From: Lysobacter stagni
GTDB lineage: Bacteria; Pseudomonadota; Gammaproteobacteria; Xanthomonadales; Xanthomonadaceae
Reading direction: 5' to 3'
Assembly: GCF_030053425.1 (NCBI RefSeq)
Contig: NZ_JASGBI010000001.1
Location: 1,062,001 to 1,126,000, forward strand
Length of the DNA: 64,000 bases
Part shown: positions 1 to 64,000 of the stretch, in pieces
Numbering within the stretch: the first letter of the stretch is position 1
How the letters are laid out: every line of letters begins with the position of its first letter
Notes under the pieces: generated by a model
The model's database searches: none
Seen by the model: only the letters and a program-made list of their open reading frames with translations
What the model was told of the DNA's origin: nothing
Position numbers and translations under genes: made by a program

Positions 1-2050
1 GCATCAGTTCGCCGCAGGTGTGGTTGACCCAGCCATCCACCACCTTCAGCCACTGGTTGATGTTCTCGGCCGTCGGCACACCCAGCCCGAGCTTGCCCAG
101 GCTTTCCGCGAACGAGTGCTCCAGTCGCGTGGCGACGGTGTCGTCGACAACGACGTCGCCAGCGCGGTCGTAGACCACGCCGATCGCATCGTGCAGGCGG
201 TCCGCGTCGCCGATGAGGCGGCGCAGCTCGGTGGACGATACGCGGTTGTCGGCCGTCACCACCTGCAGCGTGTTGACGAACAACCCGTGCAGGTCGCGCA
301 GGTTCGCTTCGGTATGTTCGCAGTAATGCAGCAGCTCGACTTCGCTGGCCAGCACACGCTCCCAGGCGGGCGCCACGCGTCGCGCCGCGATCAGATGCAG
401 ACTGCGGCACTGGCGGTCGTGCTCGCGCACGGCCTCGCGCAGCGGCGCGATCTCGGCATCCAGCTCCTTGATCACCGGCTTCAGCTGGCGCACCGACAGC
501 GTCCGACCACGCCAGTGCACTTCGCCGCCGGGGGCACGCAGGTGCCCCAGATGCGTGGCTTCGAGCGTGTCGCGCTCCTGCGCCAGTTCGTCCAGGCGTC
601 GCAGGTCGTCGCCGTGGCGGGGCGCATAGAGCTCGCCGATGCGGGCGAGCAGTTCGGCATCGCCCAGCGCATTGGCGGTGGCGGTGAACAGCTCCGCTGG
701 CGCTTCCACCTCGCGCACGAACGAGCGGCCAAGGTAAGAGCCGCGGTAACGCAGGTCGAGCGAGCGCCGGTCGAACTCGGCATCCAGACGCTTCAGTGTT
801 TCCTCGATGGGCGCGAATGCGGGCGGTTCACCGACGAGCATGTCGTGCGAGAGCCTCCGCTTGAGCGCATCGGCGTCCCGCAGCAGCAGCGTGGCGGGGC
901 GCTCGTCGATACGCGCGGCGACGTACTGGCGCTTGAGGTTGCTTTCGCGGTCCGAGTTGCTCGGATGCGTGGACCACATCTGTGGCGGCCTCGCCAGCTC
1001 CGAGCGGAACACGCGATGCTGGTGACGGTCGTTGTCGGGCAGCGTTGGCGGCTCGCCGAAGGTTGCGTGCGGCGCAACACGGCGCATCTGCTCGATCACG
1101 CGCGTCTGCACGGCGAACAGGTCGTCGACCGCGCGACCGCGCTGGTACTCGCGCGAGGCGTGGGCGAGTGCGCGATTCCATGCGTCGTCGGCCGCGCCCA
1201 GGCGATGCAGCGCGTGCACCAGCGCATCGCTGCCGGTGAGCGACGCGGCGACCAGGTCGGCCTGGTACTCCATCTCGCGCGAGAGCGCACGTTCGGACAG
1301 GACCACGATACGGAACGCGGACTCCACCAGGGAGCGGATCGCCCAGACGATCAGCGACAACGCCCAGCCGATCCACGCAATGCGAATGTCCAACCGCGAG
1401 AGCGTGCCAAGAAGACTGTCGAGTGCGTCGCGCCGCGCGATCAGTTGCGAGGCGATCTGGTGCGCCACGTACACCCAGCGACCCACCGCCATCGTGCGTT
1501 GCGCGAAGTGGCCGAACTCGTGCGCCAGCACGGCCTTGAACTCGCCCAGGTTGAGCACGTTGACCAGCGCCAGGCCAATGTCGAGGTTCTTCTTCGACGG
1601 CACGATCAGGTTGAACAGCGACAGGTCGTAGAACACGCCAGCGTTCACGCGCGGCGACAGGAACACGCGATGCGGTCGCGGTGCGCGGGCTTCGTCGGCC
1701 AGGCGGTGCAGGAACGCGAACAGCTCTGGCTGGTCGGCAGCCTTCAGCTCGAGGTCCGAGTGGCCCGCGCTGCGCTTGAAGAACACCAGGCCCTTGGCCA
1801 TGAAGATCGCCAGGAACGCGGCGAACGAACCGACCAGCACGTTGCTGAAGCCGTCGCCGCCTTCCCCGGCGATCAGTGCGTGGAACAGCCGCCAGGCGGT
1901 CCATGTGAACCAGCCCAGCAGGGCCAGGTAGGCGACGGCGAACGTCAGCAGTCCGGCGACCGCCAGCCACGTATGGCGACGGTAGGCGGCGCTGGGTGCG
2001 GTCAACTGAGCGGGCACGGCCGATGGGCCGGCCGGATAGAGCGTATCCAA
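1..2050 (-). CDS. M48-family zinc metalloprotease, 3' end outside window
   Basis: Membrane-anchored zinc peptidase of the M48 (HtpX/Ste24-like) type. The zinc-binding HEFGH motif is at residues 177-181, inside VLNLGEFKAVLAHEFGHF. A hydrophobic segment lies at about residues 27-50 and further hydrophobic stretches follow, so the protein is probably in the inner membrane. The frame is open to base 1, so at least 683 residues are present and the C-terminus is missing. I chose a TTG start at 2050 because AGGGGGA lies 7-13 bases upstream and no in-frame ATG is near; a different start is possible. The substrate is unknown. The family call is firm and the start is moderate. Confidence 0.8.
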   Translation of the reverse strand, partial: MDTLYPAGPSAVPAQLTAPSAAYRRHTWLAVAGLLTFAVAYLALLGWFTWTAWRLFHALIAGEGGDGFSNVLVGSFAAFLAIFMAKGLVFFKRSAGHSDLELKAADQPELFAFLHRLADEARAPRPHRVFLSPRVNAGVFYDLSLFNLIVPSKKNLDIGLALVNVLNLGEFKAVLAHEFGHFAQRTMAVGRWVYVAHQIASQLIARRDALDSLLGTLSRLDIRIAWIGWALSLIVWAIRSLVESAFRIVVLSERALSREMEYQADLVAASLTGSDALVHALHRLGAADDAWNRALAHASREYQRGRAVDDLFAVQTRVIEQMRRVAPHATFGEPPTLPDNDRHQHRVFRSELARPPQMWSTHPSNSDRESNLKRQYVAARIDERPATLLLRDADALKRRLSHDMLVGEPPAFAPIEETLKRLDAEFDRRSLDLRYRGSYLGRSFVREVEAPAELFTATANALGDAELLARIGELYAPRHGDDLRRLDELAQERDTLEATHLGHLRAPGGEVHWRGRTLSVRQLKPVIKELDAEIAPLREAVREHDRQCRSLHLIAARRVAPAWERVLASEVELLHYCEHTEANLRDLHGLFVNTLQVVTADNRVSSTELRRLIGDADRLHDAIGVVYDRAGDVVVDDTVATRLEHSFAESLGKLGLGVPTAENINQWLKVVDGWVNHTCGELM

Positions 2051-2261
2051 CGTGTGATCCCCCTGGTTGTGGCTTTCGTCCAGCCTGCGTCCGGGGGCTC
2101 GCCATTTACATGCGAAACCTCCGAAAGCGCCCCGGGTCCCACCGTGCACGCGCCACCCGCGCCGTCTCCCCAGACGGTTGGCCGCAGGCGTTGCCGCAGG
2201 CAGGTCAGGACCCCGGGCCGATTGTGCACGCTGCCGGGACTGTGCGCATCCGGGCCTGAAA

Positions 2262-2293
2262 ACAACAACGCCGGCTTGCGCCGGCGTTGTTGT
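2262..2293 (-). terminator. Rho-independent terminator of the porin-MFS operon
   Basis: A perfect 14-bp stem (2262-2275 with 2280-2293) and a TTGC loop lie 23 bp beyond the MFS stop codon. On the minus strand the stem is followed by a short T run. It separates the leftward transporter operon from the M48 gene. Confidence 0.75.
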
Positions 2294-2316
2294 CACAGCT
2301 CACGACGTGGGAATGC

Positions 2317-3978
2317 TTACTTGGTGATGTCCACGTCCTTGGTCTCGCGCAGGAACAGCGAGCCGATCACGAACGTCATCAGCGCGATGATGATCGGGTA
2401 CCACAGGCCGTAGTACATGTTGCCGGTCGCCGCCACGAGGGCGAAGGAGATGGTCGGCAGGAAGCCGCCGAACCAGCCATTGCCGATGTGGTACGGCAGC
2501 GACATCGAGGTGTAGCGGATGCGGGTGGGGAACAGCTCCACCAGCCACGCCGCGATCGGGCCGTAGACCATCGTCACGTAGAGCACCAGCACCCAGAGCA
2601 GTGTCAGCACCATCGGCTTGTTGATCCGCTCGGGATCCGCCTTCTCGGGATAGCCGGCGCCGATCAGGATGCCCTTCAGGGCCTTTGCGAACGCTTCGGC
2701 ATGGGACTTGGTGTCGTCCTTGCTCAGTCCGGCGCCCTCGTAGGCCGTTACCTCACCGGCGCCGACCGTCACCCTGGCCAGCGAACCTGCAGGCGCCGGC
2801 TGGACTTCGTACGGGATGCCGGCCTTGGCCAGCGCAGCCGCGGCGATATCGCACGAGTTGGTGAACACCTTCTTGCCGATCGGGTCGAACTGGAACGAAC
2901 ACGTGTTCGGATCGGCATGGACCACGGCCGGTGCCGATGCGCGTGCCTCCTCGACGGCCGGGTTCGCGTAGTGCGTCAGGCCCTTGAAGATCGGGAAGTA
3001 GGTCAGCGCGGCCAGCAGGCAACCGGCCATGACGATCTTCTTGCGGCCGATCTTGTCGGACAGCGCGCCGAAGACGACGAAGAACGGCGTCGCCAGCAAC
3101 AACGCACCGGCCACCAGCAGGTTCGCCGTGGTGCCGTCGACCTTCAGCGTCTGGGTGAGGAAGAACAGCGAGTAGAACTGGCCGCCGTACCACACCACCG
3201 CCTGGCCGGCCGTCGCGCCCAGCAGCGCCAGCAGCATCAGCTTGCCGTTGCTGGAGAACAGGCTCTCGCGGAACGGCTTCTTGGCGGTCTTGCCCTCGGC
3301 CTTCATCTGCTGGAACAGCGGAGATTCGCTGAGCTGCAGGCGGATCCACACCGAGATACCGAGCAGCACGATCGACACCATGAACGGAATGCGCCAGCCC
3401 CAGGCCTCGAACGCTTCCGTGCCCAGATACACGCGGCAGCCCAGGATCACCAGCAGCGACAGGAACAGGCCTGCGGTGGCCGTGATCTGGATGAAGCTGG
3501 TGTAAAGGCCACGCTTGCCATGCGGTGCGTGCTCGGCCACGTACGTGGCCGCGCCACCGTACTCGCCACCCAGCGCCAGACCCTGGAACAGGCGCAGGGC
3601 GATCAGGATGACGGGCGCCGCCACGCCGATGGTGGCGTAGTTGGGCAGGACGCCGACCAGGAACGTCGACAGGCCCATGATCACGATCGTCACGAGGAAG
3701 GTGTACTTGCGCCCGATCCGGTCGCCGAGGCTGCCGAAGAACGCCGCGCCGAACGGACGCACGAAGAAGCCGGCGGCGAATGCAAGCAGCGCGAAGATGA
3801 AGCCGGTGGTTTCGTTGACGCCGCTGAAGAACTGCTTGGCGATGATCGCCGCGAGCGAGCCGTACAGGTAGAAGTCGTACCACTCGAACACGGTGCCCAG
3901 GCTGGACGCGAAGATGACCTTCTTGTGCCCCTGGGTGAGGGTGCCCTCTTTCGGGGTATTTGCGGTGATGGTGGACAC
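2317..3978 (-). CDS. MHS-family MFS transporter with large periplasmic loop
   Basis: Twelve-helix major facilitator of the metabolite:H+ symporter (MHS) group, 553 residues, inner membrane. The N-terminal signature (SSLGTVFEWYDFYLYGSL, residues 25-42) and the loop motif GDRIGRKYTF (about 85-94) are typical of MHS carriers for small carboxylates or compatible solutes. Between helix 9 and helix 10 there is an extra stretch of about 118 residues (about 337-455) with two cysteines (360, 376); topology puts it in the periplasm. Usual MHS proteins are about 430-450 residues, so this loop explains the extra length. It lies 12 bp downstream of the porin gene, in the same direction, and both diverge from acetyl-CoA synthetase. 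This suggests uptake of acetate, propionate or a related acid, which is an inference from context. Confidence 0.85.
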   Translation of the reverse strand: MSTITANTPKEGTLTQGHKKVIFASSLGTVFEWYDFYLYGSLAAIIAKQFFSGVNETTGFIFALLAFAAGFFVRPFGAAFFGSLGDRIGRKYTFLVTIVIMGLSTFLVGVLPNYATIGVAAPVILIALRLFQGLALGGEYGGAATYVAEHAPHGKRGLYTSFIQITATAGLFLSLLVILGCRVYLGTEAFEAWGWRIPFMVSIVLLGISVWIRLQLSESPLFQQMKAEGKTAKKPFRESLFSSNGKLMLLALLGATAGQAVVWYGGQFYSLFFLTQTLKVDGTTANLLVAGALLLATPFFVVFGALSDKIGRKKIVMAGCLLAALTYFPIFKGLTHYANPAVEEARASAPAVVHADPNTCSFQFDPIGKKVFTNSCDIAAAALAKAGIPYEVQPAPAGSLARVTVGAGEVTAYEGAGLSKDDTKSHAEAFAKALKGILIGAGYPEKADPERINKPMVLTLLWVLVLYVTMVYGPIAAWLVELFPTRIRYTSMSLPYHIGNGWFGGFLPTISFALVAATGNMYYGLWYPIIIALMTFVIGSLFLRETKDVDITK

Positions 3979-3990
3979 GTTGGTCGCCTC

Positions 3991-5460
3991 TTAGAAGTTG
4001 TACTTCACATGCGTCTGAAGGCGGTTGAGCTCGCCGCGGTCGCCGTTCTCGAGTTCACGCTGGCCCCAGATCAGCTCCGCACCCAGGTCGAGCTTGGGAA
4101 GCGGGGTGTAGATCAGGTTCAAGTGGGCCGATTGCGCGCCCTTGGTGATGCCAAGGCCAGTGAAGTCCACGTTCTGGTCGTAGTCGGCGCGCGAGTAGAA
4201 CAGGTTCGTGCGCAGCTTCGGGCTGAACACGTGGCGCCAGCCGACGAAGCCGGCGATGACGTCGATGTTGTCCAGGTCGCCCGTGGAATCGAGCACCGCA
4301 TCGTTGTTCAGCGCCAGACCGATGTAGCGGCCGATGCCGCTGCCGCCGGTGACCATGTAGCGGATGTCGTCGTTCTTGCCGATGTTGAACTTGCCCGACA
4401 CGCTGATGCCGTAGCCGGTGGTGTCGTCCTCCACCGACGGGCGCGCCGGCACGGTCGGCGTGGCCGCGACGCCTGCCGTCTGGTACTTCAGCTGGCGCAC
4501 GAGGCCCGCGACGCCGAAGTGGCCCCAATCGCCCTTGAAGGTGTAGCGCGCGGTGAGGTCGGGCATCGGGCCGTCGTCGCCGGCGATCTGCGCCATGTTG
4601 CCGTTGAACGGCGTGTAGACCGTCTCCGGGTTCTCCATCGAGAACGACCACGGCCCGTTGGTGTAGCGCACCTGTGCCTGGCGCACGAACACCGTACCTT
4701 CCGTCGGGCCGAGGAAGTCGACCGTGTCGGGCAGTGCGGCGGTGTCCTGGAAGTTGGTCCAGGTCTGGCCGGCCAGCCACTTGTTCCATTGCACATAGGC
4801 CTGGCGCAGCGTGAGCGCATAGGTGTTGGTGGCGATCTCGTTGCCGGTGAAGGCCGTGCTGCCGCCGCCGAACAGATCGAACTCCAGGTAGGCCTTCAGC
4901 TTGTCGCCGTTGTCGGTATCGCTGTCCACGCCGAACCAGAAGCGCGAGAAGTTGGCGCCCATGTCTGTGTCGGTGCCGCCCTCGCGCAGATGGCCCTGGC
5001 CGACAGGAATGGCCTTGGGCACATAGAACAGGCGACCGACGGTGCCGTCGGGAATGTCGCCGTCGTTGGTCGAGGTGAGCGAGGCGTCCAGCTTGATGAA
5101 GCCGCCGTAATAGAACTTCGAGTTCGGATTGGCGGCCGGCGTGATCGTCGTGCTCTGGATCGGCGACACCTTCGGTGCGCCTGCGGCAGCCGTCGCCGGT
5201 GCAGCGGCGGCCGGAGCGGCGGGCGGCGTCGCCTGCGCCGTCTTCACTTCGCTGATCTGGGTCTGTTGCTGCTGCTGTTGCGCGACCAGTTGCTGGACCA
5301 TCGCTTCCAGCTGGGCGACGCGCGCCTCCAGCTCCTTCTCCTTCGCGGTCTGCGCGAACGCCATCCCCGGCAGCGCCAGCGCGACCAGCAATGCGGCGGC
5401 GAGCGGACGGCGGCGCGGTTGCGGCGTCGACGTCGGCGTCGTGGCAATGCGTGTGGACAT
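3991..5460 (-). CDS. DcaP-like trimeric outer-membrane porin
   Basis: A 489-residue outer-membrane protein. An Ala/Leu-rich signal peptide is cleaved after about MAFA (residue 36). A coiled-coil segment follows (about 38-75, heptads with a poly-Gln run), then an Ala/Pro linker and a beta-barrel domain beginning near FYYGGFIKLDAS. The C-terminus ends in aromatic Phe (HVKYNF), as expected for barrel insertion. This order matches DcaP-type channels, which carry an N-terminal coiled coil and pass dicarboxylates and other organic acids. GGGAGG precedes the ATG. First gene of a two-gene operon with the MFS transporter; promoter region shared with acs. Confidence 0.85.
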   Translation of the reverse strand: MSTRIATTPTSTPQPRRRPLAAALLVALALPGMAFAQTAKEKELEARVAQLEAMVQQLVAQQQQQQTQISEVKTAQATPPAAPAAAAPATAAAGAPKVSPIQSTTITPAANPNSKFYYGGFIKLDASLTSTNDGDIPDGTVGRLFYVPKAIPVGQGHLREGGTDTDMGANFSRFWFGVDSDTDNGDKLKAYLEFDLFGGGSTAFTGNEIATNTYALTLRQAYVQWNKWLAGQTWTNFQDTAALPDTVDFLGPTEGTVFVRQAQVRYTNGPWSFSMENPETVYTPFNGNMAQIAGDDGPMPDLTARYTFKGDWGHFGVAGLVRQLKYQTAGVAATPTVPARPSVEDDTTGYGISVSGKFNIGKNDDIRYMVTGGSGIGRYIGLALNNDAVLDSTGDLDNIDVIAGFVGWRHVFSPKLRTNLFYSRADYDQNVDFTGLGITKGAQSAHLNLIYTPLPKLDLGAELIWGQRELENGDRGELNRLQTHVKYNF

Positions 5461-5541
5461 GATTCCCTCCCAAGGAACGCCGCGCCCAATGCACGGGTCG
5501 GGTCAGCCTGCTGGGCCATCGCGCTGCACAACCATTCCCCA

Positions 5542-5582
5542 TTGGTCGTAGGCGACGGCCTGTGGCAGGGGTTTACGACTAA
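5542..5582. promoter_or_regulatory. Inverted repeat between porin and acs, possible regulator site
   Basis: TTGGTCGTA (5542-5550) and TACGACTAA (5574-5582) are inverted copies with 8 of 9 positions matching. They lie in the 228-bp divergent region between the porin and acetyl-CoA synthetase genes. A two-arm site here could bind the NarL-type regulator encoded just downstream of acs and control both promoters. The assignment to that regulator is inference; no sigma factor boxes were clear enough to call. Confidence 0.35.
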
Positions 5583-5688
5583 CGTCTAAACCGGCCCGGA
5601 TGAGGCGGGACGGTGAATGCGGCACACTGGGCTTCCGACCGCTGGCGCGGCCGCGTCGCCCACACCGAATGCCGTCCCGGAGTACGTC

Positions 5689-7641
<1,953 letters not shown>

Positions 7642-7644
7642 GGT

Positions 7645-7782
7645 AACTTCTCCTCCCCTTGCTTGCAGGGGGAGGTCGGGAGGGGGTTCGATGGCGCGCA
7701 AGCGCCGAGGCTCGCCGCGATGCGGCTTCGCACCCCTCCCCAACCCTCCCCTGTACACAGGGGAGGGAGCAAACTCCGATCG
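7645..7782. repeat. C/T-G/A-rich intergenic hairpin repeat
   Basis: The spacer between acs and the response regulator carries opposed G- and C-rich blocks: CTCCCC...GGGGGAGG near 7652-7674 and CCCTCCCCAACCCTCCCC with GGGGAGGG near 7734-7768. They can fold into hairpins. Such CCCTCCC-type intergenic elements are common in xanthomonad genomes. It may terminate or process the acs transcript; mobility is not shown here because this is the only copy seen in the window. Confidence 0.5.
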
Positions 7783-7788
7783 GAACTC

Positions 7789-8457
7789 ATGCCCACACTC
7801 CTCATCGCCGACGACCACCCGCTGTTCCGCGAAGCACTGCGCGGTGCGGTCGCACGCGTATTGCCCGATGCGCAGCTGCGCGAGGCGGACAGCGTCGAGG
7901 CGCTGTACACGCTGGTCGAGGCCGAGCCCGACGCGGACCTGCTGCTGCTCGACCTCAACATGCCCGGCGCGCAGGGCTTCAGTGCGCTGGTGCACCTGCG
8001 CGCGCTGCATCCGCAGCTGCCCATCGTGGTGGTGTCCGCGCGTGAGGAGCCCACGGTGATGCGTCGCGCGCTCGATCACGGTGCGGTCGGCTTCATACCA
8101 AAATCCGCCGACGCCGCAACGCTGGGCGAGGCGATCACGCGCGTGCTCGATGGCGATCGCTGGGCGCCATCGGTCGCGCTCTCCGCGCCGGCGGCGCACG
8201 CCGACGAACACGACGCCGCGCAACGCCTGCGCGATCTCACGCCGCAGCAGTTCCGCGTGCTGCAGATGCTGGGTGCGGGCCTGCTCAACAAGCAGATCGG
8301 CTACGAACTGGGCGTGTCGGAGGCCACCGTGAAGGCGCACGTCACCGCGATCCTGCGCAAGCTTGGCGCCAGCAACCGCACGCAGGCGGTGTTGATCGCC
8401 GGCCGTCTCGCACTGGACCCGGGCGCGATCGTGCCGCCGCCGGAAGAGGCGGACTGA
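7789..8457 (+). CDS. NarL/LuxR-family response regulator, CrbR/ErdR-like
   Basis: Two-domain DNA-binding response regulator, 222 residues. The receiver domain covers about 1-120, with acidic pocket IADDHP near the start and phosphoacceptor Asp55 in LLLLDLNMPG. A LuxR-type helix-turn-helix covers about 148-210 (LTPQQFRVLQMLGAGLLNKQI...). Its position directly after acs, and the SSS-fused hybrid kinase 3 kb away, match the known CrbSR (Vibrio, Pseudomonas) or MxtR/ErdR pairing that activates acs. The family is certain; the CrbR role is inferred from context. Confidence 0.88.
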   Translation: MPTLLIADDHPLFREALRGAVARVLPDAQLREADSVEALYTLVEAEPDADLLLLDLNMPGAQGFSALVHLRALHPQLPIVVVSAREEPTVMRRALDHGAVGFIPKSADAATLGEAITRVLDGDRWAPSVALSAPAAHADEHDAAQRLRDLTPQQFRVLQMLGAGLLNKQIGYELGVSEATVKAHVTAILRKLGASNRTQAVLIAGRLALDPGAIVPPPEEAD

Positions 8458-8492
8458 CGCCGCACCCCCGCTGCCGGGTGTAGATTCGGCGC

Positions 8493-9329
8493 ATGAGCCT
8501 GCAGCGACCCATCGCCGCGTTGCGCCCGTTCGTCGAAGCCCTGTGGGCGAGCGATGCTGCGTCGGGTGGCGTCGCGTATCGCGAACACGTGCTGCCCAGT
8601 GGCCGCATGCACCTGGCGATACGGCTGGGCGATGCGCCGATGCGGCTGTTCCGCGAGGCGAACGACTCCATGGGCGAGGGCATGCGCCCGGCCACCGTAT
8701 GCGGCGCGCGCCCCGGCTTCTACATCAAGCAGGCGGCACCGGCGTCGTCGGTGGGCGTGCTGTTGCGGCCCGGCGCGGCACAGGCGTTGCTCGGCTGCGA
8801 TGCGGACGAACTCGGTGCGCGGCACATCGCGCTCGATGATCTGTGGAGCGTGCACGACGTCGAACGCCTGCTCGAACAACTCCGTGCCGAACCGGATGCG
8901 CGCGCGCGGATCCAAGCGTTGCAGCGTGCGCTGCTCGATCGCCTGCGTCCGGTGCGCGCGATGCACCCTGCGATAGCCCAGGCCATGCAACAACTGGACG
9001 AGGGCGATGCCAAGGTGCGCGAGATCGTCGCCGCGAGCGGATGCAGCCATCGCCACCTGATCGCGCGCTTCCGCGCGGCCACAGGGCTGGCCCCGAAGGA
9101 GTACGCACGCGTGAAGCGCTTCCGCCGTGCGTTGCGCCTGCTTGCCGCGGCACGCCCGCTGGACGGGCTGGCGCTCGATGCCGGCTATAGCGACCAGGCG
9201 CATTTCAATCGCGAGTTCCGCGCGCTGGCGGGCATCACGCCACGCGAGTACCTCGCCGCGCCCGTGCGTGGCAGCCTGCATGTGCCCCGGGTCAATTTCG
9301 TTCAAGACGCCCCGGCCCGCGCCGACTAG
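8493..9329 (+). CDS. AraC-family transcriptional regulator
   Basis: A 278-residue protein with an N-terminal sensor half resembling the DUF6597 type found in AraC regulators, and a C-terminal double helix-turn-helix (about 165-265: VREIVAASGCSHRHLIARFRAATG then LALDAGYSDQAHFNREFRALAGITPREY). It probably controls the adjoining glyoxalase-fold gene 33 bp downstream, an arrangement common for this subgroup. The inducer is unknown. Confidence 0.85.
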   Translation: MSLQRPIAALRPFVEALWASDAASGGVAYREHVLPSGRMHLAIRLGDAPMRLFREANDSMGEGMRPATVCGARPGFYIKQAAPASSVGVLLRPGAAQALLGCDADELGARHIALDDLWSVHDVERLLEQLRAEPDARARIQALQRALLDRLRPVRAMHPAIAQAMQQLDEGDAKVREIVAASGCSHRHLIARFRAATGLAPKEYARVKRFRRALRLLAAARPLDGLALDAGYSDQAHFNREFRALAGITPREYLAAPVRGSLHVPRVNFVQDAPARAD

Positions 9330-9362
9330 GGTGTTCCCGACATCATTGCCGCGAGGTGTGTC

Positions 9363-9806
9363 ATGGCCACACGAGAGCTGTTCGCCTATCTGTGCGTGCG
9401 CGATGCGCAGGCCGCCATCGCCTTCTACCGTGACGTGTTCGGCGCCAGTGAGACGTTGCGGCTGGTCGATGCCGGTGGGCGCATCGGCCATGCCGAAGTG
9501 ACGGTCGACGGTACCACGCTGATGCTCTGCGAGCCGTACCCGGAGTACGGCATCCTCCCGCCCGATCCCGCGTCGCCGTCGAGCGTGACCTTGCATGTGC
9601 ATGTGGATGACGCCGATGCCGTGATCGCCGGCGCGCTTGCCGCCGGCGCGGAACTGGTGATGCCCGCGCGCGACCAGTTCTACGGCGAGCGCTCGGGTGT
9701 CGTGCGCGATCCGCAGGGGCACCGGTGGAACATCGGCCATAGCATCGAGGACGTCGATGCGCAGGAAATGCAGCGACGCTTCGCGGCATTGACCGCGCCC
9801 TGCTGA
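9363..9806 (+). CDS. VOC-superfamily (glyoxalase/bleomycin-resistance-like) protein
   Basis: A 147-residue single vicinal-oxygen-chelate domain protein beginning FAYLCVRDAQAAIAFYRDVFG, a hallmark of PhnB/glyoxalase-like proteins, and ending with the DPQGHRWNIG strand. The soluble fold binds a metal or a hydrophobic ligand; the substrate cannot be read from sequence. It follows the AraC regulator by 33 bp and is probably under its control. Confidence 0.85.
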   Translation: MATRELFAYLCVRDAQAAIAFYRDVFGASETLRLVDAGGRIGHAEVTVDGTTLMLCEPYPEYGILPPDPASPSSVTLHVHVDDADAVIAGALAAGAELVMPARDQFYGERSGVVRDPQGHRWNIGHSIEDVDAQEMQRRFAALTAPC

Positions 9807-9905
9807 TGTCCGCCGGCTGAACGCATCCCGCGCCGATCACGCGCGTTGCACGGCTCCCGGCGTACTGGTCGATGCCGTCACGATGGTCGCCTGTGTGGAG
9901 GTGCG

Positions 9906-11216
9906 GTGAAACGGACGACGTGGATCCTGATAGTGCTCGCGCTGGCGGGTTGTGGCGGCCAGGCGACGTTGCGTTCCGGCGAGGACACCGGCCCCAGGCC
10001 GGTCATCGCGACGCCTTCGCAGGGTGTGTTCCCCACGGTGAACGTCGCGACCGCCACCGGTTGGGCGAACGGCGAAACACCGACGCCGGCAGCTGGTTTG
10101 TCGGTGGTCGCATTCGCCACCGGGCTGGATCACCCGCGTTGGTTGTACGTGCTGCCCAATGGCGACGTGCTGGTGGCCGAGAGCAATGCGCCTCCGGGCA
10201 AGCGCGGCATCGGTGGCATCAAGGGCAAGGTGATGGGCTCGTTGATGAAGAAAGCGGGCTCCGGCGTGCCCAGCGCCAATCGCATCACCCTGCTTCGCGA
10301 TGCCGACGGCGACGGCGTGGCCGAGACGCGCAGTGTTTTCGCCGCAAATCTTGTCTCGCCCTTCGGCATGGCGCTGGTGGGCGATACGTTGTACGTGGCC
10401 AATGCGGAATCGCTGGTGCGGTTCCCTTACGTTGCGGGGCAACGCGCTGCGGGCGGCGCGTCGCAGAAGGTCGTCGACCTGCCCGGCGGTGGAAACCAGT
10501 TCAACCATCACTGGACCAAGAGCCTGCTCGCATCCCCGGACGGCGCGCGGCTGTATGTCGGCGTGGGTTCCAACAGCAACGTCGCCGACAACGGCATGGA
10601 GGCCGAAGTCGATCGTGCCGCGGTGCTGGAGGTGGATCCGGCCTCCGGCACGCGCCGCGTCTTCGCCAGCGGACTGCGCAATCCCGTCGGCCTTGCATGG
10701 GAACCACGCAGCGGTGCCCTCTGGGCCGTGGTGAACGAGCGCGATGAGCTCGGCAGCGATCTGGTCCCCGACTACCTCACGCGTGTGGATGCAGGCGCGT
10801 TCTACGGTTGGCCCTACAGCTACTGGGGAAATCACGTCGACGAACGCGTGAAGCCGCAACGACCCGACCTTGTCGCCACGGCGCGCGTGCCGGATTACGC
10901 GCTGGGCGCGCACGTCGCGGCGCTCGGCCTGGCCTTCGCCACCGGTAACCGGTTGGGAGATGCCTTCACGGAAGGCGCGTTCATCGGATTGCACGGCTCG
11001 TGGAACCGCGAGCCGCGCAGCGGCTACAAGGTGGTGTTCGTACCCTTCCGCGACGGCCGGCCCAGCGGTGCCATGACCGAGGTCCTGACCGGATTCCTCG
11101 ATGGCGATGGCCATGCGCGCGGGCGGCCGGTAGGCGTGGCCGTGTCGCGCGATGGCGCCTTGCTGGTCGCCGACGATGTCGGCAACACGGTTTGGCGCGT
11201 CAGCGCGGCGCGTTGA
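9906..11216 (+). CDS. Lipoprotein PQQ-type sugar (sorbosone) dehydrogenase family
   Basis: A 436-residue beta-propeller protein of the GDH-B/L-sorbosone dehydrogenase family. It has a lipoprotein signal (lipobox LALAGC within the first 18 residues), so it is probably tethered in the periplasm. Propeller signatures include [32 protein letters not shown] and [16 protein letters not shown]. Members oxidise aldoses or sorbosone with pyrroloquinoline quinone; the actual substrate and cofactor are not shown. The start is GTG 9906 behind GGAGG; the longer frame from a TTG at 9846 would bury the lipoprotein signal. It converges with the sensor kinase gene. Confidence 0.8.
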
Positions 11217-11225
11217 CGCGCGCTG

Positions 11226-14200
11226 TCAGGCCTGCACGGCCTGTCGTTGCGCGGCGAGGAACGCACGCAGCGAAGCCGGTTTGACCGGCTTGGTCAGCAC
11301 GCGGCAGCCATGCTCGCGCGCGGCGATCTTCAACGCATCGCTGCCATCGCCGGTGAGCAGGGCGGCGGGCAGCGTGCGTCCACATTGCGCGCGCAATGCA
11401 TCGATCACGCCAAGGCCGTCCAGTCGATCGTGCAGGTGGTAGTCCACCAGCGCCACGTCGGGCTGCTGCGGCAACAGTGCCAGCGCCTCGTCGGCATTGG
11501 CGGCGGTCAGCGCGACCACGCCCCAGCGCTGAAGCAGGCTGCGCATGCCATCGAGGATCTCCCGATCGTTGTCCACGCACAGCACGCGCAGCCCGGCGAG
11601 GGAATCGCCGCCGACCACCAGGTGCGGCTCCGGCAACGGCGCGACATACATCGCGCGGCCAAAGGGCACGGTGATGGAGAACACGCTGCCCACGTTGATA
11701 CGGGACCGCACGCGCAACGGATGCTCGAGCGTCCGGGCGATGCGCTGGCAGATCGACAGGCCCAGGCCGAGTCCGCGCTCGCCGCCCAGGCTGGGCTGCT
11801 CGAAGCGGCGGAACTCGTCGAAGATCTGCGTCAGATGGTGCTCGGAAATGCCCGGACCGCTGTCCCACACCTGCAGCTCCACCGCACCGTCGCGGATGCG
11901 CGCGGCGATCAGCACGCCGCCTTCGCGCGTGTAGCGCAGTGCGTTGGCCAGGAAGTTCTGCAACGCGCGTCGCAGCAGTCGACGGTCGCTGCGCACGGGA
12001 CGCGGGCGATCCGGCGCGCGTACGCGCAGCTGCAGACCGCGGCCCGCAGCGACCGGCGCGTACTGCGCCACCAGTTCGCGCAGCAGCTCGTTGACGTCGA
12101 AGTCGGTGATCTCGATACGCAGCGCGCCGGCGTCGAGGCGCGAGATGTCGAGCAGGCCGTCGAGCAGGTCCTCGGCGGCGCGCAGCGAGGCATCGACGCG
12201 CTCGGCCAGGCGTGCCTGCTCACTCGAATCCGGCGTTTCGCGCAACGCGCTGGCGAACAGGCGTGCGGCGTTGAGCGGCTGCAGCACGTCGTGGCTGATC
12301 GCGGCGAGGAAGCGCGTCTTGGATTGTTGTGCGGCCTCGGCTTCCCGAGTTCGCAGCTCCACGCGCTGCTCCAGCGTTTCGTTGACCTCGCGCAGGCCCT
12401 GCTCGGCGCGCTTGTAGTCGGTGACATCGCTGTAGGTGGTGACATAACCGCCCGGCAACGGGCGCCCGCGCATCTCGATCACCTGGCCGTTCGCGCGCAC
12501 GCGTTCGAACACGTGCGGCGCGCCCGCGCGAAGGTGGTTGAGCCGGCGCCGCACCTGCTCCTCGATGTCGCCGGGCCCCATCTCGCCGCGTTCGGCGTTC
12601 CAGCGGATCAGGTCGGTGACGGGGCGGCCGACGTAGAGCATGCCGTCGGGGTATTCGAACAGCTCCTGGTAGCGGCGGTTCCATGCGACCAGGCGCATCT
12701 CGGCATCCACCACGCTGACGCCCTGGCTGATGTTCTCCAGCGTGGTCGAGAGAATCTGCCGGTTGAAACGCAGCTCCTGGTTCGCCTCGTCCAGCAGCGC
12801 CACCACTTCGCCCAGCTCCATGCCTGAGCCGCGCAGCGCGGTGGTCAGCGTGAGTCGCGCCGAGGCGGCACCGATGGCCGAGGCCAGGAGGCGTTCGGTG
12901 AACTGTGCGAGCGCGCGATCCGCGGGTTCCTCCGGCTGCCAGGCACGCCCCTGCTGCTGTGCATACTCCTCGAACGCGCGACGCGCGTGGCGTTCACCGA
13001 CGATGCGTTCGGCCAACGCCAGCAGTTCACCGCCGCGCACACTGCCCGCCCAACCGCCGGGCCCAAGCGCGGGCCGCTGCACGTAGGGGTCGAGGAAAGG
13101 CGCGGCGAGCAACTGCTCCTGCAAGCGCGGGCGCTGCCGCACCGACACGAACACGAACACGCCGACGTTGAACAGCAGCGACCAGAATGTGCCGTGCGTG
13201 AGCGGGTCCCACCCGTGCAGGCCGAACAACTGTTCAGGACGCAGCCAGTCCACGCCCAGCGGCCCCTGTTCGATCCACCCGGTCGCGAGCCAGCCGCCCC
13301 GGGCCAGCGCCGGCAGCAGCAGTGTGTACAACCACAGCACGGTGCCGGCGAACAGGCCGGCGAACGCGCCCGCGCGACTCGCGCCGCGCCAGTACAGGCC
13401 ACCGATCAACGCCGGTGCGAACTGCGCGACGGCGGCGAATGCGAGCAGGCCGTGCTGCGCCAGCGTGTCCTCGCCCGCGGCGTAATAGGCCGAACCGCGG
13501 TGATAGCCGTAGGCCATCATCGCCAGCACGAAGATGGTGACGCGCCGCACCCACAGCACCTGCTTGTCGATGCCGATGCTCTCGTTCGGGGCGCGTCCGT
13601 GCAGGGCGCCGCCGCGCAGCAGCAGCGGCATGATCAGGTCGTTGCTGACCATGGTCGCCAGCGCGACGCTGGCCACGATCACCATGCCGGTCGCCGCGGA
13701 GAAGCCGCCGATGTAGACGATCAGCGCGAGCGTTTCCTGCTTCAGCGCCAGTGGCAGCGCCAGAACGTAGGTGTCCGGCGAGGCGCCGGTGCCGGCGAGC
13801 AGGCTCTGGCCCGCCAGCGTGATCGGCACCACCAGCAGCGAGATCAGCACCAGGTACGCGCCGAACAGCCAGCGCGCGGAGCGAAGGTCGGATGGGTCCT
13901 GGCATTCGACCACCGCGACATGGAACTGGCGCGGCAGGCACACGATGGCGGTGAAAGCCAACAACGTCTGCGCGACGAAGCCCGCCGGGAGACCCGGTGC
14001 CATCACCACCGGCGCGGCCTGCACCATCCGTTCGAGCAGGTTGCCCGAGCCCGGCAGGTGCAACAGCGCGAATACGCCGATGGCGAGGAAGGCCAGCAGC
14101 TTCACCAGCGATTCGAGCGCGACCGCCAGCACCATGCCGCGGTGGTGCTCGGTGGCATCGATCTGGCGCGTGCCGAACAGGATCGCGAACACCGCCAGCA

Positions 14201-14696
14201 GCAGCGCGACGTAGAACGCAGGATCGGACAGCAGGCCGGCATCGCTGGGCACATCGGCCAGCACTTCCACGCTCATCGCCACGGCCTTGAACTGCAGTGC
14301 GACGTAAGGCACCGCGGCGGTCAGCGCGACCGCCGCCACCAGCGCCGCCAGCCCAGGCGCGCGGCCGTAGCGCGAGGACAGGAAGTCGGCGATCGAGACG
14401 ATGCGGTGCTCGCCGGAGATCAGGACCAGACGTTCCAGGATTCGCCAGCCGAAGGCCAGCATCAGCAACGGGCCGAGATAGATCGGCAGGAAGCCCAGCC
14501 CCGTGCGGGCCGCGGTACCCACCGCGCCGTAGAAGGTCCACGACGAGCAGTACACCGCCAGCGCCAGTGAATACACCGCCGGTCGCAACCAGCGCGCCTT
14601 GGGCGTGGTCTCGCGCTGGTCGCCGTAGTAGGCGACCACGAACAGCACGCCGACGTAGCCCGCCGACACCAGCAGCAGAATCCAACCCGGGATCAC
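11226..14696 (-). CDS. SSS-transporter-fused PAS hybrid histidine kinase, CrbS/MxtR-like
   Basis: A 1156-residue multidomain sensor. Residues about 1-510 form a sodium:solute-symporter (SLC5) membrane domain with a dozen or so helices. A linker and a PAS domain follow (about 655-760, GVSVVDAEMRLVAWNRRYQELF), then HisKA with His802 in ISHDVLQPLNAARLF, an ATPase domain (DSGPGISEHHL, GLGLSICQRI), and a C-terminal receiver with Asp1085 in VALVDYHLHD. This order is that of CrbS/MxtR/CbrA-type kinases. CrbS senses acetate-related signals and phosphorylates CrbR to induce acs. GTG start at 14696 after GGAAGGA. The acs and NarL-regulator genes 3-7 kb away favour CrbS over CbrA, since no NtrC-type partner is near. 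Confidence 0.88.
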   Translation of the reverse strand: MIPGWILLLVSAGYVGVLFVVAYYGDQRETTPKARWLRPAVYSLALAVYCSSWTFYGAVGTAARTGLGFLPIYLGPLLMLAFGWRILERLVLISGEHRIVSIADFLSSRYGRAPGLAALVAAVALTAAVPYVALQFKAVAMSVEVLADVPSDAGLLSDPAFYVALLLAVFAILFGTRQIDATEHHRGMVLAVALESLVKLLAFLAIGVFALLHLPGSGNLLERMVQAAPVVMAPGLPAGFVAQTLLAFTAIVCLPRQFHVAVVECQDPSDLRSARWLFGAYLVLISLLVVPITLAGQSLLAGTGASPDTYVLALPLALKQETLALIVYIGGFSAATGMVIVASVALATMVSNDLIMPLLLRGGALHGRAPNESIGIDKQVLWVRRVTIFVLAMMAYGYHRGSAYYAAGEDTLAQHGLLAFAAVAQFAPALIGGLYWRGASRAGAFAGLFAGTVLWLYTLLLPALARGGWLATGWIEQGPLGVDWLRPEQLFGLHGWDPLTHGTFWSLLFNVGVFVFVSVRQRPRLQEQLLAAPFLDPYVQRPALGPGGWAGSVRGGELLALAERIVGERHARRAFEEYAQQQGRAWQPEEPADRALAQFTERLLASAIGAASARLTLTTALRGSGMELGEVVALLDEANQELRFNRQILSTTLENISQGVSVVDAEMRLVAWNRRYQELFEYPDGMLYVGRPVTDLIRWNAERGEMGPGDIEEQVRRRLNHLRAGAPHVFERVRANGQVIEMRGRPLPGGYVTTYSDVTDYKRAEQGLREVNETLEQRVELRTREAEAAQQSKTRFLAAISHDVLQPLNAARLFASALRETPDSSEQARLAERVDASLRAAEDLLDGLLDISRLDAGALRIEITDFDVNELLRELVAQYAPVAAGRGLQLRVRAPDRPRPVRSDRRLLRRALQNFLANALRYTREGGVLIAARIRDGAVELQVWDSGPGISEHHLTQIFDEFRRFEQPSLGGERGLGLGLSICQRIARTLEHPLRVRSRINVGSVFSITVPFGRAMYVAPLPEPHLVVGGDSLAGLRVLCVDNDREILDGMRSLLQRWGVVALTAANADEALALLPQQPDVALVDYHLHDRLDGLGVIDALRAQCGRTLPAALLTGDGSDALKIAAREHGCRVLTKPVKPASLRAFLAAQRQAVQA

Positions 14697-14780
14697 CCTG
14701 CGTCCTTCCTCGTGCGATGACGGACCGAGTGTAGAACGGCCCGCGCCCGCGGGCTCGGCCGCGGGGGCTGAACGCGCGCG

Positions 14781-16196
14781 TCAGATCAGGGAATCGGCAA
14801 GACGGGCAATGCCTTCCACGCTGCGATGCCAGCGTGGCCGGCGCCGCCAGTCCTCGAGCGTGACCCGCTGCGCATCGGCCAGGTAGCCGTCCTGGACCGC
14901 GTGCAGGCGGGCTGTCACGGCCGGATCGAAGCAGACCAGTCCCGCCTCCGCATTGAGGGCGAAGGAGCGGATGTCGAGGTTGATCGAACCGATCAGCGCG
15001 ATGCGGCCGTCGACACTCAGGTGCTTGGCATGCAGGAAGTGCGGACGGTGCAGGGCGATGTGCACGCCGGCCTGCAGCAGTTCGTCGTAGTACGACCGCT
15101 GGGCCCAGCGTGTGAGCCGCTGGTTGTTGCTCAGCGACAGGATCAGCTGCACTTCCACGCCCGACAGCGCCGCCACGCGCAGCGCGCCGAGGGTGACGTC
15201 GTCCGGCACGAAGTAGGGCGTGGTCAGCACCACGCGCTGCCTCGCGCGCTGGATCAGCGCGACCACGACGTTGCGCGCATTCTCGAACGGATACGCCGGG
15301 CCGCCCGGAAGCAGCTGGGCTGGCGTGTTTCCGGCAAGCGTGTCGACGAAGGCATCCAGAGTCAGCCGCTCACCCGTCTCGATGAACCAGTCGCTCGCGA
15401 ACAATGCCGCGATCTGCCGCACCACCGGCCCGCGAACGCGTGCGACCAGCTCGCGATTGGGATGCTCGCGCACGAAGGTGGCGTCGGCCAGGTTCTGCGA
15501 GCCGACATAGCCCCACGTCCGGTCGATCAGCGCGAGCTTGCGATGGTTGCGCAGGTCCATGCGCGACAGGCTGCGCCAGGCCAGCCCACCGGCGAGCATC
15601 GCGTGGACCTCGACCCCGGCCGCTGTGAGCGGACGCCGGAACGCGCGCAGGCCCGGCTTGGCACCCACCGCATCGAGGAGCACGCGGCACCGCACGCCGC
15701 GCGCGGCGGCGCGCACCAGCGCGTCGGCGACGGCGCGGCCGCTGCGGTCATCGAACATGAGGTAGTACAGCAGGTGCACTTCCTCGCGGGCGGCATCGAT
15801 GTCGGCAATCAGCGAGGCCAGCGACGCGTCGTAGTCGTCGAGCAGCTCGACCGAGTTGCCCTGCATGGGCATGAAATCGCCCAGGCGCTCGATGAGTCGC
15901 GTGATGTCCTCGGTGTCGCTTTGTCCGGGCGACCAGCGCAGCGCGCCCAGGCCGGCCTGGCGATCGCGAATCAGCTGCGAGGCATGCGCCTGGCGCTGGC
16001 GTCGCACCCGCGCCAGCCATGGATGTCCCAGCACCAGATAGAGCGGCAGCCCGAACAGCGGCACGAACCCGACCAGCAGCAACCAGCTGCGCGCCGCCGC
16101 CGGTGGACTGCGTACCGGGATCCACGCCAGCGCCGCCAGCCGGATCAGCCAGTCCAGCAGGAACAGCCAGTAACCGGGGATCAGGTCGAAGCCCAT
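14781..16196 (-). CDS. cls: Cardiolipin synthase / phospholipase D family
   Basis: A 471-residue inner-membrane protein with two N-terminal membrane segments (about 5-22 and 35-55) and two phospholipase D HKD motifs: HRKLALIDRTWGYVGS and HAKHLSVDGRIALIGS. These are the catalytic sites of bacterial cardiolipin synthases, which join two phosphatidylglycerol molecules. Start at ATG 16196 (MGFDLIPGYW), because the frame upstream codes no conserved sequence and overlaps the divergent regulator gene. The first motif reads NHRK, with His and Lys both in place. Confidence 0.9.
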   Translation of the reverse strand: MGFDLIPGYWLFLLDWLIRLAALAWIPVRSPPAAARSWLLLVGFVPLFGLPLYLVLGHPWLARVRRQRQAHASQLIRDRQAGLGALRWSPGQSDTEDITRLIERLGDFMPMQGNSVELLDDYDASLASLIADIDAAREEVHLLYYLMFDDRSGRAVADALVRAAARGVRCRVLLDAVGAKPGLRAFRRPLTAAGVEVHAMLAGGLAWRSLSRMDLRNHRKLALIDRTWGYVGSQNLADATFVREHPNRELVARVRGPVVRQIAALFASDWFIETGERLTLDAFVDTLAGNTPAQLLPGGPAYPFENARNVVVALIQRARQRVVLTTPYFVPDDVTLGALRVAALSGVEVQLILSLSNNQRLTRWAQRSYYDELLQAGVHIALHRPHFLHAKHLSVDGRIALIGSINLDIRSFALNAEAGLVCFDPAVTARLHAVQDGYLADAQRVTLEDWRRRPRWHRSVEGIARLADSLI

Positions 16197-16311
16197 GCCG
16201 GCATTGGAGCACGTTCCGCATACGACATTGGCGTGGTGCATTTGGGAACGTTCCCATGGCCGCCAATGGATACGCCGCCCAGGCTCAAGGCCTTTGTCAA
16301 AGGCGGCATGC

Positions 16312-17304
16312 ATGAAACGAATGAACTGGAAGTGGGCAGATCTTGGAAGGGCGATGCTGGAGGGGCCGTCGCAGGGCGCGTGGGCGCGTTGCATGGCGGC
16401 GTCCCGTCTGGGCAGCATCGAACTGGCCGCCCAGGAATGGTCGATCTGGGTGCAGGTGCGCGGCCAGGCGTGGGTCGAGGCGAAGGAAGGGCGCTTCTTC
16501 CTGCGTCGCGGCGACTGGATTGCCCTGTCGCGCGACTCGCACCCGACCCTGCAGGCGGACCCGGGCGGCCTGTGCGTCGGGGTGTCCGTCGCTGACGATG
16601 CGATGAAGGCGATGGCACAGTTCTCGGAGTTCGGCCTGCATGCGGGTCGGGGGCACCTGGCGCAGCGTGACGTGCGCACCTACACGCGGCTATGGCATCG
16701 GCTGGCGGCGAATCTGGACAAGGGCGCCTCCCCGCCTCGCATGGACGCGCCACTCCGTTGCCTTCTGCTGCATCTGGAATCGATGCAGGGCGAGTACCGC
16801 TCGCGCCTGCAGCGCTGCCCTGGCCCGTCGCTCGGACGCAAGCGACAGGTATTCGACCGCATGCAGCGCGCCCGCCTGTACCTGGAGGGCAACTGCGATC
16901 GCATGGTGCGCGTGAGCGAGCTGGCGGAGAGGACGCAGTTCTCGGTCTGGTACTTCTCGAAAGTGTTCCACAAGCTGTACGACGAGAGCCCTCAGTCGGC
17001 GTCCGCGGCCATGCGACTGGAGCACGCGGCGAACCTGCTGGTCTCCACGCCGATGACCATCGGCGAGGTCAGCGTGGCGTCCGGTTTCGACAACAACTGC
17101 AGCTTCGCGCGCAGCTTCCGCGCGCGCTTCGGCATGACGGCGACGGACTACCGAGGTGGACAGCACTTTCGCCACGACGCGCAAACCTGCGGAACGGCGC
17201 GGGCAAATCACATCGCCGCCCCCGGCGATTCGGTCGGCTACGCCCGGAAAAACGCCGATTCCCCCTCCCGCCCTAACGTGACTGGACGTTTAACACGCCC
17301 ATAA
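16312..17304 (+). CDS. AraC-family transcriptional regulator with C-terminal extension
   Basis: About 330 residues. The N-terminal half (about 1-190) has no recognised motif and resembles cupin-like AraC sensor domains. A double helix-turn-helix lies at about 195-285 (VRVSELAERTQFSVWYFSKVFHKLY and IGEVSVASGFDNNCSFARSFRARFGMTATDYR). An unusual basic tail of about 45 residues follows the canonical end. Start set at ATG 16312 (MKRMNWKW); the longer open frame begins inside the divergent cls promoter region. Only 21 bp separate it from the TonB receptor, so the two are probably co-transcribed or the receptor promoter lies inside this gene. A role as regulator of the receptor is inferred. Confidence 0.82.
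   Translation: MKRMNWKWADLGRAMLEGPSQGAWARCMAASRLGSIELAAQEWSIWVQVRGQAWVEAKEGRFFLRRGDWIALSRDSHPTLQADPGGLCVGVSVADDAMKAMAQFSEFGLHAGRGHLAQRDVRTYTRLWHRLAANLDKGASPPRMDAPLRCLLLHLESMQGEYRSRLQRCPGPSLGRKRQVFDRMQRARLYLEGNCDRMVRVSELAERTQFSVWYFSKVFHKLYDESPQSASAAMRLEHAANLLVSTPMTIGEVSVASGFDNNCSFARSFRARFGMTATDYRGGQHFRHDAQTCGTARANHIAAPGDSVGYARKNADSPSRPNVTGRLTRP
17275..17290. promoter_or_regulatory. Small palindrome upstream of the TonB receptor
   Basis: AACGT-N6-ACGTT lies at 17275-17290, inside the last codons of the AraC gene and 36 bp before the receptor start. It is a candidate regulator site for a receptor promoter embedded in the regulator's 3' end. It is short, so chance is possible. Confidence 0.25.
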
Positions 17305-17325
17305 CGCGGCGGGAGAGAAGTACAG

Positions 17326-20247
17326 ATGAAGCAATACAACAAGCGCGCCGCCGTGCGCGTCGGCATGCTGCCGTTCGGCATTGCGATCGCGCTGGCGCCG
17401 GTGATGGCAAGCGCACAGGAAGCTGCGGAGAAGAACGCCACTACGCTCGATGCCGTGACGGTAACCGGCTCGCGCATCCGCCAGGCAAGCATCGAAACCG
17501 CACAGCCGGTCATCAGCCTGAGCAGGGCCGACATCCAGAAGCAGGGCTTCACCAGTGTTGCGGACATCGTGCAGAACATCAGCGCGGCCGGCTCGCCTGC
17601 GATCAGCCGCGCTGATGCGCTGGCCTCCGGCGAAGAGGTTGGCGGCCAGTACGTGGATCTGCGCAATCTGGGCCCCCAACGCACGCTGGTGCTGATCGAC
17701 GGCAAGCGCATGGGCGTCAGCTCGGGTGGGTACTCCGACTTGGCTTCGATTCCTACCTCAGCGGTGGAGCGCATTGAAGTGCTGACGGATGGTGCGTCGG
17801 CGCTTTATGGCTCTGACGCGATCGCTGGTGTGATCAACATCATCACGCGCAGGAACTTCGACGGTGCGGAAGCCAGCGCTTACATTGGTCAGTACGGCCA
17901 GGGTGACGGTGATAAGCAGGTCTACAGCTTCATCCTGGGAAGCGCGGGCGAACGCAGCGCGGTCATGCTGGGAGCGGAGTACACCAAGGAAGATCCGGTC
18001 GCAGCATCTGCCCGTCCGTTCAGTGCTTACGGTCAGGGCCCCTACCATCCCGCTCCCATTGACCTTGCCAACGGCACGGTCGCATCGAACGGATGGAGTG
18101 CGGTCTCTGCGCGCGGTGTGATCTCGAGCGGTCCTTGTGGCGGCGGTCTGCCCTCAGTCTCCACTGAGGCGCTTTGTGGAAAGGGCATCGGTCGCAGCTG
18201 GTCTGTGGATGCAGGCGGCGACCCGGCGAAGTTCGCCGACTACCACCCGACCAACGCCTCCGACTACGCCAACTCCAACGCGCAGATGCTGCTGCAGACG
18301 GGCATCGAGCGTCGGTCGCTCTTCGCCAATGGCGGATACGACATCACCGACAACGTGCGCTTCACCGCGGATGCCCTCTACACGCATCGCGAGACGCTGC
18401 AGCAGATCGCGGGCTATCCCTACCGTTCCTCGGCCTACGGCACTCCGCTGGCCGCGACGAGCTATTTCAACCCGCTGGGCAAGAACATCACCTTCCAGCG
18501 TCGTACTTGGGAAGTGCCGCGTCAGACTCGCTCGGAACTGACGACCTATCGCTTCTCGGGGGGCTTCGAAGGCTCCTTCGACATCGGCAACAAGCCTTGG
18601 GACTGGGATGCCGGCTATGTCTACAACCAGAACAAGGGCCTCAAGACCGGCACCGGCAATCTGTTCCTTCCTCACGTTGAGGATGCCGTGGGTCCGTCGT
18701 TCCTCGATGCGGATGGTGTGATCAGGTGTGGCGGTGCGGGCGCGGCGATCGAAGGTTGCGTGCCCTGGAACCCGCTTTCGCCATATGGCGCCGCCACTGC
18801 CGGCAACCTTTCGGATCCGGCGTTGCAGGCCTATCTGTTCCTGCCGAGCCATGACACTTCCGAGACCACCACTCAGGTCTACAGCGCCAATATCAGCGGC
18901 GTCCTGGGCACTCTGCCGGCCGGCGACGTCGGTATGGCCGCCGGTTTCGAGCACAGGCGCGAGCAAGCCCGGTACGAGCCGGATGCGCTGAACCAGTCGG
19001 GCCTTTCCACGGACCTGTCCGGTGGCGTGACGGCAGGAGGCTACTCCCTGAATGAGTTCTACCTTGAGTTCAACGTGCCGATCCTCGCGGATGTGGCCGG
19101 CGCCAAGGAGCTCTCGTTCGATGTTGCGGGTCGCTACTCCGACTACGACACCTTCGGCAACACCGTGAACGGCAAGTTCGGCCTCAAGTGGAAGCCGATC
19201 GACGACCTGCTGGTGCGCGGCACGTACTCCACGGGCTTCCGTGCGCCGACGGTGTCCGACCTGTATGGCGGCACCAGCGAAACGTTCGACAGCTACACCG
19301 ACCCTTGCGACACGCTGTTTGGTGCGGCGACGCGTAACGCCGACGTGGCCACCCGTTGCGTGGGTAGTGTGCCGGCGAACTTCCGTCAGGAAGCCTCGGG
19401 CGGCGCGCCGGCGAGTGGACCGGGTGCGCAGTCGAATTATGCGTATCTGTCCGGGTCCAATCCGCTCCTGACGCCGGAAACGTCCAAGAGTTCCACCATT
19501 GGCTTTGTCTACAGCCCCGCCTGGGCTGAAGGCCTGGACGTCAGTCTCGACTGGTGGAAGATCCGGATCGATAACGTCATTGCCTCGGAATCCGTCACCT
19601 CCATCCTCAACGCGTGCTACGTACAGAACATTGCATGCGCTGGCTTCGAGCGTGACACCAAGACCGGCCAGGTCGTGGATGCGACACGTACGCTGGTTAA
19701 CGGTGGCTATCAGGAGTCGGCTGGCTACGACCTGGGGGTGGCCTATCGCCTTCCTGAGACCTCCATCGGTCAGTTCAAGATCGACTGGAAGTCGACCTAT
19801 GTCGACTATCTTGAGTACAAGCGCGACAACGAAACGGATACCCCGGTCATTCTGTACACCGGCTGGGGTTCCAACTTCCGGATCCGCTCGAACCTGACGA
19901 TCGACTGGACGAAGAGCGACTTCGGCGCTTCTTGGTCGACGCGCTATTACTCGAGTATGAGAGAGGCATGCGCGTATGACCTGCAGGGTGGACCGGAATG
20001 CAACATCCCGGGCTTCGTGTCTGCGTACACGCTGGAGCAGCCTTCCCACGAGCGCGGCGCCAACACGTTCCATGACGTGCAGTTCCGTTACAACACGCCT
20101 TGGAATGCGACCGTGGCCGTGGGCGCGAACAACGTGTTCGACCATCAGGGTCCGGTCATGTACAGCGATCCGAATAGCGATTTCGACTACTACGGTGGTT
20201 TCGACATCGGTCGCTTCTACTACCTGAAGTATCAGCAGCGCTTCTGA
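17326..20247 (+). CDS. TonB-dependent outer-membrane receptor
   Basis: A 973-residue outer-membrane active transporter. Signal peptide 1-29 (cleaved after MASAQ or ASA). A TonB-box region follows (TLDAVTVTGSRIR), then the plug domain (about 48-165, with VLIDGKRM and GSDAIAGVINIITRR) and a large barrel ending in aromatic KYQQRF. Such receptors import siderophores, vitamin B12 or oligosaccharides using TonB-ExbBD energy; this one has no N-terminal signalling extension. The xanthomonad family is large and ligands cannot be predicted. The neighbouring AraC gene suggests a substrate-responsive system. RBS GGGAGA at 17311. A strong hairpin terminator follows. Confidence 0.93.
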   Translation: MKQYNKRAAVRVGMLPFGIAIALAPVMASAQEAAEKNATTLDAVTVTGSRIRQASIETAQPVISLSRADIQKQGFTSVADIVQNISAAGSPAISRADALASGEEVGGQYVDLRNLGPQRTLVLIDGKRMGVSSGGYSDLASIPTSAVERIEVLTDGASALYGSDAIAGVINIITRRNFDGAEASAYIGQYGQGDGDKQVYSFILGSAGERSAVMLGAEYTKEDPVAASARPFSAYGQGPYHPAPIDLANGTVASNGWSAVSARGVISSGPCGGGLPSVSTEALCGKGIGRSWSVDAGGDPAKFADYHPTNASDYANSNAQMLLQTGIERRSLFANGGYDITDNVRFTADALYTHRETLQQIAGYPYRSSAYGTPLAATSYFNPLGKNITFQRRTWEVPRQTRSELTTYRFSGGFEGSFDIGNKPWDWDAGYVYNQNKGLKTGTGNLFLPHVEDAVGPSFLDADGVIRCGGAGAAIEGCVPWNPLSPYGAATAGNLSDPALQAYLFLPSHDTSETTTQVYSANISGVLGTLPAGDVGMAAGFEHRREQARYEPDALNQSGLSTDLSGGVTAGGYSLNEFYLEFNVPILADVAGAKELSFDVAGRYSDYDTFGNTVNGKFGLKWKPIDDLLVRGTYSTGFRAPTVSDLYGGTSETFDSYTDPCDTLFGAATRNADVATRCVGSVPANFRQEASGGAPASGPGAQSNYAYLSGSNPLLTPETSKSSTIGFVYSPAWAEGLDVSLDWWKIRIDNVIASESVTSILNACYVQNIACAGFERDTKTGQVVDATRTLVNGGYQESAGYDLGVAYRLPETSIGQFKIDWKSTYVDYLEYKRDNETDTPVILYTGWGSNFRIRSNLTIDWTKSDFGASWSTRYYSSMREACAYDLQGGPECNIPGFVSAYTLEQPSHERGANTFHDVQFRYNTPWNATVAVGANNVFDHQGPVMYSDPNSDFDYYGGFDIGRFYYLKYQQRF

Positions 20248-20275
20248 TCGGCAGTCTCACCGCAACAAGCAGTAC

Positions 20276-20303
20276 CACTACGGCCCCGCAAGGGGCCGTA
20301 GTG
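20276..20303 (+). terminator. Terminator of the TonB receptor gene
   Basis: A perfect 12-bp stem (CACTACGGCCCC with its complement), loop GCAA, followed by CTTTGTG, 28 bp after the receptor stop codon. Confidence 0.8.
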
Positions 20304-20383
20304 CTTTGTGAACTCCTTTCCTGTACGCCGGCAACGCGCATGAAGTTGGGCAGCGGCCGCGCATGCCCGGAATACGCCCAAAC

Positions 20384-20411
20384 AAAAAGCCCGCCTTTCG
20401 GCGGGCTTTTT
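20384..20411 (-). terminator. Terminator of the rpmB-rpmG operon, possibly bidirectional
   Basis: A perfect 12-bp stem AAAAAGCCCGCC / GGCGGGCTTTTT with loop TTTC. The A and T runs on both sides let it work in either direction. It lies 33 bp downstream of the rpmG stop. Confidence 0.85.
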
Positions 20412-20443
20412 GCTTTATCGCATCGAACAAGCCGGAAGGCGGC

Positions 20444-20608
20444 TTACTTGATCTTGCCTTCCTTGTACGTCACGTGCTTACGAACGACGGGGTCGTACTT
20501 CTTGACCTCCATCTTGTTCGGCGTGTTCTTCTTGTTCTTGTCCGTGGTGTAGAAGTGGCCGGTGCCGGCCGAGGAGATCAGGCGGATCTTGTCGCGCTTG
20601 GAAGCCAT
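20444..20608 (-). CDS. rpmG: 50S ribosomal protein L33
   Basis: A 54-residue basic protein beginning [20 protein letters not shown] and ending VTYKEGKIK, typical of bacterial L33. It lacks the Cys pairs of the zinc-binding form, so it is the C-minus type. It lies 13 bp downstream of rpmB in a conserved ribosomal pair. An AG-rich ribosome site precedes ATG 20608. Confidence 0.97.
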
Positions 20609-20621
20609 GGTTCAGTTCTCC

Positions 20622-20858
20622 TCAGATCTTCTCGCCGCGGGCACGCATGTCGGCCAGCACGGCGTCGATGCCGTTCTTGTCGATGGTGCGCAGGGCAGCG
20701 CTGGAAACGCGCAGCTTCACCCAACGGTTTTCCGAAGCGACCCAGAAGCGGCGCTCGTGGAGGTTGGGGAGGAAACGGCGGCGGGTCTTGTTCATGGCAT
20801 GCGAGACGTTGTTGCCAGTCGTCGTTCGCTTGCCCGTTACTTGGCATACACGGGACAT
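20622..20858 (-). CDS. rpmB: 50S ribosomal protein L28
   Basis: A 78-residue ribosomal protein, [21 protein letters not shown]... through [16 protein letters not shown], the standard L28 signature. Start at ATG 20858; the longer frame to 21083 has no homology to L28. First gene of the rpmB-rpmG operon. The 274 bp upstream, up to the DUF885 stop, contain only G/C-rich sequence and the presumed promoter. Confidence 0.97.
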
Positions 20859-21132
20859 ACGCACCTCGAGAGGTAATGGGCTTCCCTTGGCCAGGGAGGC
20901 GGCGGCCCCTCCGCTTCCGGACTTCCGGCGGCGGTGCACGATGCGGGTTGGATTTCCTGGCTGCCGGTGGCGGGGCGGAATCGTGCTTCCGGGTCCCGCC
21001 CGGTCGTGGCCACAAGGGCAGACCGGACGCAGCGAGCCGCGCATTATGCCCGGGAACCGTGTCCCGGGCAAGCACTTATCCACAGGCCCTGTGGCGGCCG
21101 GGTGTCGCCGCCATACCGGCGCGCGGCCGGAC

Positions 21133-22887
21133 TCAGTCCGCCTTGGCCGTGGCCGTGGCGGACGTGCGGATGAACGCGCGGACCTGTTCCTCCAGCACCG
21201 GCAGGGGCACCGAGCCCTCGCTGAGCAGTGCGTCGTGGAAGGCCTTCACGTCGAACTTCGGGCCCAGCGCCTTCTCGGCCTCCTCGCGCAGGCGGACGAT
21301 GGTGATCTCGCCCAGCTTGTAGCTCAGCGCCTGGGCCGGCCAGGAGATGTAGCGGTCGACCTCGGTGGTGACCTCGTGTTCGCTCAGCGCGGTGCGATCG
21401 CGCAGGTAAGCCAGCGCCTGGTCGCGGGTCCAGCCCTTGTGGTGCACGCCGGTGTCGATGACCAGGCGGCAGGCGCGCCACATCTCGTAGGTCAGGCGGC
21501 CGAAGTCTTCGTAGGGCGTCTCGTAGATGCCCATCTCCACGCCGAGCTTCTCGCTGTACAGCCCCCAGCCTTCGCCGTAGGCCGAGATGTAGGTTTCGCG
21601 GCGGAACTCGGGCAGCTCACCCTGCTCCTTGGCCAGCGAGCCCTGCAGCGCATGGCCCGGTGCGGACTCGTGCAGCGTCAGCGCGGGCAGGTTGTAGAGC
21701 GGGCGCGAGGGCAGGTCGTAGGTGTTGACCCAGTACGTGCCCGCGCCGCCACGACCGCTGGTCCAGAACGGCGCGATGTCCGGCGGCACCGGGACGATGG
21801 TGAAGCGGCCGCGCGGCAACGTGCCGATGAACTTGCCGACCTCGCCGTCCACGCGCTTGGAGATCCACGCGGCGCGATCCAGCAGTTCCTGCGGGGTCTT
21901 CGCATAGAACTGCGGGTCGGTGCGCAGGAACGCCAGGAAATCCGCGAAGCTGCCCTTGAAGCCGACCTGCTGGATGATCGCGTCCATCTCCGCCTGGATG
22001 CGCGCGACTTCCTTCAGGCCGATCTGGTGGATCTCCTCCGGGCTCAGGTCCAGCGTGGTGTATTCGCGGATCTGCTGGCGGTAATAGGCCTTGCCGTCGG
22101 GCATCTGCTCGGCGCCGAGCGTGGTGCGGGCCTTGGGCACGTATTCCTTGCGGAAGAAGGTGAGCAGCTTCGCGTACGCGGGAATGACGTTCTCGCCGAT
22201 CGCCGCCGACGCATCGGCGCGCAGACGGGCCTGCTCGTCGGCGGGGATCGATGCCGGCATGCGCTTGAACGGATCGTAGAACTTGGATTCCTGCGGATCC
22301 TTCAGGTCGGCGACGGCGGTGATGGAACCGTCGCGTCCGTCGAGCACCGCGCGCGGCACGCTGAAACCGCGCGACAGGCCGGCACGCATGTTCGCGATGT
22401 TCTGGTCGAAGTAGCGCGGCACGTCGCGCAGGCGATCGATGTAGGCGCGGTAGTCCTCGCTGGTTCGCATCGGACGGCGCGCCATGAAGCCCAGGTTGGA
22501 CCAGAACGAGGAATCCGAATTGAACGGCATCTCGTATCCGCGCAGTCGCACGTCGGCGGCCAGGTTCTCCACCTGCGACTGGTACACCTCGAAATTCACC
22601 TTGTTCTGCGTATCCAGCTGCGCGGCGTCGATGCCCTTGAGCTGGGCCAGCACGTCATCCCACACCTTCAGCCGCGCCTTCTGCGAGGCGGCATCCACGG
22701 ACGGCAGGCGGTGGCGGCTGCCGGAGGTGTCGCTGTCCTCGTCGGACATCGCCAGCTCGTCCTGTCGCCACTTCCATTCCTTCGTGTAGATGGCCTCGAA
22801 GCGGTCGTCGACCGGACCGGCCACGGCCGTGGACGAGAGAAGGGCGAGCTGGGCCGACAGCGCGGTGGCGAGGAGCAGTCGTTTCAC
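21133..22887 (-). CDS. DUF885-family secreted hydrolase (putative metallopeptidase)
   Basis: About 584 residues. The signal peptide ([19 protein letters not shown], cleaved near AVA-GP) indicates export to the periplasm. The DUF885 signature [16 protein letters not shown], a HExxxGH-like motif, is present and is thought to bind zinc. A second conserved block is [11 protein letters not shown]. Start taken as GTG 22887, which gives a clean signal peptide; a TTG at 22908 would add seven residues. The substrate is unknown; the family includes xanthomonad dipeptidyl-peptidase-like proteins. It is downstream of, but 120 bp from, the LAB_N gene. Confidence 0.82.
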
Positions 22888-23007
22888 GGCAAGGACCTGG
22901 ATGGGCAAGCGCCGATCTTCGCATTCCGGGCCATGCCGTGGTTGGCGGGATGCCGGGGTTTTGGGCGGCTCCCCGTCACAGGTCCCGATGCGTACGCCCC
23001 CGTCGGG

Positions 23008-23349
23008 TCAGTGACTGGCGCGGTCGCGCTTCCAGCCGCGGTGTTTGATGTCCAGGTACAGGCTGTAGGCTGCGGTGAAGGCCGGGAAGAGGTTCTGGAT
23101 CACGCCCACCGAGTCCTGCTTCTGTGAGAACAGGAAGTAGCTCAGCGTCATCACGCTGCCCACCAGGCTCATGTACCAGAACAGGCGGGGAATCACGGGG
23201 CGTCCGTACTGACGTGATGCGAGGAACTGCACCAGCCAGCGGCCGCCGAACATGAGCGCGCCGGTCAGGCCGATGATCTTCCACGGCGACATGTGCAGCC
23301 CGGTCCATTCGAGCCAGGCGATGGGGTGGTTCATGAAGTCGAATTCCAT
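23008..23349 (-). CDS. LAB_N-domain small membrane protein
   Basis: A 113-residue protein with three hydrophobic helices matching the lipid-A-disaccharide-synthase N-terminal (LAB_N) domain as a stand-alone unit (WKIIGLTGALMFGGRWLVQF, RLFWYMSLVGSVMTLSYF). Stand-alone LAB_N proteins are found with polyprenyl-phosphate sugar transferases. It lies 99 bp downstream of such a transferase here and may help flip or use the lipid-linked sugar; that role is inference. Confidence 0.82.
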   Translation of the reverse strand: MEFDFMNHPIAWLEWTGLHMSPWKIIGLTGALMFGGRWLVQFLASRQYGRPVIPRLFWYMSLVGSVMTLSYFLFSQKQDSVGVIQNLFPAFTAAYSLYLDIKHRGWKRDRASH

Positions 23350-23448
23350 GGCGCGGTCCCGTGGAGGCGTGTGTCCGGTCCGGAAGCGGAGCGCAGGGCA
23401 TGCGGCGCCGCCGGCGACCGCTGGCCGCGCGACGGCCCGCCCTGTCTA

Positions 23449-24195
23449 TCAGATTTCGCGGGTGCGGGTGATCTTGCTGCGCGTGATCAGCCAGGCCACG
23501 CCACGAAGGTCGCGGATGCCCACCAGCGCACGGTTGAGGTTGTTGTACTTGGACACGCCCGTCGAACGCGCGCGGTGGTTCACCGGCACGCTCACCGTCT
23601 TCCAGCCCGCGCGCTGCATCAGCGCCGGCAGGTAGCGGTGCATGTGGTCGAAGTACGGCAGGTCGAGGAAGGCCGCGCGTTCGAACAGCTTGATGCCGCA
23701 GCCGGTGTCGGGCGTGTCGTCGCGCAGCATGCGCGCGCGGATCGCGTTGGCCCACTTCGATGCCCAGCGCTTGCTGCCGCTGTCCTGGCGGTTCACGCGC
23801 CAGCCGGCGAAGAGCTTGATGTCGGACGCCGCGCGGGCGCGTTCGGCGATCAGTTTGGGAATGTCGGCCGGATCGTTCTGGCCGTCGCCGTCCAGCGTGG
23901 CCACCCACGTGCCGCGCGCGGCTTTCACGCCGGTGCGGATCGCGGTGCTCTGGCCGCTCTGGCTTTCGTGGTGCACCACGCGCAACTCGGGCACTTCGGC
24001 CTTGAGCGCCGTCAGCACGGCGAGGGTGTCGTCGCGCGAGCGGTCGTCGATGTAGACGATCTCGAAGTTGCCGCCGTCGTCCGCCGCGCGGCCGCGCAAT
24101 GCGGCGGTGATCTCGTGCACCAGCGGCGCGACGTTGTCGCGCTCGTTGAACACCGGCACCACCACGGAAAGCTGGGGGGATGTGCTCACGGGCAT
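23449..24195 (-). CDS. Family-2 polyprenyl-phosphate glycosyltransferase (DPM1/ArnC-like)
   Basis: A 248-residue GT-A enzyme without membrane helices. Motifs: SVVVPVFNERDNV (nucleotide binding), IVYIDDRSRDDTL, and ATLDGDGQNDPADIP holding the DxD-type metal site. The length and motifs match dolichyl/undecaprenyl-phosphate sugar transferases, which load a sugar from a nucleotide donor onto a polyprenyl phosphate at the inner membrane. ATG 24195 overlaps the epimerase stop (TGATG), so translation is coupled. The upstream enzyme makes UDP-galacturonate, so the sugar may be galacturonic acid (inference). Confidence 0.87.
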   Translation of the reverse strand: MPVSTSPQLSVVVPVFNERDNVAPLVHEITAALRGRAADDGGNFEIVYIDDRSRDDTLAVLTALKAEVPELRVVHHESQSGQSTAIRTGVKAARGTWVATLDGDGQNDPADIPKLIAERARAASDIKLFAGWRVNRQDSGSKRWASKWANAIRARMLRDDTPDTGCGIKLFERAAFLDLPYFDHMHRYLPALMQRAGWKTVSVPVNHRARSTGVSKYNNLNRALVGIRDLRGVAWLITRSKITRTREI

Positions 24196-25193
24196 CACGC
24201 CTTGTCACCGAAGTAGTCGCGACACCACGCCACGACCTGGGGCAGGCCGGTCTCGATGGACGTGGCCGGTTCGAAGCCGAACGCTTCCTGCGCGCGCTGG
24301 GTGTCGGCCATGGTCTCGATCATGTCGCCCGGTTGCATGGGTTTGTACACCTTCTGCGCCGCGGTGCCCGCGGCCTGTTCAATGACCGCGATGAAGCGCT
24401 CGAGTTCCACTGGCGTGTGGTTGCCCAGGTTGAACACGCGGTGCGGAACGGCCGGTGGCGGCAGATGCGTCGGCGGCGGATGGTCGAGCGCGCCGAGCAC
24501 GCCGGCGACGATGTCGTCGACGAAGGTGAAATCGCGCCGCATCTTGCCGTGGTTGAAGACGTCGATGGGCCGCCCCGCCAGCACCGCGCGCGAAAACAGC
24601 AACGGCGCCATGTCAGGTCGGCCCCACGGTCCGTACACGGTGAAGAAGCGCAGACCGGTCGCGCGCAGGCCGTAGAGGTGCGCGTAGGTGTGCGCCATCA
24701 GCTCGTTGGCGGCCTTGGTCGCCGCATAGAGCGAACGCGGCTGGTCGATGCGCTGGTCCTCGGAGAACGGCGGCGTGGCCGAATCGCCGTACACCGACGA
24801 GGAGCTGGCATACACCAGGTGCTGCACGCCGCGATGACGGCACAGCTCCAGCATGTTGACGAAGCCGGCGAGGTTGCTGTCGACGTACGCGTGCGGGTTG
24901 CTCAGCGAATAACGCACGCCCGCCTGCGCCGCGAGGTGGATCACCTGCGTGGGCGCGATCTCGTCGAACAGCGCGGCCAGGCCGTCGCGATCGGTGAGGT
25001 CGAGCGCGCGGATGTCCACGTCCGGGCAGAGCGCGGCCACGCGGTCGCGCTTGATCTGCGGATCGTAGTAGTCGTTGTAGTTGTCCAGGCCGACGACGGT
25101 GGCGCCGCGCGCTTTCAATGCGCGGCAGGTGTATGCACCGATGAAGCCGGCGGCGCCGGTGACGAGGATGGTGCCGGGGGAGGTATCAGCCAT
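24195..25193 (-). CDS. NAD-dependent epimerase, UDP-glucuronate 4-epimerase-like
   Basis: A 332-residue extended short-chain dehydrogenase. Rossmann motif ILVTGAAGFIGAYTCRAL at the N-terminus; catalytic SSSSVYG and YAATK (Tyr and Lys); LDNYNDYYDPQIKRDR is characteristic of UDP-glucuronate 4-epimerases. Expected reaction: UDP-GlcA to UDP-GalA in the cytoplasm. It starts a coupled pair with the glycosyltransferase. UDP-glucose 4-epimerase is the main alternative, but the DNYNDYYD block argues for the glucuronate enzyme. Confidence 0.85.
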   Translation of the reverse strand: MADTSPGTILVTGAAGFIGAYTCRALKARGATVVGLDNYNDYYDPQIKRDRVAALCPDVDIRALDLTDRDGLAALFDEIAPTQVIHLAAQAGVRYSLSNPHAYVDSNLAGFVNMLELCRHRGVQHLVYASSSSVYGDSATPPFSEDQRIDQPRSLYAATKAANELMAHTYAHLYGLRATGLRFFTVYGPWGRPDMAPLLFSRAVLAGRPIDVFNHGKMRRDFTFVDDIVAGVLGALDHPPPTHLPPPAVPHRVFNLGNHTPVELERFIAVIEQAAGTAAQKVYKPMQPGDMIETMADTQRAQEAFGFEPATSIETGLPQVVAWCRDYFGDKA

Positions 25194-25217
25194 CTGGGTC
25201 GTGTTGGGAGAGGAAAG

Positions 25218-25643
25218 TCAGTCCGGGAACGGGTGGATGTCGAAGCCCAGGGTCAGTTTGAGATCCGCCAGGCCGGCGCCCAGGGACGGGTCCAGTTCGA
25301 ATCCGAAGCTGTCCTGGCCCGACAGGCCGATGGACAGGCCGCACCGGCCGCCGCGGATGAAGAACGTGTGCAGCGCGTCGCGGTGCATCGCCAGTCGCTG
25401 CTGCACGCCACGAAGGTAGTCCTGCAGATCCTCATCCGACCAGTTTCGCGATCCGAGTGTCAGATTCGTGTAGGCGTAGCTCTCGCGGTACACACCGTCC
25501 AGCGGCGCGCCGCCGGGCGTGGAACGCGGTTCGCCGGCGCGCCAGGTGCGTTCCGGCGTCAGGCCCAGCTGATCGAAGAGGGGACGCAGGTCGTCGCGCG
25601 GATGCATCGCGCGCAGTGCAACCCGGTAGCGGTACGGGTTCAT
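25218..25643 (-). CDS. Unrecognised soluble protein, DUF4279-like
   Basis: 141 residues, no signal peptide or membrane helix. The layout, with a leading MNPYRYRVALRAMHP strand, WSDEDLQDYLRGV helix and GGRCGLSIGLSG strand, resembles DUF4279 proteins, but I am not certain. It sits 15 bp after parB and 24 bp before the epimerase on the same strand, so it is probably part of one transcript. No function proposed. Confidence 0.6.
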   Translation of the reverse strand: MNPYRYRVALRAMHPRDDLRPLFDQLGLTPERTWRAGEPRSTPGGAPLDGVYRESYAYTNLTLGSRNWSDEDLQDYLRGVQQRLAMHRDALHTFFIRGGRCGLSIGLSGQDSFGFELDPSLGAGLADLKLTLGFDIHPFPD

Positions 25644-25658
25644 GCCGACACCTCGAAC

Positions 25659-26567
25659 TTACTCCGTGACGGTGCCGCGCAGCCGTTCCAGCACGCCCTC
25701 GAGCGAATCGAGGTCGGTGTAGTGGATCACCAGCCGGCCCTTGCCGCCGCGGCCATGCAACACGTTGACCTTGGTGCTGAGCGATTCGGACAGCTCGCGT
25801 TCCAGCGCGGCGATGTCGGCCTGCGGCTTGGCCTTGGCCGCCTTGGGCTTGGCCGTGCTGCTGGTCGGGATCACCCCGGCGGACACCTGCTGCACGCGGT
25901 GTTCGACCTCGCGCACCGACCAGCCGTGTTCGGCGGCCTGGCGTGCCAGTGCGATGGCAGCCTGCGGCGCAAGCGCCAGCAGGGCGCGGGCATGGCCCAT
26001 TTCCAGCGAGTGGGTTTCCAGCAGCACGCGGATCTCGGCGGGCAACTCCAGCAGGCGCAGCAGGTTGGACACCGCGGCACGCGAACGTCCGACCGCCTCG
26101 GCGGCCTGCGCGTGGGTCAGGTCGAACTCGTCGATCAGCCGCTGCAGCGCGTTGGCTTCTTCCAGCGGGTTGAGGTCCTCGCGCTGGATGTTCTCGATCA
26201 GCGCCATCGCGACCACGGTGCGGTCGTCGACTTCGCGGATGACGACCGGGATTTCGCTCAGCCCCGCCAGTTGCGAGGCACGCCAGCGGCGTTCGCCGGC
26301 GATGATCTCGTAGCGCTTGCCGCCCAGGTCGCGCACGACGATGGGCTGGATCACGCCCTGTGCCTTGATCGACCCGGCCAGCTCTTCCAGCTTTTCCTGG
26401 TCCCAGTGCTTGCGCGGCTGGTACTTGCCGGGCGTGAGTGCATCCACCGGCAGGTGGCGCAGGATGTCGCCCTCGACCGCCTCCAGCGCCGGCGCCTCGG
26501 CGGCGGCCTTGGGGCCCAGCAGTGCTTCGAGGCCGCGGCCCAGGCCGCGCTTCTTGGCTACGCTCAT
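25659..26567 (-). CDS. parB: Chromosome-partitioning protein ParB
   Basis: A 302-residue DNA-binding CTP-dependent clamp. N-terminal RGLGRGLEALLG, then the ParB/Srx domain with YQPRKHWD and the CTP-binding GERRWRAS motif. The helix-turn-helix region (LTHAQAAEAVGRSRAAVSN) recognises parS. The C-terminal dimerisation segment ends RGTVTE. The ATG overlaps the parA stop. Together with ParA it segregates the origin region. No parS palindrome was noticed in the window. Confidence 0.95.
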   Translation of the reverse strand: MSVAKKRGLGRGLEALLGPKAAAEAPALEAVEGDILRHLPVDALTPGKYQPRKHWDQEKLEELAGSIKAQGVIQPIVVRDLGGKRYEIIAGERRWRASQLAGLSEIPVVIREVDDRTVVAMALIENIQREDLNPLEEANALQRLIDEFDLTHAQAAEAVGRSRAAVSNLLRLLELPAEIRVLLETHSLEMGHARALLALAPQAAIALARQAAEHGWSVREVEHRVQQVSAGVIPTSSTAKPKAAKAKPQADIAALERELSESLSTKVNVLHGRGGKGRLVIHYTDLDSLEGVLERLRGTVTE

Positions 26568-27379
26568 GCAGTCGTCTCCTTCGCTTCGGCGCGGGCGGCC
26601 TTGCCGGCCTGTTCGCGCTCGCGCTGGCGGCGCAGCACTTCGCCCGCCAGCCCCATGTAAGCGATGCCGCCGCGGCTGGCGCGGTCGTAACCGACGATGC
26701 TCTGGCCGTAGCTGGGCGCTTCGGCCAGGCGCACGTTGCGCGGCACGATGGTGCGGAAGACGCGGTCGCCGAAATGCTTGGTCAGTTCCGCCGAGACGGC
26801 GTTGGCCAGGTTGTTGCGCACGTCGAACATGGTGCGCAGCACGCCTTCGATCTCCAGCGCGGGATTGAGGTTGGCCTTGAGCGCATCGATCGTGTCGATC
26901 AGTGCGCTGATGCCTTCCAGCGCGTAGTACTCGCACTGCATCGGCACGATGATCGAATCCGCGGCGGTCAGCGCATTGAGCGTGAGCAGCGACAGCGCCG
27001 GCGGGCAGTCGATCAGGATGAAGTCGTAGTTCGCACGCAGCGGCGCGAGCGCGGTCTTGAGGCGCTGCTCGCGGCCCGCTTCGCTCATCAGGCTGATTTC
27101 CGCCGCCGTCAGCTCGATATTGGCCGGCAGCAGGTCGAATTCCTCGGCGGTGCGCTTGAGGATCGAGGTCGCGTCGGCTTCGCCCAGCAACACGTCGCAG
27201 ATCGTGTCCTCGATCTCGCGCTTGTCGATGCCGCTGCCCATGGTGGCGTTGCCCTGGGGATCGAGATCGACCAGCAAAACGCGCTTGGGCGTCTTCGCCA
27301 GGGCGGCGGCCAGGTTGACGGCGGTGGTGGTCTTGCCGACCCCGCCTTTCTGGTTGGCAACGGCGATGATGCGGGCCAT
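26564..27379 (-). CDS. parA: Chromosome-partitioning ATPase ParA
   Basis: A 271-residue deviant Walker-A ATPase: KGGVGKTTTAVNLAAAL at residues 11-27, LLVDLDPQGNAT, and a DCPP motif. It drives movement of ParB-parS complexes. First gene of the overlapping parAB pair, 189 bp downstream of rsmG, a widely conserved order. Confidence 0.95.
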   Translation of the reverse strand: MARIIAVANQKGGVGKTTTAVNLAAALAKTPKRVLLVDLDPQGNATMGSGIDKREIEDTICDVLLGEADATSILKRTAEEFDLLPANIELTAAEISLMSEAGREQRLKTALAPLRANYDFILIDCPPALSLLTLNALTAADSIIVPMQCEYYALEGISALIDTIDALKANLNPALEIEGVLRTMFDVRNNLANAVSAELTKHFGDRVFRTIVPRNVRLAEAPSYGQSIVGYDRASRGGIAYMGLAGEVLRRQREREQAGKAARAEAKETTA

Positions 27380-27568
27380 GCGGCTCGTCCTGGGCTGTGT
27401 ATGCGGAATGAGACCGGCGTGGGGCCGGACCGGTGATTATGCCCGGATGGGAACTCGCGCGCGCCCTCGCCCGTTCCTGTACGGGCGGCGATCGGTGCCG
27501 ATCCGGCGAGTGCGACGCCGGATCAAGCACTTGCGGTGCCCGCCTTCAGACGGGCGGTTCCGATCGGT

Positions 27569-28231
27569 TTACGGAGCCGTGCGGCCGATCACGACCAGAT
27601 GGCGTTCGGCGTCCAGCCCCGGCACGCGCAGGGGGTGCGAGGCCTGCACGGCCCAGCCGGCCGGCAGCGCGGCGATCTCGTCGGCGGGGTAGACGCCCTT
27701 CATCGCCAGCAGGCGGCCGTCGGGCTTGAGCAGGTGGCCGCCCAGTTCGAGGATCAACGGCAGCGTGGCCAACGCGCGCGCGGTGATCGCGTCGTACGCG
27801 CCGGGTTCGTCCACCGCTTCGATGCGCGATTCGGCCACGCGCGCGTCCTTCAGGCCCAGCTGGCGGATCGCCTCGCGCATGAACCGCGCCTTCTTGCCGT
27901 TGCTCTCCACCAGCGTGACCTGCAGGCCCGGTTTGACGATCGCCAGCGGAATGCCGGGAAGTCCGGGGCCGGTCCCCAGGTCCGCCAGGCGCCCGCCGCG
28001 CGCGGCCAGATCGTCGAGGAAGGGGTGCATCGCCAGCGAATCGAGCAGGTGCTTGGTCACCATCTCGTGCGGATCGCGCACGGCGGTGAGGTTGTAGGTG
28101 CGGTTCCAGCGCAGCAGCAGCGCCAGGTAGTCCAGCAGCGGCGTCGCGGCGGCGGGGTCCAGCGCGAGCGCGCGCAGACCATCGTCCAGCGTCCGTCGCA
28201 GCGACGGGTCGAGAGGGGCGGGGGTGTTCAT
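27569..28231 (-). CDS. rsmG: 16S rRNA (guanine-527-N7) methyltransferase
   Basis: 220 residues, SAM-dependent. The motif [17 protein letters not shown] binds S-adenosylmethionine, and [15 protein letters not shown] is the family N-terminal signature. It methylates G527 of 16S rRNA; loss gives low-level streptomycin resistance in other bacteria. It stands upstream of parAB in the same direction. Confidence 0.95.
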
Positions 28232-28325
28232 GGAGCCGGAGCGGGGGGCGGAATTCGGGAAAGGGTAACTGACCGGCCGCAGGCGCCGCTCCTGCGCGTC
28301 TCCCGCGGCGCCGCGATCCGGGGGA

Positions 28326-28937
28326 TCAGTCCGTCCGTCGCCAGGCCAGGGCGCCCAGGTAGTCCGGCTCCGGCCGCAGCTCCTGCAGCGACCAGTCCTC
28401 GGCGTGGCCCAGCGCAGGGTCGCATTCGGCCAGTCGCAATACGCCGTCCTGCTCGGCGAAGCGCAGGCGATGCAGGCCGAACGAAATGCCGTGCCCGTGC
28501 GCCTTCAACAGCGCTTCCTTCGCGCACCACAGGCGCAGGAAGCCGTGATCGCGCACGGCCGTGGACGGGGCCGCGTGCAGCCATGCCAGCTCGGGGCCGG
28601 TGAAGAAACGCTGCGCCAGTTCCAGGGCGCGGCCCCGCGGACGTATCCGCTCCAGGTCGATGCCCACCTGTACGCGATGGCCGAGCGCGATCAGCAGCCC
28701 GTCGCCGCTGTGGCTCCAGTTGCAGTCCCAGTCCGACAGCGCGCCCCCCAGGCGCGGGCGGCCGCGCACATCGCGCTCCAGCGGAAGGTCGGCGGGCGAT
28801 AGGGAAAGCTCGCCGGCGAGCCAGCCGCGCGCCAGCGGCTCGGCCGGCGCGCGGGGCGGATGGGGGCACCAGGCCCAGCGCACGACGCCGGGCCCGGTCC
28901 CGCCGGCGGGCGTCGTTGGGGCTGCGGACAGCGACAT
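28326..28937 (-). CDS. 4'-phosphopantetheinyl transferase (Sfp/HetI-type)
   Basis: A 203-residue enzyme that adds the phosphopantetheine arm of CoA to carrier proteins. Motifs VGIDLERI (Mg-binding Asp) and [16 protein letters not shown] (W-x-x-KEA-x-K) are intact. Start at ATG 28937; a longer frame would overlap the divergent AMP-ligase. The divergent pairing with the AMP ligase 86 bp away resembles xanthomonadin (aryl polyene) loci, so it probably activates the acyl carrier proteins of pigment synthesis (inference). Confidence 0.88.
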
Positions 28938-29022
28938 GAACTGATCATATGGGTTCGAAGACGGCCCCCAGCGTAAGCTAGCGCAGGGGAGGCGGCGAAG
29001 CCGCTGGTACACGGAACACCAC

Positions 29023-30399
29023 ATGTCCGCGGTTGTCGACGTTGTCATCACTACTCAAGTTGCGCCCGTTCCGCTCACCTGCGGGGACGGCGCGCGCGCG
29101 ATCGCCTTCGACGCGGGCCGCGCAATCGATCTGCGCACCTTCACTCGTCAGGTGCGCGCGCTGGCCGCCACGCTGCCGCACGCGCGACACGCGATCAACC
29201 TGTGCGAAGACCGCTACCGTTACCTCGTGGCCTTCTGCGCGGCCGCGGTGCGTGGGCAGACCACGCTGATGCCGGCTTCGCGGGCGCCGGCGATGATCGA
29301 ACAGGTCCTGGCGCAATACCCCGATGCCTACTGCATCACCGACGTCGAACTGTCTCCGGCGCCGCCGCACTGCGTGCGCATGCTCGCCACGCTGGACGAA
29401 CTCGACGGAGAGCCGCTGATGCTCGAGGACGAATGGCGCGTCGCGATCGGGTTCACGTCCGGCAGCACCGGCCAACCGCGTCCCTACGACAAGACCTGGC
29501 GCAGCTTCCGTACCAGCACCGCGCAGAATCTGGCCGCGCTCGACGGACTGCTGTCGGCCAATGGCGTCACGCACGTCATCGCCACCGTACCGCCGCAGCA
29601 CATGTACGGCATGGAGATGACCGTGCTGCTGCCGCTGCTGGGACAGGTGTCGGTGCATTCGGCGCGCCCGCTGTTTCCCGCCGACGTGGTGCGCGCCCTG
29701 TGCGATGCGCCCTCGCCGCCGCTGCTGGTCACCACGCCCGTGCACCTGCGCGCGCTGGTCGCCTCGGACCTGCCGCTGCCGCCGCTGGCCGGCATCGTCT
29801 CGGCGACGGCGCCGTTGCCACCGGAACTCGCTGCCCAGGCCGAAGCGCGCTTCGGTTGTGAAGTGCGCGAGGTATTCGGTTCGACTGAGACCTGCGTGTT
29901 CGCGCGGCGCCGCACTGCGCGCGACGACGCATGGACGCCGCTGCCCGGCGTGCGACTGGCGCCGCAGCCCGACGGCACTGCCGTGCACGCGCCGCACTTG
30001 CGCGAACCGGTGGTGCTGGCCGATCTCATGGACGTCCACGCCGACGGCCGCTTCGAACTGCGCGGCCGCAACGCGGACCTGCTCGACATCGCCGGCAAGC
30101 GTGCATCGCTGGGCGACCTCACCCGCAAGCTGCTTGCCGTGCCCGGCGTCGAGGACGGCGTGGTGTTCCAGCTCGATGCCGAGGACGCCATCGGCGTGCG
30201 ACGCATCGCGGCACTGGTGGTGGCGCCGCGCCTGGAGGAGGGCGACATCCTGCACGCGTTGCGGCAACACCTGGATCCGGTGTTCCTGCCGCGGCCTCTG
30301 CGTCGCGTCGCGTCGCTGCCGCGCAACGAAACCGGCAAGCTGCCGCGTCAGGCGCTGGAAGCGCTGCTGCACGGTCCCGCGCCCCTGCCCGTAGGCTGA
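29023..30399 (+). CDS. AMP-dependent acyl ligase, XanA2/ApeH-like
   Basis: A 458-residue ANL-superfamily adenylating enzyme. ATP-binding IGFTSGSTGQPRPYDKTW (from about residue 146), VFGSTETCVFA, and a C-terminal NETGKLPR lysine. It is shorter than acetyl-CoA synthetases and resembles the ligases in aryl polyene and xanthomonadin clusters that load a hydroxybenzoate-type starter on a carrier protein. Neighbour is a divergent phosphopantetheinyl transferase. No ketosynthases or carrier proteins lie downstream in this window, so the remaining pathway must be elsewhere. Confidence 0.8.
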   Translation: MSAVVDVVITTQVAPVPLTCGDGARAIAFDAGRAIDLRTFTRQVRALAATLPHARHAINLCEDRYRYLVAFCAAAVRGQTTLMPASRAPAMIEQVLAQYPDAYCITDVELSPAPPHCVRMLATLDELDGEPLMLEDEWRVAIGFTSGSTGQPRPYDKTWRSFRTSTAQNLAALDGLLSANGVTHVIATVPPQHMYGMEMTVLLPLLGQVSVHSARPLFPADVVRALCDAPSPPLLVTTPVHLRALVASDLPLPPLAGIVSATAPLPPELAAQAEARFGCEVREVFGSTETCVFARRRTARDDAWTPLPGVRLAPQPDGTAVHAPHLREPVVLADLMDVHADGRFELRGRNADLLDIAGKRASLGDLTRKLLAVPGVEDGVVFQLDAEDAIGVRRIAALVVAPRLEEGDILHALRQHLDPVFLPRPLRRVASLPRNETGKLPRQALEALLHGPAPLPVG

Positions 30400-30497
30400 T
30401 GCCGGGCTGACGCCCCCATCACACCTGCCCGTCCAGACTCGCGTCGCCCCGCGCAGGGGTGACACCTGCCATCGCACTGGATCCAGGAGGCACGAGC

Positions 30498-30770
30498 ATG
30501 ATGGGCATCCTCATTTGGCTGGTCCTCGGCGGGATCATCGGCTGGATCGCCAGCCTGATCATGCGCACCGACGCACAGCAGGGCCTGTTCCTCAACATCG
30601 TCGTCGGCATCGTGGGCGCGCTCATCGGTGGCTGGCTCGGCGGATTGTTCGGCCTGGGCGGCGACATCAACGATGGCGACTTCTCCATCAGCGGCCTGCT
30701 GATGTCGCTGGTCGGCGCGATCGTGCTGCTGGCGATCGTCAACCTGTTCCGGCGTGGTCGCGTGCGCTGA
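30498..30770 (+). CDS. GlsB/YeaQ/YmgE-family small membrane protein
   Basis: About 90 residues with three hydrophobic helices. The glycine-rich repeats (LGGIIGWIASLIMR, GIVGALIGGWLGGLFG) are the transglycosylase-associated protein signature. An extra negative loop (GGDINDGDFS) and an RRGRVR tail are present. AGGAGG at 30485-30490 favours the first of two adjacent ATGs. Associated with stress responses in other bacteria; biochemical role unknown. Confidence 0.9.
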   Translation: MMGILIWLVLGGIIGWIASLIMRTDAQQGLFLNIVVGIVGALIGGWLGGLFGLGGDINDGDFSISGLLMSLVGAIVLLAIVNLFRRGRVR

Positions 30771-30793
30771 AGCGGTTGCTCGAAGTGATTACG

Positions 30794-30820
30794 AAAAGGC
30801 CCGGCAATGCCGGGTCTTTT
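30794..30820 (+). terminator. Terminator after the GlsB-like gene
   Basis: A 12-bp stem with one G-T wobble (AAAAGGCCCGGC / GCCGGGTCTTTT), loop AAT, followed by GTTTTC, 23 bp past the stop. Confidence 0.8.
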
Positions 30821-31037
30821 GTTTTCTGCATCGAGTCGCGTGGTCACCATGCGAAGGAAGCTGACCCAACCGGTGGTTGCGGCTTGGAGTCCCACTGGAA
30901 GCCCCGCCCGCATGGCGTTCTGACCCTCTTGCGGCCGCACCCGCGTCCTCTCGAATTTTTCCTATAGGCCACCGCCGCGCGGCGTGTTCAGTTGGCCTAT
31001 CGCGCCTGACGCTGCACGCGCTTGCACGGAGAGAACG

Positions 31038-31637
31038 ATGAAATGGAAGCACGCGGCTGCGACGGCCGCTTTGGCCGGTGTGGTGAGCGGCTGCCAGACG
31101 AAGCAGCCGGAGATCCAACGCGACCCGCATCCGCAGGAACGCTACGAGATCACGATGACGATCCAGGACGCGCCGGGTCCGTTCCGCAATATCGGCGGGG
31201 GCGTGCAGTACGACGTTGAGAACTGGGTGGACTGCATGCCCGAGAAGTGGACCTTCGAGAGAGGGCATTACCACGATCAACCCGACGAGTTCCTGCCGCT
31301 GACTTACACGAAGATCGCCGAGAACGTGTACCGGACGCGGATCACGGTGGACGCATTGGTGGACGAGGACTACCACGGGTTAGGTGCGTGCCGCTGGAAG
31401 ATGACGGTGGTCACCTCGCGTCTGTATGGCAAGAGTGTTCGATTCACGCCGCGGCTTCATCTGGATGAGCTGCGAGCGCAACAGCCAAAGAAGGTCTACT
31501 TCTCTAAGCGCACCTACTTGTCCAACAAACTGGATGATTTCCCAGATTCAGGGGAGATCTCGCCCTCCGGTTTCGGTGCGGAAGTGCAGGATGAACTGTT
31601 CGCGATCACGTTGACACCGCGGAGGATCGCGCCATGA
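31038..31637 (+). CDS. Lipoprotein, putative immunity protein (first copy)
   Basis: A 199-residue lipoprotein. Signal ending VVSGC gives a lipid-anchored Cys near residue 19, then a soluble domain with two further Cys (WVDCMPEKW, LGACRWKM). About 90% identical by eye to the second copy at 32143-32745. Its stop overlaps the ATG of an effector remnant, just as the second copy overlaps the intact effector. By analogy with X-Tfi proteins of xanthomonad type IV secretion systems, it should protect the periplasm against the cognate effector. Immunity is inferred from the pairing. RBS GGAGAG at 31028-31033. Confidence 0.75.
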   Translation: MKWKHAAATAALAGVVSGCQTKQPEIQRDPHPQERYEITMTIQDAPGPFRNIGGGVQYDVENWVDCMPEKWTFERGHYHDQPDEFLPLTYTKIAENVYRTRITVDALVDEDYHGLGACRWKMTVVTSRLYGKSVRFTPRLHLDELRAQQPKKVYFSKRTYLSNKLDDFPDSGEISPSGFGAEVQDELFAITLTPRRIAP

Positions 31638-31822
31638 CTTTGGGCGTCATGGACCGCGCCTATCTGCCCAAAGGGCATCCGGACCGTCGCCCCGAAACGT
31701 CGAGTGGTGACGCGATCCCCATGGCGGGATTCGTGTCGGTCACCGATGTCAGGGCAGGGATGCATGACGACCTCGAATCGGATGGTGGCCGGGTTGGGTG
31801 GAGGCAGAGATGTTCTACGTGA
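31634..31822 (+). pseudogene. Remnant of a duplicated effector 5' end
   Basis: The open frame begins MTLGVMDRAYLPKGHP, clearly matching the intact effector start MSLGTLDRAYLSKDAY, and overlaps the immunity stop in the same ATGA fashion. Similarity fades after about 15-20 codons and the frame stops after 62. Most of the effector body is missing, so this is a relic of a second effector-immunity unit. Confidence 0.75.
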
Positions 31823-32142
31823 CGGTAGTGGTCGGTGCGCTCGTGCTGTTCTGGGCGGGCGTCATGGGGTCGTTCCTGTGGTTTGGGCCACGGCGATGGC
31901 GCGCGGAGGAGCAGTGGTTGAGGAGCCGGCGCGCGGCCTTCGTTCCCGAGCCGAACCCGGACTCGGTAGATGAAGCGCCTCAAAGAGAGATGCCAATCCA
32001 TCGGCGGCCCTTTCACGAGGCGCTGTGGGAGGACGAACCCAGCCTGGCGCCTTCACCGCGGGTGCGCGCCCTGGTTCGCGAGGTGGCCGCACGTCAGCAG
32101 TGGTTGACGGACGAAGCAGGTTTGCATGAGGAGAACGGCGAA
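31810..32142 (+). other. In-frame membrane-helix segment upstream of second lipoprotein
   Basis: From ATG 31810, behind GGAGG at 31800-31804, the frame codes a membrane helix (VTVVVGALVLFWAGVMGSF), a basic cluster (GPRRWRAEE) and about 80 acidic/basic residues. It runs without a stop straight into the second lipoprotein. It could be a separate N-terminal portion of a fused protein (31810-32745, 311 residues), or a gene whose stop was lost in the duplication. A second good ribosome site, GAGGAG at 32129, lies before ATG 32143, so both products are possible. Confidence 0.5.
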
Positions 32143-32745
32143 ATGAAATGGAAGCATGCGGTTGCAACAGCCGCATTGACTGCCGGTGTGGTGAGTGGCT
32201 GCCAGACGAAGCAGCCGGAAATCCAGCGCAACCCGCATCCGCAGGAGCGCTACGAAATCACGATGACGATCCGGGATGCGCCGGGTCCGTTCCGCGATAT
32301 CGGCGGGTCGGTGCAGTACGACGTCGAGAACTGGGTGGACTGCATGCCCGAGAAGTGGACCTTCGAAAGAGGGCATTACCACGATCAACCCGACGAGTTC
32401 CTGCCGCTGACCTATACGAGGATCGCCGAGAACGTGTACCGCACGCAGATCACCGTCGATGCGCTGCAGGATGAGGACTACCACGGATTGGGTGTGTGCG
32501 AGTGGAAGATGACGGTCGTCACCTCGCGTCTGTACGGCATGAGCGTTCGATTCACGCCGCGGCTTCATCTTGAGGACCTGCGAGCGCAGCAGCCTAAGAA
32601 GGTCTATTTCTCTAAACGCACCTACCTGTCCACCAAGCTGGACGACTTTCCCAACTCAGGGAAGAGTTCCCCTTCCGGCTTTGGCGCGGAAGTGCAGGAT
32701 GAGCTGTTCACTATCACGTTGACACCGCGGAGAATCTGGCCATGA
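32143..32745 (+). CDS. Lipoprotein, putative immunity protein (second copy)
   Basis: A 200-residue lipoprotein with lipobox VVSGC, nearly the same as the first copy; about 20 differences are scattered, several reversing charge (Arg to Glu, Glu to Lys). Stop overlaps the effector start (CCATGAG), so production of the two is coupled. Expected in the periplasm, where it would block the lipase-like effector of sister cells. The start is chosen by the lipoprotein signal and the GAGGAG at 32129-32134; the frame is open further upstream. Confidence 0.78.
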   Translation: MKWKHAVATAALTAGVVSGCQTKQPEIQRNPHPQERYEITMTIRDAPGPFRDIGGSVQYDVENWVDCMPEKWTFERGHYHDQPDEFLPLTYTRIAENVYRTQITVDALQDEDYHGLGVCEWKMTVVTSRLYGMSVRFTPRLHLEDLRAQQPKKVYFSKRTYLSTKLDDFPNSGKSSPSGFGAEVQDELFTITLTPRRIWP

Positions 32746-34316
32746 GTCTGGGCACATTGGATCGCGCCTATCTGTCCAAGGATGCGTACAACGACCGCAG
32801 CCGCGAAGCATCCGCCACAAATGCCAAGGACAAGGAGGTCATGATTGGAGGGCGCGCCTACGAGGTTTTCGCCTATGTGAGCAAGCCTTCCGGCTATCAG
32901 GCCACGGCGTATCGCGAGCTTCCCGACGGCGAGGTGGTGATCGCCAACCGCGGCACCGAGTTCAATCTGCTCAGTCCGCAGTTCATGCACGACGTGGTGC
33001 GAGCCGATGGCGGCATGGTGGCGAAGGCCGCGAATGTGCAGGCGCAAGACGCTATCGCGTTTGCAGGTCAGGTAGTGGCCAAGGTCAAGGGGAATGCCGA
33101 ATCAGAGGGCTATCCGACTCCCCTCATCACCGCCGTCGGCCACTCCCTCGGAGGCACGGACGCACAGATCCAGGCGCATCACCTCGGCATCCGTGCCGAG
33201 ACCTTCAACGCCTACGGTGCGGCCGAACTGGCGATCATGCAGGGGCCGCCCAAGCCGGGTGCACACGCCGTCAACCACATGGACGCAGCCGACTTCGTCA
33301 GCGCGGCGGCCCGTCAGTACGGCGAAGTGCGCGTGTACGCCACCGAAGCCGATCTCGCCCATCTGCGCCGCCAGGACTACGGCATGGCGCCGTATCGGCC
33401 CGAGGTGCCGGCCCTGTCATCGCCCACCACCGATATCGCCCGCTGGTTCACCCAGCCCGATCCCGTGGGAGCCGCGCTCAGCGGTCACGGAATCGCCGCG
33501 CACGGCATCGCGACGATGGCACCGGATCGTCTTGGCGGAGCATCCGTGCTCTCCCAGGAGAACCGGCACCGGTACGAGGAGAACCGCACGCTGGTCGACG
33601 CCTATCGCAACGACATCCGCGAGTTACGACAGGGAATATCGGCGCACGCCAACCAATGGCCGCGTGCTGCCGACGCAGCGGGCTGGAGCGCTCAGCAGGC
33701 GGCCGGTGCCATGGAGGCCACCGGCCACGTCCTTTCAGCCATGCAGGCCGTGCGTGAGGCACCCATCCGCGTTGGTCTGGCCGCAACTGAGCGCGTGCAG
33801 GAGTTGGCTCGCGATGCGCGGGACTTGATCCCGCCACCCAGGTCTTCTTCCGGGCTGCTCTTCACGCCCGCCGATCATGCGCGCCCGCTCGACACCGAGA
33901 CCATCCAGGACTCCACGCGCCACTTCCTGCGCGATGCGCCGCACTCACCCAAGGCGCCGCGCGAGCCGTTGACCTATCTCGATCCCGCACATCCGATCCA
34001 TCCGCTGTACTCCGAACTCCGGAACAAGCTGCCCGCCGACGTGAGCAACGAGAAGGTCGCCGAGCTGACGCTGGCGGCGCGCGAGGGCGGCGTGCGGCCG
34101 GGACAGGTGGAGTCGGTCCATGTCCATGACGGAAAGGCCTGGGTGCTGGGCACGGGGTTGTTCGACGGGGTGATCGACCTGCGGACTCCCGCGCCGCCGA
34201 TCGCTGAGACGATGCAGAAGTCCGAAGCGTTCGAGCAACGACATCAGGCTCAGGTGGAGCAGTGGCGCATGCAGGAACAGCAACGGAACTCGCACTCGCA
34301 TGGCAGATCGATGTGA
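32742..34316 (+). CDS. Putative type IV secretion effector: lipase-like domain plus XVIPCD
   Basis: 524 residues with no signal peptide. Residues about 30-210 form an alpha/beta-hydrolase lipase-like domain with nucleophile elbow GHSLGG (Ser135) after ITAV, and Asp in VNHMDAADFVSAA as a possible triad member. The middle (about 230-400) is helical. The C-terminus (about 412-505) matches the Xanthomonadales VirB-interacting protein conserved domain in pattern: DPAHPIHPLYSELRNKLP, then LTLAAREGG, VESVHVHDGKAWVLG. A Gln/His-rich tail follows. XVIPCD proteins are delivered by the antibacterial T4SS through VirD4. The 4-bp overlap with an upstream lipoprotein gene is the known effector-immunity arrangement. 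Phospholipid attack is inferred, not shown. Confidence 0.82.
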   Translation: MSLGTLDRAYLSKDAYNDRSREASATNAKDKEVMIGGRAYEVFAYVSKPSGYQATAYRELPDGEVVIANRGTEFNLLSPQFMHDVVRADGGMVAKAANVQAQDAIAFAGQVVAKVKGNAESEGYPTPLITAVGHSLGGTDAQIQAHHLGIRAETFNAYGAAELAIMQGPPKPGAHAVNHMDAADFVSAAARQYGEVRVYATEADLAHLRRQDYGMAPYRPEVPALSSPTTDIARWFTQPDPVGAALSGHGIAAHGIATMAPDRLGGASVLSQENRHRYEENRTLVDAYRNDIRELRQGISAHANQWPRAADAAGWSAQQAAGAMEATGHVLSAMQAVREAPIRVGLAATERVQELARDARDLIPPPRSSSGLLFTPADHARPLDTETIQDSTRHFLRDAPHSPKAPREPLTYLDPAHPIHPLYSELRNKLPADVSNEKVAELTLAAREGGVRPGQVESVHVHDGKAWVLGTGLFDGVIDLRTPAPPIAETMQKSEAFEQRHQAQVEQWRMQEQQRNSHSHGRSM

Positions 34317-34464
34317 GGAATATCGATCCCATGACGGTGCTTCCGGCCGCCGCGTGAGGACGCACCGCGAAGGGCAGGGATCCCATGCTCCGGCACGGCC
34401 TATTCGGACCGTGTGGTGCGCCGGGCGTCCGCCTTCGCCTTGGCCGCCGGGCGCTCCAAACTCC

Positions 34465-35232
34465 CTACCCCAGCTCCACCCACGCCGGCGCGTGATCGCT
34501 GGGCCGGTCCCACGTGCGCGGTTCGCGATCGATGCCCGAGGCCACGCAGTGCGGGCGCAACGCGTCGGAGACCAGCGTCAGGTCGATGCGCAGGCCCAGG
34601 TTGCGGCGGAAACCGGCCTGCCGGTAATCCCACCAGCTGAACTGCGTCTCCTCGGGGTTGAGCGCGCGCCAGGCGTCGTGCAGTCCCAGCGAGCAGAGCC
34701 GCTGCAGCGCATCGCGCTCGGCGCGCGAGGTGAGGATGTGCGTGTCGTTCCACACCGCAGGGTCGTGCACGTCGCGATCGTCCGGCGCGATGTTGAAATC
34801 GCCCAGCACGATCATGCGCGGATGCGCGGCCAGTTCCTGCGCGAGCCAGTCGTGCACCGCTTCCAGCCAGCGCAGCTTGTAGGCGTACTTGTCGGTGCCG
34901 ACGTCCTGTCCGTTGACCACGTACAGGTTGACGATGCGCAGATCGCCCACCGTCGCGGCGATCACCCGCTTCTGCTCGTCCTCGAAGCCGGGCACGCCCA
35001 CCTGCACGTCGCGGGCGCTCTCACGCGAGAGCACGGCCACGCCGTTGTAGGTCTTCTGCCCGGCGAACACGCTGCGGTAGCCGGCGGCGATCAGCGGATC
35101 GTCCGGGAACTTGGCGTCCTCCAGCTTGGTTTCCTGCAGCGCGACGATGTCCGGCGCGGACTGCGCGAGCCACTGTTCCAGGTGCGGCAGGCGCACGTTG
35201 AGCGAATTGACGTTCCAGCTGGCGATCTTCAT
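34465..35232 (-). CDS. xthA: Exodeoxyribonuclease III
   Basis: A 255-residue endonuclease/exonuclease/phosphatase-fold DNA-repair enzyme. MKIASWNVNSLNVR, QETKLED (metal-binding Glu), GDFNIAPDDRD and the final SDHAPAWVEL (catalytic Asp-His) are all intact. Cuts at abasic sites and degrades 3' ends. Start ATG 35232; the frame upstream is not conserved. The 148 bp downstream to the effector stop show no feature. Confidence 0.95.
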   Translation of the reverse strand: MKIASWNVNSLNVRLPHLEQWLAQSAPDIVALQETKLEDAKFPDDPLIAAGYRSVFAGQKTYNGVAVLSRESARDVQVGVPGFEDEQKRVIAATVGDLRIVNLYVVNGQDVGTDKYAYKLRWLEAVHDWLAQELAAHPRMIVLGDFNIAPDDRDVHDPAVWNDTHILTSRAERDALQRLCSLGLHDAWRALNPEETQFSWWDYRQAGFRRNLGLRIDLTLVSDALRPHCVASGIDREPRTWDRPSDHAPAWVELG

Positions 35233-35294
35233 GGCGCGAAGTGTAGCGGGTGAGGCTGGCCGCTCACGCGGCACTGCCGCGTGGCCTGCCGAAC

Positions 35295-35358
35295 GCCCGG
35301 CCATGGATGGCCGGGCCGGGCGATCCGAAGTCCGCTACGTCCCGCCATGGACGGCCCC
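35295..35358. repeat. Palindromic intergenic repeat (CCATGGATGGCC type)
   Basis: GCCCGGCCATGGATGGCCGGGC (read as two arms around the ATGGAT centre) forms a near-perfect hairpin at 35295-35316. A second partial copy CCGCCATGGACGGCC follows at 35342-35356, spaced by CGAAGTCCGCTACGTC. It fills the gap between the divergent xthA and threonine aldolase genes. Likely a short repeat; only this locus in the window. Confidence 0.45.
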
Positions 35359-35466
35359 GGCAGCGGCATCGAAATCGATGCTCACACGGCACTGCTGCGC
35401 AAGGAGAGTCGGAGGGGGCAGCGGCACTGGCATACTCGACGCATCGTCCGACACACGCCTGATGCC

Positions 35467-36501
35467 ATGCACTGGACCGACCTTCGCAGCGACACCGTCA
35501 CCCAGCCCACGGCCGCCATGCGCGAGACGATGGTGCGCGCGCCGGTCGGCGATGACGTGTACGGCGAGGATCCCTCGGTCAACGCACTGCAGGCGCGCCT
35601 GGCCAGCGACCTGGGCTTCGAGGCGGGGTTGTTCGTGCCGAGCGGCACGCAGTCCAACCTGATCGGCCTGATGGCGCACTGCCAGCGTGGCGACGAGTAC
35701 ATCGTCGGCATGGACGCGCACACCTACAAGTACGAAGGCGGTGGCGCCGCGGTGCTCGGTTCGATCCAGCCCCAGCCGATCGTGCATGCACCGGACGGAA
35801 CGTTGCCGCTGGACGCGGTGGAGCGCGCGATCAAGCCGATCGATCCGCATTTCGCGCGCACGCGCCTGCTGTGCCTGGAGAATACCTGGCACGGTCGCGC
35901 GCTGCCGCTGGACTACCTCGCCCAGGCGCGCGAGCTCTGCGACCGTCGTGGCCTGTCGCTGCACCTGGACGGTGCGCGCATGTTCAATGCGGCGGTCGCG
36001 CTGCGCGTGGCGCCGCGCGAGATCACGCAGCACTTCGACAGCGTGTCGGTGTGTCTGTCCAAGGGGCTGGGCGCGCCGGTCGGTTCCGTGCTGTTGGGCA
36101 CGCGCGCGCTGATCGAGACCGCAACGCGGTGGCGCAAGGTGGTCGGCGGCGGTATGCGCCAGGCGGGCATGCTGGCGGCGGCCGCGTCGTATGCGCTCGA
36201 CCATCATGTCGCGCGGCTGGCCGACGACCATGCCCGCGCCGCGCGCATCGCCGAAGGGCTGCAGGGTGCCGAGGGCGTGCACGTGGTCGCGCAGCACACC
36301 AACATGGTCTTCATCGAAGTGCCTCTCGAACGCCACGACGCCCTGCGCCGCGCCATGGACGCCGCGCACGTGCGCCTGTCCATCGGCTACACGCAGGCGA
36401 TCCGCCTGGTCACCCACCTGGACATCGATGACGAAGGGGCGGCGCGGGTGGTGCGGGCGCTGCGATCCTTTGCCGCCGGCGGCGAATCCGCCCCAACCTG
36501 A
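35467..36501 (+). CDS. ltaE: Low-specificity L-threonine aldolase
   Basis: 344 residues, fold-type I PLP enzyme cleaving threonine to glycine and acetaldehyde. It opens with the family signature DLRSDTVTQPT, has GDDVYGEDPSVNAL, and the PLP lysine is Lys199 in SVCLSKGLGAPVGS. Start at ATG 35467 (MHWTDLRSDT). Downstream gene begins 64 bp later. Confidence 0.92.
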   Translation: MHWTDLRSDTVTQPTAAMRETMVRAPVGDDVYGEDPSVNALQARLASDLGFEAGLFVPSGTQSNLIGLMAHCQRGDEYIVGMDAHTYKYEGGGAAVLGSIQPQPIVHAPDGTLPLDAVERAIKPIDPHFARTRLLCLENTWHGRALPLDYLAQARELCDRRGLSLHLDGARMFNAAVALRVAPREITQHFDSVSVCLSKGLGAPVGSVLLGTRALIETATRWRKVVGGGMRQAGMLAAAASYALDHHVARLADDHARAARIAEGLQGAEGVHVVAQHTNMVFIEVPLERHDALRRAMDAAHVRLSIGYTQAIRLVTHLDIDDEGAARVVRALRSFAAGGESAPT

Positions 36502-36565
36502 TCCGGATCAAGGGCGTGGCCACGTCGCCGCGCGATAACAACAGCCCCGACCCAGGAGCGCCGCC

Positions 36566-37102
36566 ATGTTCAGCAAGGTCCGCCGTTACGCCCCCGGCCT
36601 GCGCCGCCTGCACTGGCTGATGGCGCTGCTCATACTCGCCGTCTACCTCGCGGTGGAGCAGCGCGGTCTGTTCGCACGCGGCACGCCGGCCCGCGCCGCG
36701 ATGATGCAGACGCACTTCTGGCTGGGACTGTCGGTGCTGGCGCTGGTGGTGTGGCGCATCGTGCTGCGCGTGCGGCATGGCGTGCCCGCGATCCACCCGC
36801 CGCTGCCGCTCTGGCAGGCCCTGCCGGCCGGGCTGCTGCACCTGGCGCTGTATGCGTTCCTGATCGCCATGCCGGTGCTGGGCCTGCTGACGGCATGGAC
36901 TGACGGCAAGACGCTGTACGTGCCGTTCTCGCAGATCGCCGTACCGGCGCTGCTATCGCCCGATCCCGCGCTCGCCGAACGCCTGGAAGACCTGCACGGC
37001 GCCATCGGCGAGTTCTTCTACTGGGTCATCGGTCTGCACGTACTGGCCGCGCTGTACCACCACTATGTGCGCGGCGACGACACGCTGCGGCGCATGGTGT
37101 GA
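36566..37102 (+). CDS. Cytochrome b561
   Basis: A 178-residue four-helix inner-membrane di-heme protein. Conserved His at RLHWLMALLI, in the second helix region (MMQTHFWLGLSVLAL), and in the last helices (HVLAALYHHYVRGDDTL), matching the CybB family. It may pass electrons between ubiquinol and periplasmic partners. AGGAGCG precedes the ATG. Confidence 0.9.
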   Translation: MFSKVRRYAPGLRRLHWLMALLILAVYLAVEQRGLFARGTPARAAMMQTHFWLGLSVLALVVWRIVLRVRHGVPAIHPPLPLWQALPAGLLHLALYAFLIAMPVLGLLTAWTDGKTLYVPFSQIAVPALLSPDPALAERLEDLHGAIGEFFYWVIGLHVLAALYHHYVRGDDTLRRMV

Positions 37103-37158
37103 TCCGCGGTGACGGCGGGCGAGGCGATGCGCCCCGCCCTCCATGGCACGACGAAAAC

Positions 37159-38595
37159 CTACTTCGCCAGCAACCGCACCATCCGGTCCACGAATCCACG
37201 GTACGGCGGCTTGAGCAGGTCGCTGCCGGCCATGCGGCGCTGGCGGAACACGGGCAGCAGCTTTGAGAACGTGTCGAAGCCGGTGCGTCCGTGGATGGCG
37301 CCGATGCCGCTGGGGCCGATGCCGCCGAAGGGCAGGTCGTGTGCGCCGAAATGCAGCAGGGTGTCGTTGACCGTGACGCCGCCGGCGAGCGTGCCCTGGA
37401 GGATCTTCTCGACGCTGCGGTTGTCGTCGCTGAAGGGATACAGCGCCAGCGGCCGGTCCATCGAGCGGATGCGCGAGACGGCTTCGTCCAGCGAGCGATA
37501 CGACACCACCGGCAGGATGGGGCCGAAGATCTCGTGGCGCATCACCTCCGCATCGGCCGGCGGATCCAGCACCAGCGTCGGCGGGAAGATACGGTCCTGC
37601 ACCATGCGCGTGTGCGCCGCTGCGTCGGCTTCGCCGGTAAGCGGTTCGATCACGGTGATGCCGCGCCGGCGGGCGTCGTCGACGTAACCGCGCAGTCGCG
37701 CGTACTGGCCGTCGTTGATGATGCGGGTGTAGTCGTGCGGCGCGCTGAAGTCGCCGTAGCGCGACGTCAGCTCGGCCCGCAGGGCCTCGACGAACGCGTC
37801 GCGTCGCGCTTCGTCGACCAGAACGTAGTCCACGCCGATGCAGGTCTGCCCGGCGTTGAACCACTTGCCGGTCGCGATGCGCGCGGCAGCCTTGCGCAGG
37901 TCGAAATCCGGACACACCACGGCCGGTGCCTTGCCGCCCAGTTCCAGCGTCACCGGAGTCAGGTTCGGCGCGGCGGCCGCCATCACCTTCCGGCCCACGG
38001 CGGTGGAGCCGGTGAACAACAGATGGTCGAACGGCAACGCCGCGAATGCCGCGCCCACTTCGGGTCCGCCCAGTGCGACGGCGACGCGGTCGGCTGGAAA
38101 CACTTCCGACAGGAGTTCACGCAGCCACAGGGCGGTACGCGGTGTGTGTTCGGACGGCTTGAGGTAGACGTGGTTGCCGGCCGCGATGGCCGACACCACC
38201 GGCACCAGTGCCAGGTTCACGGGGTAGTTCCACGGCGACAGAATGCCCACCACGCCCACCGGCTCCGGCCGGATCTGTGCGCGTGCCGGCCAGAAGCGCC
38301 AGCCCACCGCGGCACGGCGCGGACGCATCCAGCGGCGCAGGTGCGAGATCGCATGGTCCATTTCGGCCAACACGATCATTGCTTCCGAAAGCAGGTTCTC
38401 GTGCTGGCTGCGGTGGCCGAAGTCGGCGCGGATCGCCTCGTCCATCGAGCCGATGCGTGCGCGGAACGCGGTGCGCAGGCGCTCCAGGTCGGCGCGGCGC
38501 TGGTCGTAACCGGGCTTGCGCGCGAGCCATGCGGTGCGCAGCTGGTCGCGCGTGGTGGCCAGTTCGTCCAGCGGGGTGTCGGCGGTGATGTCCAT
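37159..38595 (-). CDS. Coniferyl-aldehyde-type NAD(P)-dependent aldehyde dehydrogenase
   Basis: 478 residues. Motifs SPWNYPVNLALVP (active Asn), TGSTAVGRKVM, VTLELGGKAP (general base Glu) and NAGQTCIGVDY (catalytic Cys) are intact. The overall pattern, short N-terminus and C-terminal RTGFDTFSKLLPVF are those of the CalB/coniferyl-aldehyde class, which oxidises aromatic or medium-chain aldehydes. Start ATG 38595; the earlier frame is noncoding. Divergent from the carbonic anhydrase gene. Confidence 0.88.
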   Translation of the reverse strand: MDITADTPLDELATTRDQLRTAWLARKPGYDQRRADLERLRTAFRARIGSMDEAIRADFGHRSQHENLLSEAMIVLAEMDHAISHLRRWMRPRRAAVGWRFWPARAQIRPEPVGVVGILSPWNYPVNLALVPVVSAIAAGNHVYLKPSEHTPRTALWLRELLSEVFPADRVAVALGGPEVGAAFAALPFDHLLFTGSTAVGRKVMAAAAPNLTPVTLELGGKAPAVVCPDFDLRKAAARIATGKWFNAGQTCIGVDYVLVDEARRDAFVEALRAELTSRYGDFSAPHDYTRIINDGQYARLRGYVDDARRRGITVIEPLTGEADAAAHTRMVQDRIFPPTLVLDPPADAEVMRHEIFGPILPVVSYRSLDEAVSRIRSMDRPLALYPFSDDNRSVEKILQGTLAGGVTVNDTLLHFGAHDLPFGGIGPSGIGAIHGRTGFDTFSKLLPVFRQRRMAGSDLLKPPYRGFVDRMVRLLAK

Positions 38596-38710
38596 ACGCC
38601 GGAGTGTAGACCTCGCACGTCGCGGCAGGAGGGGCGAAAGCGGCGCGCGCCGGGGGGCGTCGCGGACGACCCGGCCGGTCCGCCCGAGCCCCGCGCGGTA
38701 GAATCGACGC

Positions 38711-39250
38711 ATGACGATGCGCCCCTACCTCGACGCCTTCCCGACCCACGGCGAACGCGTCTACATCGACCCCGCGGCGGTGGTCATCGGCGACGTGACC
38801 CTTGGCGACGACGTGTCGATCTGGCCCGGCTGCGTGATCCGCGGCGACGTCAACCACATCCACATCGGCGCGCGTACCAACGTGCAGGACGGCACGATCA
38901 TCCACGTCACCCACGAGGGCCCGTTCACCCGGCCGGGCGGCCTGCCCACCGTGGTCGGCAACGACGTGACCATCGGCCACGGGGTGATCCTGCATGCGTG
39001 CACGCTCGACGACTTCTGCCTGATCGGCATGGGCGCGCGGGTGCTCGACGGCGTGCGCGTGCACCGCCACGGTTTCGTCGGCGCCGGCGCGGTGATCCCG
39101 CCCGGCAAGGAAGTGGGCGAGGCCGAGCTGTGGCTGGGCAATCCGGCACGCTTCGTGCGACGCCTGGACGAGCGGGAGATCGAACAGTTGCACTACAGTG
39201 CGCAGCACTATGTACGATTGAAGGACCGCTACCTCGGCATGGCCGGGTAG
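38711..39250 (+). CDS. Gamma-class carbonic anhydrase family (YrdA-like)
   Basis: 179 residues, a left-handed beta-helix trimer protein. Hexapeptide repeats (VVIGDVTLGDDVSIWPGC...) and the three zinc-type histidines (IIHVTH, TIGHGVILH) are present. Many relatives lack shown carbonic anhydrase activity, so the role is open. It is 55 bp before a small leader-like frame and the MoxR-DUF58 operon. Confidence 0.9.
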   Translation: MTMRPYLDAFPTHGERVYIDPAAVVIGDVTLGDDVSIWPGCVIRGDVNHIHIGARTNVQDGTIIHVTHEGPFTRPGGLPTVVGNDVTIGHGVILHACTLDDFCLIGMGARVLDGVRVHRHGFVGAGAVIPPGKEVGEAELWLGNPARFVRRLDEREIEQLHYSAQHYVRLKDRYLGMAG

Positions 39251-39305
39251 ACGCGGCAGGCCGCGACAGGGGGTCGTGACGCCGCGCCACTGGGAGATGG
39301 GGAAC

Positions 39306-39377
39306 ATGGAAGCCTCCGCACACCGCAATCCGTATGCGGCGCCAACGGCGGCCGACACGATGGTCGTGAACGCCTGA
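39306..39377 (+). CDS. 23-codon micro-ORF coupled to RDD gene
   Basis: A 23-residue frame, MEASAHRNPYAAPTAAD..., has a good ribosome site (GGGAGATGGGGAAC) and its TGA overlaps the ATG of the RDD gene (TGATG). NPYAAP resembles the N-terminal NPYxxAP stretch of membrane proteins of this group, and the DUF2628 protein of the same operon begins MSESWNPYEVAP. It may be a translational coupler or a leftover N-terminus. Expression is unproven. Confidence 0.5.
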   Translation: MEASAHRNPYAAPTAADTMVVNA

Positions 39378-40057
39378 TGCTCGACACCTATCGGGAAGTC
39401 GTCACACCGGAAGGCGTGTCACTGCACCTCTCGGCAGCCGGTCCGGTGCCGCGCGCGCTGGCCTGGATCATCGACTTCCTCATCCGCGCCGTGGTGCTGC
39501 TGGGCATGCTCATGGTGCTGGGTTTGCTCGGCCCCAGCGGTGCCGGCTACTTCGCCGTCGTCATGTTCCTCGTCTACTGGTTCTACCCGGTGCTGTTCGA
39601 GGCGATGTGGGACGGCCGCACGCCCGGCAAGCGCGCATTGGGCCTGCGCGTGATCGCCGGCAACGGCGCGCCGGTGGGCTGGATGGCCGTGTTCGCACGC
39701 AACCTGCTGCGCGTGGTCGACATGTTGCCGATGGGTTACGCGGCCGGGCTGGCGTGCGGGTTGGCCGATCCCTGGGGCCGTCGCCTGGGGGATCTGGTGG
39801 CCGGCACCGTGGTCGTGCACGACACGCGACCGCGCGAACCCACCGCAGCGCCGATGCATCACGTGCTCGCGCCATCGATGGCGCTGCGCCCGCACGAGCA
39901 GGTCGCGCTGGTCGCTTTCGCCGAACGCGCCCCGCGCCTGACCGAAGCGCGCCAGGCCGAACTGGCCGACCTGGCCGAGCCGCTCACCGGTGCACGCGGC
40001 ATGCTGTCGGTGGCACGCCTGTACGGCATCGCCAACTGGCTGCTGGGGCGCCGATGA
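39377..40057 (+). CDS. RDD-family membrane protein
   Basis: A 226-residue inner-membrane protein with an RDD domain in its first 140 residues: PRALAWIIDFLIRAVVLL (Arg and Asp), helix 2, then DGRTPGKRALGLRV and RRLGDLVAGTVVVHD. A cytoplasmic tail of about 80 residues follows. First main gene of the MoxR-DUF58 operon; stop overlaps the next start (ATGA). Function in the complex unknown. Confidence 0.87.
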   Translation: MLDTYREVVTPEGVSLHLSAAGPVPRALAWIIDFLIRAVVLLGMLMVLGLLGPSGAGYFAVVMFLVYWFYPVLFEAMWDGRTPGKRALGLRVIAGNGAPVGWMAVFARNLLRVVDMLPMGYAAGLACGLADPWGRRLGDLVAGTVVVHDTRPREPTAAPMHHVLAPSMALRPHEQVALVAFAERAPRLTEARQAELADLAEPLTGARGMLSVARLYGIANWLLGRR

Positions 40058-41064
40058 GGCAGGAAGATTTCGTCCGTCGCCACCAGGACGAGTGGCTCGC
40101 CTTCGAGGCCTGGCTCGACGGTCGCGCCGGCCGCGCGCGCGAAGCACGCCGCGCGCGTCGAACGTGGCGCGGCCTCCCCGACGCCGACATGCCGATGCAG
40201 TACCGCCGCCTGTGCCAGCAGCTCGCACTGGCGCGCCGTCGCGGCTACAGCCCGATGGTGACCGGACGCCTGCAGGACCTGATGCAGCGCGGCCACGGCG
40301 AGCTGTATCGCACGCCCTCGCCGCGCTGGCGCCGGGCCGCGGAATTCCTGATCGCCGGGTTCCCGCGGCTGGTGCGCGCCGAGCGCGGCTGCATGCTCGC
40401 TGCGTTCGTGCTGTTCTGGGTGCCGGCCGTGGCCATCTTCATCGCGATCGTGCGCCAGCCGGAGCTGTCCAGCTCGCTGTTCGACCAGAGCATGCTGGCC
40501 AGCTTCGAGTCGATGTACGACCCGGACAGCCCCATACGCAAGCTGGGACGCGAGAGCGATTCGGACATCGCGGCCTTCGGCGGCTACATCTGGAACAACA
40601 TCTCGATCGGCTTCAAGACCTTCGCCAGCGGTCTGCTGGCGGGCATCGGCTCGGTGCTGGTGCTGGTGTTCAACGGCATCATGATCGGCGGCGTGGCCGG
40701 TCATCTGCAGGCAGTCGGTCATGGCGACCCGTTCTGGCGTTTCGTCGCCGGCCATTCCGCGCCGGAACTCACCGCCGTGGTCATCGCCGGCGGCGCGGGC
40801 CTGCGCCTGGGATTGTCGCTGGTCGCGCCTGGGCGGCAGCGTCGCATCGACTCGCTGGTCGAAGGCGGTCGTCGCGGTGCGCTGCTGTGCATGGGCGTGC
40901 TGGCGATGCTGGTCTTCGCCGCATTCGTCGAAGCGTTCTGGTCGTCCATCGGCTGGATGCCGGCGTGGATCAAGTACAGCGTGGGCGGCGCGCTGTGGTG
41001 CCTCATCGGTGCGTGGCTGCTGCTGGGCGGACGCAACCGCGTGCATGAGGACGCGGCGCCATGA
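40054..41064 (+). CDS. SpoIIM/DUF95-family stage II sporulation M-like membrane protein
   Basis: 336 residues. A cytoplasmic N-terminal helical part (about 1-110) precedes four or five membrane helices, with the DUF95 core NNISIGFKTFASGLLAGIGS and FNGIMIGGVAGHL, then WRFVAGHSAPELTAVVIAGGAG. Homologues occur beside MoxR and DUF58 genes in bacteria that do not sporulate. Overlaps by 4 bp on both sides. Confidence 0.88.
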   Translation: MRQEDFVRRHQDEWLAFEAWLDGRAGRAREARRARRTWRGLPDADMPMQYRRLCQQLALARRRGYSPMVTGRLQDLMQRGHGELYRTPSPRWRRAAEFLIAGFPRLVRAERGCMLAAFVLFWVPAVAIFIAIVRQPELSSSLFDQSMLASFESMYDPDSPIRKLGRESDSDIAAFGGYIWNNISIGFKTFASGLLAGIGSVLVLVFNGIMIGGVAGHLQAVGHGDPFWRFVAGHSAPELTAVVIAGGAGLRLGLSLVAPGRQRRIDSLVEGGRRGALLCMGVLAMLVFAAFVEAFWSSIGWMPAWIKYSVGGALWCLIGAWLLLGGRNRVHEDAAP

Positions 41065-42731
41065 AGATCGAGGCGCTGACCGTCGCACTGCGTCCGCGCA
41101 CCGCCTGGGAGGCGGTGGAGCTGGGCATGGCGCTCACGCGCCGCCACGCTGGCGCGATCTGGAAACCCTGGCTGGCGCTGACGCTGCCGGTGTTCGTGCT
41201 GGCCAACCTGCTGGCGTGGTCGCTGGACCGGGCGTGGCTGGGCGCACTGCTGATGTGGTGGCTCAAGCCCGCTTTCGATCGCATCGCGCTGTTCGTCCTC
41301 TCGCGTGCCGTGTTCGGCGACGTGCCCACGCCCGCGCAGACACTGAAGGCGCAGTGGACGTGGGGACGCCGTTGGCTGCTGCCGTACCTCAGCTGGCGCC
41401 GCCTTGGTCTGGTCCGCTCGCTGTACCTGCCCATCGACCTGCTCGAAGACGCGCGCGGCAGCGAAGCGCGCGCGCGTCGCCAGGCACTGGGCGCCCCCGT
41501 CTACGGCGTCGCGTCCCTGCTGACGGTGGTCTGCCTGCACTTCGTCCTGGCATTGTCGTTGGGCATGGTCGCGCTGGTGATGCTGTTCGTGCCGAACGAG
41601 TACGCGTCGGGGACGGTGGCGAAGCTGTGGGTGCTGCTGGCGAATCCGCCGATGTGGATGGCGCTGGCGAGCAACGCCGTGGTCTGGCTGGCGACGAGCA
41701 TCATCGAGCCGTTCTTCGTCGGTGCCGGCTTTGGCCTGTACCTAAACCGCCGCACCGAGATCGAAGCCTGGGACATCGAGCTGACCCTGCGACGCCTGCG
41801 GGCCCGCCTGCTGGCCGGCGCCGCGCCGCTGGCCTTGCTGCTGGCGGTGGCTGGACTGTTTGCTCCATTGGTTTCGCAGGCGCAGGCGCAGGAGGCGGGG
41901 AGCTGGCAGGGGCCGACGGCGCCAGCCAACGAATCGCAGCCGGCCTCCGAGGATGAAGGGAAGGCGACGCCCGACGCGCAGGCGCGGAAAGAGGCCGAAC
42001 AGGCACGCCAGGCGATCGCCAAGACCCGGCCGGCGGTGACGCTGGAGCAGGTCTTCCGCGCTCCCCTCGCCGACGATCGCTCGCTGCGCGATGCGACCAA
42101 GCGCGCCTTCGCCGATCCGACCGTGTCGCCCAAGCGTCAGGTCTCGTCGTGGAAGGCACGCAAGCCCGCCGAGAAGAAGAAAGAAGAACGTCGCCAGGAC
42201 AACGCGTTCCTGGTCGGCATGGGCGCCTTCCTGGCCGTAGCGGCCGAGTACGGCCTGTGGATCATCGCCGGCATGTTGCTGTTGGCGCTGGTGTTGACCC
42301 TGCCGCGCTGGATCGGCTGGTTCCGTCGTGGCGCGCGCGAGGAGCGCGAACAGGACACGTTGAAGCGCGAGGCCGTGGAGGCCCCGGCTGCGCTGCCCGA
42401 CGACCTGCCGTCCGCCATCGGCCGCCTGTGGCGCGAGGGCCGGCAACGCGAGGCGCTGGCCTTGATGTACCGCGCCAGCGTCGAAACCATGACCGCGCGT
42501 GCGCAGGTCGTACTGGTGCCTGGTGCGACGGAGGCCGAAGTCCTGCGCGTCTCGCGCCGCCTCCCGCTCGCCGCGGAACGCGACGTGTTCACGCGCGTCG
42601 TGCACGCCTGGCAATACGCCGCGTACGCGCAACGGTTTCCCGATTCGGACGGGTTTGAAACGTTGTTGCGTCAGGTCGTCGAATGCTTCGCGTGGTCCAC
42701 GACCCGCGTGGCCGAAGGGGAACGCGCATGA
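41061..42731 (+). CDS. DUF4129-type membrane protein of MoxR operon
   Basis: 556 residues. Several membrane helices lie in the first 290 residues. A charged Ala/Glu-rich periplasmic stretch (about 275-380) follows, then one more helix (about 393-415) and a C-terminal DUF4129-like domain (LPDDLPSAIGRLWREGRQREALALMYRASVE). Start ATG 41061 overlaps the SpoIIM stop and its end overlaps the next start. Confidence 0.82.
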   Translation: MKIEALTVALRPRTAWEAVELGMALTRRHAGAIWKPWLALTLPVFVLANLLAWSLDRAWLGALLMWWLKPAFDRIALFVLSRAVFGDVPTPAQTLKAQWTWGRRWLLPYLSWRRLGLVRSLYLPIDLLEDARGSEARARRQALGAPVYGVASLLTVVCLHFVLALSLGMVALVMLFVPNEYASGTVAKLWVLLANPPMWMALASNAVVWLATSIIEPFFVGAGFGLYLNRRTEIEAWDIELTLRRLRARLLAGAAPLALLLAVAGLFAPLVSQAQAQEAGSWQGPTAPANESQPASEDEGKATPDAQARKEAEQARQAIAKTRPAVTLEQVFRAPLADDRSLRDATKRAFADPTVSPKRQVSSWKARKPAEKKKEERRQDNAFLVGMGAFLAVAAEYGLWIIAGMLLLALVLTLPRWIGWFRRGAREEREQDTLKREAVEAPAALPDDLPSAIGRLWREGRQREALALMYRASVETMTARAQVVLVPGATEAEVLRVSRRLPLAAERDVFTRVVHAWQYAAYAQRFPDSDGFETLLRQVVECFAWSTTRVAEGERA

Positions 42732-43861
42732 GCGTTCTGCGCCGCCCGCCGCTGTCGGCGATCCTCGCGATCGCGTTCGTCGTGGCCGTGGCCGCCGCCA
42801 TCGCCTGGTGGAACTACAGCTTCGTGCGCGTCGAGAAGTCGGTCGAGGTGCCGCGCACGGGCGAGGCACGCAGCAATCCGCTGTACGTGCTCAAGCTGGC
42901 CCTGCGCCTGGACGGCGTGAATGCCGTGGCGCGACCACGCCTGCAGCGTGATCGCGTATCCCTTGGGCCGCGCGATACCGTGCTGATCTACAGCGACCCA
43001 CAGACGCTGATGACGGCGGACGTCGATGCGCTGCTGGCCTGGGTCGAACAGGGTGGCCATTTGCTGGTGCGTACGCCGCCGGGCGGGAACCGGGCCGACC
43101 ACGGCCATTCGTCCCTGCTGTCGCGCTTTGACATCGTTCCCACGGCGCCCGGCTGCGCGGGCCTGCGGGTGCGCGGCGAAGACCCGCACGTCGAGTTCTG
43201 CGAGGGCAGCCACTTCCGCCTGTCACCGGCCTCGCCCACGCCGCTGCTGCAGTGGCGCGACGAACGCGACACGCTGGCCTTCGCCCGTCTGCGCCATGGT
43301 CGCGGTTTGGTCGATGTTCTCGCCGATTTCGACTTCCTCGAGAACGATGCGATGAAGGACGGCCCACACGTTGCGCTGGCCCGGCAACTGCTGGCCCCCA
43401 ACTACCGCGCCGGCGCCGTGCACCTGATCTACGACGCGCAGGTGCCGTCGTTCTGGTGGACGCTGCTGACCCGAAGCTGGATGGCGTGGGCGCCGTTGAT
43501 GCTCGCGCTGCTGGCGTGGCTGTGGCGGCGCTCGCAGCGCTTCGGGCCACAGTTGCCCGCGCCCGCTTCGGAGCGCCGCTCGCTGATGGAGCACATCGTC
43601 GCCAGCGGCGAGCACGTCTACCGCTACGGCTACGCACACCTGCTGCACCAGGCCGCGCTCGACGCCTTCCTCGCACGCCTGCGCCGGCGCGATCCGGAAG
43701 CCGCGGCACTGCGCGGCGAACCGCAGGTCGCGCTGCTCGCACAGCGACTGGCGATGCCGCCGGCCGAAATCCGCGACGCCTTGTCCACGCCCATCGCCCG
43801 CGACCGCGCGGCGTTCCGCCAGCGCGTGGCGACGCTCGTCCGCATGCGCAACTCACTCTGA
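42728..43861 (+). CDS. DUF4350-domain protein
   Basis: 377 residues. One N-terminal helix (about 10-26), a periplasmic GATase-like DUF4350 domain (SNPLYVLKLALRLDGVNA..., WVEQGGHLLVRTPP), a second helix (about 255-272) and a cytoplasmic tail. Two Cys (GCAGL, EFCEG) lie in the periplasmic part. It precedes moxR by 23 bp. Confidence 0.85.
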   Translation: MSVLRRPPLSAILAIAFVVAVAAAIAWWNYSFVRVEKSVEVPRTGEARSNPLYVLKLALRLDGVNAVARPRLQRDRVSLGPRDTVLIYSDPQTLMTADVDALLAWVEQGGHLLVRTPPGGNRADHGHSSLLSRFDIVPTAPGCAGLRVRGEDPHVEFCEGSHFRLSPASPTPLLQWRDERDTLAFARLRHGRGLVDVLADFDFLENDAMKDGPHVALARQLLAPNYRAGAVHLIYDAQVPSFWWTLLTRSWMAWAPLMLALLAWLWRRSQRFGPQLPAPASERRSLMEHIVASGEHVYRYGYAHLLHQAALDAFLARLRRRDPEAAALRGEPQVALLAQRLAMPPAEIRDALSTPIARDRAAFRQRVATLVRMRNSL

Positions 43862-43884
43862 CCCGAACAACCGAGAGCCACCTC

Positions 43885-44877
<993 letters not shown>

Positions 44878-44904
44878 CCATCGCGAAGTACCAAAGGAGA
44901 GGTC

Positions 44905-45336
44905 ATGAGCGAGTCCTGGAATCCCTACGAAGTCGCCCCGTCCTCGCGCGCCACGCAATCGCGGCCGGAACGCGAACACGATCCCATCGCCGATCTGGAT
45001 GTGTCCGAGACGTGGAAGCGCCGCTTCCGCCTGATCGAGAAGGCCGGCGGCGTGCAGATGACCCACTTCCGCGACCTTTCCTTCGGCGAGCGCATGTCGA
45101 TCAACTTCAACGTGCTCGCGTTCTTCTTCGGCCCCTTCTATTACCTGATCAAGGGCATGTGGCGGCCTGCGGTGGCGTACCTGCTGATCGTCTTCGCCAT
45201 CGTCGTGGTGCTTGAACTGGCCGGACTGGGTCGCCTTGCGCGGTCCGTGGGCTATGGCATGGCCGCGGTCTATTCGCTGCGTGCCAACATCACGTACTAC
45301 CGCCAGCGGGTCCTTGAGGAATACCCGTGGCTGTAA
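44905..45336 (+). CDS. DUF2628-family small membrane protein
   Basis: 143 residues. The N-terminal 70 residues are polar (MSESWNPYEVAPSS), then two membrane helices (LAFFFGPFYYLIKGM and AVAYLLIVFAIVVVLEL). A strong AAAGGAGAGG ribosome site precedes it. Its insertion between moxR and the DUF58 gene is unusual for such clusters. Confidence 0.82.
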   Translation: MSESWNPYEVAPSSRATQSRPEREHDPIADLDVSETWKRRFRLIEKAGGVQMTHFRDLSFGERMSINFNVLAFFFGPFYYLIKGMWRPAVAYLLIVFAIVVVLELAGLGRLARSVGYGMAAVYSLRANITYYRQRVLEEYPWL

Positions 45337-46640
45337 GCATTCCCCGTCCCGCGCCGCCCGCGCTCGCCTTGCTGGCGTTATGGGCGGCGCTCGGGCTGGC
45401 GGTCGTGTTCGAAGCGGTCGACATGATCGCGTGGTACGCGGCGGGCGCGGGTCTGCTTGCATTGCTGGTGGCCGATGCGGTGCTCGCATTGCGCAGACCG
45501 ACGCCCCGCATCACGCGTCGCATGCCCGACACCTGGCCGGTCGGCATCGAGCGACCCGTCACGCTGAACCTGGAGACGGACAGTCGCCAGCGCGTGGACG
45601 TATTCGACCTGCACCCCGGTGGCTGGAGCATGCACGGTCTGCCACGACGGCTGTCGCTGCGTGGTGGCGAGGCGACCTCGTTGGACTACCACCTGCGCGC
45701 CAACGCACGCGGCGACTTCCGCTTCGATGGCGTGCAGCTGCGCATGCACTCGCCGTTGCGCCTGTGGTGGCACTCACGCGTTGCCGGAACCGGGCAGGAC
45801 GTGCGCGTGTTCCCCAACTTCGCGCCGCTGGCGCGGTTCACCATGTTCAGCGCGGAACAGGCCTCGCGCCTGGTCGGCGCGCACCTGCGCAGGCGGCGCG
45901 GTGAAGGAACGGATTTCCACCAGATGCGCGAATACCGCATCGGCGACAGCCTGCGCCAGGTGGACTGGAAGGCCACCGCGCGCGCACGGCGCCTGATTTC
46001 GCGCGAATACCAGGACGAGCGCAACCAGCAACTGGTGATGCTGCTCGACACCGGCCGCCGTCTGCTCGCACGCGACGGCGAGCTGGCGCACTTCGACCAC
46101 GTGCTCGATGCGGCGCTGGTCGTGGCCTACCTCGCGCTGCGCCAGGGAGACGCGGTCGGCATGCTGGCCAGTGGCGGCGCCAGCGCGTGGGTGCCGCCGC
46201 GACGCGGCGTGGGCGCCATCGACGAACTGATGCGTGCGACGTACGCGCTGCAGCCGCAACCGGTCGCCACGGATTTCCTCGCCGCGGCGACGGAACTGTC
46301 GGTGCGCCAGCGGCGCCGTTCGCTGGTGATGCTGGTGACCAACCTGCGCGACGAAGACATGGACGACGTGCTGGCTGCCGTCAGGATGCTGCGCAAGCGG
46401 CACCTGGTGTGCGTGGCCAGTCTGCGTGAAGGCGCACTCGATCAAGCGTTGTCGGACCCGGTCGACGACTTGCCCGGTGCCATCCGCGCCGGTGCCACCG
46501 CGCAGTACATCGCCCAGCGCAACGCCGCGCATGAAGCGCTGCGCAACCACGGTGTGATGGTGCTGGACGTGGCCTGCGATCAGCTGGCGGCGTCGCTGGT
46601 GGAGAAGTACCTGGCGGTGAAGCGCGACGGCTTGTTGTAG
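45327..46640 (+). CDS. DUF58 (von Willebrand-like) protein
   Basis: 437 residues. Two N-terminal membrane helices (about 8-50), a beta-rich region, then the DUF58 signature EGTDFHQMREYRIGDSLRQVDWKATAR and a vWA-like domain (MLLDTGRRLL). It binds MoxR-type partners in characterised systems. A GTG start at 45327 overlaps the DUF2628 gene by 10 bp. Last gene of the operon. Confidence 0.9.
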   Translation: MAVSIPRPAPPALALLALWAALGLAVVFEAVDMIAWYAAGAGLLALLVADAVLALRRPTPRITRRMPDTWPVGIERPVTLNLETDSRQRVDVFDLHPGGWSMHGLPRRLSLRGGEATSLDYHLRANARGDFRFDGVQLRMHSPLRLWWHSRVAGTGQDVRVFPNFAPLARFTMFSAEQASRLVGAHLRRRRGEGTDFHQMREYRIGDSLRQVDWKATARARRLISREYQDERNQQLVMLLDTGRRLLARDGELAHFDHVLDAALVVAYLALRQGDAVGMLASGGASAWVPPRRGVGAIDELMRATYALQPQPVATDFLAAATELSVRQRRRSLVMLVTNLRDEDMDDVLAAVRMLRKRHLVCVASLREGALDQALSDPVDDLPGAIRAGATAQYIAQRNAAHEALRNHGVMVLDVACDQLAASLVEKYLAVKRDGLL

Positions 46641-46972
46641 CTGAAGCGGCGGGCGCGAAGCGCCGCATTCCGGCAAACCGTTCGCGCAGCAGGCGCAAAG
46701 CGTCAACGCACGAAGTCACGGAAGGCGCAGTCAGAAAGATGAACCTCACGCGCGTCTGAACGATCCCGCCGTGAATCTTCGGACGCGCCCACAAATCCGG
46801 AAGTTGCTGGCCTCGGATTCATCACTGGCACGATGGTGTGAGCTAGCGTACGCCTCAGTCACGAAGATGATCGTGACGTGATGATGCGAAGGGCGACGGG
46901 GAGGCCGGAAGTCCTTCGCTTCATCTACGCGGGCCTCGTGCCAGCGACCAATCCTTCCATCCGGAAACGAAC
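46641..46972. other. 332-bp intergenic region without clear gene
   Basis: No supported coding frame. It contains a GC-rich GCGGGCGCGAAGCGCCGC near 46649, which could fold, and probably the promoter of the beta-helix gene. No regulatory box could be assigned with confidence. Confidence 0.4.
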
Positions 46973-48175
46973 GTGAACAAGATCCGCGCCGAACACGCGG
47001 CCGCCATGCCGCGCCGCCAACTCATCCAGAAGAGCCTCATCCTCGCGGCGCCGGCCGTGCTCGGGTTCGGTGGAATCGGCAAGGTCTTCGCCGCCGCGGG
47101 CGCGACGACCTCCGCGACCTACACCCCGATCGCCCGCGCGCGCGGAGCCGACATCGTCAGCGTGCGCGACCATGGCGCAGCCGGAAACGGCAGCAACGAC
47201 GACACCGCCGCCTTCCAGGCCGCCATCGATGCGCTGCCCGCCACCGGCGGCACCGTGACCGTCCCGGCAGGCGACTACGTGCTGGACCCCACCGTCAACG
47301 TGCGCCTGCGCAGCAAGATGCATCTGCAGCTGGCCGAAGGGGCGCGCCTGCTGGCCAAGCGCAACAGCGCCGAGCGCGCCTATGTGCTGATGGTCTTCAA
47401 GGTGTCCGACGTGGAGATATCCGGTGGCCAGATCATCGGCGACCGCGATACGCACCTGGGAACGACGGGTGAGTGGGGCCACGGCATCATGATCCGCGGC
47501 GCCTCGCGCGTCACGGTGCGCGACATGCACATCTCCAACTGCTGGGGCGATGGTGTCTCGATCGGCGGCGCCATGGTCACCGGTGCGCCGACCATCCCGA
47601 GCACCGATGTGGTGATCGCCAACATCGTCTCCACCAACAACCGTCGCCAGGGGCTGACCATCGGCTGCTCGACCAACGTCAAGGTCTACGACAGCGAGTT
47701 CAGCTACTCCAACGGCATCGCGCCGCAGTGCGGCATCGACATCGAGCCGGACTCCAACGACTCGCGCACCACCGATACCGTGCACATCCAGAACTGCCTG
47801 CTCCGCTACAACAAGGGCAACGGCATCCTGTCGTACAAGCGAGTGAAGGGCGTGACGGTGAAGAACTGCACGCTCGAGTACAACGGCGGCTACGGCCTGC
47901 TCACGGTGGGTGCGAACAGCGGCTACATCGCGCAGAACCGTTTCCAGCACAACTACCTGTACGGCGTGATGTTCAGCGCCGCCACGCTGTCCTACCAGGC
48001 CAGCGGCAACGTGTTCAAGAACAACCACACCCGCCTGCACGGCGTGAATACCGCCACCACGCCGTACGTGACCATGACCGGCCTGGTGGCTGGCAACAAC
48101 GGCAACGGTGCGCACATCGCCGCATCCACCGACAGCACCGACATCCGCGTCACGGCCAACCAGTACGCGAAGTAG
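46973..48175 (+). CDS. Secreted right-handed beta-helix (pectate-lyase-like) protein
   Basis: 400 residues. The N-terminus has a Tat-like signal ([20 protein letters not shown]), so it may be exported folded. [24 protein letters not shown] is the pectate-lyase-3/rhamnogalacturonase N-terminal motif, and the rest is a parallel beta-helix of repeated short strands ([30 protein letters not shown]). Probably binds or cleaves a polysaccharide; catalytic residues are not assigned. GTG start at 46973; ATG 47006 is an alternative directly before the PRR motif. Confidence 0.8.
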
Positions 48176-48253
48176 CGCGAGTGTGGAGGACGGCCGGATG
48201 CCAGGGAGCTCCGGCTGTCGATCTCCCGTCTCGGGCACGGCCGATGCCAGCTG

Positions 48254-49234
48254 CTAGTTTCCCGACGATGGCCTGCATCCCTTGAGTTGCTTGTCCGCGT
48301 ACCACAGCGCACGGCGCGCGAGGTCGTAGGCGCGATCGGCGCTGCGCGGCATCAGGTGCTCGGCCTGGGTCGGATCGACGCCGTGTGCCATCGCCCGCTC
48401 GATATGCTCGAGCTCGACGATGTTCGCCTGCACGGGCGCCAGCAGGCGCTTCAACAGCAGTGGATCGCAGTCGGTATGACGTTTGAGCAGCTCGTCCGCG
48501 CTGGCGCGGATGCGCCGGCTCGCCTCGCCCTTCAGGTCCGGCGCGTGCTCGAACTTGATGGGTGCCGCCTTGTACGCATCGCCGGTGGCTTCGCTGCCGA
48601 GGTCGGAAGGGCGCTCGTGCAGTGCCGGGTTGAAGGGCACGTCCGGAGGTGGGCGGGCTCGCGCAGAATGGTCTTTACCGAAGACGAACCGGCTCAATGC
48701 AGCGAATCCCTCCAGGCGATTGCCGAGCTTCTGCAACGCGACATCTCCCAGGGTCCCGTCGCTTGCCCAGTCCTTGTCGAAGCGGGTGGGCCGATAGTCG
48801 ATCGGGTTGCGTCGTTCGAAGATCCGGCTGGCGCTCGCGGGAGCGTCGCCATCGGACGCACCGGGCGGAAGCGCCTCGGGCTTCAGGGGATCGATGGCGA
48901 TGTTGGCGGGCAGGCGGATGCGACCGTCCGGCGAATACACCTCGGTGCTTGTGCTCGCCGCGGTCGGTGCCGGTGCGTTGCGTGGTAGCTCCGCTTGCGC
49001 CGCCCCGATTTCCGCTTCTGGCGCAGCTCGCCTGGCCGCGACGTTCGGCATGCGCGGCACGGGTGGGCGCGCACGCGGAATGAAGAACACCTGCATCGCG
49101 TCGTCTTCCGTGTCGACCGGCACGATCGCGGTGTGGTGGAACACCGCCCAGCCCAGCAGCAGAACGATCACCGTCGTGACGACCACGGCGGCGGTATGCG
49201 CGGGCAGATCGACCGTTGCTGCGGACGCCTTCAC
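48254..49234 (-). CDS. Unrecognised single-helix membrane protein
   Basis: About 326 residues from a GTG at 49234, with no good ribosome site, so the start is uncertain. One N-terminal helix (about 13-32, HTAAVVVTTVIVLLLGWAVF), a Pro/Ala-rich linker (about 50-150), then a polar mostly helical domain with two Cys (TDCDPLLLKR, LKGCRPS). This TonB-like layout, an inner-membrane anchor plus proline-rich spacer plus periplasmic domain, lacks a TonB C-terminal motif. No function proposed. Confidence 0.6.
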   Translation of the reverse strand: MKASAATVDLPAHTAAVVVTTVIVLLLGWAVFHHTAIVPVDTEDDAMQVFFIPRARPPVPRMPNVAARRAAPEAEIGAAQAELPRNAPAPTAASTSTEVYSPDGRIRLPANIAIDPLKPEALPPGASDGDAPASASRIFERRNPIDYRPTRFDKDWASDGTLGDVALQKLGNRLEGFAALSRFVFGKDHSARARPPPDVPFNPALHERPSDLGSEATGDAYKAAPIKFEHAPDLKGEASRRIRASADELLKRHTDCDPLLLKRLLAPVQANIVELEHIERAMAHGVDPTQAEHLMPRSADRAYDLARRALWYADKQLKGCRPSSGN

Positions 49235-49571
49235 CGCGCGAAGGGCGGATTCATGCAGGCGATCGCAATCCGCTCGCGGTCGATCGATGCGCGTGGCGTT
49301 ACCGCGTTCACGCGGGCAATGGCGATGACAGGTGCCGCCGACGAACCGGGTACTGCACTGCGATCAATGCGTCACGACCTCATTACTGCGAAACCGCGGC
49401 GCCGGGCAGCGTGAGCGGGATCAGACGGTCGTGAGAGTGTGGCCCGGCCGTGTCGCGTGACATTGCCGGCGTGTGTCATCGCTGACACACGGGAAACGCT
49501 GCGAAAGGAACCGGAAGGGCAGATGGCCCGCTCTGGATCCATAGCGGGGCCTGCTCAACTTCCAATGGACT
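49235..49571. other. 337-bp intergenic region with a small hairpin
   Basis: No supported gene. The main feature is a perfect 8-bp inverted repeat, GTGTGTCATCGCTGACACAC at 49471-49490. This could be an operator or an RNA hairpin, and it lies 81 bp from the sulfatase stop. It is not followed by a T run. Confidence 0.4.
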
Positions 49572-51881
49572 TCAGGCCTTTTCCGGGAAGGTCTCGACGG
49601 TCACTTTCTCGATCCGACCGCTGAAGGCGAACGGCATCGTGTAGGTGAAGTCGATCGGCGAGCCGGTATCCATCCCGATGTCGAGGCCTTCACCCAGCGA
49701 GAACTGGACGGGCACCGTCTTCTCCAGTCGTCCTTCCGCCAGGGTCTTGCCGTTGGCCGACACCTTGAGGCTGCCGCCCTTGCCCATGCCGCCGCCGTCG
49801 TACTTGAAGTCGACCACCAGCTGCGTCTTGCCTTTACCCAGCGCCTGGCTACTGGCAACAGTGGTGCGGTCGATCGACAGGAAGTTGTAGACGAACGTCG
49901 GCTTGCCGTCGCGCAGGTACAGGCCGTAACCGCCTTCCAGTCCGCCATGCGTGACGATCATGCCGCTGGCCTTGTCGTCGGGCAGCTCGATGTCGGCAGT
50001 GATCGTCCACGACTTGTTGAGCATGCGCATGCACGCGCCATCGGGAAGGGCGACCATGCCGGGGTAGTACACGGCGTTTGTGCGTTTGCCCACCAGCGAT
50101 GGACGGCCCATCGCTTCGGAGTTCAATCGAATCGAGGCGCGCCAGTCGAGCGGCAGCACGTTGTACCGGGAGGCTTCCGCCCACCACAGGTCCTGCAGCT
50201 CACGCAGCTTGTCGGGGTGCTGGCTCGCCAGGTCGTTCGCCTGGGAGAAGTCCTCGTCGATCTTGTACAGCTCCCACACCTGCTGGTCCGGGCTCCAGTC
50301 TTCGGAGCGGTTGGGTTCCCACGGCACGAACGATGGCGCCGAGGCCATCCAGCCATCGTGGTAGAGGCCGCGATTGCAGCCCAGTTCGAAGTACTGCGTT
50401 CGTCGCCTGCTCGGCGCTTTGGCGTCCTCGAAGGTGAAGGCGAAGCTGATGCCCTCGATGGGCTTCTGTGGCACGCCGTTGAGTTCGCGCGGCGCCGTGA
50501 CGCCGCAGGCCTCGTAGAGGGTCGGCACGATGTCGATCGTGTGGATGAACTGATCGCGCAGCCCGGCCTTGTCCTTGATGCGTTGCGGCCAGCTGATGAT
50601 CATCGGGTTTCGCGTGCCGCCGAAGTGGCTGGCCACCTGCTTGGTCCACTGGAACGGCGTGTTCATCGCGTGCGCCCACGACGATGGGAAGTGGTTGAAG
50701 TGCTTCGGTCCGCCCAGCTCGTCGATGGCCTTCAGGTTGTCCTGCCACTTCTCGGAAATGCCGTTGAAGAACAGGTTCTCGCACAGCGAACCCTCCAGGC
50801 CGCCCTCGGCGCTGGAGCCATTGTCGCCGGCGATGTAGAGGATGATGGTGTTGTCGGCATCCGGCAGCTCCTTGACCGCATCGATGATGCGGCCCATCGC
50901 GACGTCGACCTGCGCGCCGTAGGCGGCGAACACCTCCATCATCCGGGCATACAAACGCTTCTGGTCCGCGTTGAGGTCGTCCCACGCGGGCAGCCCCTTC
51001 GATCGAACGGTGAGCTTCGTGTCCTTGGGGACCACGCCGAGCTTCTTCTGTCGTTCCAGCGTCTGTTCGCGATAGGCGTCCCAGCCCATGTCGAACTGCC
51101 CCTTGAACTTGTCGATCCAGGCCTTCGATGCGTGATGCGGTGCGTGCGTGGCGCCTGGTGCGACGTAGAGAAAGTATGGCTTGTCCGGCGCGATGCTCTT
51201 GACCTTGCGCACCCATGCGATGGCCCGATCGGCCAGGTCTTCGGTGAGGTGGTAGTCGGGATCCTCCGACGCCGGCACCAGGTCGCGGTTCTCGAACAGC
51301 AACGGACTCCAGTGATTCATGTCGCCGGCGTTGAAGCCATAGAAGTAGTCGAACCCAAGTCCGTTGGCCCAGCGGTCGAACGGCCCCGCCGCGCTGGTTT
51401 CCCACGTGGGTGTGTTGTGGTTCTTTCCAATCCACGCCGTCATGTAACCGTTCTGGCGAAGCACTTCGCCAATGGTTCCGCAACTGCGCGGCAGCACGCA
51501 GCAGTAGCCGTCGTACCCGGTGGCGACCTCGGTGATGCCGGCAAAGGACGTCGAGTGGTGGTTCCTGCCGGTGATGAGCGCCGCGCGCGTCGGGCTGCAC
51601 AGCGCCGTCGTGTGGAAATGGTTGTAGCGCAGGCCTTCGGCGGCGAGCCGGTCCATCGTCGGCGACGGCACGCCACCACCGAAGGTGCTGAACTGACCGA
51701 AGCCCACGTCGTCGAGCAGTATCAGCACGATGTTGGGTGCGCCAGGCGGCGGCTGGACGGGCTGCGGAAACTGCGCGGGATCGGAATCGGCGTAAGTGCG
51801 ACCCACCTGTCCGTCGAAATGGAAATCCGGTCGGGGGAGGATGTCCGGCGTGCCGACCGTCGCGTCTTCCTTCTTGCCCAT
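49572..51881 (-). CDS. Type I sulfatase (arylsulfatase), long form
   Basis: 769 residues. Metal-binding PNIVLILLDDVGFG near the N-terminus and the formylglycine signature CSPTR (Cys95) followed by AALITGR identify a type I sulfatase needing Cys-to-formylglycine conversion. The C-terminal 190 residues add a beta-sandwich part (SWTITADIELPDDKASG...). There is no signal peptide, so the mature place is unclear. Start ATG 51881 with GGAGAAG upstream. No maturation enzyme (FGE) lies in the window. Divergent from a second sulfatase. Confidence 0.9.
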   Translation of the reverse strand: MGKKEDATVGTPDILPRPDFHFDGQVGRTYADSDPAQFPQPVQPPPGAPNIVLILLDDVGFGQFSTFGGGVPSPTMDRLAAEGLRYNHFHTTALCSPTRAALITGRNHHSTSFAGITEVATGYDGYCCVLPRSCGTIGEVLRQNGYMTAWIGKNHNTPTWETSAAGPFDRWANGLGFDYFYGFNAGDMNHWSPLLFENRDLVPASEDPDYHLTEDLADRAIAWVRKVKSIAPDKPYFLYVAPGATHAPHHASKAWIDKFKGQFDMGWDAYREQTLERQKKLGVVPKDTKLTVRSKGLPAWDDLNADQKRLYARMMEVFAAYGAQVDVAMGRIIDAVKELPDADNTIILYIAGDNGSSAEGGLEGSLCENLFFNGISEKWQDNLKAIDELGGPKHFNHFPSSWAHAMNTPFQWTKQVASHFGGTRNPMIISWPQRIKDKAGLRDQFIHTIDIVPTLYEACGVTAPRELNGVPQKPIEGISFAFTFEDAKAPSRRRTQYFELGCNRGLYHDGWMASAPSFVPWEPNRSEDWSPDQQVWELYKIDEDFSQANDLASQHPDKLRELQDLWWAEASRYNVLPLDWRASIRLNSEAMGRPSLVGKRTNAVYYPGMVALPDGACMRMLNKSWTITADIELPDDKASGMIVTHGGLEGGYGLYLRDGKPTFVYNFLSIDRTTVASSQALGKGKTQLVVDFKYDGGGMGKGGSLKVSANGKTLAEGRLEKTVPVQFSLGEGLDIGMDTGSPIDFTYTMPFAFSGRIEKVTVETFPEKA

Positions 51882-52068
51882 CTCGCTTCTCCGACGGAAT
51901 GAAGTAGCGATCTTCTGTCGGGGACTGTCTATCGAGCGTGAGAAAGGCGTGCACGATTGGCAGTGGTCAACCCCCGCGCGCCGGCATCGGCTCGCGCGGA
52001 TGCATCCTTCACGCACTGTTGATGCCAGCGGGGGTGAAGTCCATCGCTCCGGATGGAAGGAGTTTGCC

Positions 52069-53592
52069 GTGAGCGAGCGCACCAGCACACTCAGCAAGGC
52101 CGAGCGCACTCGGGACAATCTCGAGCCCGCGGTTCCGCACGTGGAGCAGGCCAACGCAGCGAAAGCGAAGCTCGATGCGCTCATCGAAGCGAAGGGGCAG
52201 CGACCGAACATCGTCTGGTTCCTGATCGACGACATGGGCTACGGCGACCCCGGTGCATTCGGTGGTGGCGAGGCCATCGGTGCGGCCACGCCGAATATGG
52301 ACCGGCTGGCACGCGAAGGCCTGAAGCTGACGTCGACCTACTCGCAGCCCACGTGCACGCCCACGCGCTCGGCGATCCTTACCGGTCGTCTTCCGGTGCG
52401 GACCGGACTCACTCGACCGATCCTGGCCGGCGATCGCGTCGGAAAGAATCCGTGGGAGGACGAGATCAGCCTGGCCGCACTGCTGAGCGATTCCGGTTAC
52501 ACCACCGTGCTCAGCGGCAAATGGCATGTGGGCGAGGCCGAAGGCATGCGCCCCCACGACGTGGGCTTCGATGAGTTCTACGGCTTCTATCCGGCTCAGA
52601 AGGAGCTGTCGCAGGCGTTCGACAAGCGGCGTTACCCGGATCTGCTGCTGAACCCGGAACGATTGGCGGCCCTGCGCGCCGAGGGCGGGAGCGAGGCACT
52701 CATCCACGGATGGAAAGGCGGAAGGACCGAGGAGGCCAGCAGGATCACGTGCCTGGACGACGTCGCCGACGGCGATCGGAAGTTGAAGGAGTTCTCGATC
52801 GGCAAGATCAGGGAGCTTGCGGCATCGGGAAAGCCATTCTTCCTGGAACACGCCTTCATGAAGGTGCACGCCGACAACTTCCCGTCCAAGGCCTTCGAGG
52901 GGGCCAGTTCGAGCAAGTTCCCCTACAAGGACAGCGTCGTGGAAGTCGATACCTACATCGGTGAGATCGTCGATGCGTTGGATCAGGCCGGGGTGTTGGA
53001 GAACACGTTCATCTTCATCACGTCGGACAACGGTCCCCAACGCGACAGCTGGCCGGACGCGGGATACAGCCCATTCCGCGGCGCGAAGTCGTCCGCGTGG
53101 GAAGGCGGCGTCCGCGTTCCCGGTATCGCCTACTGGAAAGGCATGATCTCGCCGGGTCGCGAGAGCGATGGGCTGTTCGATCTGATGGACCTGTTCAACA
53201 CCTGCCTGGCCTTGGCCGGTGCGGAGGACAAAGTGCCACAGGACCGGTACATCGATGGCATTAGCCAGGTCTCGTTCCTGCTGTGCGACGGCGGCGAGTC
53301 GTGCCGGGAAAAGGTGTTCATCTGGGCCGAGAAGGACCTCATGGCCATGCGCATGTACGAATACAAGATCCACATCAAGGTCATGACCACCCACGCGCAG
53401 TGGCTGGATATCGACATGACGACGGTGGCATCGGTCGGCATCGCACCGTGGCTGTTCAACCTCTACATCGACCCGAAAGAGGAGTACCCCGTCGGCCATC
53501 GCATGAACGCGTTCATTGCGCCCATGTCGGCGGAGCTGAAGGCGCATGCGGCGACGTTCAAGAAGTTTCCGCCAAAGGACATCGGACTCTGA
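52069..53592 (+). CDS. Type I sulfatase (arylsulfatase), short form
   Basis: 507 residues. RPNIVWFLIDDMGYGDPG, the formylglycine motif CTPTR in YSQPTCTPTRSAILTG, and later SGKWHVGE and ITSDNGPQRD mark all metal and active-site regions. GTG start at 52069 behind GGAAGGAG; the upstream frame lies on the divergent promoter and is not conserved. No signal peptide is visible, as in its partner. It probably hydrolyses a sulfate ester; substrate unknown. Confidence 0.9.
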   Translation: MSERTSTLSKAERTRDNLEPAVPHVEQANAAKAKLDALIEAKGQRPNIVWFLIDDMGYGDPGAFGGGEAIGAATPNMDRLAREGLKLTSTYSQPTCTPTRSAILTGRLPVRTGLTRPILAGDRVGKNPWEDEISLAALLSDSGYTTVLSGKWHVGEAEGMRPHDVGFDEFYGFYPAQKELSQAFDKRRYPDLLLNPERLAALRAEGGSEALIHGWKGGRTEEASRITCLDDVADGDRKLKEFSIGKIRELAASGKPFFLEHAFMKVHADNFPSKAFEGASSSKFPYKDSVVEVDTYIGEIVDALDQAGVLENTFIFITSDNGPQRDSWPDAGYSPFRGAKSSAWEGGVRVPGIAYWKGMISPGRESDGLFDLMDLFNTCLALAGAEDKVPQDRYIDGISQVSFLLCDGGESCREKVFIWAEKDLMAMRMYEYKIHIKVMTTHAQWLDIDMTTVASVGIAPWLFNLYIDPKEEYPVGHRMNAFIAPMSAELKAHAATFKKFPPKDIGL

Positions 53593-53608
53593 GCGGCTGC
53601 GTGTTCCT

Positions 53609-54454
53609 TCATCCACCGCTCGAACGCTTTCGCCATTGCACGTAGGGAACGACCGTTATCGTCACCACCAGCAGGTACAGCACGACGGTGGCTGCCAGGT
53701 GACGCTCGTCCGGAAAATTGCCCTTGGCGATGGCCAGGGCGATGGCGGGATGTCGCGACGCCGTGGACAGCGCCAGCACCGTCCTCTGCTCGGCGACGGG
53801 TCCGCCCAGCCAATGGCCCGACACCAGCCCGACACACGCGAACAGAAGCATCGCCCATAACGTGCCGTCTCCAATCAGCGCGACCAGCGTGGGAGCCACG
53901 CTCACGATGATCGCCAGCGCGCACACCGCCAGCAGCACCGTCGAGGCGACGAGTATCGGCTTCACCAGGCGCGCGGCGACTTCCGGCTTCCATGCGTGCA
54001 CCAGCATTCCAAGCACCAGAGGCATCGCGATCATGACCAGCACCGGCTTCGCCACCGTCATGCCGGACACGTGGAACGGCCGGTCGAAATAGCGGGCCAA
54101 CAGTTCGACGGCCAGCGGCACCAGAACGATGGCGAGCAACCCCACGGTAACCATCAGCCCGAGTCCGTAATCGGCAAGACCACCCGCCTTCCCCTCCTTC
54201 TTCGGCAGCAAGGGCGGAATGGGCGAGATGGCCAGCGCCACCAGCACGATCTGCGTGGGCTTGGGCAACGAGAACAAACCCTGGATGACCAGCGCCGCGG
54301 CCGGCATCACCAGGAACATCGAAAGCAGTGAGCGCAACAACAAGCTGCGATGTCGCGTCAGGTGAAGCGCATCCTGCAATGTCGCTTGCAGGCCGAAGCA
54401 GAACACGGCGCCCAGGATGCTCGCCTGTATGCCCAGCATCACCAGCGCGTGCAT
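53609..54454 (-). CDS. BASS-family (bile acid:sodium symporter-like) transporter
   Basis: About 281 residues and nine to ten hydrophobic helices with the SBF/BASS pattern (VALAISPIPPLLPKK, LALSTASRHPAIALAIA). These carry organic anions with sodium. Start chosen at ATG 54454 (GGTGAGG upstream); a TTG at 54472 is the alternative. Only 16 bp separate its stop from that of the sulfatase, in convergent orientation, so joint regulation is not implied. Confidence 0.82.
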   Translation of the reverse strand: MHALVMLGIQASILGAVFCFGLQATLQDALHLTRHRSLLLRSLLSMFLVMPAAALVIQGLFSLPKPTQIVLVALAISPIPPLLPKKEGKAGGLADYGLGLMVTVGLLAIVLVPLAVELLARYFDRPFHVSGMTVAKPVLVMIAMPLVLGMLVHAWKPEVAARLVKPILVASTVLLAVCALAIIVSVAPTLVALIGDGTLWAMLLFACVGLVSGHWLGGPVAEQRTVLALSTASRHPAIALAIAKGNFPDERHLAATVVLYLLVVTITVVPYVQWRKRSSGG

Positions 54455-54676
54455 GCTCACCTCACCACTCAAAGGCAGGTCGTAGTCTTGGTTTGAATGC
54501 GTCTAGGCGGCGTGAGGTGCGAACGTCCGCCGGTTCATGGGCGGCGGCGTTCGTACGTCCGCGGCGCCGGGTGCTCGCGAACTTCCGAGCACCCATGCCA
54601 CCGCATCCAGCACTAGCGACTGCGGCGACGCCCCTGACAGTGTGAGACTGCGGCTGATCGGCTCTGCGTGGCCGGG

Positions 54677-55222
54677 TCAGGGAGCACCGGCGGAGCTTGC
54701 GTTGGTCGCCGGCGCCGCTGCTGGTGGCGCCAGCATGCCCAGTTGCCTCATCAATCCAAGCGAATCGGCGCATGTCCATTCTTCGGCGATTCGCCCATCA
54801 GCCATCCGGAACAGCGTCGTGCCCGTGATCTGCACTGCGCGACCGGTGGCCGGAATGCCATTGCCAGCGCCGGTGTTGGTTCCGAGCGCCGTCCAGCGCA
54901 CCGCCACCAGGTCCCGCTCGGCAACCTGCTTGTCGACCGTGACCTTCAGATCCGGAAACGCCTTGCGCCATCCCTTGGCTTCGGCCATGCCATCGGCATG
55001 GGTAAAGGTCGCCCTGCCGCCGTGACCAACGAAGTCCGCACTGTACGGAACTTCGAATCGACCCTGACTGAGACCTTCCTCGTACACCTTGCGGGTGATC
55101 GACTTGTTGAGCTCCAGGGACTCAGCGCGAACACCGTCGGACGCATTGGCCCCACACGGAATTGCGCCGGCCAGAGCGACGATGGTTGCCACTGCGGACA
55201 GCAGGATGTTGCTCGTTTTCAT
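54677..55222 (-). CDS. Exported SnoaL-like (ester cyclase) protein
   Basis: 181 residues. A signal peptide (about 1-25) is followed by a SnoaL/ester-cyclase-like alpha+beta barrel (KAFPDLKVTVDKQVAERDLVAVRW, RAVQITGTTLFRMADGRIAEEW). An Ala/Pro-rich tail ends the protein. Start ATG 55222, with GGAG spaced correctly; ATG 55228 is too close. Substrate unknown. It is separated by 200 bp from the LytTR gene upstream. Confidence 0.8.
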   Translation of the reverse strand: MKTSNILLSAVATIVALAGAIPCGANASDGVRAESLELNKSITRKVYEEGLSQGRFEVPYSADFVGHGGRATFTHADGMAEAKGWRKAFPDLKVTVDKQVAERDLVAVRWTALGTNTGAGNGIPATGRAVQITGTTLFRMADGRIAEEWTCADSLGLMRQLGMLAPPAAAPATNASSAGAP

Positions 55223-55426
55223 GGACATCTCCGAAACGCGGAAGTGCGTGTTGCGGAAGATGGACTGGCGAATGGGCGCTCGCGTCGCTTCTGTGTCCGG
55301 CGGACGCGACGGTGGGACGAGTGGGGGCTGCGCAGTGACGAGAGCGATGCCGTAACGGTTCGGATCGCCCGTCCTGCGCGAAGGTCTACCGCCCAGTCCG
55401 CCCGCGAGACCTGCGGAAGACAGCGG

Positions 55427-56188
55427 TCAACCAAGCAACACGTCGAGCGCCGCCCGATAGCGGCGGCTGCCGTTCACCTGCGCGCCATTCTTGAGGAGAA
55501 CGACGAAGTCCCCATTGAGCAGTGGCTGCACTTCGCGAATCTGGGCAATGCTGATGATCGCCGCCCGCGATACCCGGATGAAGCGTTGTGGGTCCAGCCG
55601 GGACTCGAGGCTGGCCATTGTCTCGCGCATCAGGTGATGTTTCGCGCCTGTGTGGATCTCGACGTAGTTGCCCGCGGCGACGATGCGGTCGACCTCGCCG
55701 ACGTCGAGCAATCGAACGCGACGCTCGGAACGGATGGCGAGCCGCAAGGGGTAGCGCTGCAGCTCTCCTCGATCGATCGACTTCAAGGCCTCGGAAACGC
55801 GGCGGACGAAGTCGCCATCGGGATGGGCCAGGTGGGAGCGGACGCGTTGCAGCGCACGGCGGAAGCGTTCCGGATCTATCGGTTTCAGCACGTAGTCGAG
55901 CGCCTGCGCATCGAACGCCCGCACGGCGTGTTGATCGAATGCGGTCACGAACACCACCGCTGGCATGCGGTTTCCCCTGATGGCGTCAATGACAGCGAAC
56001 CCGTCGAGTTCGGGCATCTGTACATCAAGGAAGACGAGGTCGGGCGAAAGCGTGCTGATTGCCGAGATCGCGGCTTCACCGTCGCCGCACTCTCCGACGA
56101 CTTCGATGTCCGGCTCCTGCCGCAGGAGCCGCAGTATCCCGCGCCGGGCGACGGGTTCATCGTCAACGATCAGTGCGCGGATGGTCAT
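55427..56188 (-). CDS. LytTR-family response regulator
   Basis: 253 residues: receiver domain (IVDDEP, phosphoacceptor Asp55 in LVFLDVQMPEL, Lys in YVLKPID) and C-terminal LytTR DNA-binding domain (about 145-250, VGEVDRIVAAGNYVEIHT, FIRVSRAAIISI). ATG overlaps the kinase stop (ATGA), so it forms a coupled two-component pair with it. Targets may include nearby genes; unknown. Confidence 0.92.
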   Translation of the reverse strand: MTIRALIVDDEPVARRGILRLLRQEPDIEVVGECGDGEAAISAISTLSPDLVFLDVQMPELDGFAVIDAIRGNRMPAVVFVTAFDQHAVRAFDAQALDYVLKPIDPERFRRALQRVRSHLAHPDGDFVRRVSEALKSIDRGELQRYPLRLAIRSERRVRLLDVGEVDRIVAAGNYVEIHTGAKHHLMRETMASLESRLDPQRFIRVSRAAIISIAQIREVQPLLNGDFVVLLKNGAQVNGSRRYRAALDVLLG

Positions 56189-57306
56189 GGGGCGGTGCGC
56201 CAAGGCAGCTCGATCTCGGCGATGACGCCGCCGTCATCGGAATTTCGCACGTCGAAGCGTTGCTTGTCCGCATACAGCAGGCGCAACCGCGCCCTGGTGT
56301 TTGCCAGGCCGACGCGTTCGGTCGTCGCCGGTGGCAGCCCTCGGCCGTCATCGACAACGCGCAGCAGGAGCGAGTCGCCCTGCCGGTCCGCCCTGATTTC
56401 CACCTGCCCCGGTCCGGCGCGCGTGGCCAGTCCATGGCGCAGCGCGTTCTCGACCAGGGGTTGGAGGATCAGGTTCGGGACCCGCGCTTCGAGAGCCTGA
56501 TCAGGGATGAGGATCCGGTAGCTCAGACGCCCGCCGAAGCGGGCCTGCTCGATCTCGAGATAGCTCTGGAGAAAGCCGATCTCCTCGCCGAGCGTCACCT
56601 CATGCGCGTCGGTGCTGTCGAGCGAGCGGCGCAGCAACGCGCTGAGCTGCAGGAGGACCCGGTCTGCCGAGTCGACGTTCTCGTGCATCAGCACCGAGAT
56701 CGTGTTGAGGGCGTTGAAAAGGAAGTGGGGCTGCAGCTGGGTGCGCAATGTCTGCAGGCGGGCATCGGCCAGCTGCGCTTCGAGGCGGAGTTGCCGACGA
56801 TCCTTTTCCCGGGCGGTCCGCGCGAGTCGCGCCACATGTGCCGCGGCGACGATCAGCCAGTACACCGGGAGGTTCAGCAGAAGCGTCGTGCCAAGCAGTC
56901 GGCTGAAGGTGCCGAGCCAGGTGGGCTCGACCTGGGTCGCCCCGACGAATGGCGCCGCCAGCGCGAAGAGCGCCAGGTTGAGCAGGGCGCAGGTCGCCGA
57001 AGCGACGCCGTGCACTGCAAGCGCGCCAAGCAAGCGCGGTCGCTGCAGCGGGAACCGTGCCTCCAGTCGCAGCGCGATCGGCGTGAGGGCAGCCCAGACC
57101 GCGGCCCAGACGAGCCAGATGACACTGGCACGCGCCCACGCCAACGGTTCGCCGCGCACCTGTGCGGCAAACCAGGCCTGCCCGGCGAGGAGCATCGCGA
57201 CCAGCGTCCACGCCGCCAGAATGGCTACGCCCCTGCGGCTGATTCCGGCCTCGTTCTCCACCACCGGTCGCGCCCCTTGGTGCTCTTCTCCAGCGAGCTG
57301 TGTCAT
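56185..57306 (-). CDS. LytS/YehU-type sensor histidine kinase
   Basis: 373 residues. Four hydrophobic helices (about 27-190) form the sensor. The His-kinase domain has LQTQLQPHFLFNALNTISVL, typical of this class, and the ATPase motif VVDDGRGLPP. Start ATG 57306; the longer frame codes an Arg-rich unlikely segment. Signal unknown. Confidence 0.9.
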   Translation of the reverse strand: MTQLAGEEHQGARPVVENEAGISRRGVAILAAWTLVAMLLAGQAWFAAQVRGEPLAWARASVIWLVWAAVWAALTPIALRLEARFPLQRPRLLGALAVHGVASATCALLNLALFALAAPFVGATQVEPTWLGTFSRLLGTTLLLNLPVYWLIVAAAHVARLARTAREKDRRQLRLEAQLADARLQTLRTQLQPHFLFNALNTISVLMHENVDSADRVLLQLSALLRRSLDSTDAHEVTLGEEIGFLQSYLEIEQARFGGRLSYRILIPDQALEARVPNLILQPLVENALRHGLATRAGPGQVEIRADRQGDSLLLRVVDDGRGLPPATTERVGLANTRARLRLLYADKQRFDVRNSDDGGVIAEIELPWRTAP

Positions 57307-57435
57307 CGGTCGGACTGCTTCCAGTCGCCGACCCCGTCGCCGGCGTTGGCAGCATACCCAAATGCTCCGCGGCTCCCTCCCTGATCGGCACACCGCATCT
57401 CTGACAGCACTTCTCCAGCTCACAGCGCCTCCTCA

Positions 57436-57501
57436 AGTGCCCGCTATGGGTCGAAAGCGGCTGAAGCTTCGACCGCGGTCAACCGAAAGCGGACACTCGG
57501 C
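57436..57501 (-). repeat. Degenerate bipartite hairpin repeat
   Basis: On the minus strand this holds GTGTCCGCTTTCGG and, further on, CCGCTTTCGACCCATAGCGGGCACT, matching both halves of the repeat seen at 58.9-62.7 kb but with more mismatches. It lies between the LytS gene and the small membrane protein. Confidence 0.5.
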
Positions 57502-57525
57502 CCAGGGCGCGCCGGCTCCGAGGAG

Positions 57526-57816
57526 TCAGCGCACTACGGTGTAGGTGTCTGTGCCCGCCACCATGTCGTGCCATACGCGCAGCTCAACCCCGTTCCCCCC
57601 GGTGAGGGCTGCATCGGATCGCGCAGTCACGTGCGCGCCGTCGGGCACGAGTTCCACCTGGCAGGCGTACGCGCTCGCCACGCGCGTGCAGGAACCGGGA
57701 ATGACAACGCCCTTGGTCCAGCGCAGTGGCGTACCCGTCGCGACCCACATGGCGAACATGATCGCGAGGATGAGCGCGAAGGCGGCAAGTGCGGCTTGCA
57801 GTGAGCGGCGTGTCAT
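57526..57816 (-). CDS. Unrecognised small membrane-anchored protein
   Basis: 96 residues. One helix (about 8-27, ALAAFALILAIMFAMWVATG) and a periplasmic domain of about 65 residues with two Cys (PGSCTRV, AYACQVEL) that could form a disulfide. The ATG is inside a perfect 21-bp palindrome and has no Shine-Dalgarno sequence; the frame stays open upstream, with a GTG at 57837. No homologue recognised. Confidence 0.55.
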   Translation of the reverse strand: MTRRSLQAALAAFALILAIMFAMWVATGTPLRWTKGVVIPGSCTRVASAYACQVELVPDGAHVTARSDAALTGGNGVELRVWHDMVAGTDTYTVVR

Positions 57817-57836
57817 AGTGGCTAGTCTAGCCACTA
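57816..57836. promoter_or_regulatory. Perfect 21-bp palindrome at a start codon
   Basis: Arms of 10 bp (TAGTGGCTAG and CTAGCCACTA) around a single T. It covers the first base of the leftward gene's start codon and the place where its ribosome site should be. Candidate operator for a dimeric repressor or a hairpin masking the start. Confidence 0.6.
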
Positions 57837-58068
57837 CAGTGGGCGGCTTGGTTTGCGACCGTCCGCCCCTGGCCCCTAGCTGACATCGAACAACGCACCC
57901 GACGGCCGCACAGCTGCCGGCTACGAGCGGTCCTGCGCCCCCGGCCATCCCCATATTCCCGGTTTCGTCGGCCCATTCCACGATTCGTCGCATGGCGGTT
58001 GCCAGGCGGTGTCGGGTGATCGCAGCCTGATCCCCGCCGGATGACCGGCATCGCCCTGCGAGTCGCTC

Positions 58069-58287
58069 GTGAAAACCCTCATCGCTCTGCTGGCCTGGTG
58101 CCTGCTGCTGGTGCTGTGCTGGCCGCTCGCGCTGCTGGCATTGGTGCTGTGGCCGCTGGCCTGGCTGGTTTCCCTGCCTTTGCGGCTGATCGGCATCACG
58201 TTCTCCGCGATGTTCGCTTTGCTGCATGCACTGCTGACGCTGCCGGCGCGTCTCCTGGGCTGGCGCCCACGACCTGTGCCTGCGTAA
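58069..58287 (+). CDS. Small hydrophobic membrane protein
   Basis: 72 residues, two or more hydrophobic helices (LIALLAWCLLLVLCWPLALL, LVLWPLAWLVSLPL). A GTG start at 58069 has only a weak ribosome site. No homologue recognised. It is plausible as a gene from composition alone. Confidence 0.55.
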   Translation: MKTLIALLAWCLLLVLCWPLALLALVLWPLAWLVSLPLRLIGITFSAMFALLHALLTLPARLLGWRPRPVPA

Positions 58288-58356
58288 GCCGCGCGCTACG
58301 CGCAGATCGTGGGCAGGACACCACTCAAGATCGACCGATTACAGGGACACGCAAGC

Positions 58357-58860
58357 ATGAAGACGATCATGTCGATGATGGCCGCCCCACTGGTGGCCGT
58401 GGCCATGTCGGGTGGCGCCGTGGCGGGAGGCCATGACGATCCACCTGCCGTGCCGCCGACCGAATCCCTGCAGGACACCATCGCCGCACTCGATGCCGCG
58501 GTGTTCGACGCATTCAACACCTGCAGCGACCCCGCGCAGCTGGATCGACATGCCGGCTACTTCGCATCGGACGTCGAGTTCTATCACGACACCGGCGGGG
58601 TCACCCACTCGCGGACGAGCATGCTCCAGAACACCGCGAAGCATGTGTGCGGAAAGTTCCGACGCGAGCTCGTACCGGGAACCTTGAAGGTGTTCCCGAT
58701 CAAGGATTACGGCGCCATCGAACAGGGGGCGCATCGCTTCTGCCACTTCGACAGTGGCAAGTGCGAAGGAATGGCCGACTTCGTCATCGTCTGGCACAAC
58801 CAGAACGGACTCTGGAAGATCACCCGCGTCCTGAGCTACGGGCACCGTCCTAACGACTAG
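58357..58860 (+). CDS. Exported SnoaL/DUF4440-like protein
   Basis: 167 residues. A signal peptide ends near GGAVAG. A DUF4440/SnoaL-like fold follows (SLQDTIAALDAAVFDAFNTCSD, FVIVWHNQNGLWKITRVLSYGH), with three Cys. Start at ATG 58357 with AGGGA upstream. Function unknown; its general fold resembles the SnoaL-like gene at 54.7 kb. Confidence 0.82.
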   Translation: MKTIMSMMAAPLVAVAMSGGAVAGGHDDPPAVPPTESLQDTIAALDAAVFDAFNTCSDPAQLDRHAGYFASDVEFYHDTGGVTHSRTSMLQNTAKHVCGKFRRELVPGTLKVFPIKDYGAIEQGAHRFCHFDSGKCEGMADFVIVWHNQNGLWKITRVLSYGHRPND

Positions 58861-58952
58861 CCGGCGCGCAGGGCGAGGGATGTGATGGCATTGCGCGCCA
58901 TCGACGGATCGATAGCGGACATCGGAGGAAGGCGAAGCGCGTCGGCAGTGCT

Positions 58953-58982
58953 AATGTCCGCGTTCGACCCATAGAGGTCACT
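58953..58982. repeat. Right half of the bipartite hairpin repeat
   Basis: AATGTCCGCGTTCGACCCATAGAGGTCACT, degenerate in the stem. Just left of it, ATAGCGGACAT at 58912 is a fragment of the left half. It ends 12 bp before the next start. Confidence 0.6.
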
Positions 58983-58994
58983 CGAAAGGTGCGT

Positions 58995-59279
58995 ATGGAG
59001 CGCAATGCTGAGAGGGCAAGGTGGAGTCAGTTCCGGCAATTGCGTATTGCCGCGTGGGTGTCATTTGCCGTTGTGTTGGTCTGTCTGTTCGTAGCAGACG
59101 GCGCCATTCTCCTCATCTCGTTCGTCGTGTGGGGCGCTATTTCCGTTGGCGCAGCGTTCTGGCCGTGCCCGTTGTGCGGTCGCCGCGTTGGTTACGTGCC
59201 TGCGGGGCCATTCATGCTTCTTTGGCCGTTTGGCGGCTGGTGCACTAGTTGTGGTGGCAGATTGTTTCTCCGCCGATAA
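58995..59279 (+). CDS. Small membrane protein with zinc-ribbon-like Cys pairs
   Basis: 94 residues. Two hydrophobic helices (IAAWVSFAVVLVCLFVAD and ILLISFVVWGAISVGAAFW), then CPLCGRR and CTSCGGR, a possible four-Cys zinc ribbon on one side of the membrane. Start ATG 58995 after GAAAGG. No known family. It sits between two repeat halves. Confidence 0.65.
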   Translation: MERNAERARWSQFRQLRIAAWVSFAVVLVCLFVADGAILLISFVVWGAISVGAAFWPCPLCGRRVGYVPAGPFMLLWPFGGWCTSCGGRLFLRR

Positions 59280-59283
59280 CGGC

Positions 59284-59312
59284 GAATGACCGCTTCTGGC
59301 AGATAGCGGACA
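59284..59312. repeat. Left half of the bipartite hairpin repeat
   Basis: AATGACCGCTTCTGGCAGATAGCGGACAT, starting 4 bp after the stop of the small membrane protein. The matching right half is not found downstream. Confidence 0.65.
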
Positions 59313-59423
59313 TGGTTGGGGAGTGCGGCGCTGGCCACCCGGCCCAATGCAGACGCGCAACCGCGTTGCGTGCCCTTGGGGAACGGCCTGGAGCGCAGCA
59401 CTCACTGGATATCTCGCTCACGG

Positions 59424-60446
59424 CTACGAGTCACCGGATTTCGATGCATGGAATTCGACCAGCAGGCCGAGGTCCTCCTGCGTCGGCGCCAGGAACGCAT
59501 CGCCCTGCGACCCCTGATAGCGTGGGATGCGGACGTCGTAACCACGTTCTACGCGTCGTTGCGCGCGGTCGATATCCTGCACCTCGATGCTGATGCCAAG
59601 CACTTGCGGGCCGCCATCGCGCAACGCTTCCGCGGCGGTTCCCGGGCCAGCCGGCTGCAGGGCGAGCAGCTCCTTGTGTCCGACCTGGATGCGGTACCCC
59701 TGTGCGGCGATCCGCCGAAGGCGGACGGGTGTGGCGCCACCGAAGCCCATGCGTTCAAGCTGCCTGCGGTCTGCATCCGCGTCCGACGAGAGCAGCCAGA
59801 TCCCGGTCAGCGCCTGGGCACCATTGGGCTGCTCCTGTGCGACACGAGTATCGACGACGCGCGCCGGCGTCGCTTCGAGCGCGGAATAGTCGATGTAGAA
59901 GAGATGGCTGGACAAGGGCGAACGCTCGAAAGCGAACAGACGCCAACGGGGCGGCCTGGAAGGTCCGTCGCCATCGGGGTCGTCGGGCGAAGCGCTGAAG
60001 ACCGGCGTCGGCGCGAACCCCTGCGCCTTCAGTAGTGCCAGCGTCCCTTCGAGGTTCGACGCGCGCAGGCCGAAGGTGCGCGCGCCGGGGGCTCCATGCA
60101 GCGAGGATTGGTCGGCCTGCATGCCTGGATCCAGCTCGGCGTCCGCTCGCTCGATTCCGAACAGTTCAAGGTAGCTGCGATCCCCGAAGCGCACGTAGCG
60201 GTTGGCCACGCCATCCGGATTGCGCCCCGGCCGCACCTGGAAGCCAAGCTTCATCGCCATGACCATGCTGACCTGGTCGATGGAGCGCCCCCACAGCAGG
60301 GCATGGTCGATCTCGTTGGTGTATCCCGGTTGCCTGTCCAGTTGCCTCGCATCGGCGGCGATCGCGATCGGCGTCGAGGTGCCCAGGATCAGTGCGCAAC
60401 ACAGAGCCGACAGGCGGCTCCATGGCTTGGATCGTTGCAGGTTCAT
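59424..60446 (-). CDS. Exported glyoxalase-like (VOC, glyoxalase_3) protein
   Basis: 340 residues. Signal peptide (about 1-33, ALCCALILGTSTPIAIA), then two VOC modules: IDHALLWGRSIDQVSMVMAMKLGFQV with YVRFGDRSYLELFG, and a C-terminal half ending LGLLVEFH. Matches the Glyoxalase_3 type. ATG 60446 after GGAG. It is the only leftward gene in the small-gene cluster. Substrate unknown. Confidence 0.8.
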   Translation of the reverse strand: MNLQRSKPWSRLSALCCALILGTSTPIAIAADARQLDRQPGYTNEIDHALLWGRSIDQVSMVMAMKLGFQVRPGRNPDGVANRYVRFGDRSYLELFGIERADAELDPGMQADQSSLHGAPGARTFGLRASNLEGTLALLKAQGFAPTPVFSASPDDPDGDGPSRPPRWRLFAFERSPLSSHLFYIDYSALEATPARVVDTRVAQEQPNGAQALTGIWLLSSDADADRRQLERMGFGGATPVRLRRIAAQGYRIQVGHKELLALQPAGPGTAAEALRDGGPQVLGISIEVQDIDRAQRRVERGYDVRIPRYQGSQGDAFLAPTQEDLGLLVEFHASKSGDS

Positions 60447-60470
60447 TCCGGATCTCCATGGCAGGTGGCG

Positions 60471-60524
60471 TGCGCTGTGCGCGCATGAAGCCGTCCGCGC
60501 GCGCTGCGGACCACGCACAGCGCA
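60471..60524. promoter_or_regulatory. Spaced 11-bp inverted repeat upstream of the VOC gene
   Basis: TGCGCTGTGCG at 60471-60481 and CGCACAGCGCA at 60514-60524 are exact complements, 32 bp apart, beginning 25 bp from the VOC start. Their centres are 43 bp apart, about four helical turns, as for two operator half-sites or a long hairpin in the mRNA leader. Confidence 0.4.
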
Positions 60525-60703
60525 TGCGCACATCTGGCTGGAACGCATCGTCCCCAGCCGTCGCCGCCTCGGCGCGCACCAGAAGCCGACCACGAGCATG
60601 GACGGATGATTCTTTTACGCCTGCAGCGGACGACGTTCCTGGCAACGCGAAGAGCGCCCCTCATCGTTGGAGCCGCCCGGCGAGGGGCATTGGGATCGGT
60701 GCT

Positions 60704-60733
60704 AATGTCCGCTTTCGACCCAAAGCGGACACT
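60704..60733. repeat. Right half of the bipartite hairpin repeat
   Basis: AATGTCCGCTTTCGACCCAAAGCGGACACT with a perfect 9-bp stem, 40 bp before the next start. Its open frame gives the spurious peptide MSAFDPKRT. Confidence 0.75.
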
Positions 60734-60773
60734 GAAAATCTCGCTTGAGGCATGTCGGGCGACTGGGAGATGG

Positions 60774-61118
60774 ATGGAAATCATGAAACGGATAGCGATT
60801 GTCGCGGCTTCGGCCTTCTTGGCTGCATGTGCGTCTGTCCCGAATGCGGCGACATACGCAGGCGACGTTCCCGCCGAGATTTCAGCGAGGCCAGGCGACG
60901 AGTTCTCGTGGCGAGGGCGGACCTACACGCCAGACCGCATGGGCGATGCGATTCGTGCAGCCAAGGCGTCTGAGGGCCTCACCTCGGTCGTCCTGCTGTA
61001 CGGCGACGATGCCACCGTTCAAGACATTATTGATGTTGCGATCATCGCTCGTGCTGCCGGGTTGCCTGCGTTCTATAAGCAAGGCGACAAGCTCAACCCG
61101 ATCACGGTCAGCCGCTGA
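60774..61118 (+). CDS. Small lipoprotein with ExbD/TolR-like domain
   Basis: About 114 residues. Lipobox LAACAS near residue 19-24. The rest (EFSWRGRTYTPDRMGDAIRAAK, LYGDDATVQDIIDVAIIARAAGLPAF) resembles the ExbD/TolR periplasmic fold. Start ATG 60774 with GGGAGA at 60765; ATG 60783 is also possible. The function of a lipid-anchored version without the ExbD helix is unknown. Confidence 0.7.
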   Translation: MEIMKRIAIVAASAFLAACASVPNAATYAGDVPAEISARPGDEFSWRGRTYTPDRMGDAIRAAKASEGLTSVVLLYGDDATVQDIIDVAIIARAAGLPAFYKQGDKLNPITVSR

Positions 61119-61130
61119 GCGCCAAGCAGG

Positions 61131-61218
61131 GAATGTCCGCTTCTGGCCGATAGTGGACATTGGGCCGGGTGGCGCGGCCGGAGCGATGCAAATGTCCGCT
61201 TTCGCCCTAAAGAGGACA
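61131..61218. repeat. Complete bipartite hairpin repeat
   Basis: Left half at 61131-61160 (stem AATGTCCGCT/AGTGGACATT) and right half at 61190-61218 (AATGTCCGCTTTCG...GAGGACAT), joined by a GC-rich spacer. Begins 12 bp after one gene and ends 45 bp before the next. Confidence 0.75.
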
Positions 61219-61263
61219 TCGGAAGCTTGGTAGATTGCCTGCCTTGAAGTTGGGAGTCGAGCG

Positions 61264-61521
61264 ATGCGTGCCTCGTTGGAAGACTGGAAGAATGGCTGGG
61301 TTGAGATCGAAGTGGGACTGTCAGTGCGGGACATCGATCTCCTTATCGCTTCATTGCAAGTGATCAAGGCCGATCCCGATCAGCACTTCCATGCCACAAG
61401 CGACTTTATCGGCGAGGGGGGAATAGGCCAGATTACATTCCAGATTCAACAACCCTCAGAGGCGAACAACCTGAGTCTTGGTAGTCGGGCCGTCGGCCCA
61501 AGCGAATCGATCGACCTCTAA
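61264..61521 (+). CDS. Unrecognised small soluble protein
   Basis: 85 residues without signal or membrane helix, LEDWKNGWVEIEVGLSVRDIDLLIASL... with a predicted alpha/beta order. The WKNGWVEIEV opening resembles some immunity-like small proteins, but no specific family is claimed. Flanked by repeats on both sides. Confidence 0.6.
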   Translation: MRASLEDWKNGWVEIEVGLSVRDIDLLIASLQVIKADPDQHFHATSDFIGEGGIGQITFQIQQPSEANNLSLGSRAVGPSESIDL

Positions 61522-61527
61522 CTTGGT

Positions 61528-61612
61528 GGACCGCTTCTGGCCAATGGCGGACATTGGGCGGGAGTGGGGCGGTCGGCAGTGGCCATGTCCGCTTTCGACC
61601 CGAAGCGGACAT
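61528..61612. repeat. Complete bipartite hairpin repeat
   Basis: Left half GGACCGCTTCTGG...GGCGGACATT (61528-61556) starts 6 bp after a stop; right half CCATGTCCGCTTTCGACCCGAAGCGGACAT at 61583-61612. Confidence 0.75.
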
Positions 61613-61696
61613 ATGGGACTTCGCTAAGTACAGGTTCGCGGGGTCTCGGTATGCCAGTTTTCCTGAGCGCAACCTACTGGTTGATTGAACCCCTCA

Positions 61697-62005
61697 ATGA
61701 CCTTCTCGCACGAGCCATGGTTAGTTCTCTCCGTTCTTGTGTTCACGGCCTTGTGGCTTGGGTTGGTGGCGTACTTCCAGCGTTACCTCAGGACGCGGCA
61801 TCCCGCCGAGTTCGTGGCCTTGGGCGAGCCGTCTTTCCGCATTGGTAAAGGCCAGTTCCTCCGGATTGCCGCATACATCTATAGGCGGCGTCATACCGCC
61901 TTGGGCAGCCCGAGACTTTCCTTTATTTGCGATGCGATGGCCGTCTGTCTCACGGCGGTGGTTGGGCTGTATGTCTACGCCTGCTTCACGCTCCCGGGGC
62001 GATGA
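61697..62005 (+). CDS. Two-helix membrane protein, UspB-like
   Basis: 102 residues. Helix 1 (LVLSVLVFTALWLGLVAYF), a charged middle (RYLRTRHPAEF, RIAAYIYRRRHTALGSPRL), helix 2 (AMAVCLTAVVGLYVYACF). Length and layout resemble enterobacterial UspB. The start is uncertain: ATG 61697 or TTG 61685, both with weak ribosome sites. Confidence 0.6.
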   Translation: MTFSHEPWLVLSVLVFTALWLGLVAYFQRYLRTRHPAEFVALGEPSFRIGKGQFLRIAAYIYRRRHTALGSPRLSFICDAMAVCLTAVVGLYVYACFTLPGR

Positions 62006-62068
62006 CCGGTACGTCGCAACATCCAAGCTGATGCTGCAAGGCGACCGGCCTAAATTCTGGGACAAGCG

Positions 62069-62157
62069 AACGTCCGCTCCTGGCCGGTAGCGGACATTGG
62101 GGCAGGGTGACGGCTGAGACTGGTGCTAATGTCAGCTTTCGACCCAAAGCGGACACT
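62069..62157. repeat. Complete bipartite hairpin repeat
   Basis: Left half AACGTCCGCTCCTGG...AGCGGACATTGG (62069-62100) and right half AATGTCAGCTTTCGACCCAAAGCGGACACT (62128-62157), which ends 28 bp before the next start. Confidence 0.75.
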
Positions 62158-62185
62158 CGGGTTCGATTACTGGAGATCGGGAAGC

Positions 62186-62692
62186 ATGGAGGTAACGAAG
62201 CGAAGGATTCGCGAGACTATCGAGCTTGCGTTTGACGGAGTTCCTCGACCGAGCATGTCACTTCGGCAGTTCCTGCTCACGGATGAGAGAGGATTGGCGG
62301 GTGACATCACGGAGGAGGAGTGGCGACTGGCTGGGATCATCAGAACGGACTCGAGATGGCAGGACATATCCGATCTTGAGATCGAGCACTGCGAGTGCCA
62401 GCTGGCCCACATGCAGGCAGAGGAGTTCCGCTATTACCTTCCGGCCTACATGGTGTACTCGATAGTTCATGCCAATAGACCCATCTGGGAAAGCTCTGTC
62501 CCTGGTGGCGTCATCTTCGGGCTTACTCCAAGCAGTGAAGCCCCCCTATACAACCTCTTGCAATACAGTCTTCTACAGCTCGATCAGCGCAATGCAATCG
62601 CGGAATTCCTCAGGTACATGGCGAGCAATGCGGCTGTGTACTTACGAGAGGATGCAGAAGGGGCGCTGACCTTCTGGAAAGAATGCGCCTGA
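62186..62692 (+). CDS. DUF6714-like protein
   Basis: 168 residues, soluble. RRIRETIELAFDGVPRPSMSLRQ...DITEEEW near the start and LPAYMVYSIVHANRPIW in the middle recall DUF6714 proteins, whose function is unknown. ATG 62186 behind GGGAAG; the longer frame starts within the repeat. Confidence 0.75.
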   Translation: MEVTKRRIRETIELAFDGVPRPSMSLRQFLLTDERGLAGDITEEEWRLAGIIRTDSRWQDISDLEIEHCECQLAHMQAEEFRYYLPAYMVYSIVHANRPIWESSVPGGVIFGLTPSSEAPLYNLLQYSLLQLDQRNAIAEFLRYMASNAAVYLREDAEGALTFWKECA

Positions 62693-62712
62693 TGGGCAGC
62701 GGCCTTCCGGAC

Positions 62713-62741
62713 AATGTCCGCTTGTGGCCGAAAGCGGACAT
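62713..62741. repeat. Left-type half of the hairpin repeat
   Basis: AATGTCCGCTTGTGGCCGAAAGCGGACAT, a single hairpin 20 bp after the DUF6714-like stop; no right half follows. Confidence 0.7.
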
Positions 62742-62780
62742 CCGCGCGGACGCATGGTCGGACTGATCCTCGCGTGCGTT

Positions 62781-62810
62781 GCCCGCCGTTGCCCGCCGTT
62801 GCCCGCCGTT
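62781..62810. repeat. Three 10-bp tandem repeats
   Basis: Three exact copies of GCCCGCCGTT, with partial copies on both ends, 50 bp before the final gene. Could vary by slippage and alter spacing in its leader. Confidence 0.8.
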
Positions 62811-62859
62811 GCCGCCTGCGATAGCGTTGGCGTAGGGACTTGGGGGAAGGATGGAATCG

Positions 62860-64000
62860 ATGCGTGCCGAGCGGTGGGCTTTTACCGCACTCGTCCGCGT
62901 GGGAATCGCCGCATCGCTGCTGCTACTCGCCGGCTGCCGCGACCGCGTGCTCGAGTCCCTTTGCAATGACGAAGGAAGGTACCTAGCTGGGCACGACGTA
63001 GCGTCCGCGGGCGTGTTGCTCGAGCACTTCGAATACGATGACCCGGGCAACGGGCCCGATCCCGTCAGTCGCGACGTGCTCGCCTTGCTGACGCAGGGCG
63101 GAATGCAGTTCGTCGAAGTAAGACGCTCGGAAACGTCGGACCGCGCGCTTGCACCACTGCGCATCGCATCGCCGTACCTGCGCATGTCACTGGAGCCGGT
63201 GGGCATGCCAGCTTGCGCGGACGCCTATCGCTTCACGCAGGAGCTGATCGGGACGGTGAGTGCCAGTCAAGAGGTTGCAATCGTCATTCCCCGCGGCCTT
63301 TGCTTCGCAGTGCAGGGCGTTGCCGCGCCCTCGGCCGAGTATACGGCGCGCTGGCACCACGACCGGCGCAAGACCTGGTTTAGGTCCTATGATCGAATCA
63401 CGCAGGGGCTTTACGAGACACGCAGCGGCAGGGCGGTCACAGAGTTCAGGACCTTCGACAGCGACATGCGCTCGGCGCGGGCTGGTCGGTATACCTCCTG
63501 CGCCGGCTTGCGCAGTCCCTTCCTCCGCGCGGTTCCGCATGGCATAGATTTCGGAAAGGATCGCCTCATGAATGCGCAGGTCAAGCAGCCTCGCGATCTC
63601 AAGGGTCGCTACTACAGTCTCGCCTCCTTCCGCTTCAAGGACATCCCCCCATTTTCGACGGAGAACCTGCCCGATCCCGTCGTCGTACCGGCTTCGGAGA
63701 TCACGCAGGAACCGATCAACGAGATGATTTCCGCGGCGGAGCTGCAAGCGCGCTTCCGCACGCCACAGGAAAGTCTAGACGGCGCGGTGTTCTCGTCGAT
63801 GTGCAGGGTGCGCGAGCTGTGCCTGCTGACGCGACGTCAAGACCGACTTATCGCGTCTCCGCTGCCGGCCGACGACCTGTCCTATCAGGGGGCGCAATGG
63901 GTGTTCGCGCTGCGCGATGGGGGCGTGCTGGTGCTGGTCATGCCTGCGGTGCCGCAGGACGGCAAGTACGGGCCGGTCCGGCTGACGTTGAATCACTACG
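62860..64000 (+). CDS. Unrecognised lipoprotein, 3' end outside window
   Basis: At least 380 residues. Signal with lipobox LLAGCRDR (about residues 22-27), then a soluble part with several Cys and no known motif; DPVSRDVLALLTQGGMQF and AEYTARWHHDRRKTWF are examples. ATG 62860 has GGGGAAGG nine bases upstream; ATG 62851 is too close to it. The frame is open to base 64000. Confidence 0.7.
   Translation, partial: MRAERWAFTALVRVGIAASLLLLAGCRDRVLESLCNDEGRYLAGHDVASAGVLLEHFEYDDPGNGPDPVSRDVLALLTQGGMQFVEVRRSETSDRALAPLRIASPYLRMSLEPVGMPACADAYRFTQELIGTVSASQEVAIVIPRGLCFAVQGVAAPSAEYTARWHHDRRKTWFRSYDRITQGLYETRSGRAVTEFRTFDSDMRSARAGRYTSCAGLRSPFLRAVPHGIDFGKDRLMNAQVKQPRDLKGRYYSLASFRFKDIPPFSTENLPDPVVVPASEITQEPINEMISAAELQARFRTPQESLDGAVFSSMCRVRELCLLTRRQDRLIASPLPADDLSYQGAQWVFALRDGGVLVLVMPAVPQDGKYGPVRLTLNHY

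Follow-up and report, generated by a model that had tools for sequence, protein, structure and literature searches.

How did a row of small, mostly unfamiliar genes come to stand between paired inverted repeats in the chromosome of Lysobacter stagni? The question is raised by the right-hand part of a 64,000-nt stretch of the assembly GCF_030053425.1 (contig NZ_JASGBI010000001.1, here C1, positions 1,062,001-1,126,000 of the forward strand), referred to below as the window. A first-pass annotation had suggested that genes and repeats moved or were copied together, or that the repeats act as transcript boundaries.

The repeats consist of two 24-bp palindromic cores of opposite orientation that alternate along the array (Table 1): core A follows a stop codon, core B precedes a start codon, and A usually leads to B via a 35-nt linker. 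The B core, upstream of the module gene, is built as GTCCGCTT-TCGACCCA-AAGCGGAC and the A core, downstream of it, as GTCCGCTT-CTGGCCGA-TAGCGGAC, so that the consensus A core is approximately the reverse complement of the consensus B core, with four differences. The core centres are conserved at 94-98% per position (TGGCCG in A, CGACCC in B). Within the window, the combined 28-mer, allowing at most three mismatches, gave 13 matches at 7 places against none in 100 shuffles, and the 24-mer gave 23 matches at 13 places against a shuffled mean of 0.23, palindromes being scored on both strands in both counts. The repeats and the regular spacing described earlier are real. From the stop codons, which end at 59279, 61118, 61521, 62005 and 62692, to the 24-bp A core the gaps are 8, 16, 7, 66 and 23 nt (3-4 nt smaller with the outer AAT counted), matching the previous distances within a few bases; from the end of the B core to the gene start, as chosen here, they are 9, 43, 46, 74 and 31 nt. 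Of the earlier labels for the five array genes, DUF6714 alone is upheld by Pfam, whereas ExbD-like and UspB-like find no support there. The sites continue past the window end, with an A core at C1:1126265 and a B-like core at C1:1126323.

Table 1. Cores, linkers and genes of the array and its left flank, in window positions
Feature	Position	Strand	Remark
Decayed B core	57439-57462	-	opposite in orientation to the next; both adjoin the sensor kinase gene
Decayed B core	57471-57494	+	
Decayed A-like core	57861-57884	+	5 mismatches
Decayed A core	58897-58920	+	partner to the left of the first B core; badly decayed, recognisable over its right part CGATAGCGGAC (58910-58920) only; read by eye, missed by the scan at its mismatch limit
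B core	58956-58979	+	pattern scan; 4 mismatches to consensus; precedes gene 58989-59279
Module 1 gene, 96-aa protein	58989-59279	+	without Pfam match
A core	59288-59311	+	pattern scan
A-to-B interval	59312-60706		antisense glyoxalase-like gene replaces the usual short linker
Glyoxalase_3 gene, antisense	59424-60446	-	start codon assumed; open frame extends to 60599
B core	60707-60730	+	consensus matched perfectly
Module 2 gene, 114-aa protein	60774-61118	+	without Pfam match
A core	61135-61158	+	pattern scan
A-to-B linker, 35 nt	61159-61193	+	
B core	61194-61217	+	3 mismatches
Module 3 gene, 85-aa protein	61264-61521	+	without Pfam match
A core	61529-61552	+	3 mismatches
Linker, 34 nt	61553-61586	+	
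B core	61587-61610	+	pattern scan
Module 4 gene, 106-aa protein	61685-62005	+	no Pfam match above cut-off
A core	62072-62095	+	pattern scan
Linker, 35 nt	62096-62130	+	
B core	62131-62154	+	pattern scan
Module 5 gene, DUF6714 protein	62186-62692	+	Pfam E 3.4e-34
A core, end of this array part	62716-62739	+	pattern scan

The L. stagni genome has about ten such clusters, with 102 half-sites in the stretches fetched, and one of these clusters lies in the window; B cores are present in all 12 Lysobacter genomes (3 to 45 matches each). In the stretches from these 12 genomes, neighbours on one strand and less than 2.5 kb apart are an A and a B in 384 of 468 cases (mean 261 and maximum 296 in 1000 shuffles), the other 84 comprising 56 A-A and 28 B-B pairs, and 465 of 480 neighbouring sites share a strand. 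In 182 of 202 modules the longest open reading frame is oriented from B towards A, and the GC content of modules is 59% compared to 67% for the gyrB/parE loci. A search of genome contigs with a shorter site pattern returned 71 stretches, and the first, longer pattern none. Beyond Lysobacter, the palindromes form tandem runs in Sphingomonads and single-palindrome rows in Caulobacter, Dyella and Rhodanobacteraceae genomes. The 90-nt consensus element was unmatched in plasmid and phage collections, from which records near its own genome were possibly left out, while in IMG/VR three stretches carry sites (site positions scanned); the six site strings had no occurrence in the literature searched. 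Among 81 module proteins, PADLOC gave one marginal match (Csm3, E 2.6e-4).

That genes and repeats have moved together is borne out by near-identical B-gene-A units at unrelated places, both within and between species. A 1298-bp module is 99.9% identical between G398 and G401, its left context alone differing, and both contexts differ for modules shared by G399/G401 (99.1%, 582 bp), G398/G408 (97.7%, 443 bp) and G401/G402 (96.7%, 395 bp); the gyrB+parE identities of these four pairs are 91.8, 89.7, 88.5 and 87.8%. In G402/G407 (gyrB+parE 87.1%), 477 nt starting from B are common at 96.0%, the similarity ending short of A. Furthermore, between the closely related G402 and G408 stretches have been exchanged, with their edges at the sites, the same B and A enclosing different DNA. 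Regarding the window itself, module 2 has copies of 92.1% nucleotide identity in other contexts of two other Lysobacter genomes, and module 3 has a relative in another L. stagni array (C1:2929847-2929491; 77% over 252 nt of the interior). Around the orthologues of the left-hand kinase in G403, G407, G400 and G404, similarity runs up to and through the kinase region, to C1:1119361-1119368; for the remainder of the 18-kb stretch, blastn (E up to 1e-5) gave nothing in the 18-19 kb taken from these four genomes. Judged from such comparisons, small, mostly uncharacterised genes of Lysobacter, a genus of soil bacteria, have moved singly between places and species.

The edges of the exchanged DNA were located by comparison with random module pairs in 16 families per side. 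The right half of B matched at 0.92 compared to 0.81 (P 0.0005) and the left half of A at 0.88 compared to 0.78 (P 0.002), whereas the left half of B, the right half of A and the right linker were the same as random. On average, the shared DNA ends inside the cores: B's right half and A's left half accompany the gene, the two other halves do not. Discordance at B position 9, seen in 10 hand-picked pairs, was at background in the 16-family test. A CRISPR-like local duplication of repeats, which predicts that nearby repeats are more alike, was rejected: linker similarity was 0.422 for adjacent (n=87) and 0.425 for non-adjacent linkers of the same genome (n=1735; P 0.56), values with which copying from one master repeat is still compatible.

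The best candidate enzyme for these sites is a short tyrosine recombinase of about 205 aa (PF00589, Phage_integrase, E 4.6e-18). The residues R56, K84, H153, R156, H179 and Y188, which we take to be the R-K-H-R-H-Y catalytic set of tyrosine recombinases, are retained in at least 27 of 29 aligned recombinase proteins. In Lysobacter, Pseudoxanthomonas and Sphingomonas the recombinase gene is flanked by inverted, near-perfect A/B-type sites, and in many other proteobacteria by diverged ones, also where the B core is absent at up to three mismatches (e.g. G246, G130, G344). Among the 29 recombinase loci retrieved from other genomes, 22 have a site within -160/+130 of the gene when up to 8 mismatches are allowed, 17 with up to 7 and 8 with up to 6, compared to 2, 0 and 0 for the reversed pattern. 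In the phylum sample, a B site lies less than 3 kb from a recombinase match in 6 of the 10 other genomes with both (expected 0.03), including G086 and G107, where the nearest match is a fragment, and genome-wide co-occurrence is weak (10/35 versus 52/362, one-sided Fisher P 0.03). A de novo search for inverted repeats beside recombinase genes scored other inverted repeats too. Seven of 14 other site-bearing genomes, chosen by the authors, lack a recombinase match at E ≤1e-10 and one more holds fragments only; among the seven are those of Caulobacter, Dyella and Rhodanobacteraceae, in which the rows are of single palindromes.

The main rival to a dedicated enzyme is homologous recombination after DNA uptake, which we consider rather unlikely. 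At 83 bp, the A-linker-B repeats have the length and similarity required for RecA-type exchange, which would swap genes between arrays, and breaks at hairpin tips could place edges in the palindrome centres. The recombinase is indeed absent (E ≤1e-15) from G398, G399, G401, G402 and G408, the genomes that hold the most alike modules, and the left linker accompanies the gene in G402/G408 pairs at orthologous places, left linkers being slightly above random overall (0.46 compared to 0.39, P 0.018). However, the average edges lie at the centres of both cores, and homologous recombination explains neither the conservation of the central bases nor the presence of such sites on both sides of a single recombinase family throughout the phylum. 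Another recombinase, either host XerC/XerD or a further tyrosine recombinase, might instead act on the sites with the short recombinase as a passenger. This is improbable, although it would suit the finding of the short recombinase (E ≤1e-15) in only 3 of the 12 Lysobacter genomes that all carry B cores, one copy being interrupted by a stop codon, as well as five further Phage_integrase matches in L. stagni, one of which has a lone A core at a distance of about 0.24 kb. Against it stand the diverged sites that flank the short recombinase even without a B core, and the arms of these near-perfect palindromes (GTCCGCTT/AAGCGGAC), which we take to be unlike chromosomal dif.

Very improbable is a third alternative, that REP/BIME or MITE-like repeats were spread by a transposase and lie between genes by chance. 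Palindromes in inverted pairs and the tandem runs of Sphingomonads resemble such elements, but the shared units include the gene and end within the repeats, and the RAYT-type transposase for which the earlier annotation advised a search did not appear: Y1_Tnp is above cut-off in none of the 12 Lysobacter genomes, with one weak match in G398. Moreover, the sole case of presence and absence of A-linker-B examined (G402 versus G408), a candidate for its insertion alone, reads as a deletion in G408 and has removed a stop codon there. As to the proposed transcript boundaries, the lone terminator-like site of the region (58800-62900) stands away from the repeats, and Rfam matched nothing in the window. 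Compensated arm changes are rare (4 two-sided versus 97 broken cells in A, 11 versus 179 in B), which fits a protein-binding sequence better than an RNA hairpin. As single strands, however, the elements form better folds than shuffled sequences, and they may have a second role in expression, for instance of the downstream gene; a TGCTAAT is conserved before B.

Among known systems, the plasmid dif (pdif) modules of Acinetobacter, with XerC/XerD sites, come close. They are reported to consist of small genes, frequently of unknown function or toxin-antitoxin genes, enclosed by sites in inverse orientation; two kinds of module take turns, excision occurs in pairs, and models exist for the exchange of one module at a time (PMC13141974). 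In Lysobacter, too, inverted sites and two module types alternate, with exchange at site centres and replacement of single modules suggested by sequence comparison as a family average. In contrast, the Lysobacter arrays are chromosomal, their genes mostly point in the same direction, one of the two module types usually carries no gene and is just a 35-nt linker, and the candidate enzyme is the short recombinase instead of XerC/XerD. Like chromosomal integrons, they line up small orphan genes in one direction, with a recombination site separating each from the next, and have a content that varies between close species and a GC below that of the host; unlike in integrons, exchange would occur inside two separate palindromes. 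The recombinase inside one L. stagni array scores 24.4 with the integron integrase model TIGR02249 (cut-off 265). The R and L boxes of attC read RYYYAAC...GTTRRRY, and by eye the A-linker-B consensus contains no such pair, while attC-like sites stand directly in front of some A cores (visual inspection showed about ten, of which two are orthologous). FimB and FimE, of about 200 aa and with a catalytic domain only, share the short tyrosine recombinase and the inverted short sites, but in the Lysobacter type it is the recombinase gene and the gene modules that have sites on either side, not a promoter switch, and two 'tyrosine-type DNA invertase' models score 25.1 and 18.8 bits (cut-offs 222 and 221). 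REP/BIME with RAYT has paired intergenic palindromes as well, and differs in that the Lysobacter moving unit includes the gene. Overall, the sites resemble neither dif nor attC nor REP, and the system is much like integron cassettes with other DNA sites and possibly another enzyme.

Taken together, sequence comparison demonstrates that inverted cores alternate, that single modules occur in different places and species, and that edges fall, on average, inside the cores. The agent would be a tyrosine recombinase, and more precisely the short one encoded between inverted sites. The locus is probably a chromosomal array of mobile gene modules exchanged inside the cores by such an enzyme. Each small gene would lie between inversely oriented cores, B before and A after, a short A-to-B linker module joining neighbours, and modules would be gained, lost and swapped by exchange within cores. 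Two like cores of the same orientation would yield gain or loss of a gene with its linker, and joint use of A and B would let one gene replace another. The array genes are probably kept as an accessory reservoir, like integron cassettes. Somewhat more tentatively, at a little under an even chance, this may be a third gene-capture system besides integrons and dif modules, in which short, catalytic-domain-only tyrosine recombinases and palindromic GTCCGC sites have built and reshuffled chromosomal cassette arrays across Alpha-, Beta- and Gammaproteobacteria, swallowing integron cassettes too. Defined units, defined sites and a named candidate enzyme are available for testing. If right, a large stock of small, unnamed genes of environmental proteobacteria would be mobile gene by gene, along a route for which integron and transposon finders are not designed, and, as integron cassettes and their attC lie inside some units, this would bear on the origin of cassettes flanked by recombination sites.

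Five small genes in the window are bounded by two types of 24-bp palindrome, as established by pattern scans and reading of the sequence. Core A (consensus GTCCGCTTCTGGCCGATAGCGGAC) starts 7-66 nt past the stop codons and core B (consensus GTCCGCTTTCGACCCAAAGCGGAC) ends 9-74 nt ahead of the start codons, and where these B-gene-A modules abut in the window, the A-to-B joint measures 34-35 nt. As A approximates B read backwards, the cores alternate in orientation. The reading frames at 60606-61118 and 62123-62692 stay open back into the B site, so that automated gene calls could carry a spurious N-terminal extension such as MSAFDPKRT. A whole-genome pattern scan of L. stagni (3.9 Mb) led to 14 stretches, and these hold 102 half-sites at ≤6 mismatches in about 10 clusters. 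Repeated blocks starting or ending at such cores are listed in the table; the antisense 84-aa ORF in the former presumably resembles phage DUF3653 proteins.

The regularity of this layout was assessed in stretches from 12 Lysobacter genomes only, chosen by kinship and site matches; the comparison covers the DNA around sites and the family counts are small. These stretches hold 168 A-linker-B elements and 202 modules. Neighbouring sites lie on the same strand in 465 of 480 cases, and A and B alternate in 384 of 468 same-strand neighbours (1000 shuffles: mean 261, maximum 296), with the longest ORF oriented from B to A in 182 of the 202 modules. Most A-to-B intervals below 2.5 kb (148 of 190) measure 50-70 nt start to start; the remaining 42 span 45-2384 nt, and the example in the window contains a gene. 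Conservation across the 168 elements is high in the arms and centres of both cores and low in the linker, except for TGCTAAT directly ahead of B (83-98% per position), which may serve as a promoter -10 element or belong to the recombinase site. It seems to be the sequence of the sites that is conserved, not their fold, since compensated arm changes are rare in A and B, although three elements fold better as single strands than their shuffles (z -2.7 to -5.6). Adjacent linkers are no more similar than distant ones, which argues against growth of the arrays by local duplication.

Several observations indicate that the modules move. Within L. stagni there are repeated B-gene-A blocks bounded by the sites; one such pair, C1:453327-453739 and 1514705-1514294, is 87% identical over 413 bp. 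When the interiors of the 202 modules were compared all against all, 54 pairs proved similar, of which 29 reach ≥85% identity over ≥250 nt. Judged by gyrB+parE as a yardstick, some modules are far more alike than their host species: 99.9 versus 91.8% for the Lysobacter genomes G398 and G401, 99.1 versus 89.7% for G399/G401, 97.7 versus 88.5% for G398/G408 and 96.7 versus 87.8% for G401/G402. In the first pair the right-hand context is common to both and only the left differs, whereas both contexts differ in the other three; a G402/G407 pair (96.0 versus 87.1%) is alike from B onward, but not as far as A. The window module at 60707-61158 has 92.1% copies in other contexts in G402 and G401, genomes with 87.5 and 85.9% gyrB+parE identity to L. 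stagni, respectively. G402 and G408 are close relatives (99.1% in gyrB+parE) with long common flanks around one array, in which the same B and A enclose about 350 bp in one genome but 440 bp of unrelated sequence in the other; further along, two modules stand opposite one, and blastn listed no match between the two sides.

The edges of exchange were examined in 16 families per side with differing context, using one pair per family at ≥85% identity. The right half of B (P 0.0005) and the left half of A (P 0.002) accompany the gene, while the opposite halves, left in B and right in A, match no better than random pairs, and neither does the right linker. This places the probable exchange points, on average, inside the cores, single pairs rarely differing enough to locate an edge exactly. 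The left linker matches slightly better than random (P 0.018); linker types are common to related species, and one pair is orthologous on the left-linker side.

One of six Phage_integrase matches in L. stagni lies inside an array. This 205-aa protein, encoded between two outward-pointing B sites that each start an array, carries the catalytic set of tyrosine recombinases and scores far under the cut-offs of the XerC, XerD, integron integrase and DNA invertase models. Relatives (E ≤1e-30) occur in 63 of 398 phylum genomes. Among the 29 loci listed outside L. stagni, an A- or B-like site lies near the recombinase gene in 22 at ≤8 mismatches (reversed pattern: 2), and there are 3.8 sites per kb near such loci against 0.3 per kb far from them. 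Recombinase genes in site-bearing genomes often lie between inverted, near-perfect sites (table). Only one side is flanked in G406, at a second L. gilvus gene and at two S. daechungensis genes, and no flanking site was found at L226, a locus outside the genus. Against a role as the enzyme counts its presence in only 3 of the 12 Lysobacter genomes, one copy with a stop, and the failure to find it in 7 of 14 other site-bearing genomes, a selected set. This candidate may be gained and lost over time, work from another location, or drive module movement in only some of the lineages.

Features in L. stagni (C1, its contig) and in loci fetched for comparison (L numbers); mismatches of recombinase-flanking sites are given as upstream, downstream
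Feature	Location or genome	Detail
Short tandem repeat, 10-bp unit CGTTGCCCGC	window 62777-62813	directly past last A core
Repeated blocks, ~300-430 bp, with antisense 84-aa ORF	C1:2844740-2845598, 2858097-2858530, 2897348-2897628 (L016, L017, L018)	start at A core
Repeated block, ~350 bp	C1:1529123-1529470, 2898518-2898874, 2851757-2852104	80-84% identity; B core at end of first two
Second, longer tyrosine recombinase gene	C1:1542235-1542660 (L013, L028)	open frame 531 aa; ~0.24 kb from lone perfect A core at C1:1541973
attC-like site	L012:7880-7970 (C1 about 1515880-1515970)	directly ahead of A core
attC-like sites	L151 near 6896, L058 near 4887, L066 near 5097, L067 near 3891	directly ahead of A cores
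Flanking sites	Pseudoxanthomonas sp. PXM01	0, 1
Flanking sites	Lysobacter G405	1, 1
Flanking sites, CCACCC centre	Sphingomonas MAG	1, 2
Flanking sites	L. dokdonensis	4, 1
Flanking sites	L. gilvus	3, 3
Flanking sites, poor matches	L258	6, 6

At ≤3 mismatches, 36 of 398 phylum genomes carry B cores, often a single one (reversed pattern: 7, one each), as do 24 of 59 relatives (reversed pattern: none). An exact 25-mer was found in 71 stretches of named genomes, including Lysobacter, Caulobacter, Sphingomonas, Dyella, Rhodanobacter and Xanthomonas, and also in MAGs labelled Nitrospinaceae and Nitrospirota. Single B-like palindromes form rows at a spacing of a few hundred bp, mostly on one strand, in Caulobacter sp. 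17J80-11 (L082, L087, L133), and likewise in Rhodanobacteraceae ZG21-1 (L118) and Dyella lipolytica (L124); a search at E ≤1e-10 found no short recombinase in these three. Sphingomicrobium and Sphingomonas MAGs (L102, L134) carry several cores together in tandem, each centred on CCACCC or CGACCC.

Modules of L. stagni, G398, G402 and G401 yielded 123 sense ORFs, of which 81 were scanned for their cargo functions. The 81 proteins matched 13 Pfam families, each by one protein with one exception, including DUF6714 (2), DUF6869, HSP20, PemK toxin, RraB, alpha/beta hydrolase families, DUF3658 and DUF6968. Mean GC is 59.2% in modules versus 66.8% in the gyrB/parE loci. Directly ahead of about 10 A cores, two of them orthologous, lie attC-like sites that we take to be true integron attC; the 413 places scanned count backward-read B cores and overlapping loci and are not a basis for a rate. 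From these positions, integron cassettes seem to have been captured by the modules.

The account of the arrays and of module movement given here is drawn from sequence comparison. In the literature searched, which took in few subscription papers and preprints, no occurrence of six site strings was found and no description of A/B site arrays was recognised. A published account of dif modules describes sites in inverse orientation, an alternation of two module types, paired loss and a model of single-module exchange (PMC13141974). The Lysobacter arrays share this logic, but differ in their sites, chromosomal setting, gene-free linker module and candidate enzyme. They are regarded here as a variant on the dif-module logic, though they may be a separate capture system.
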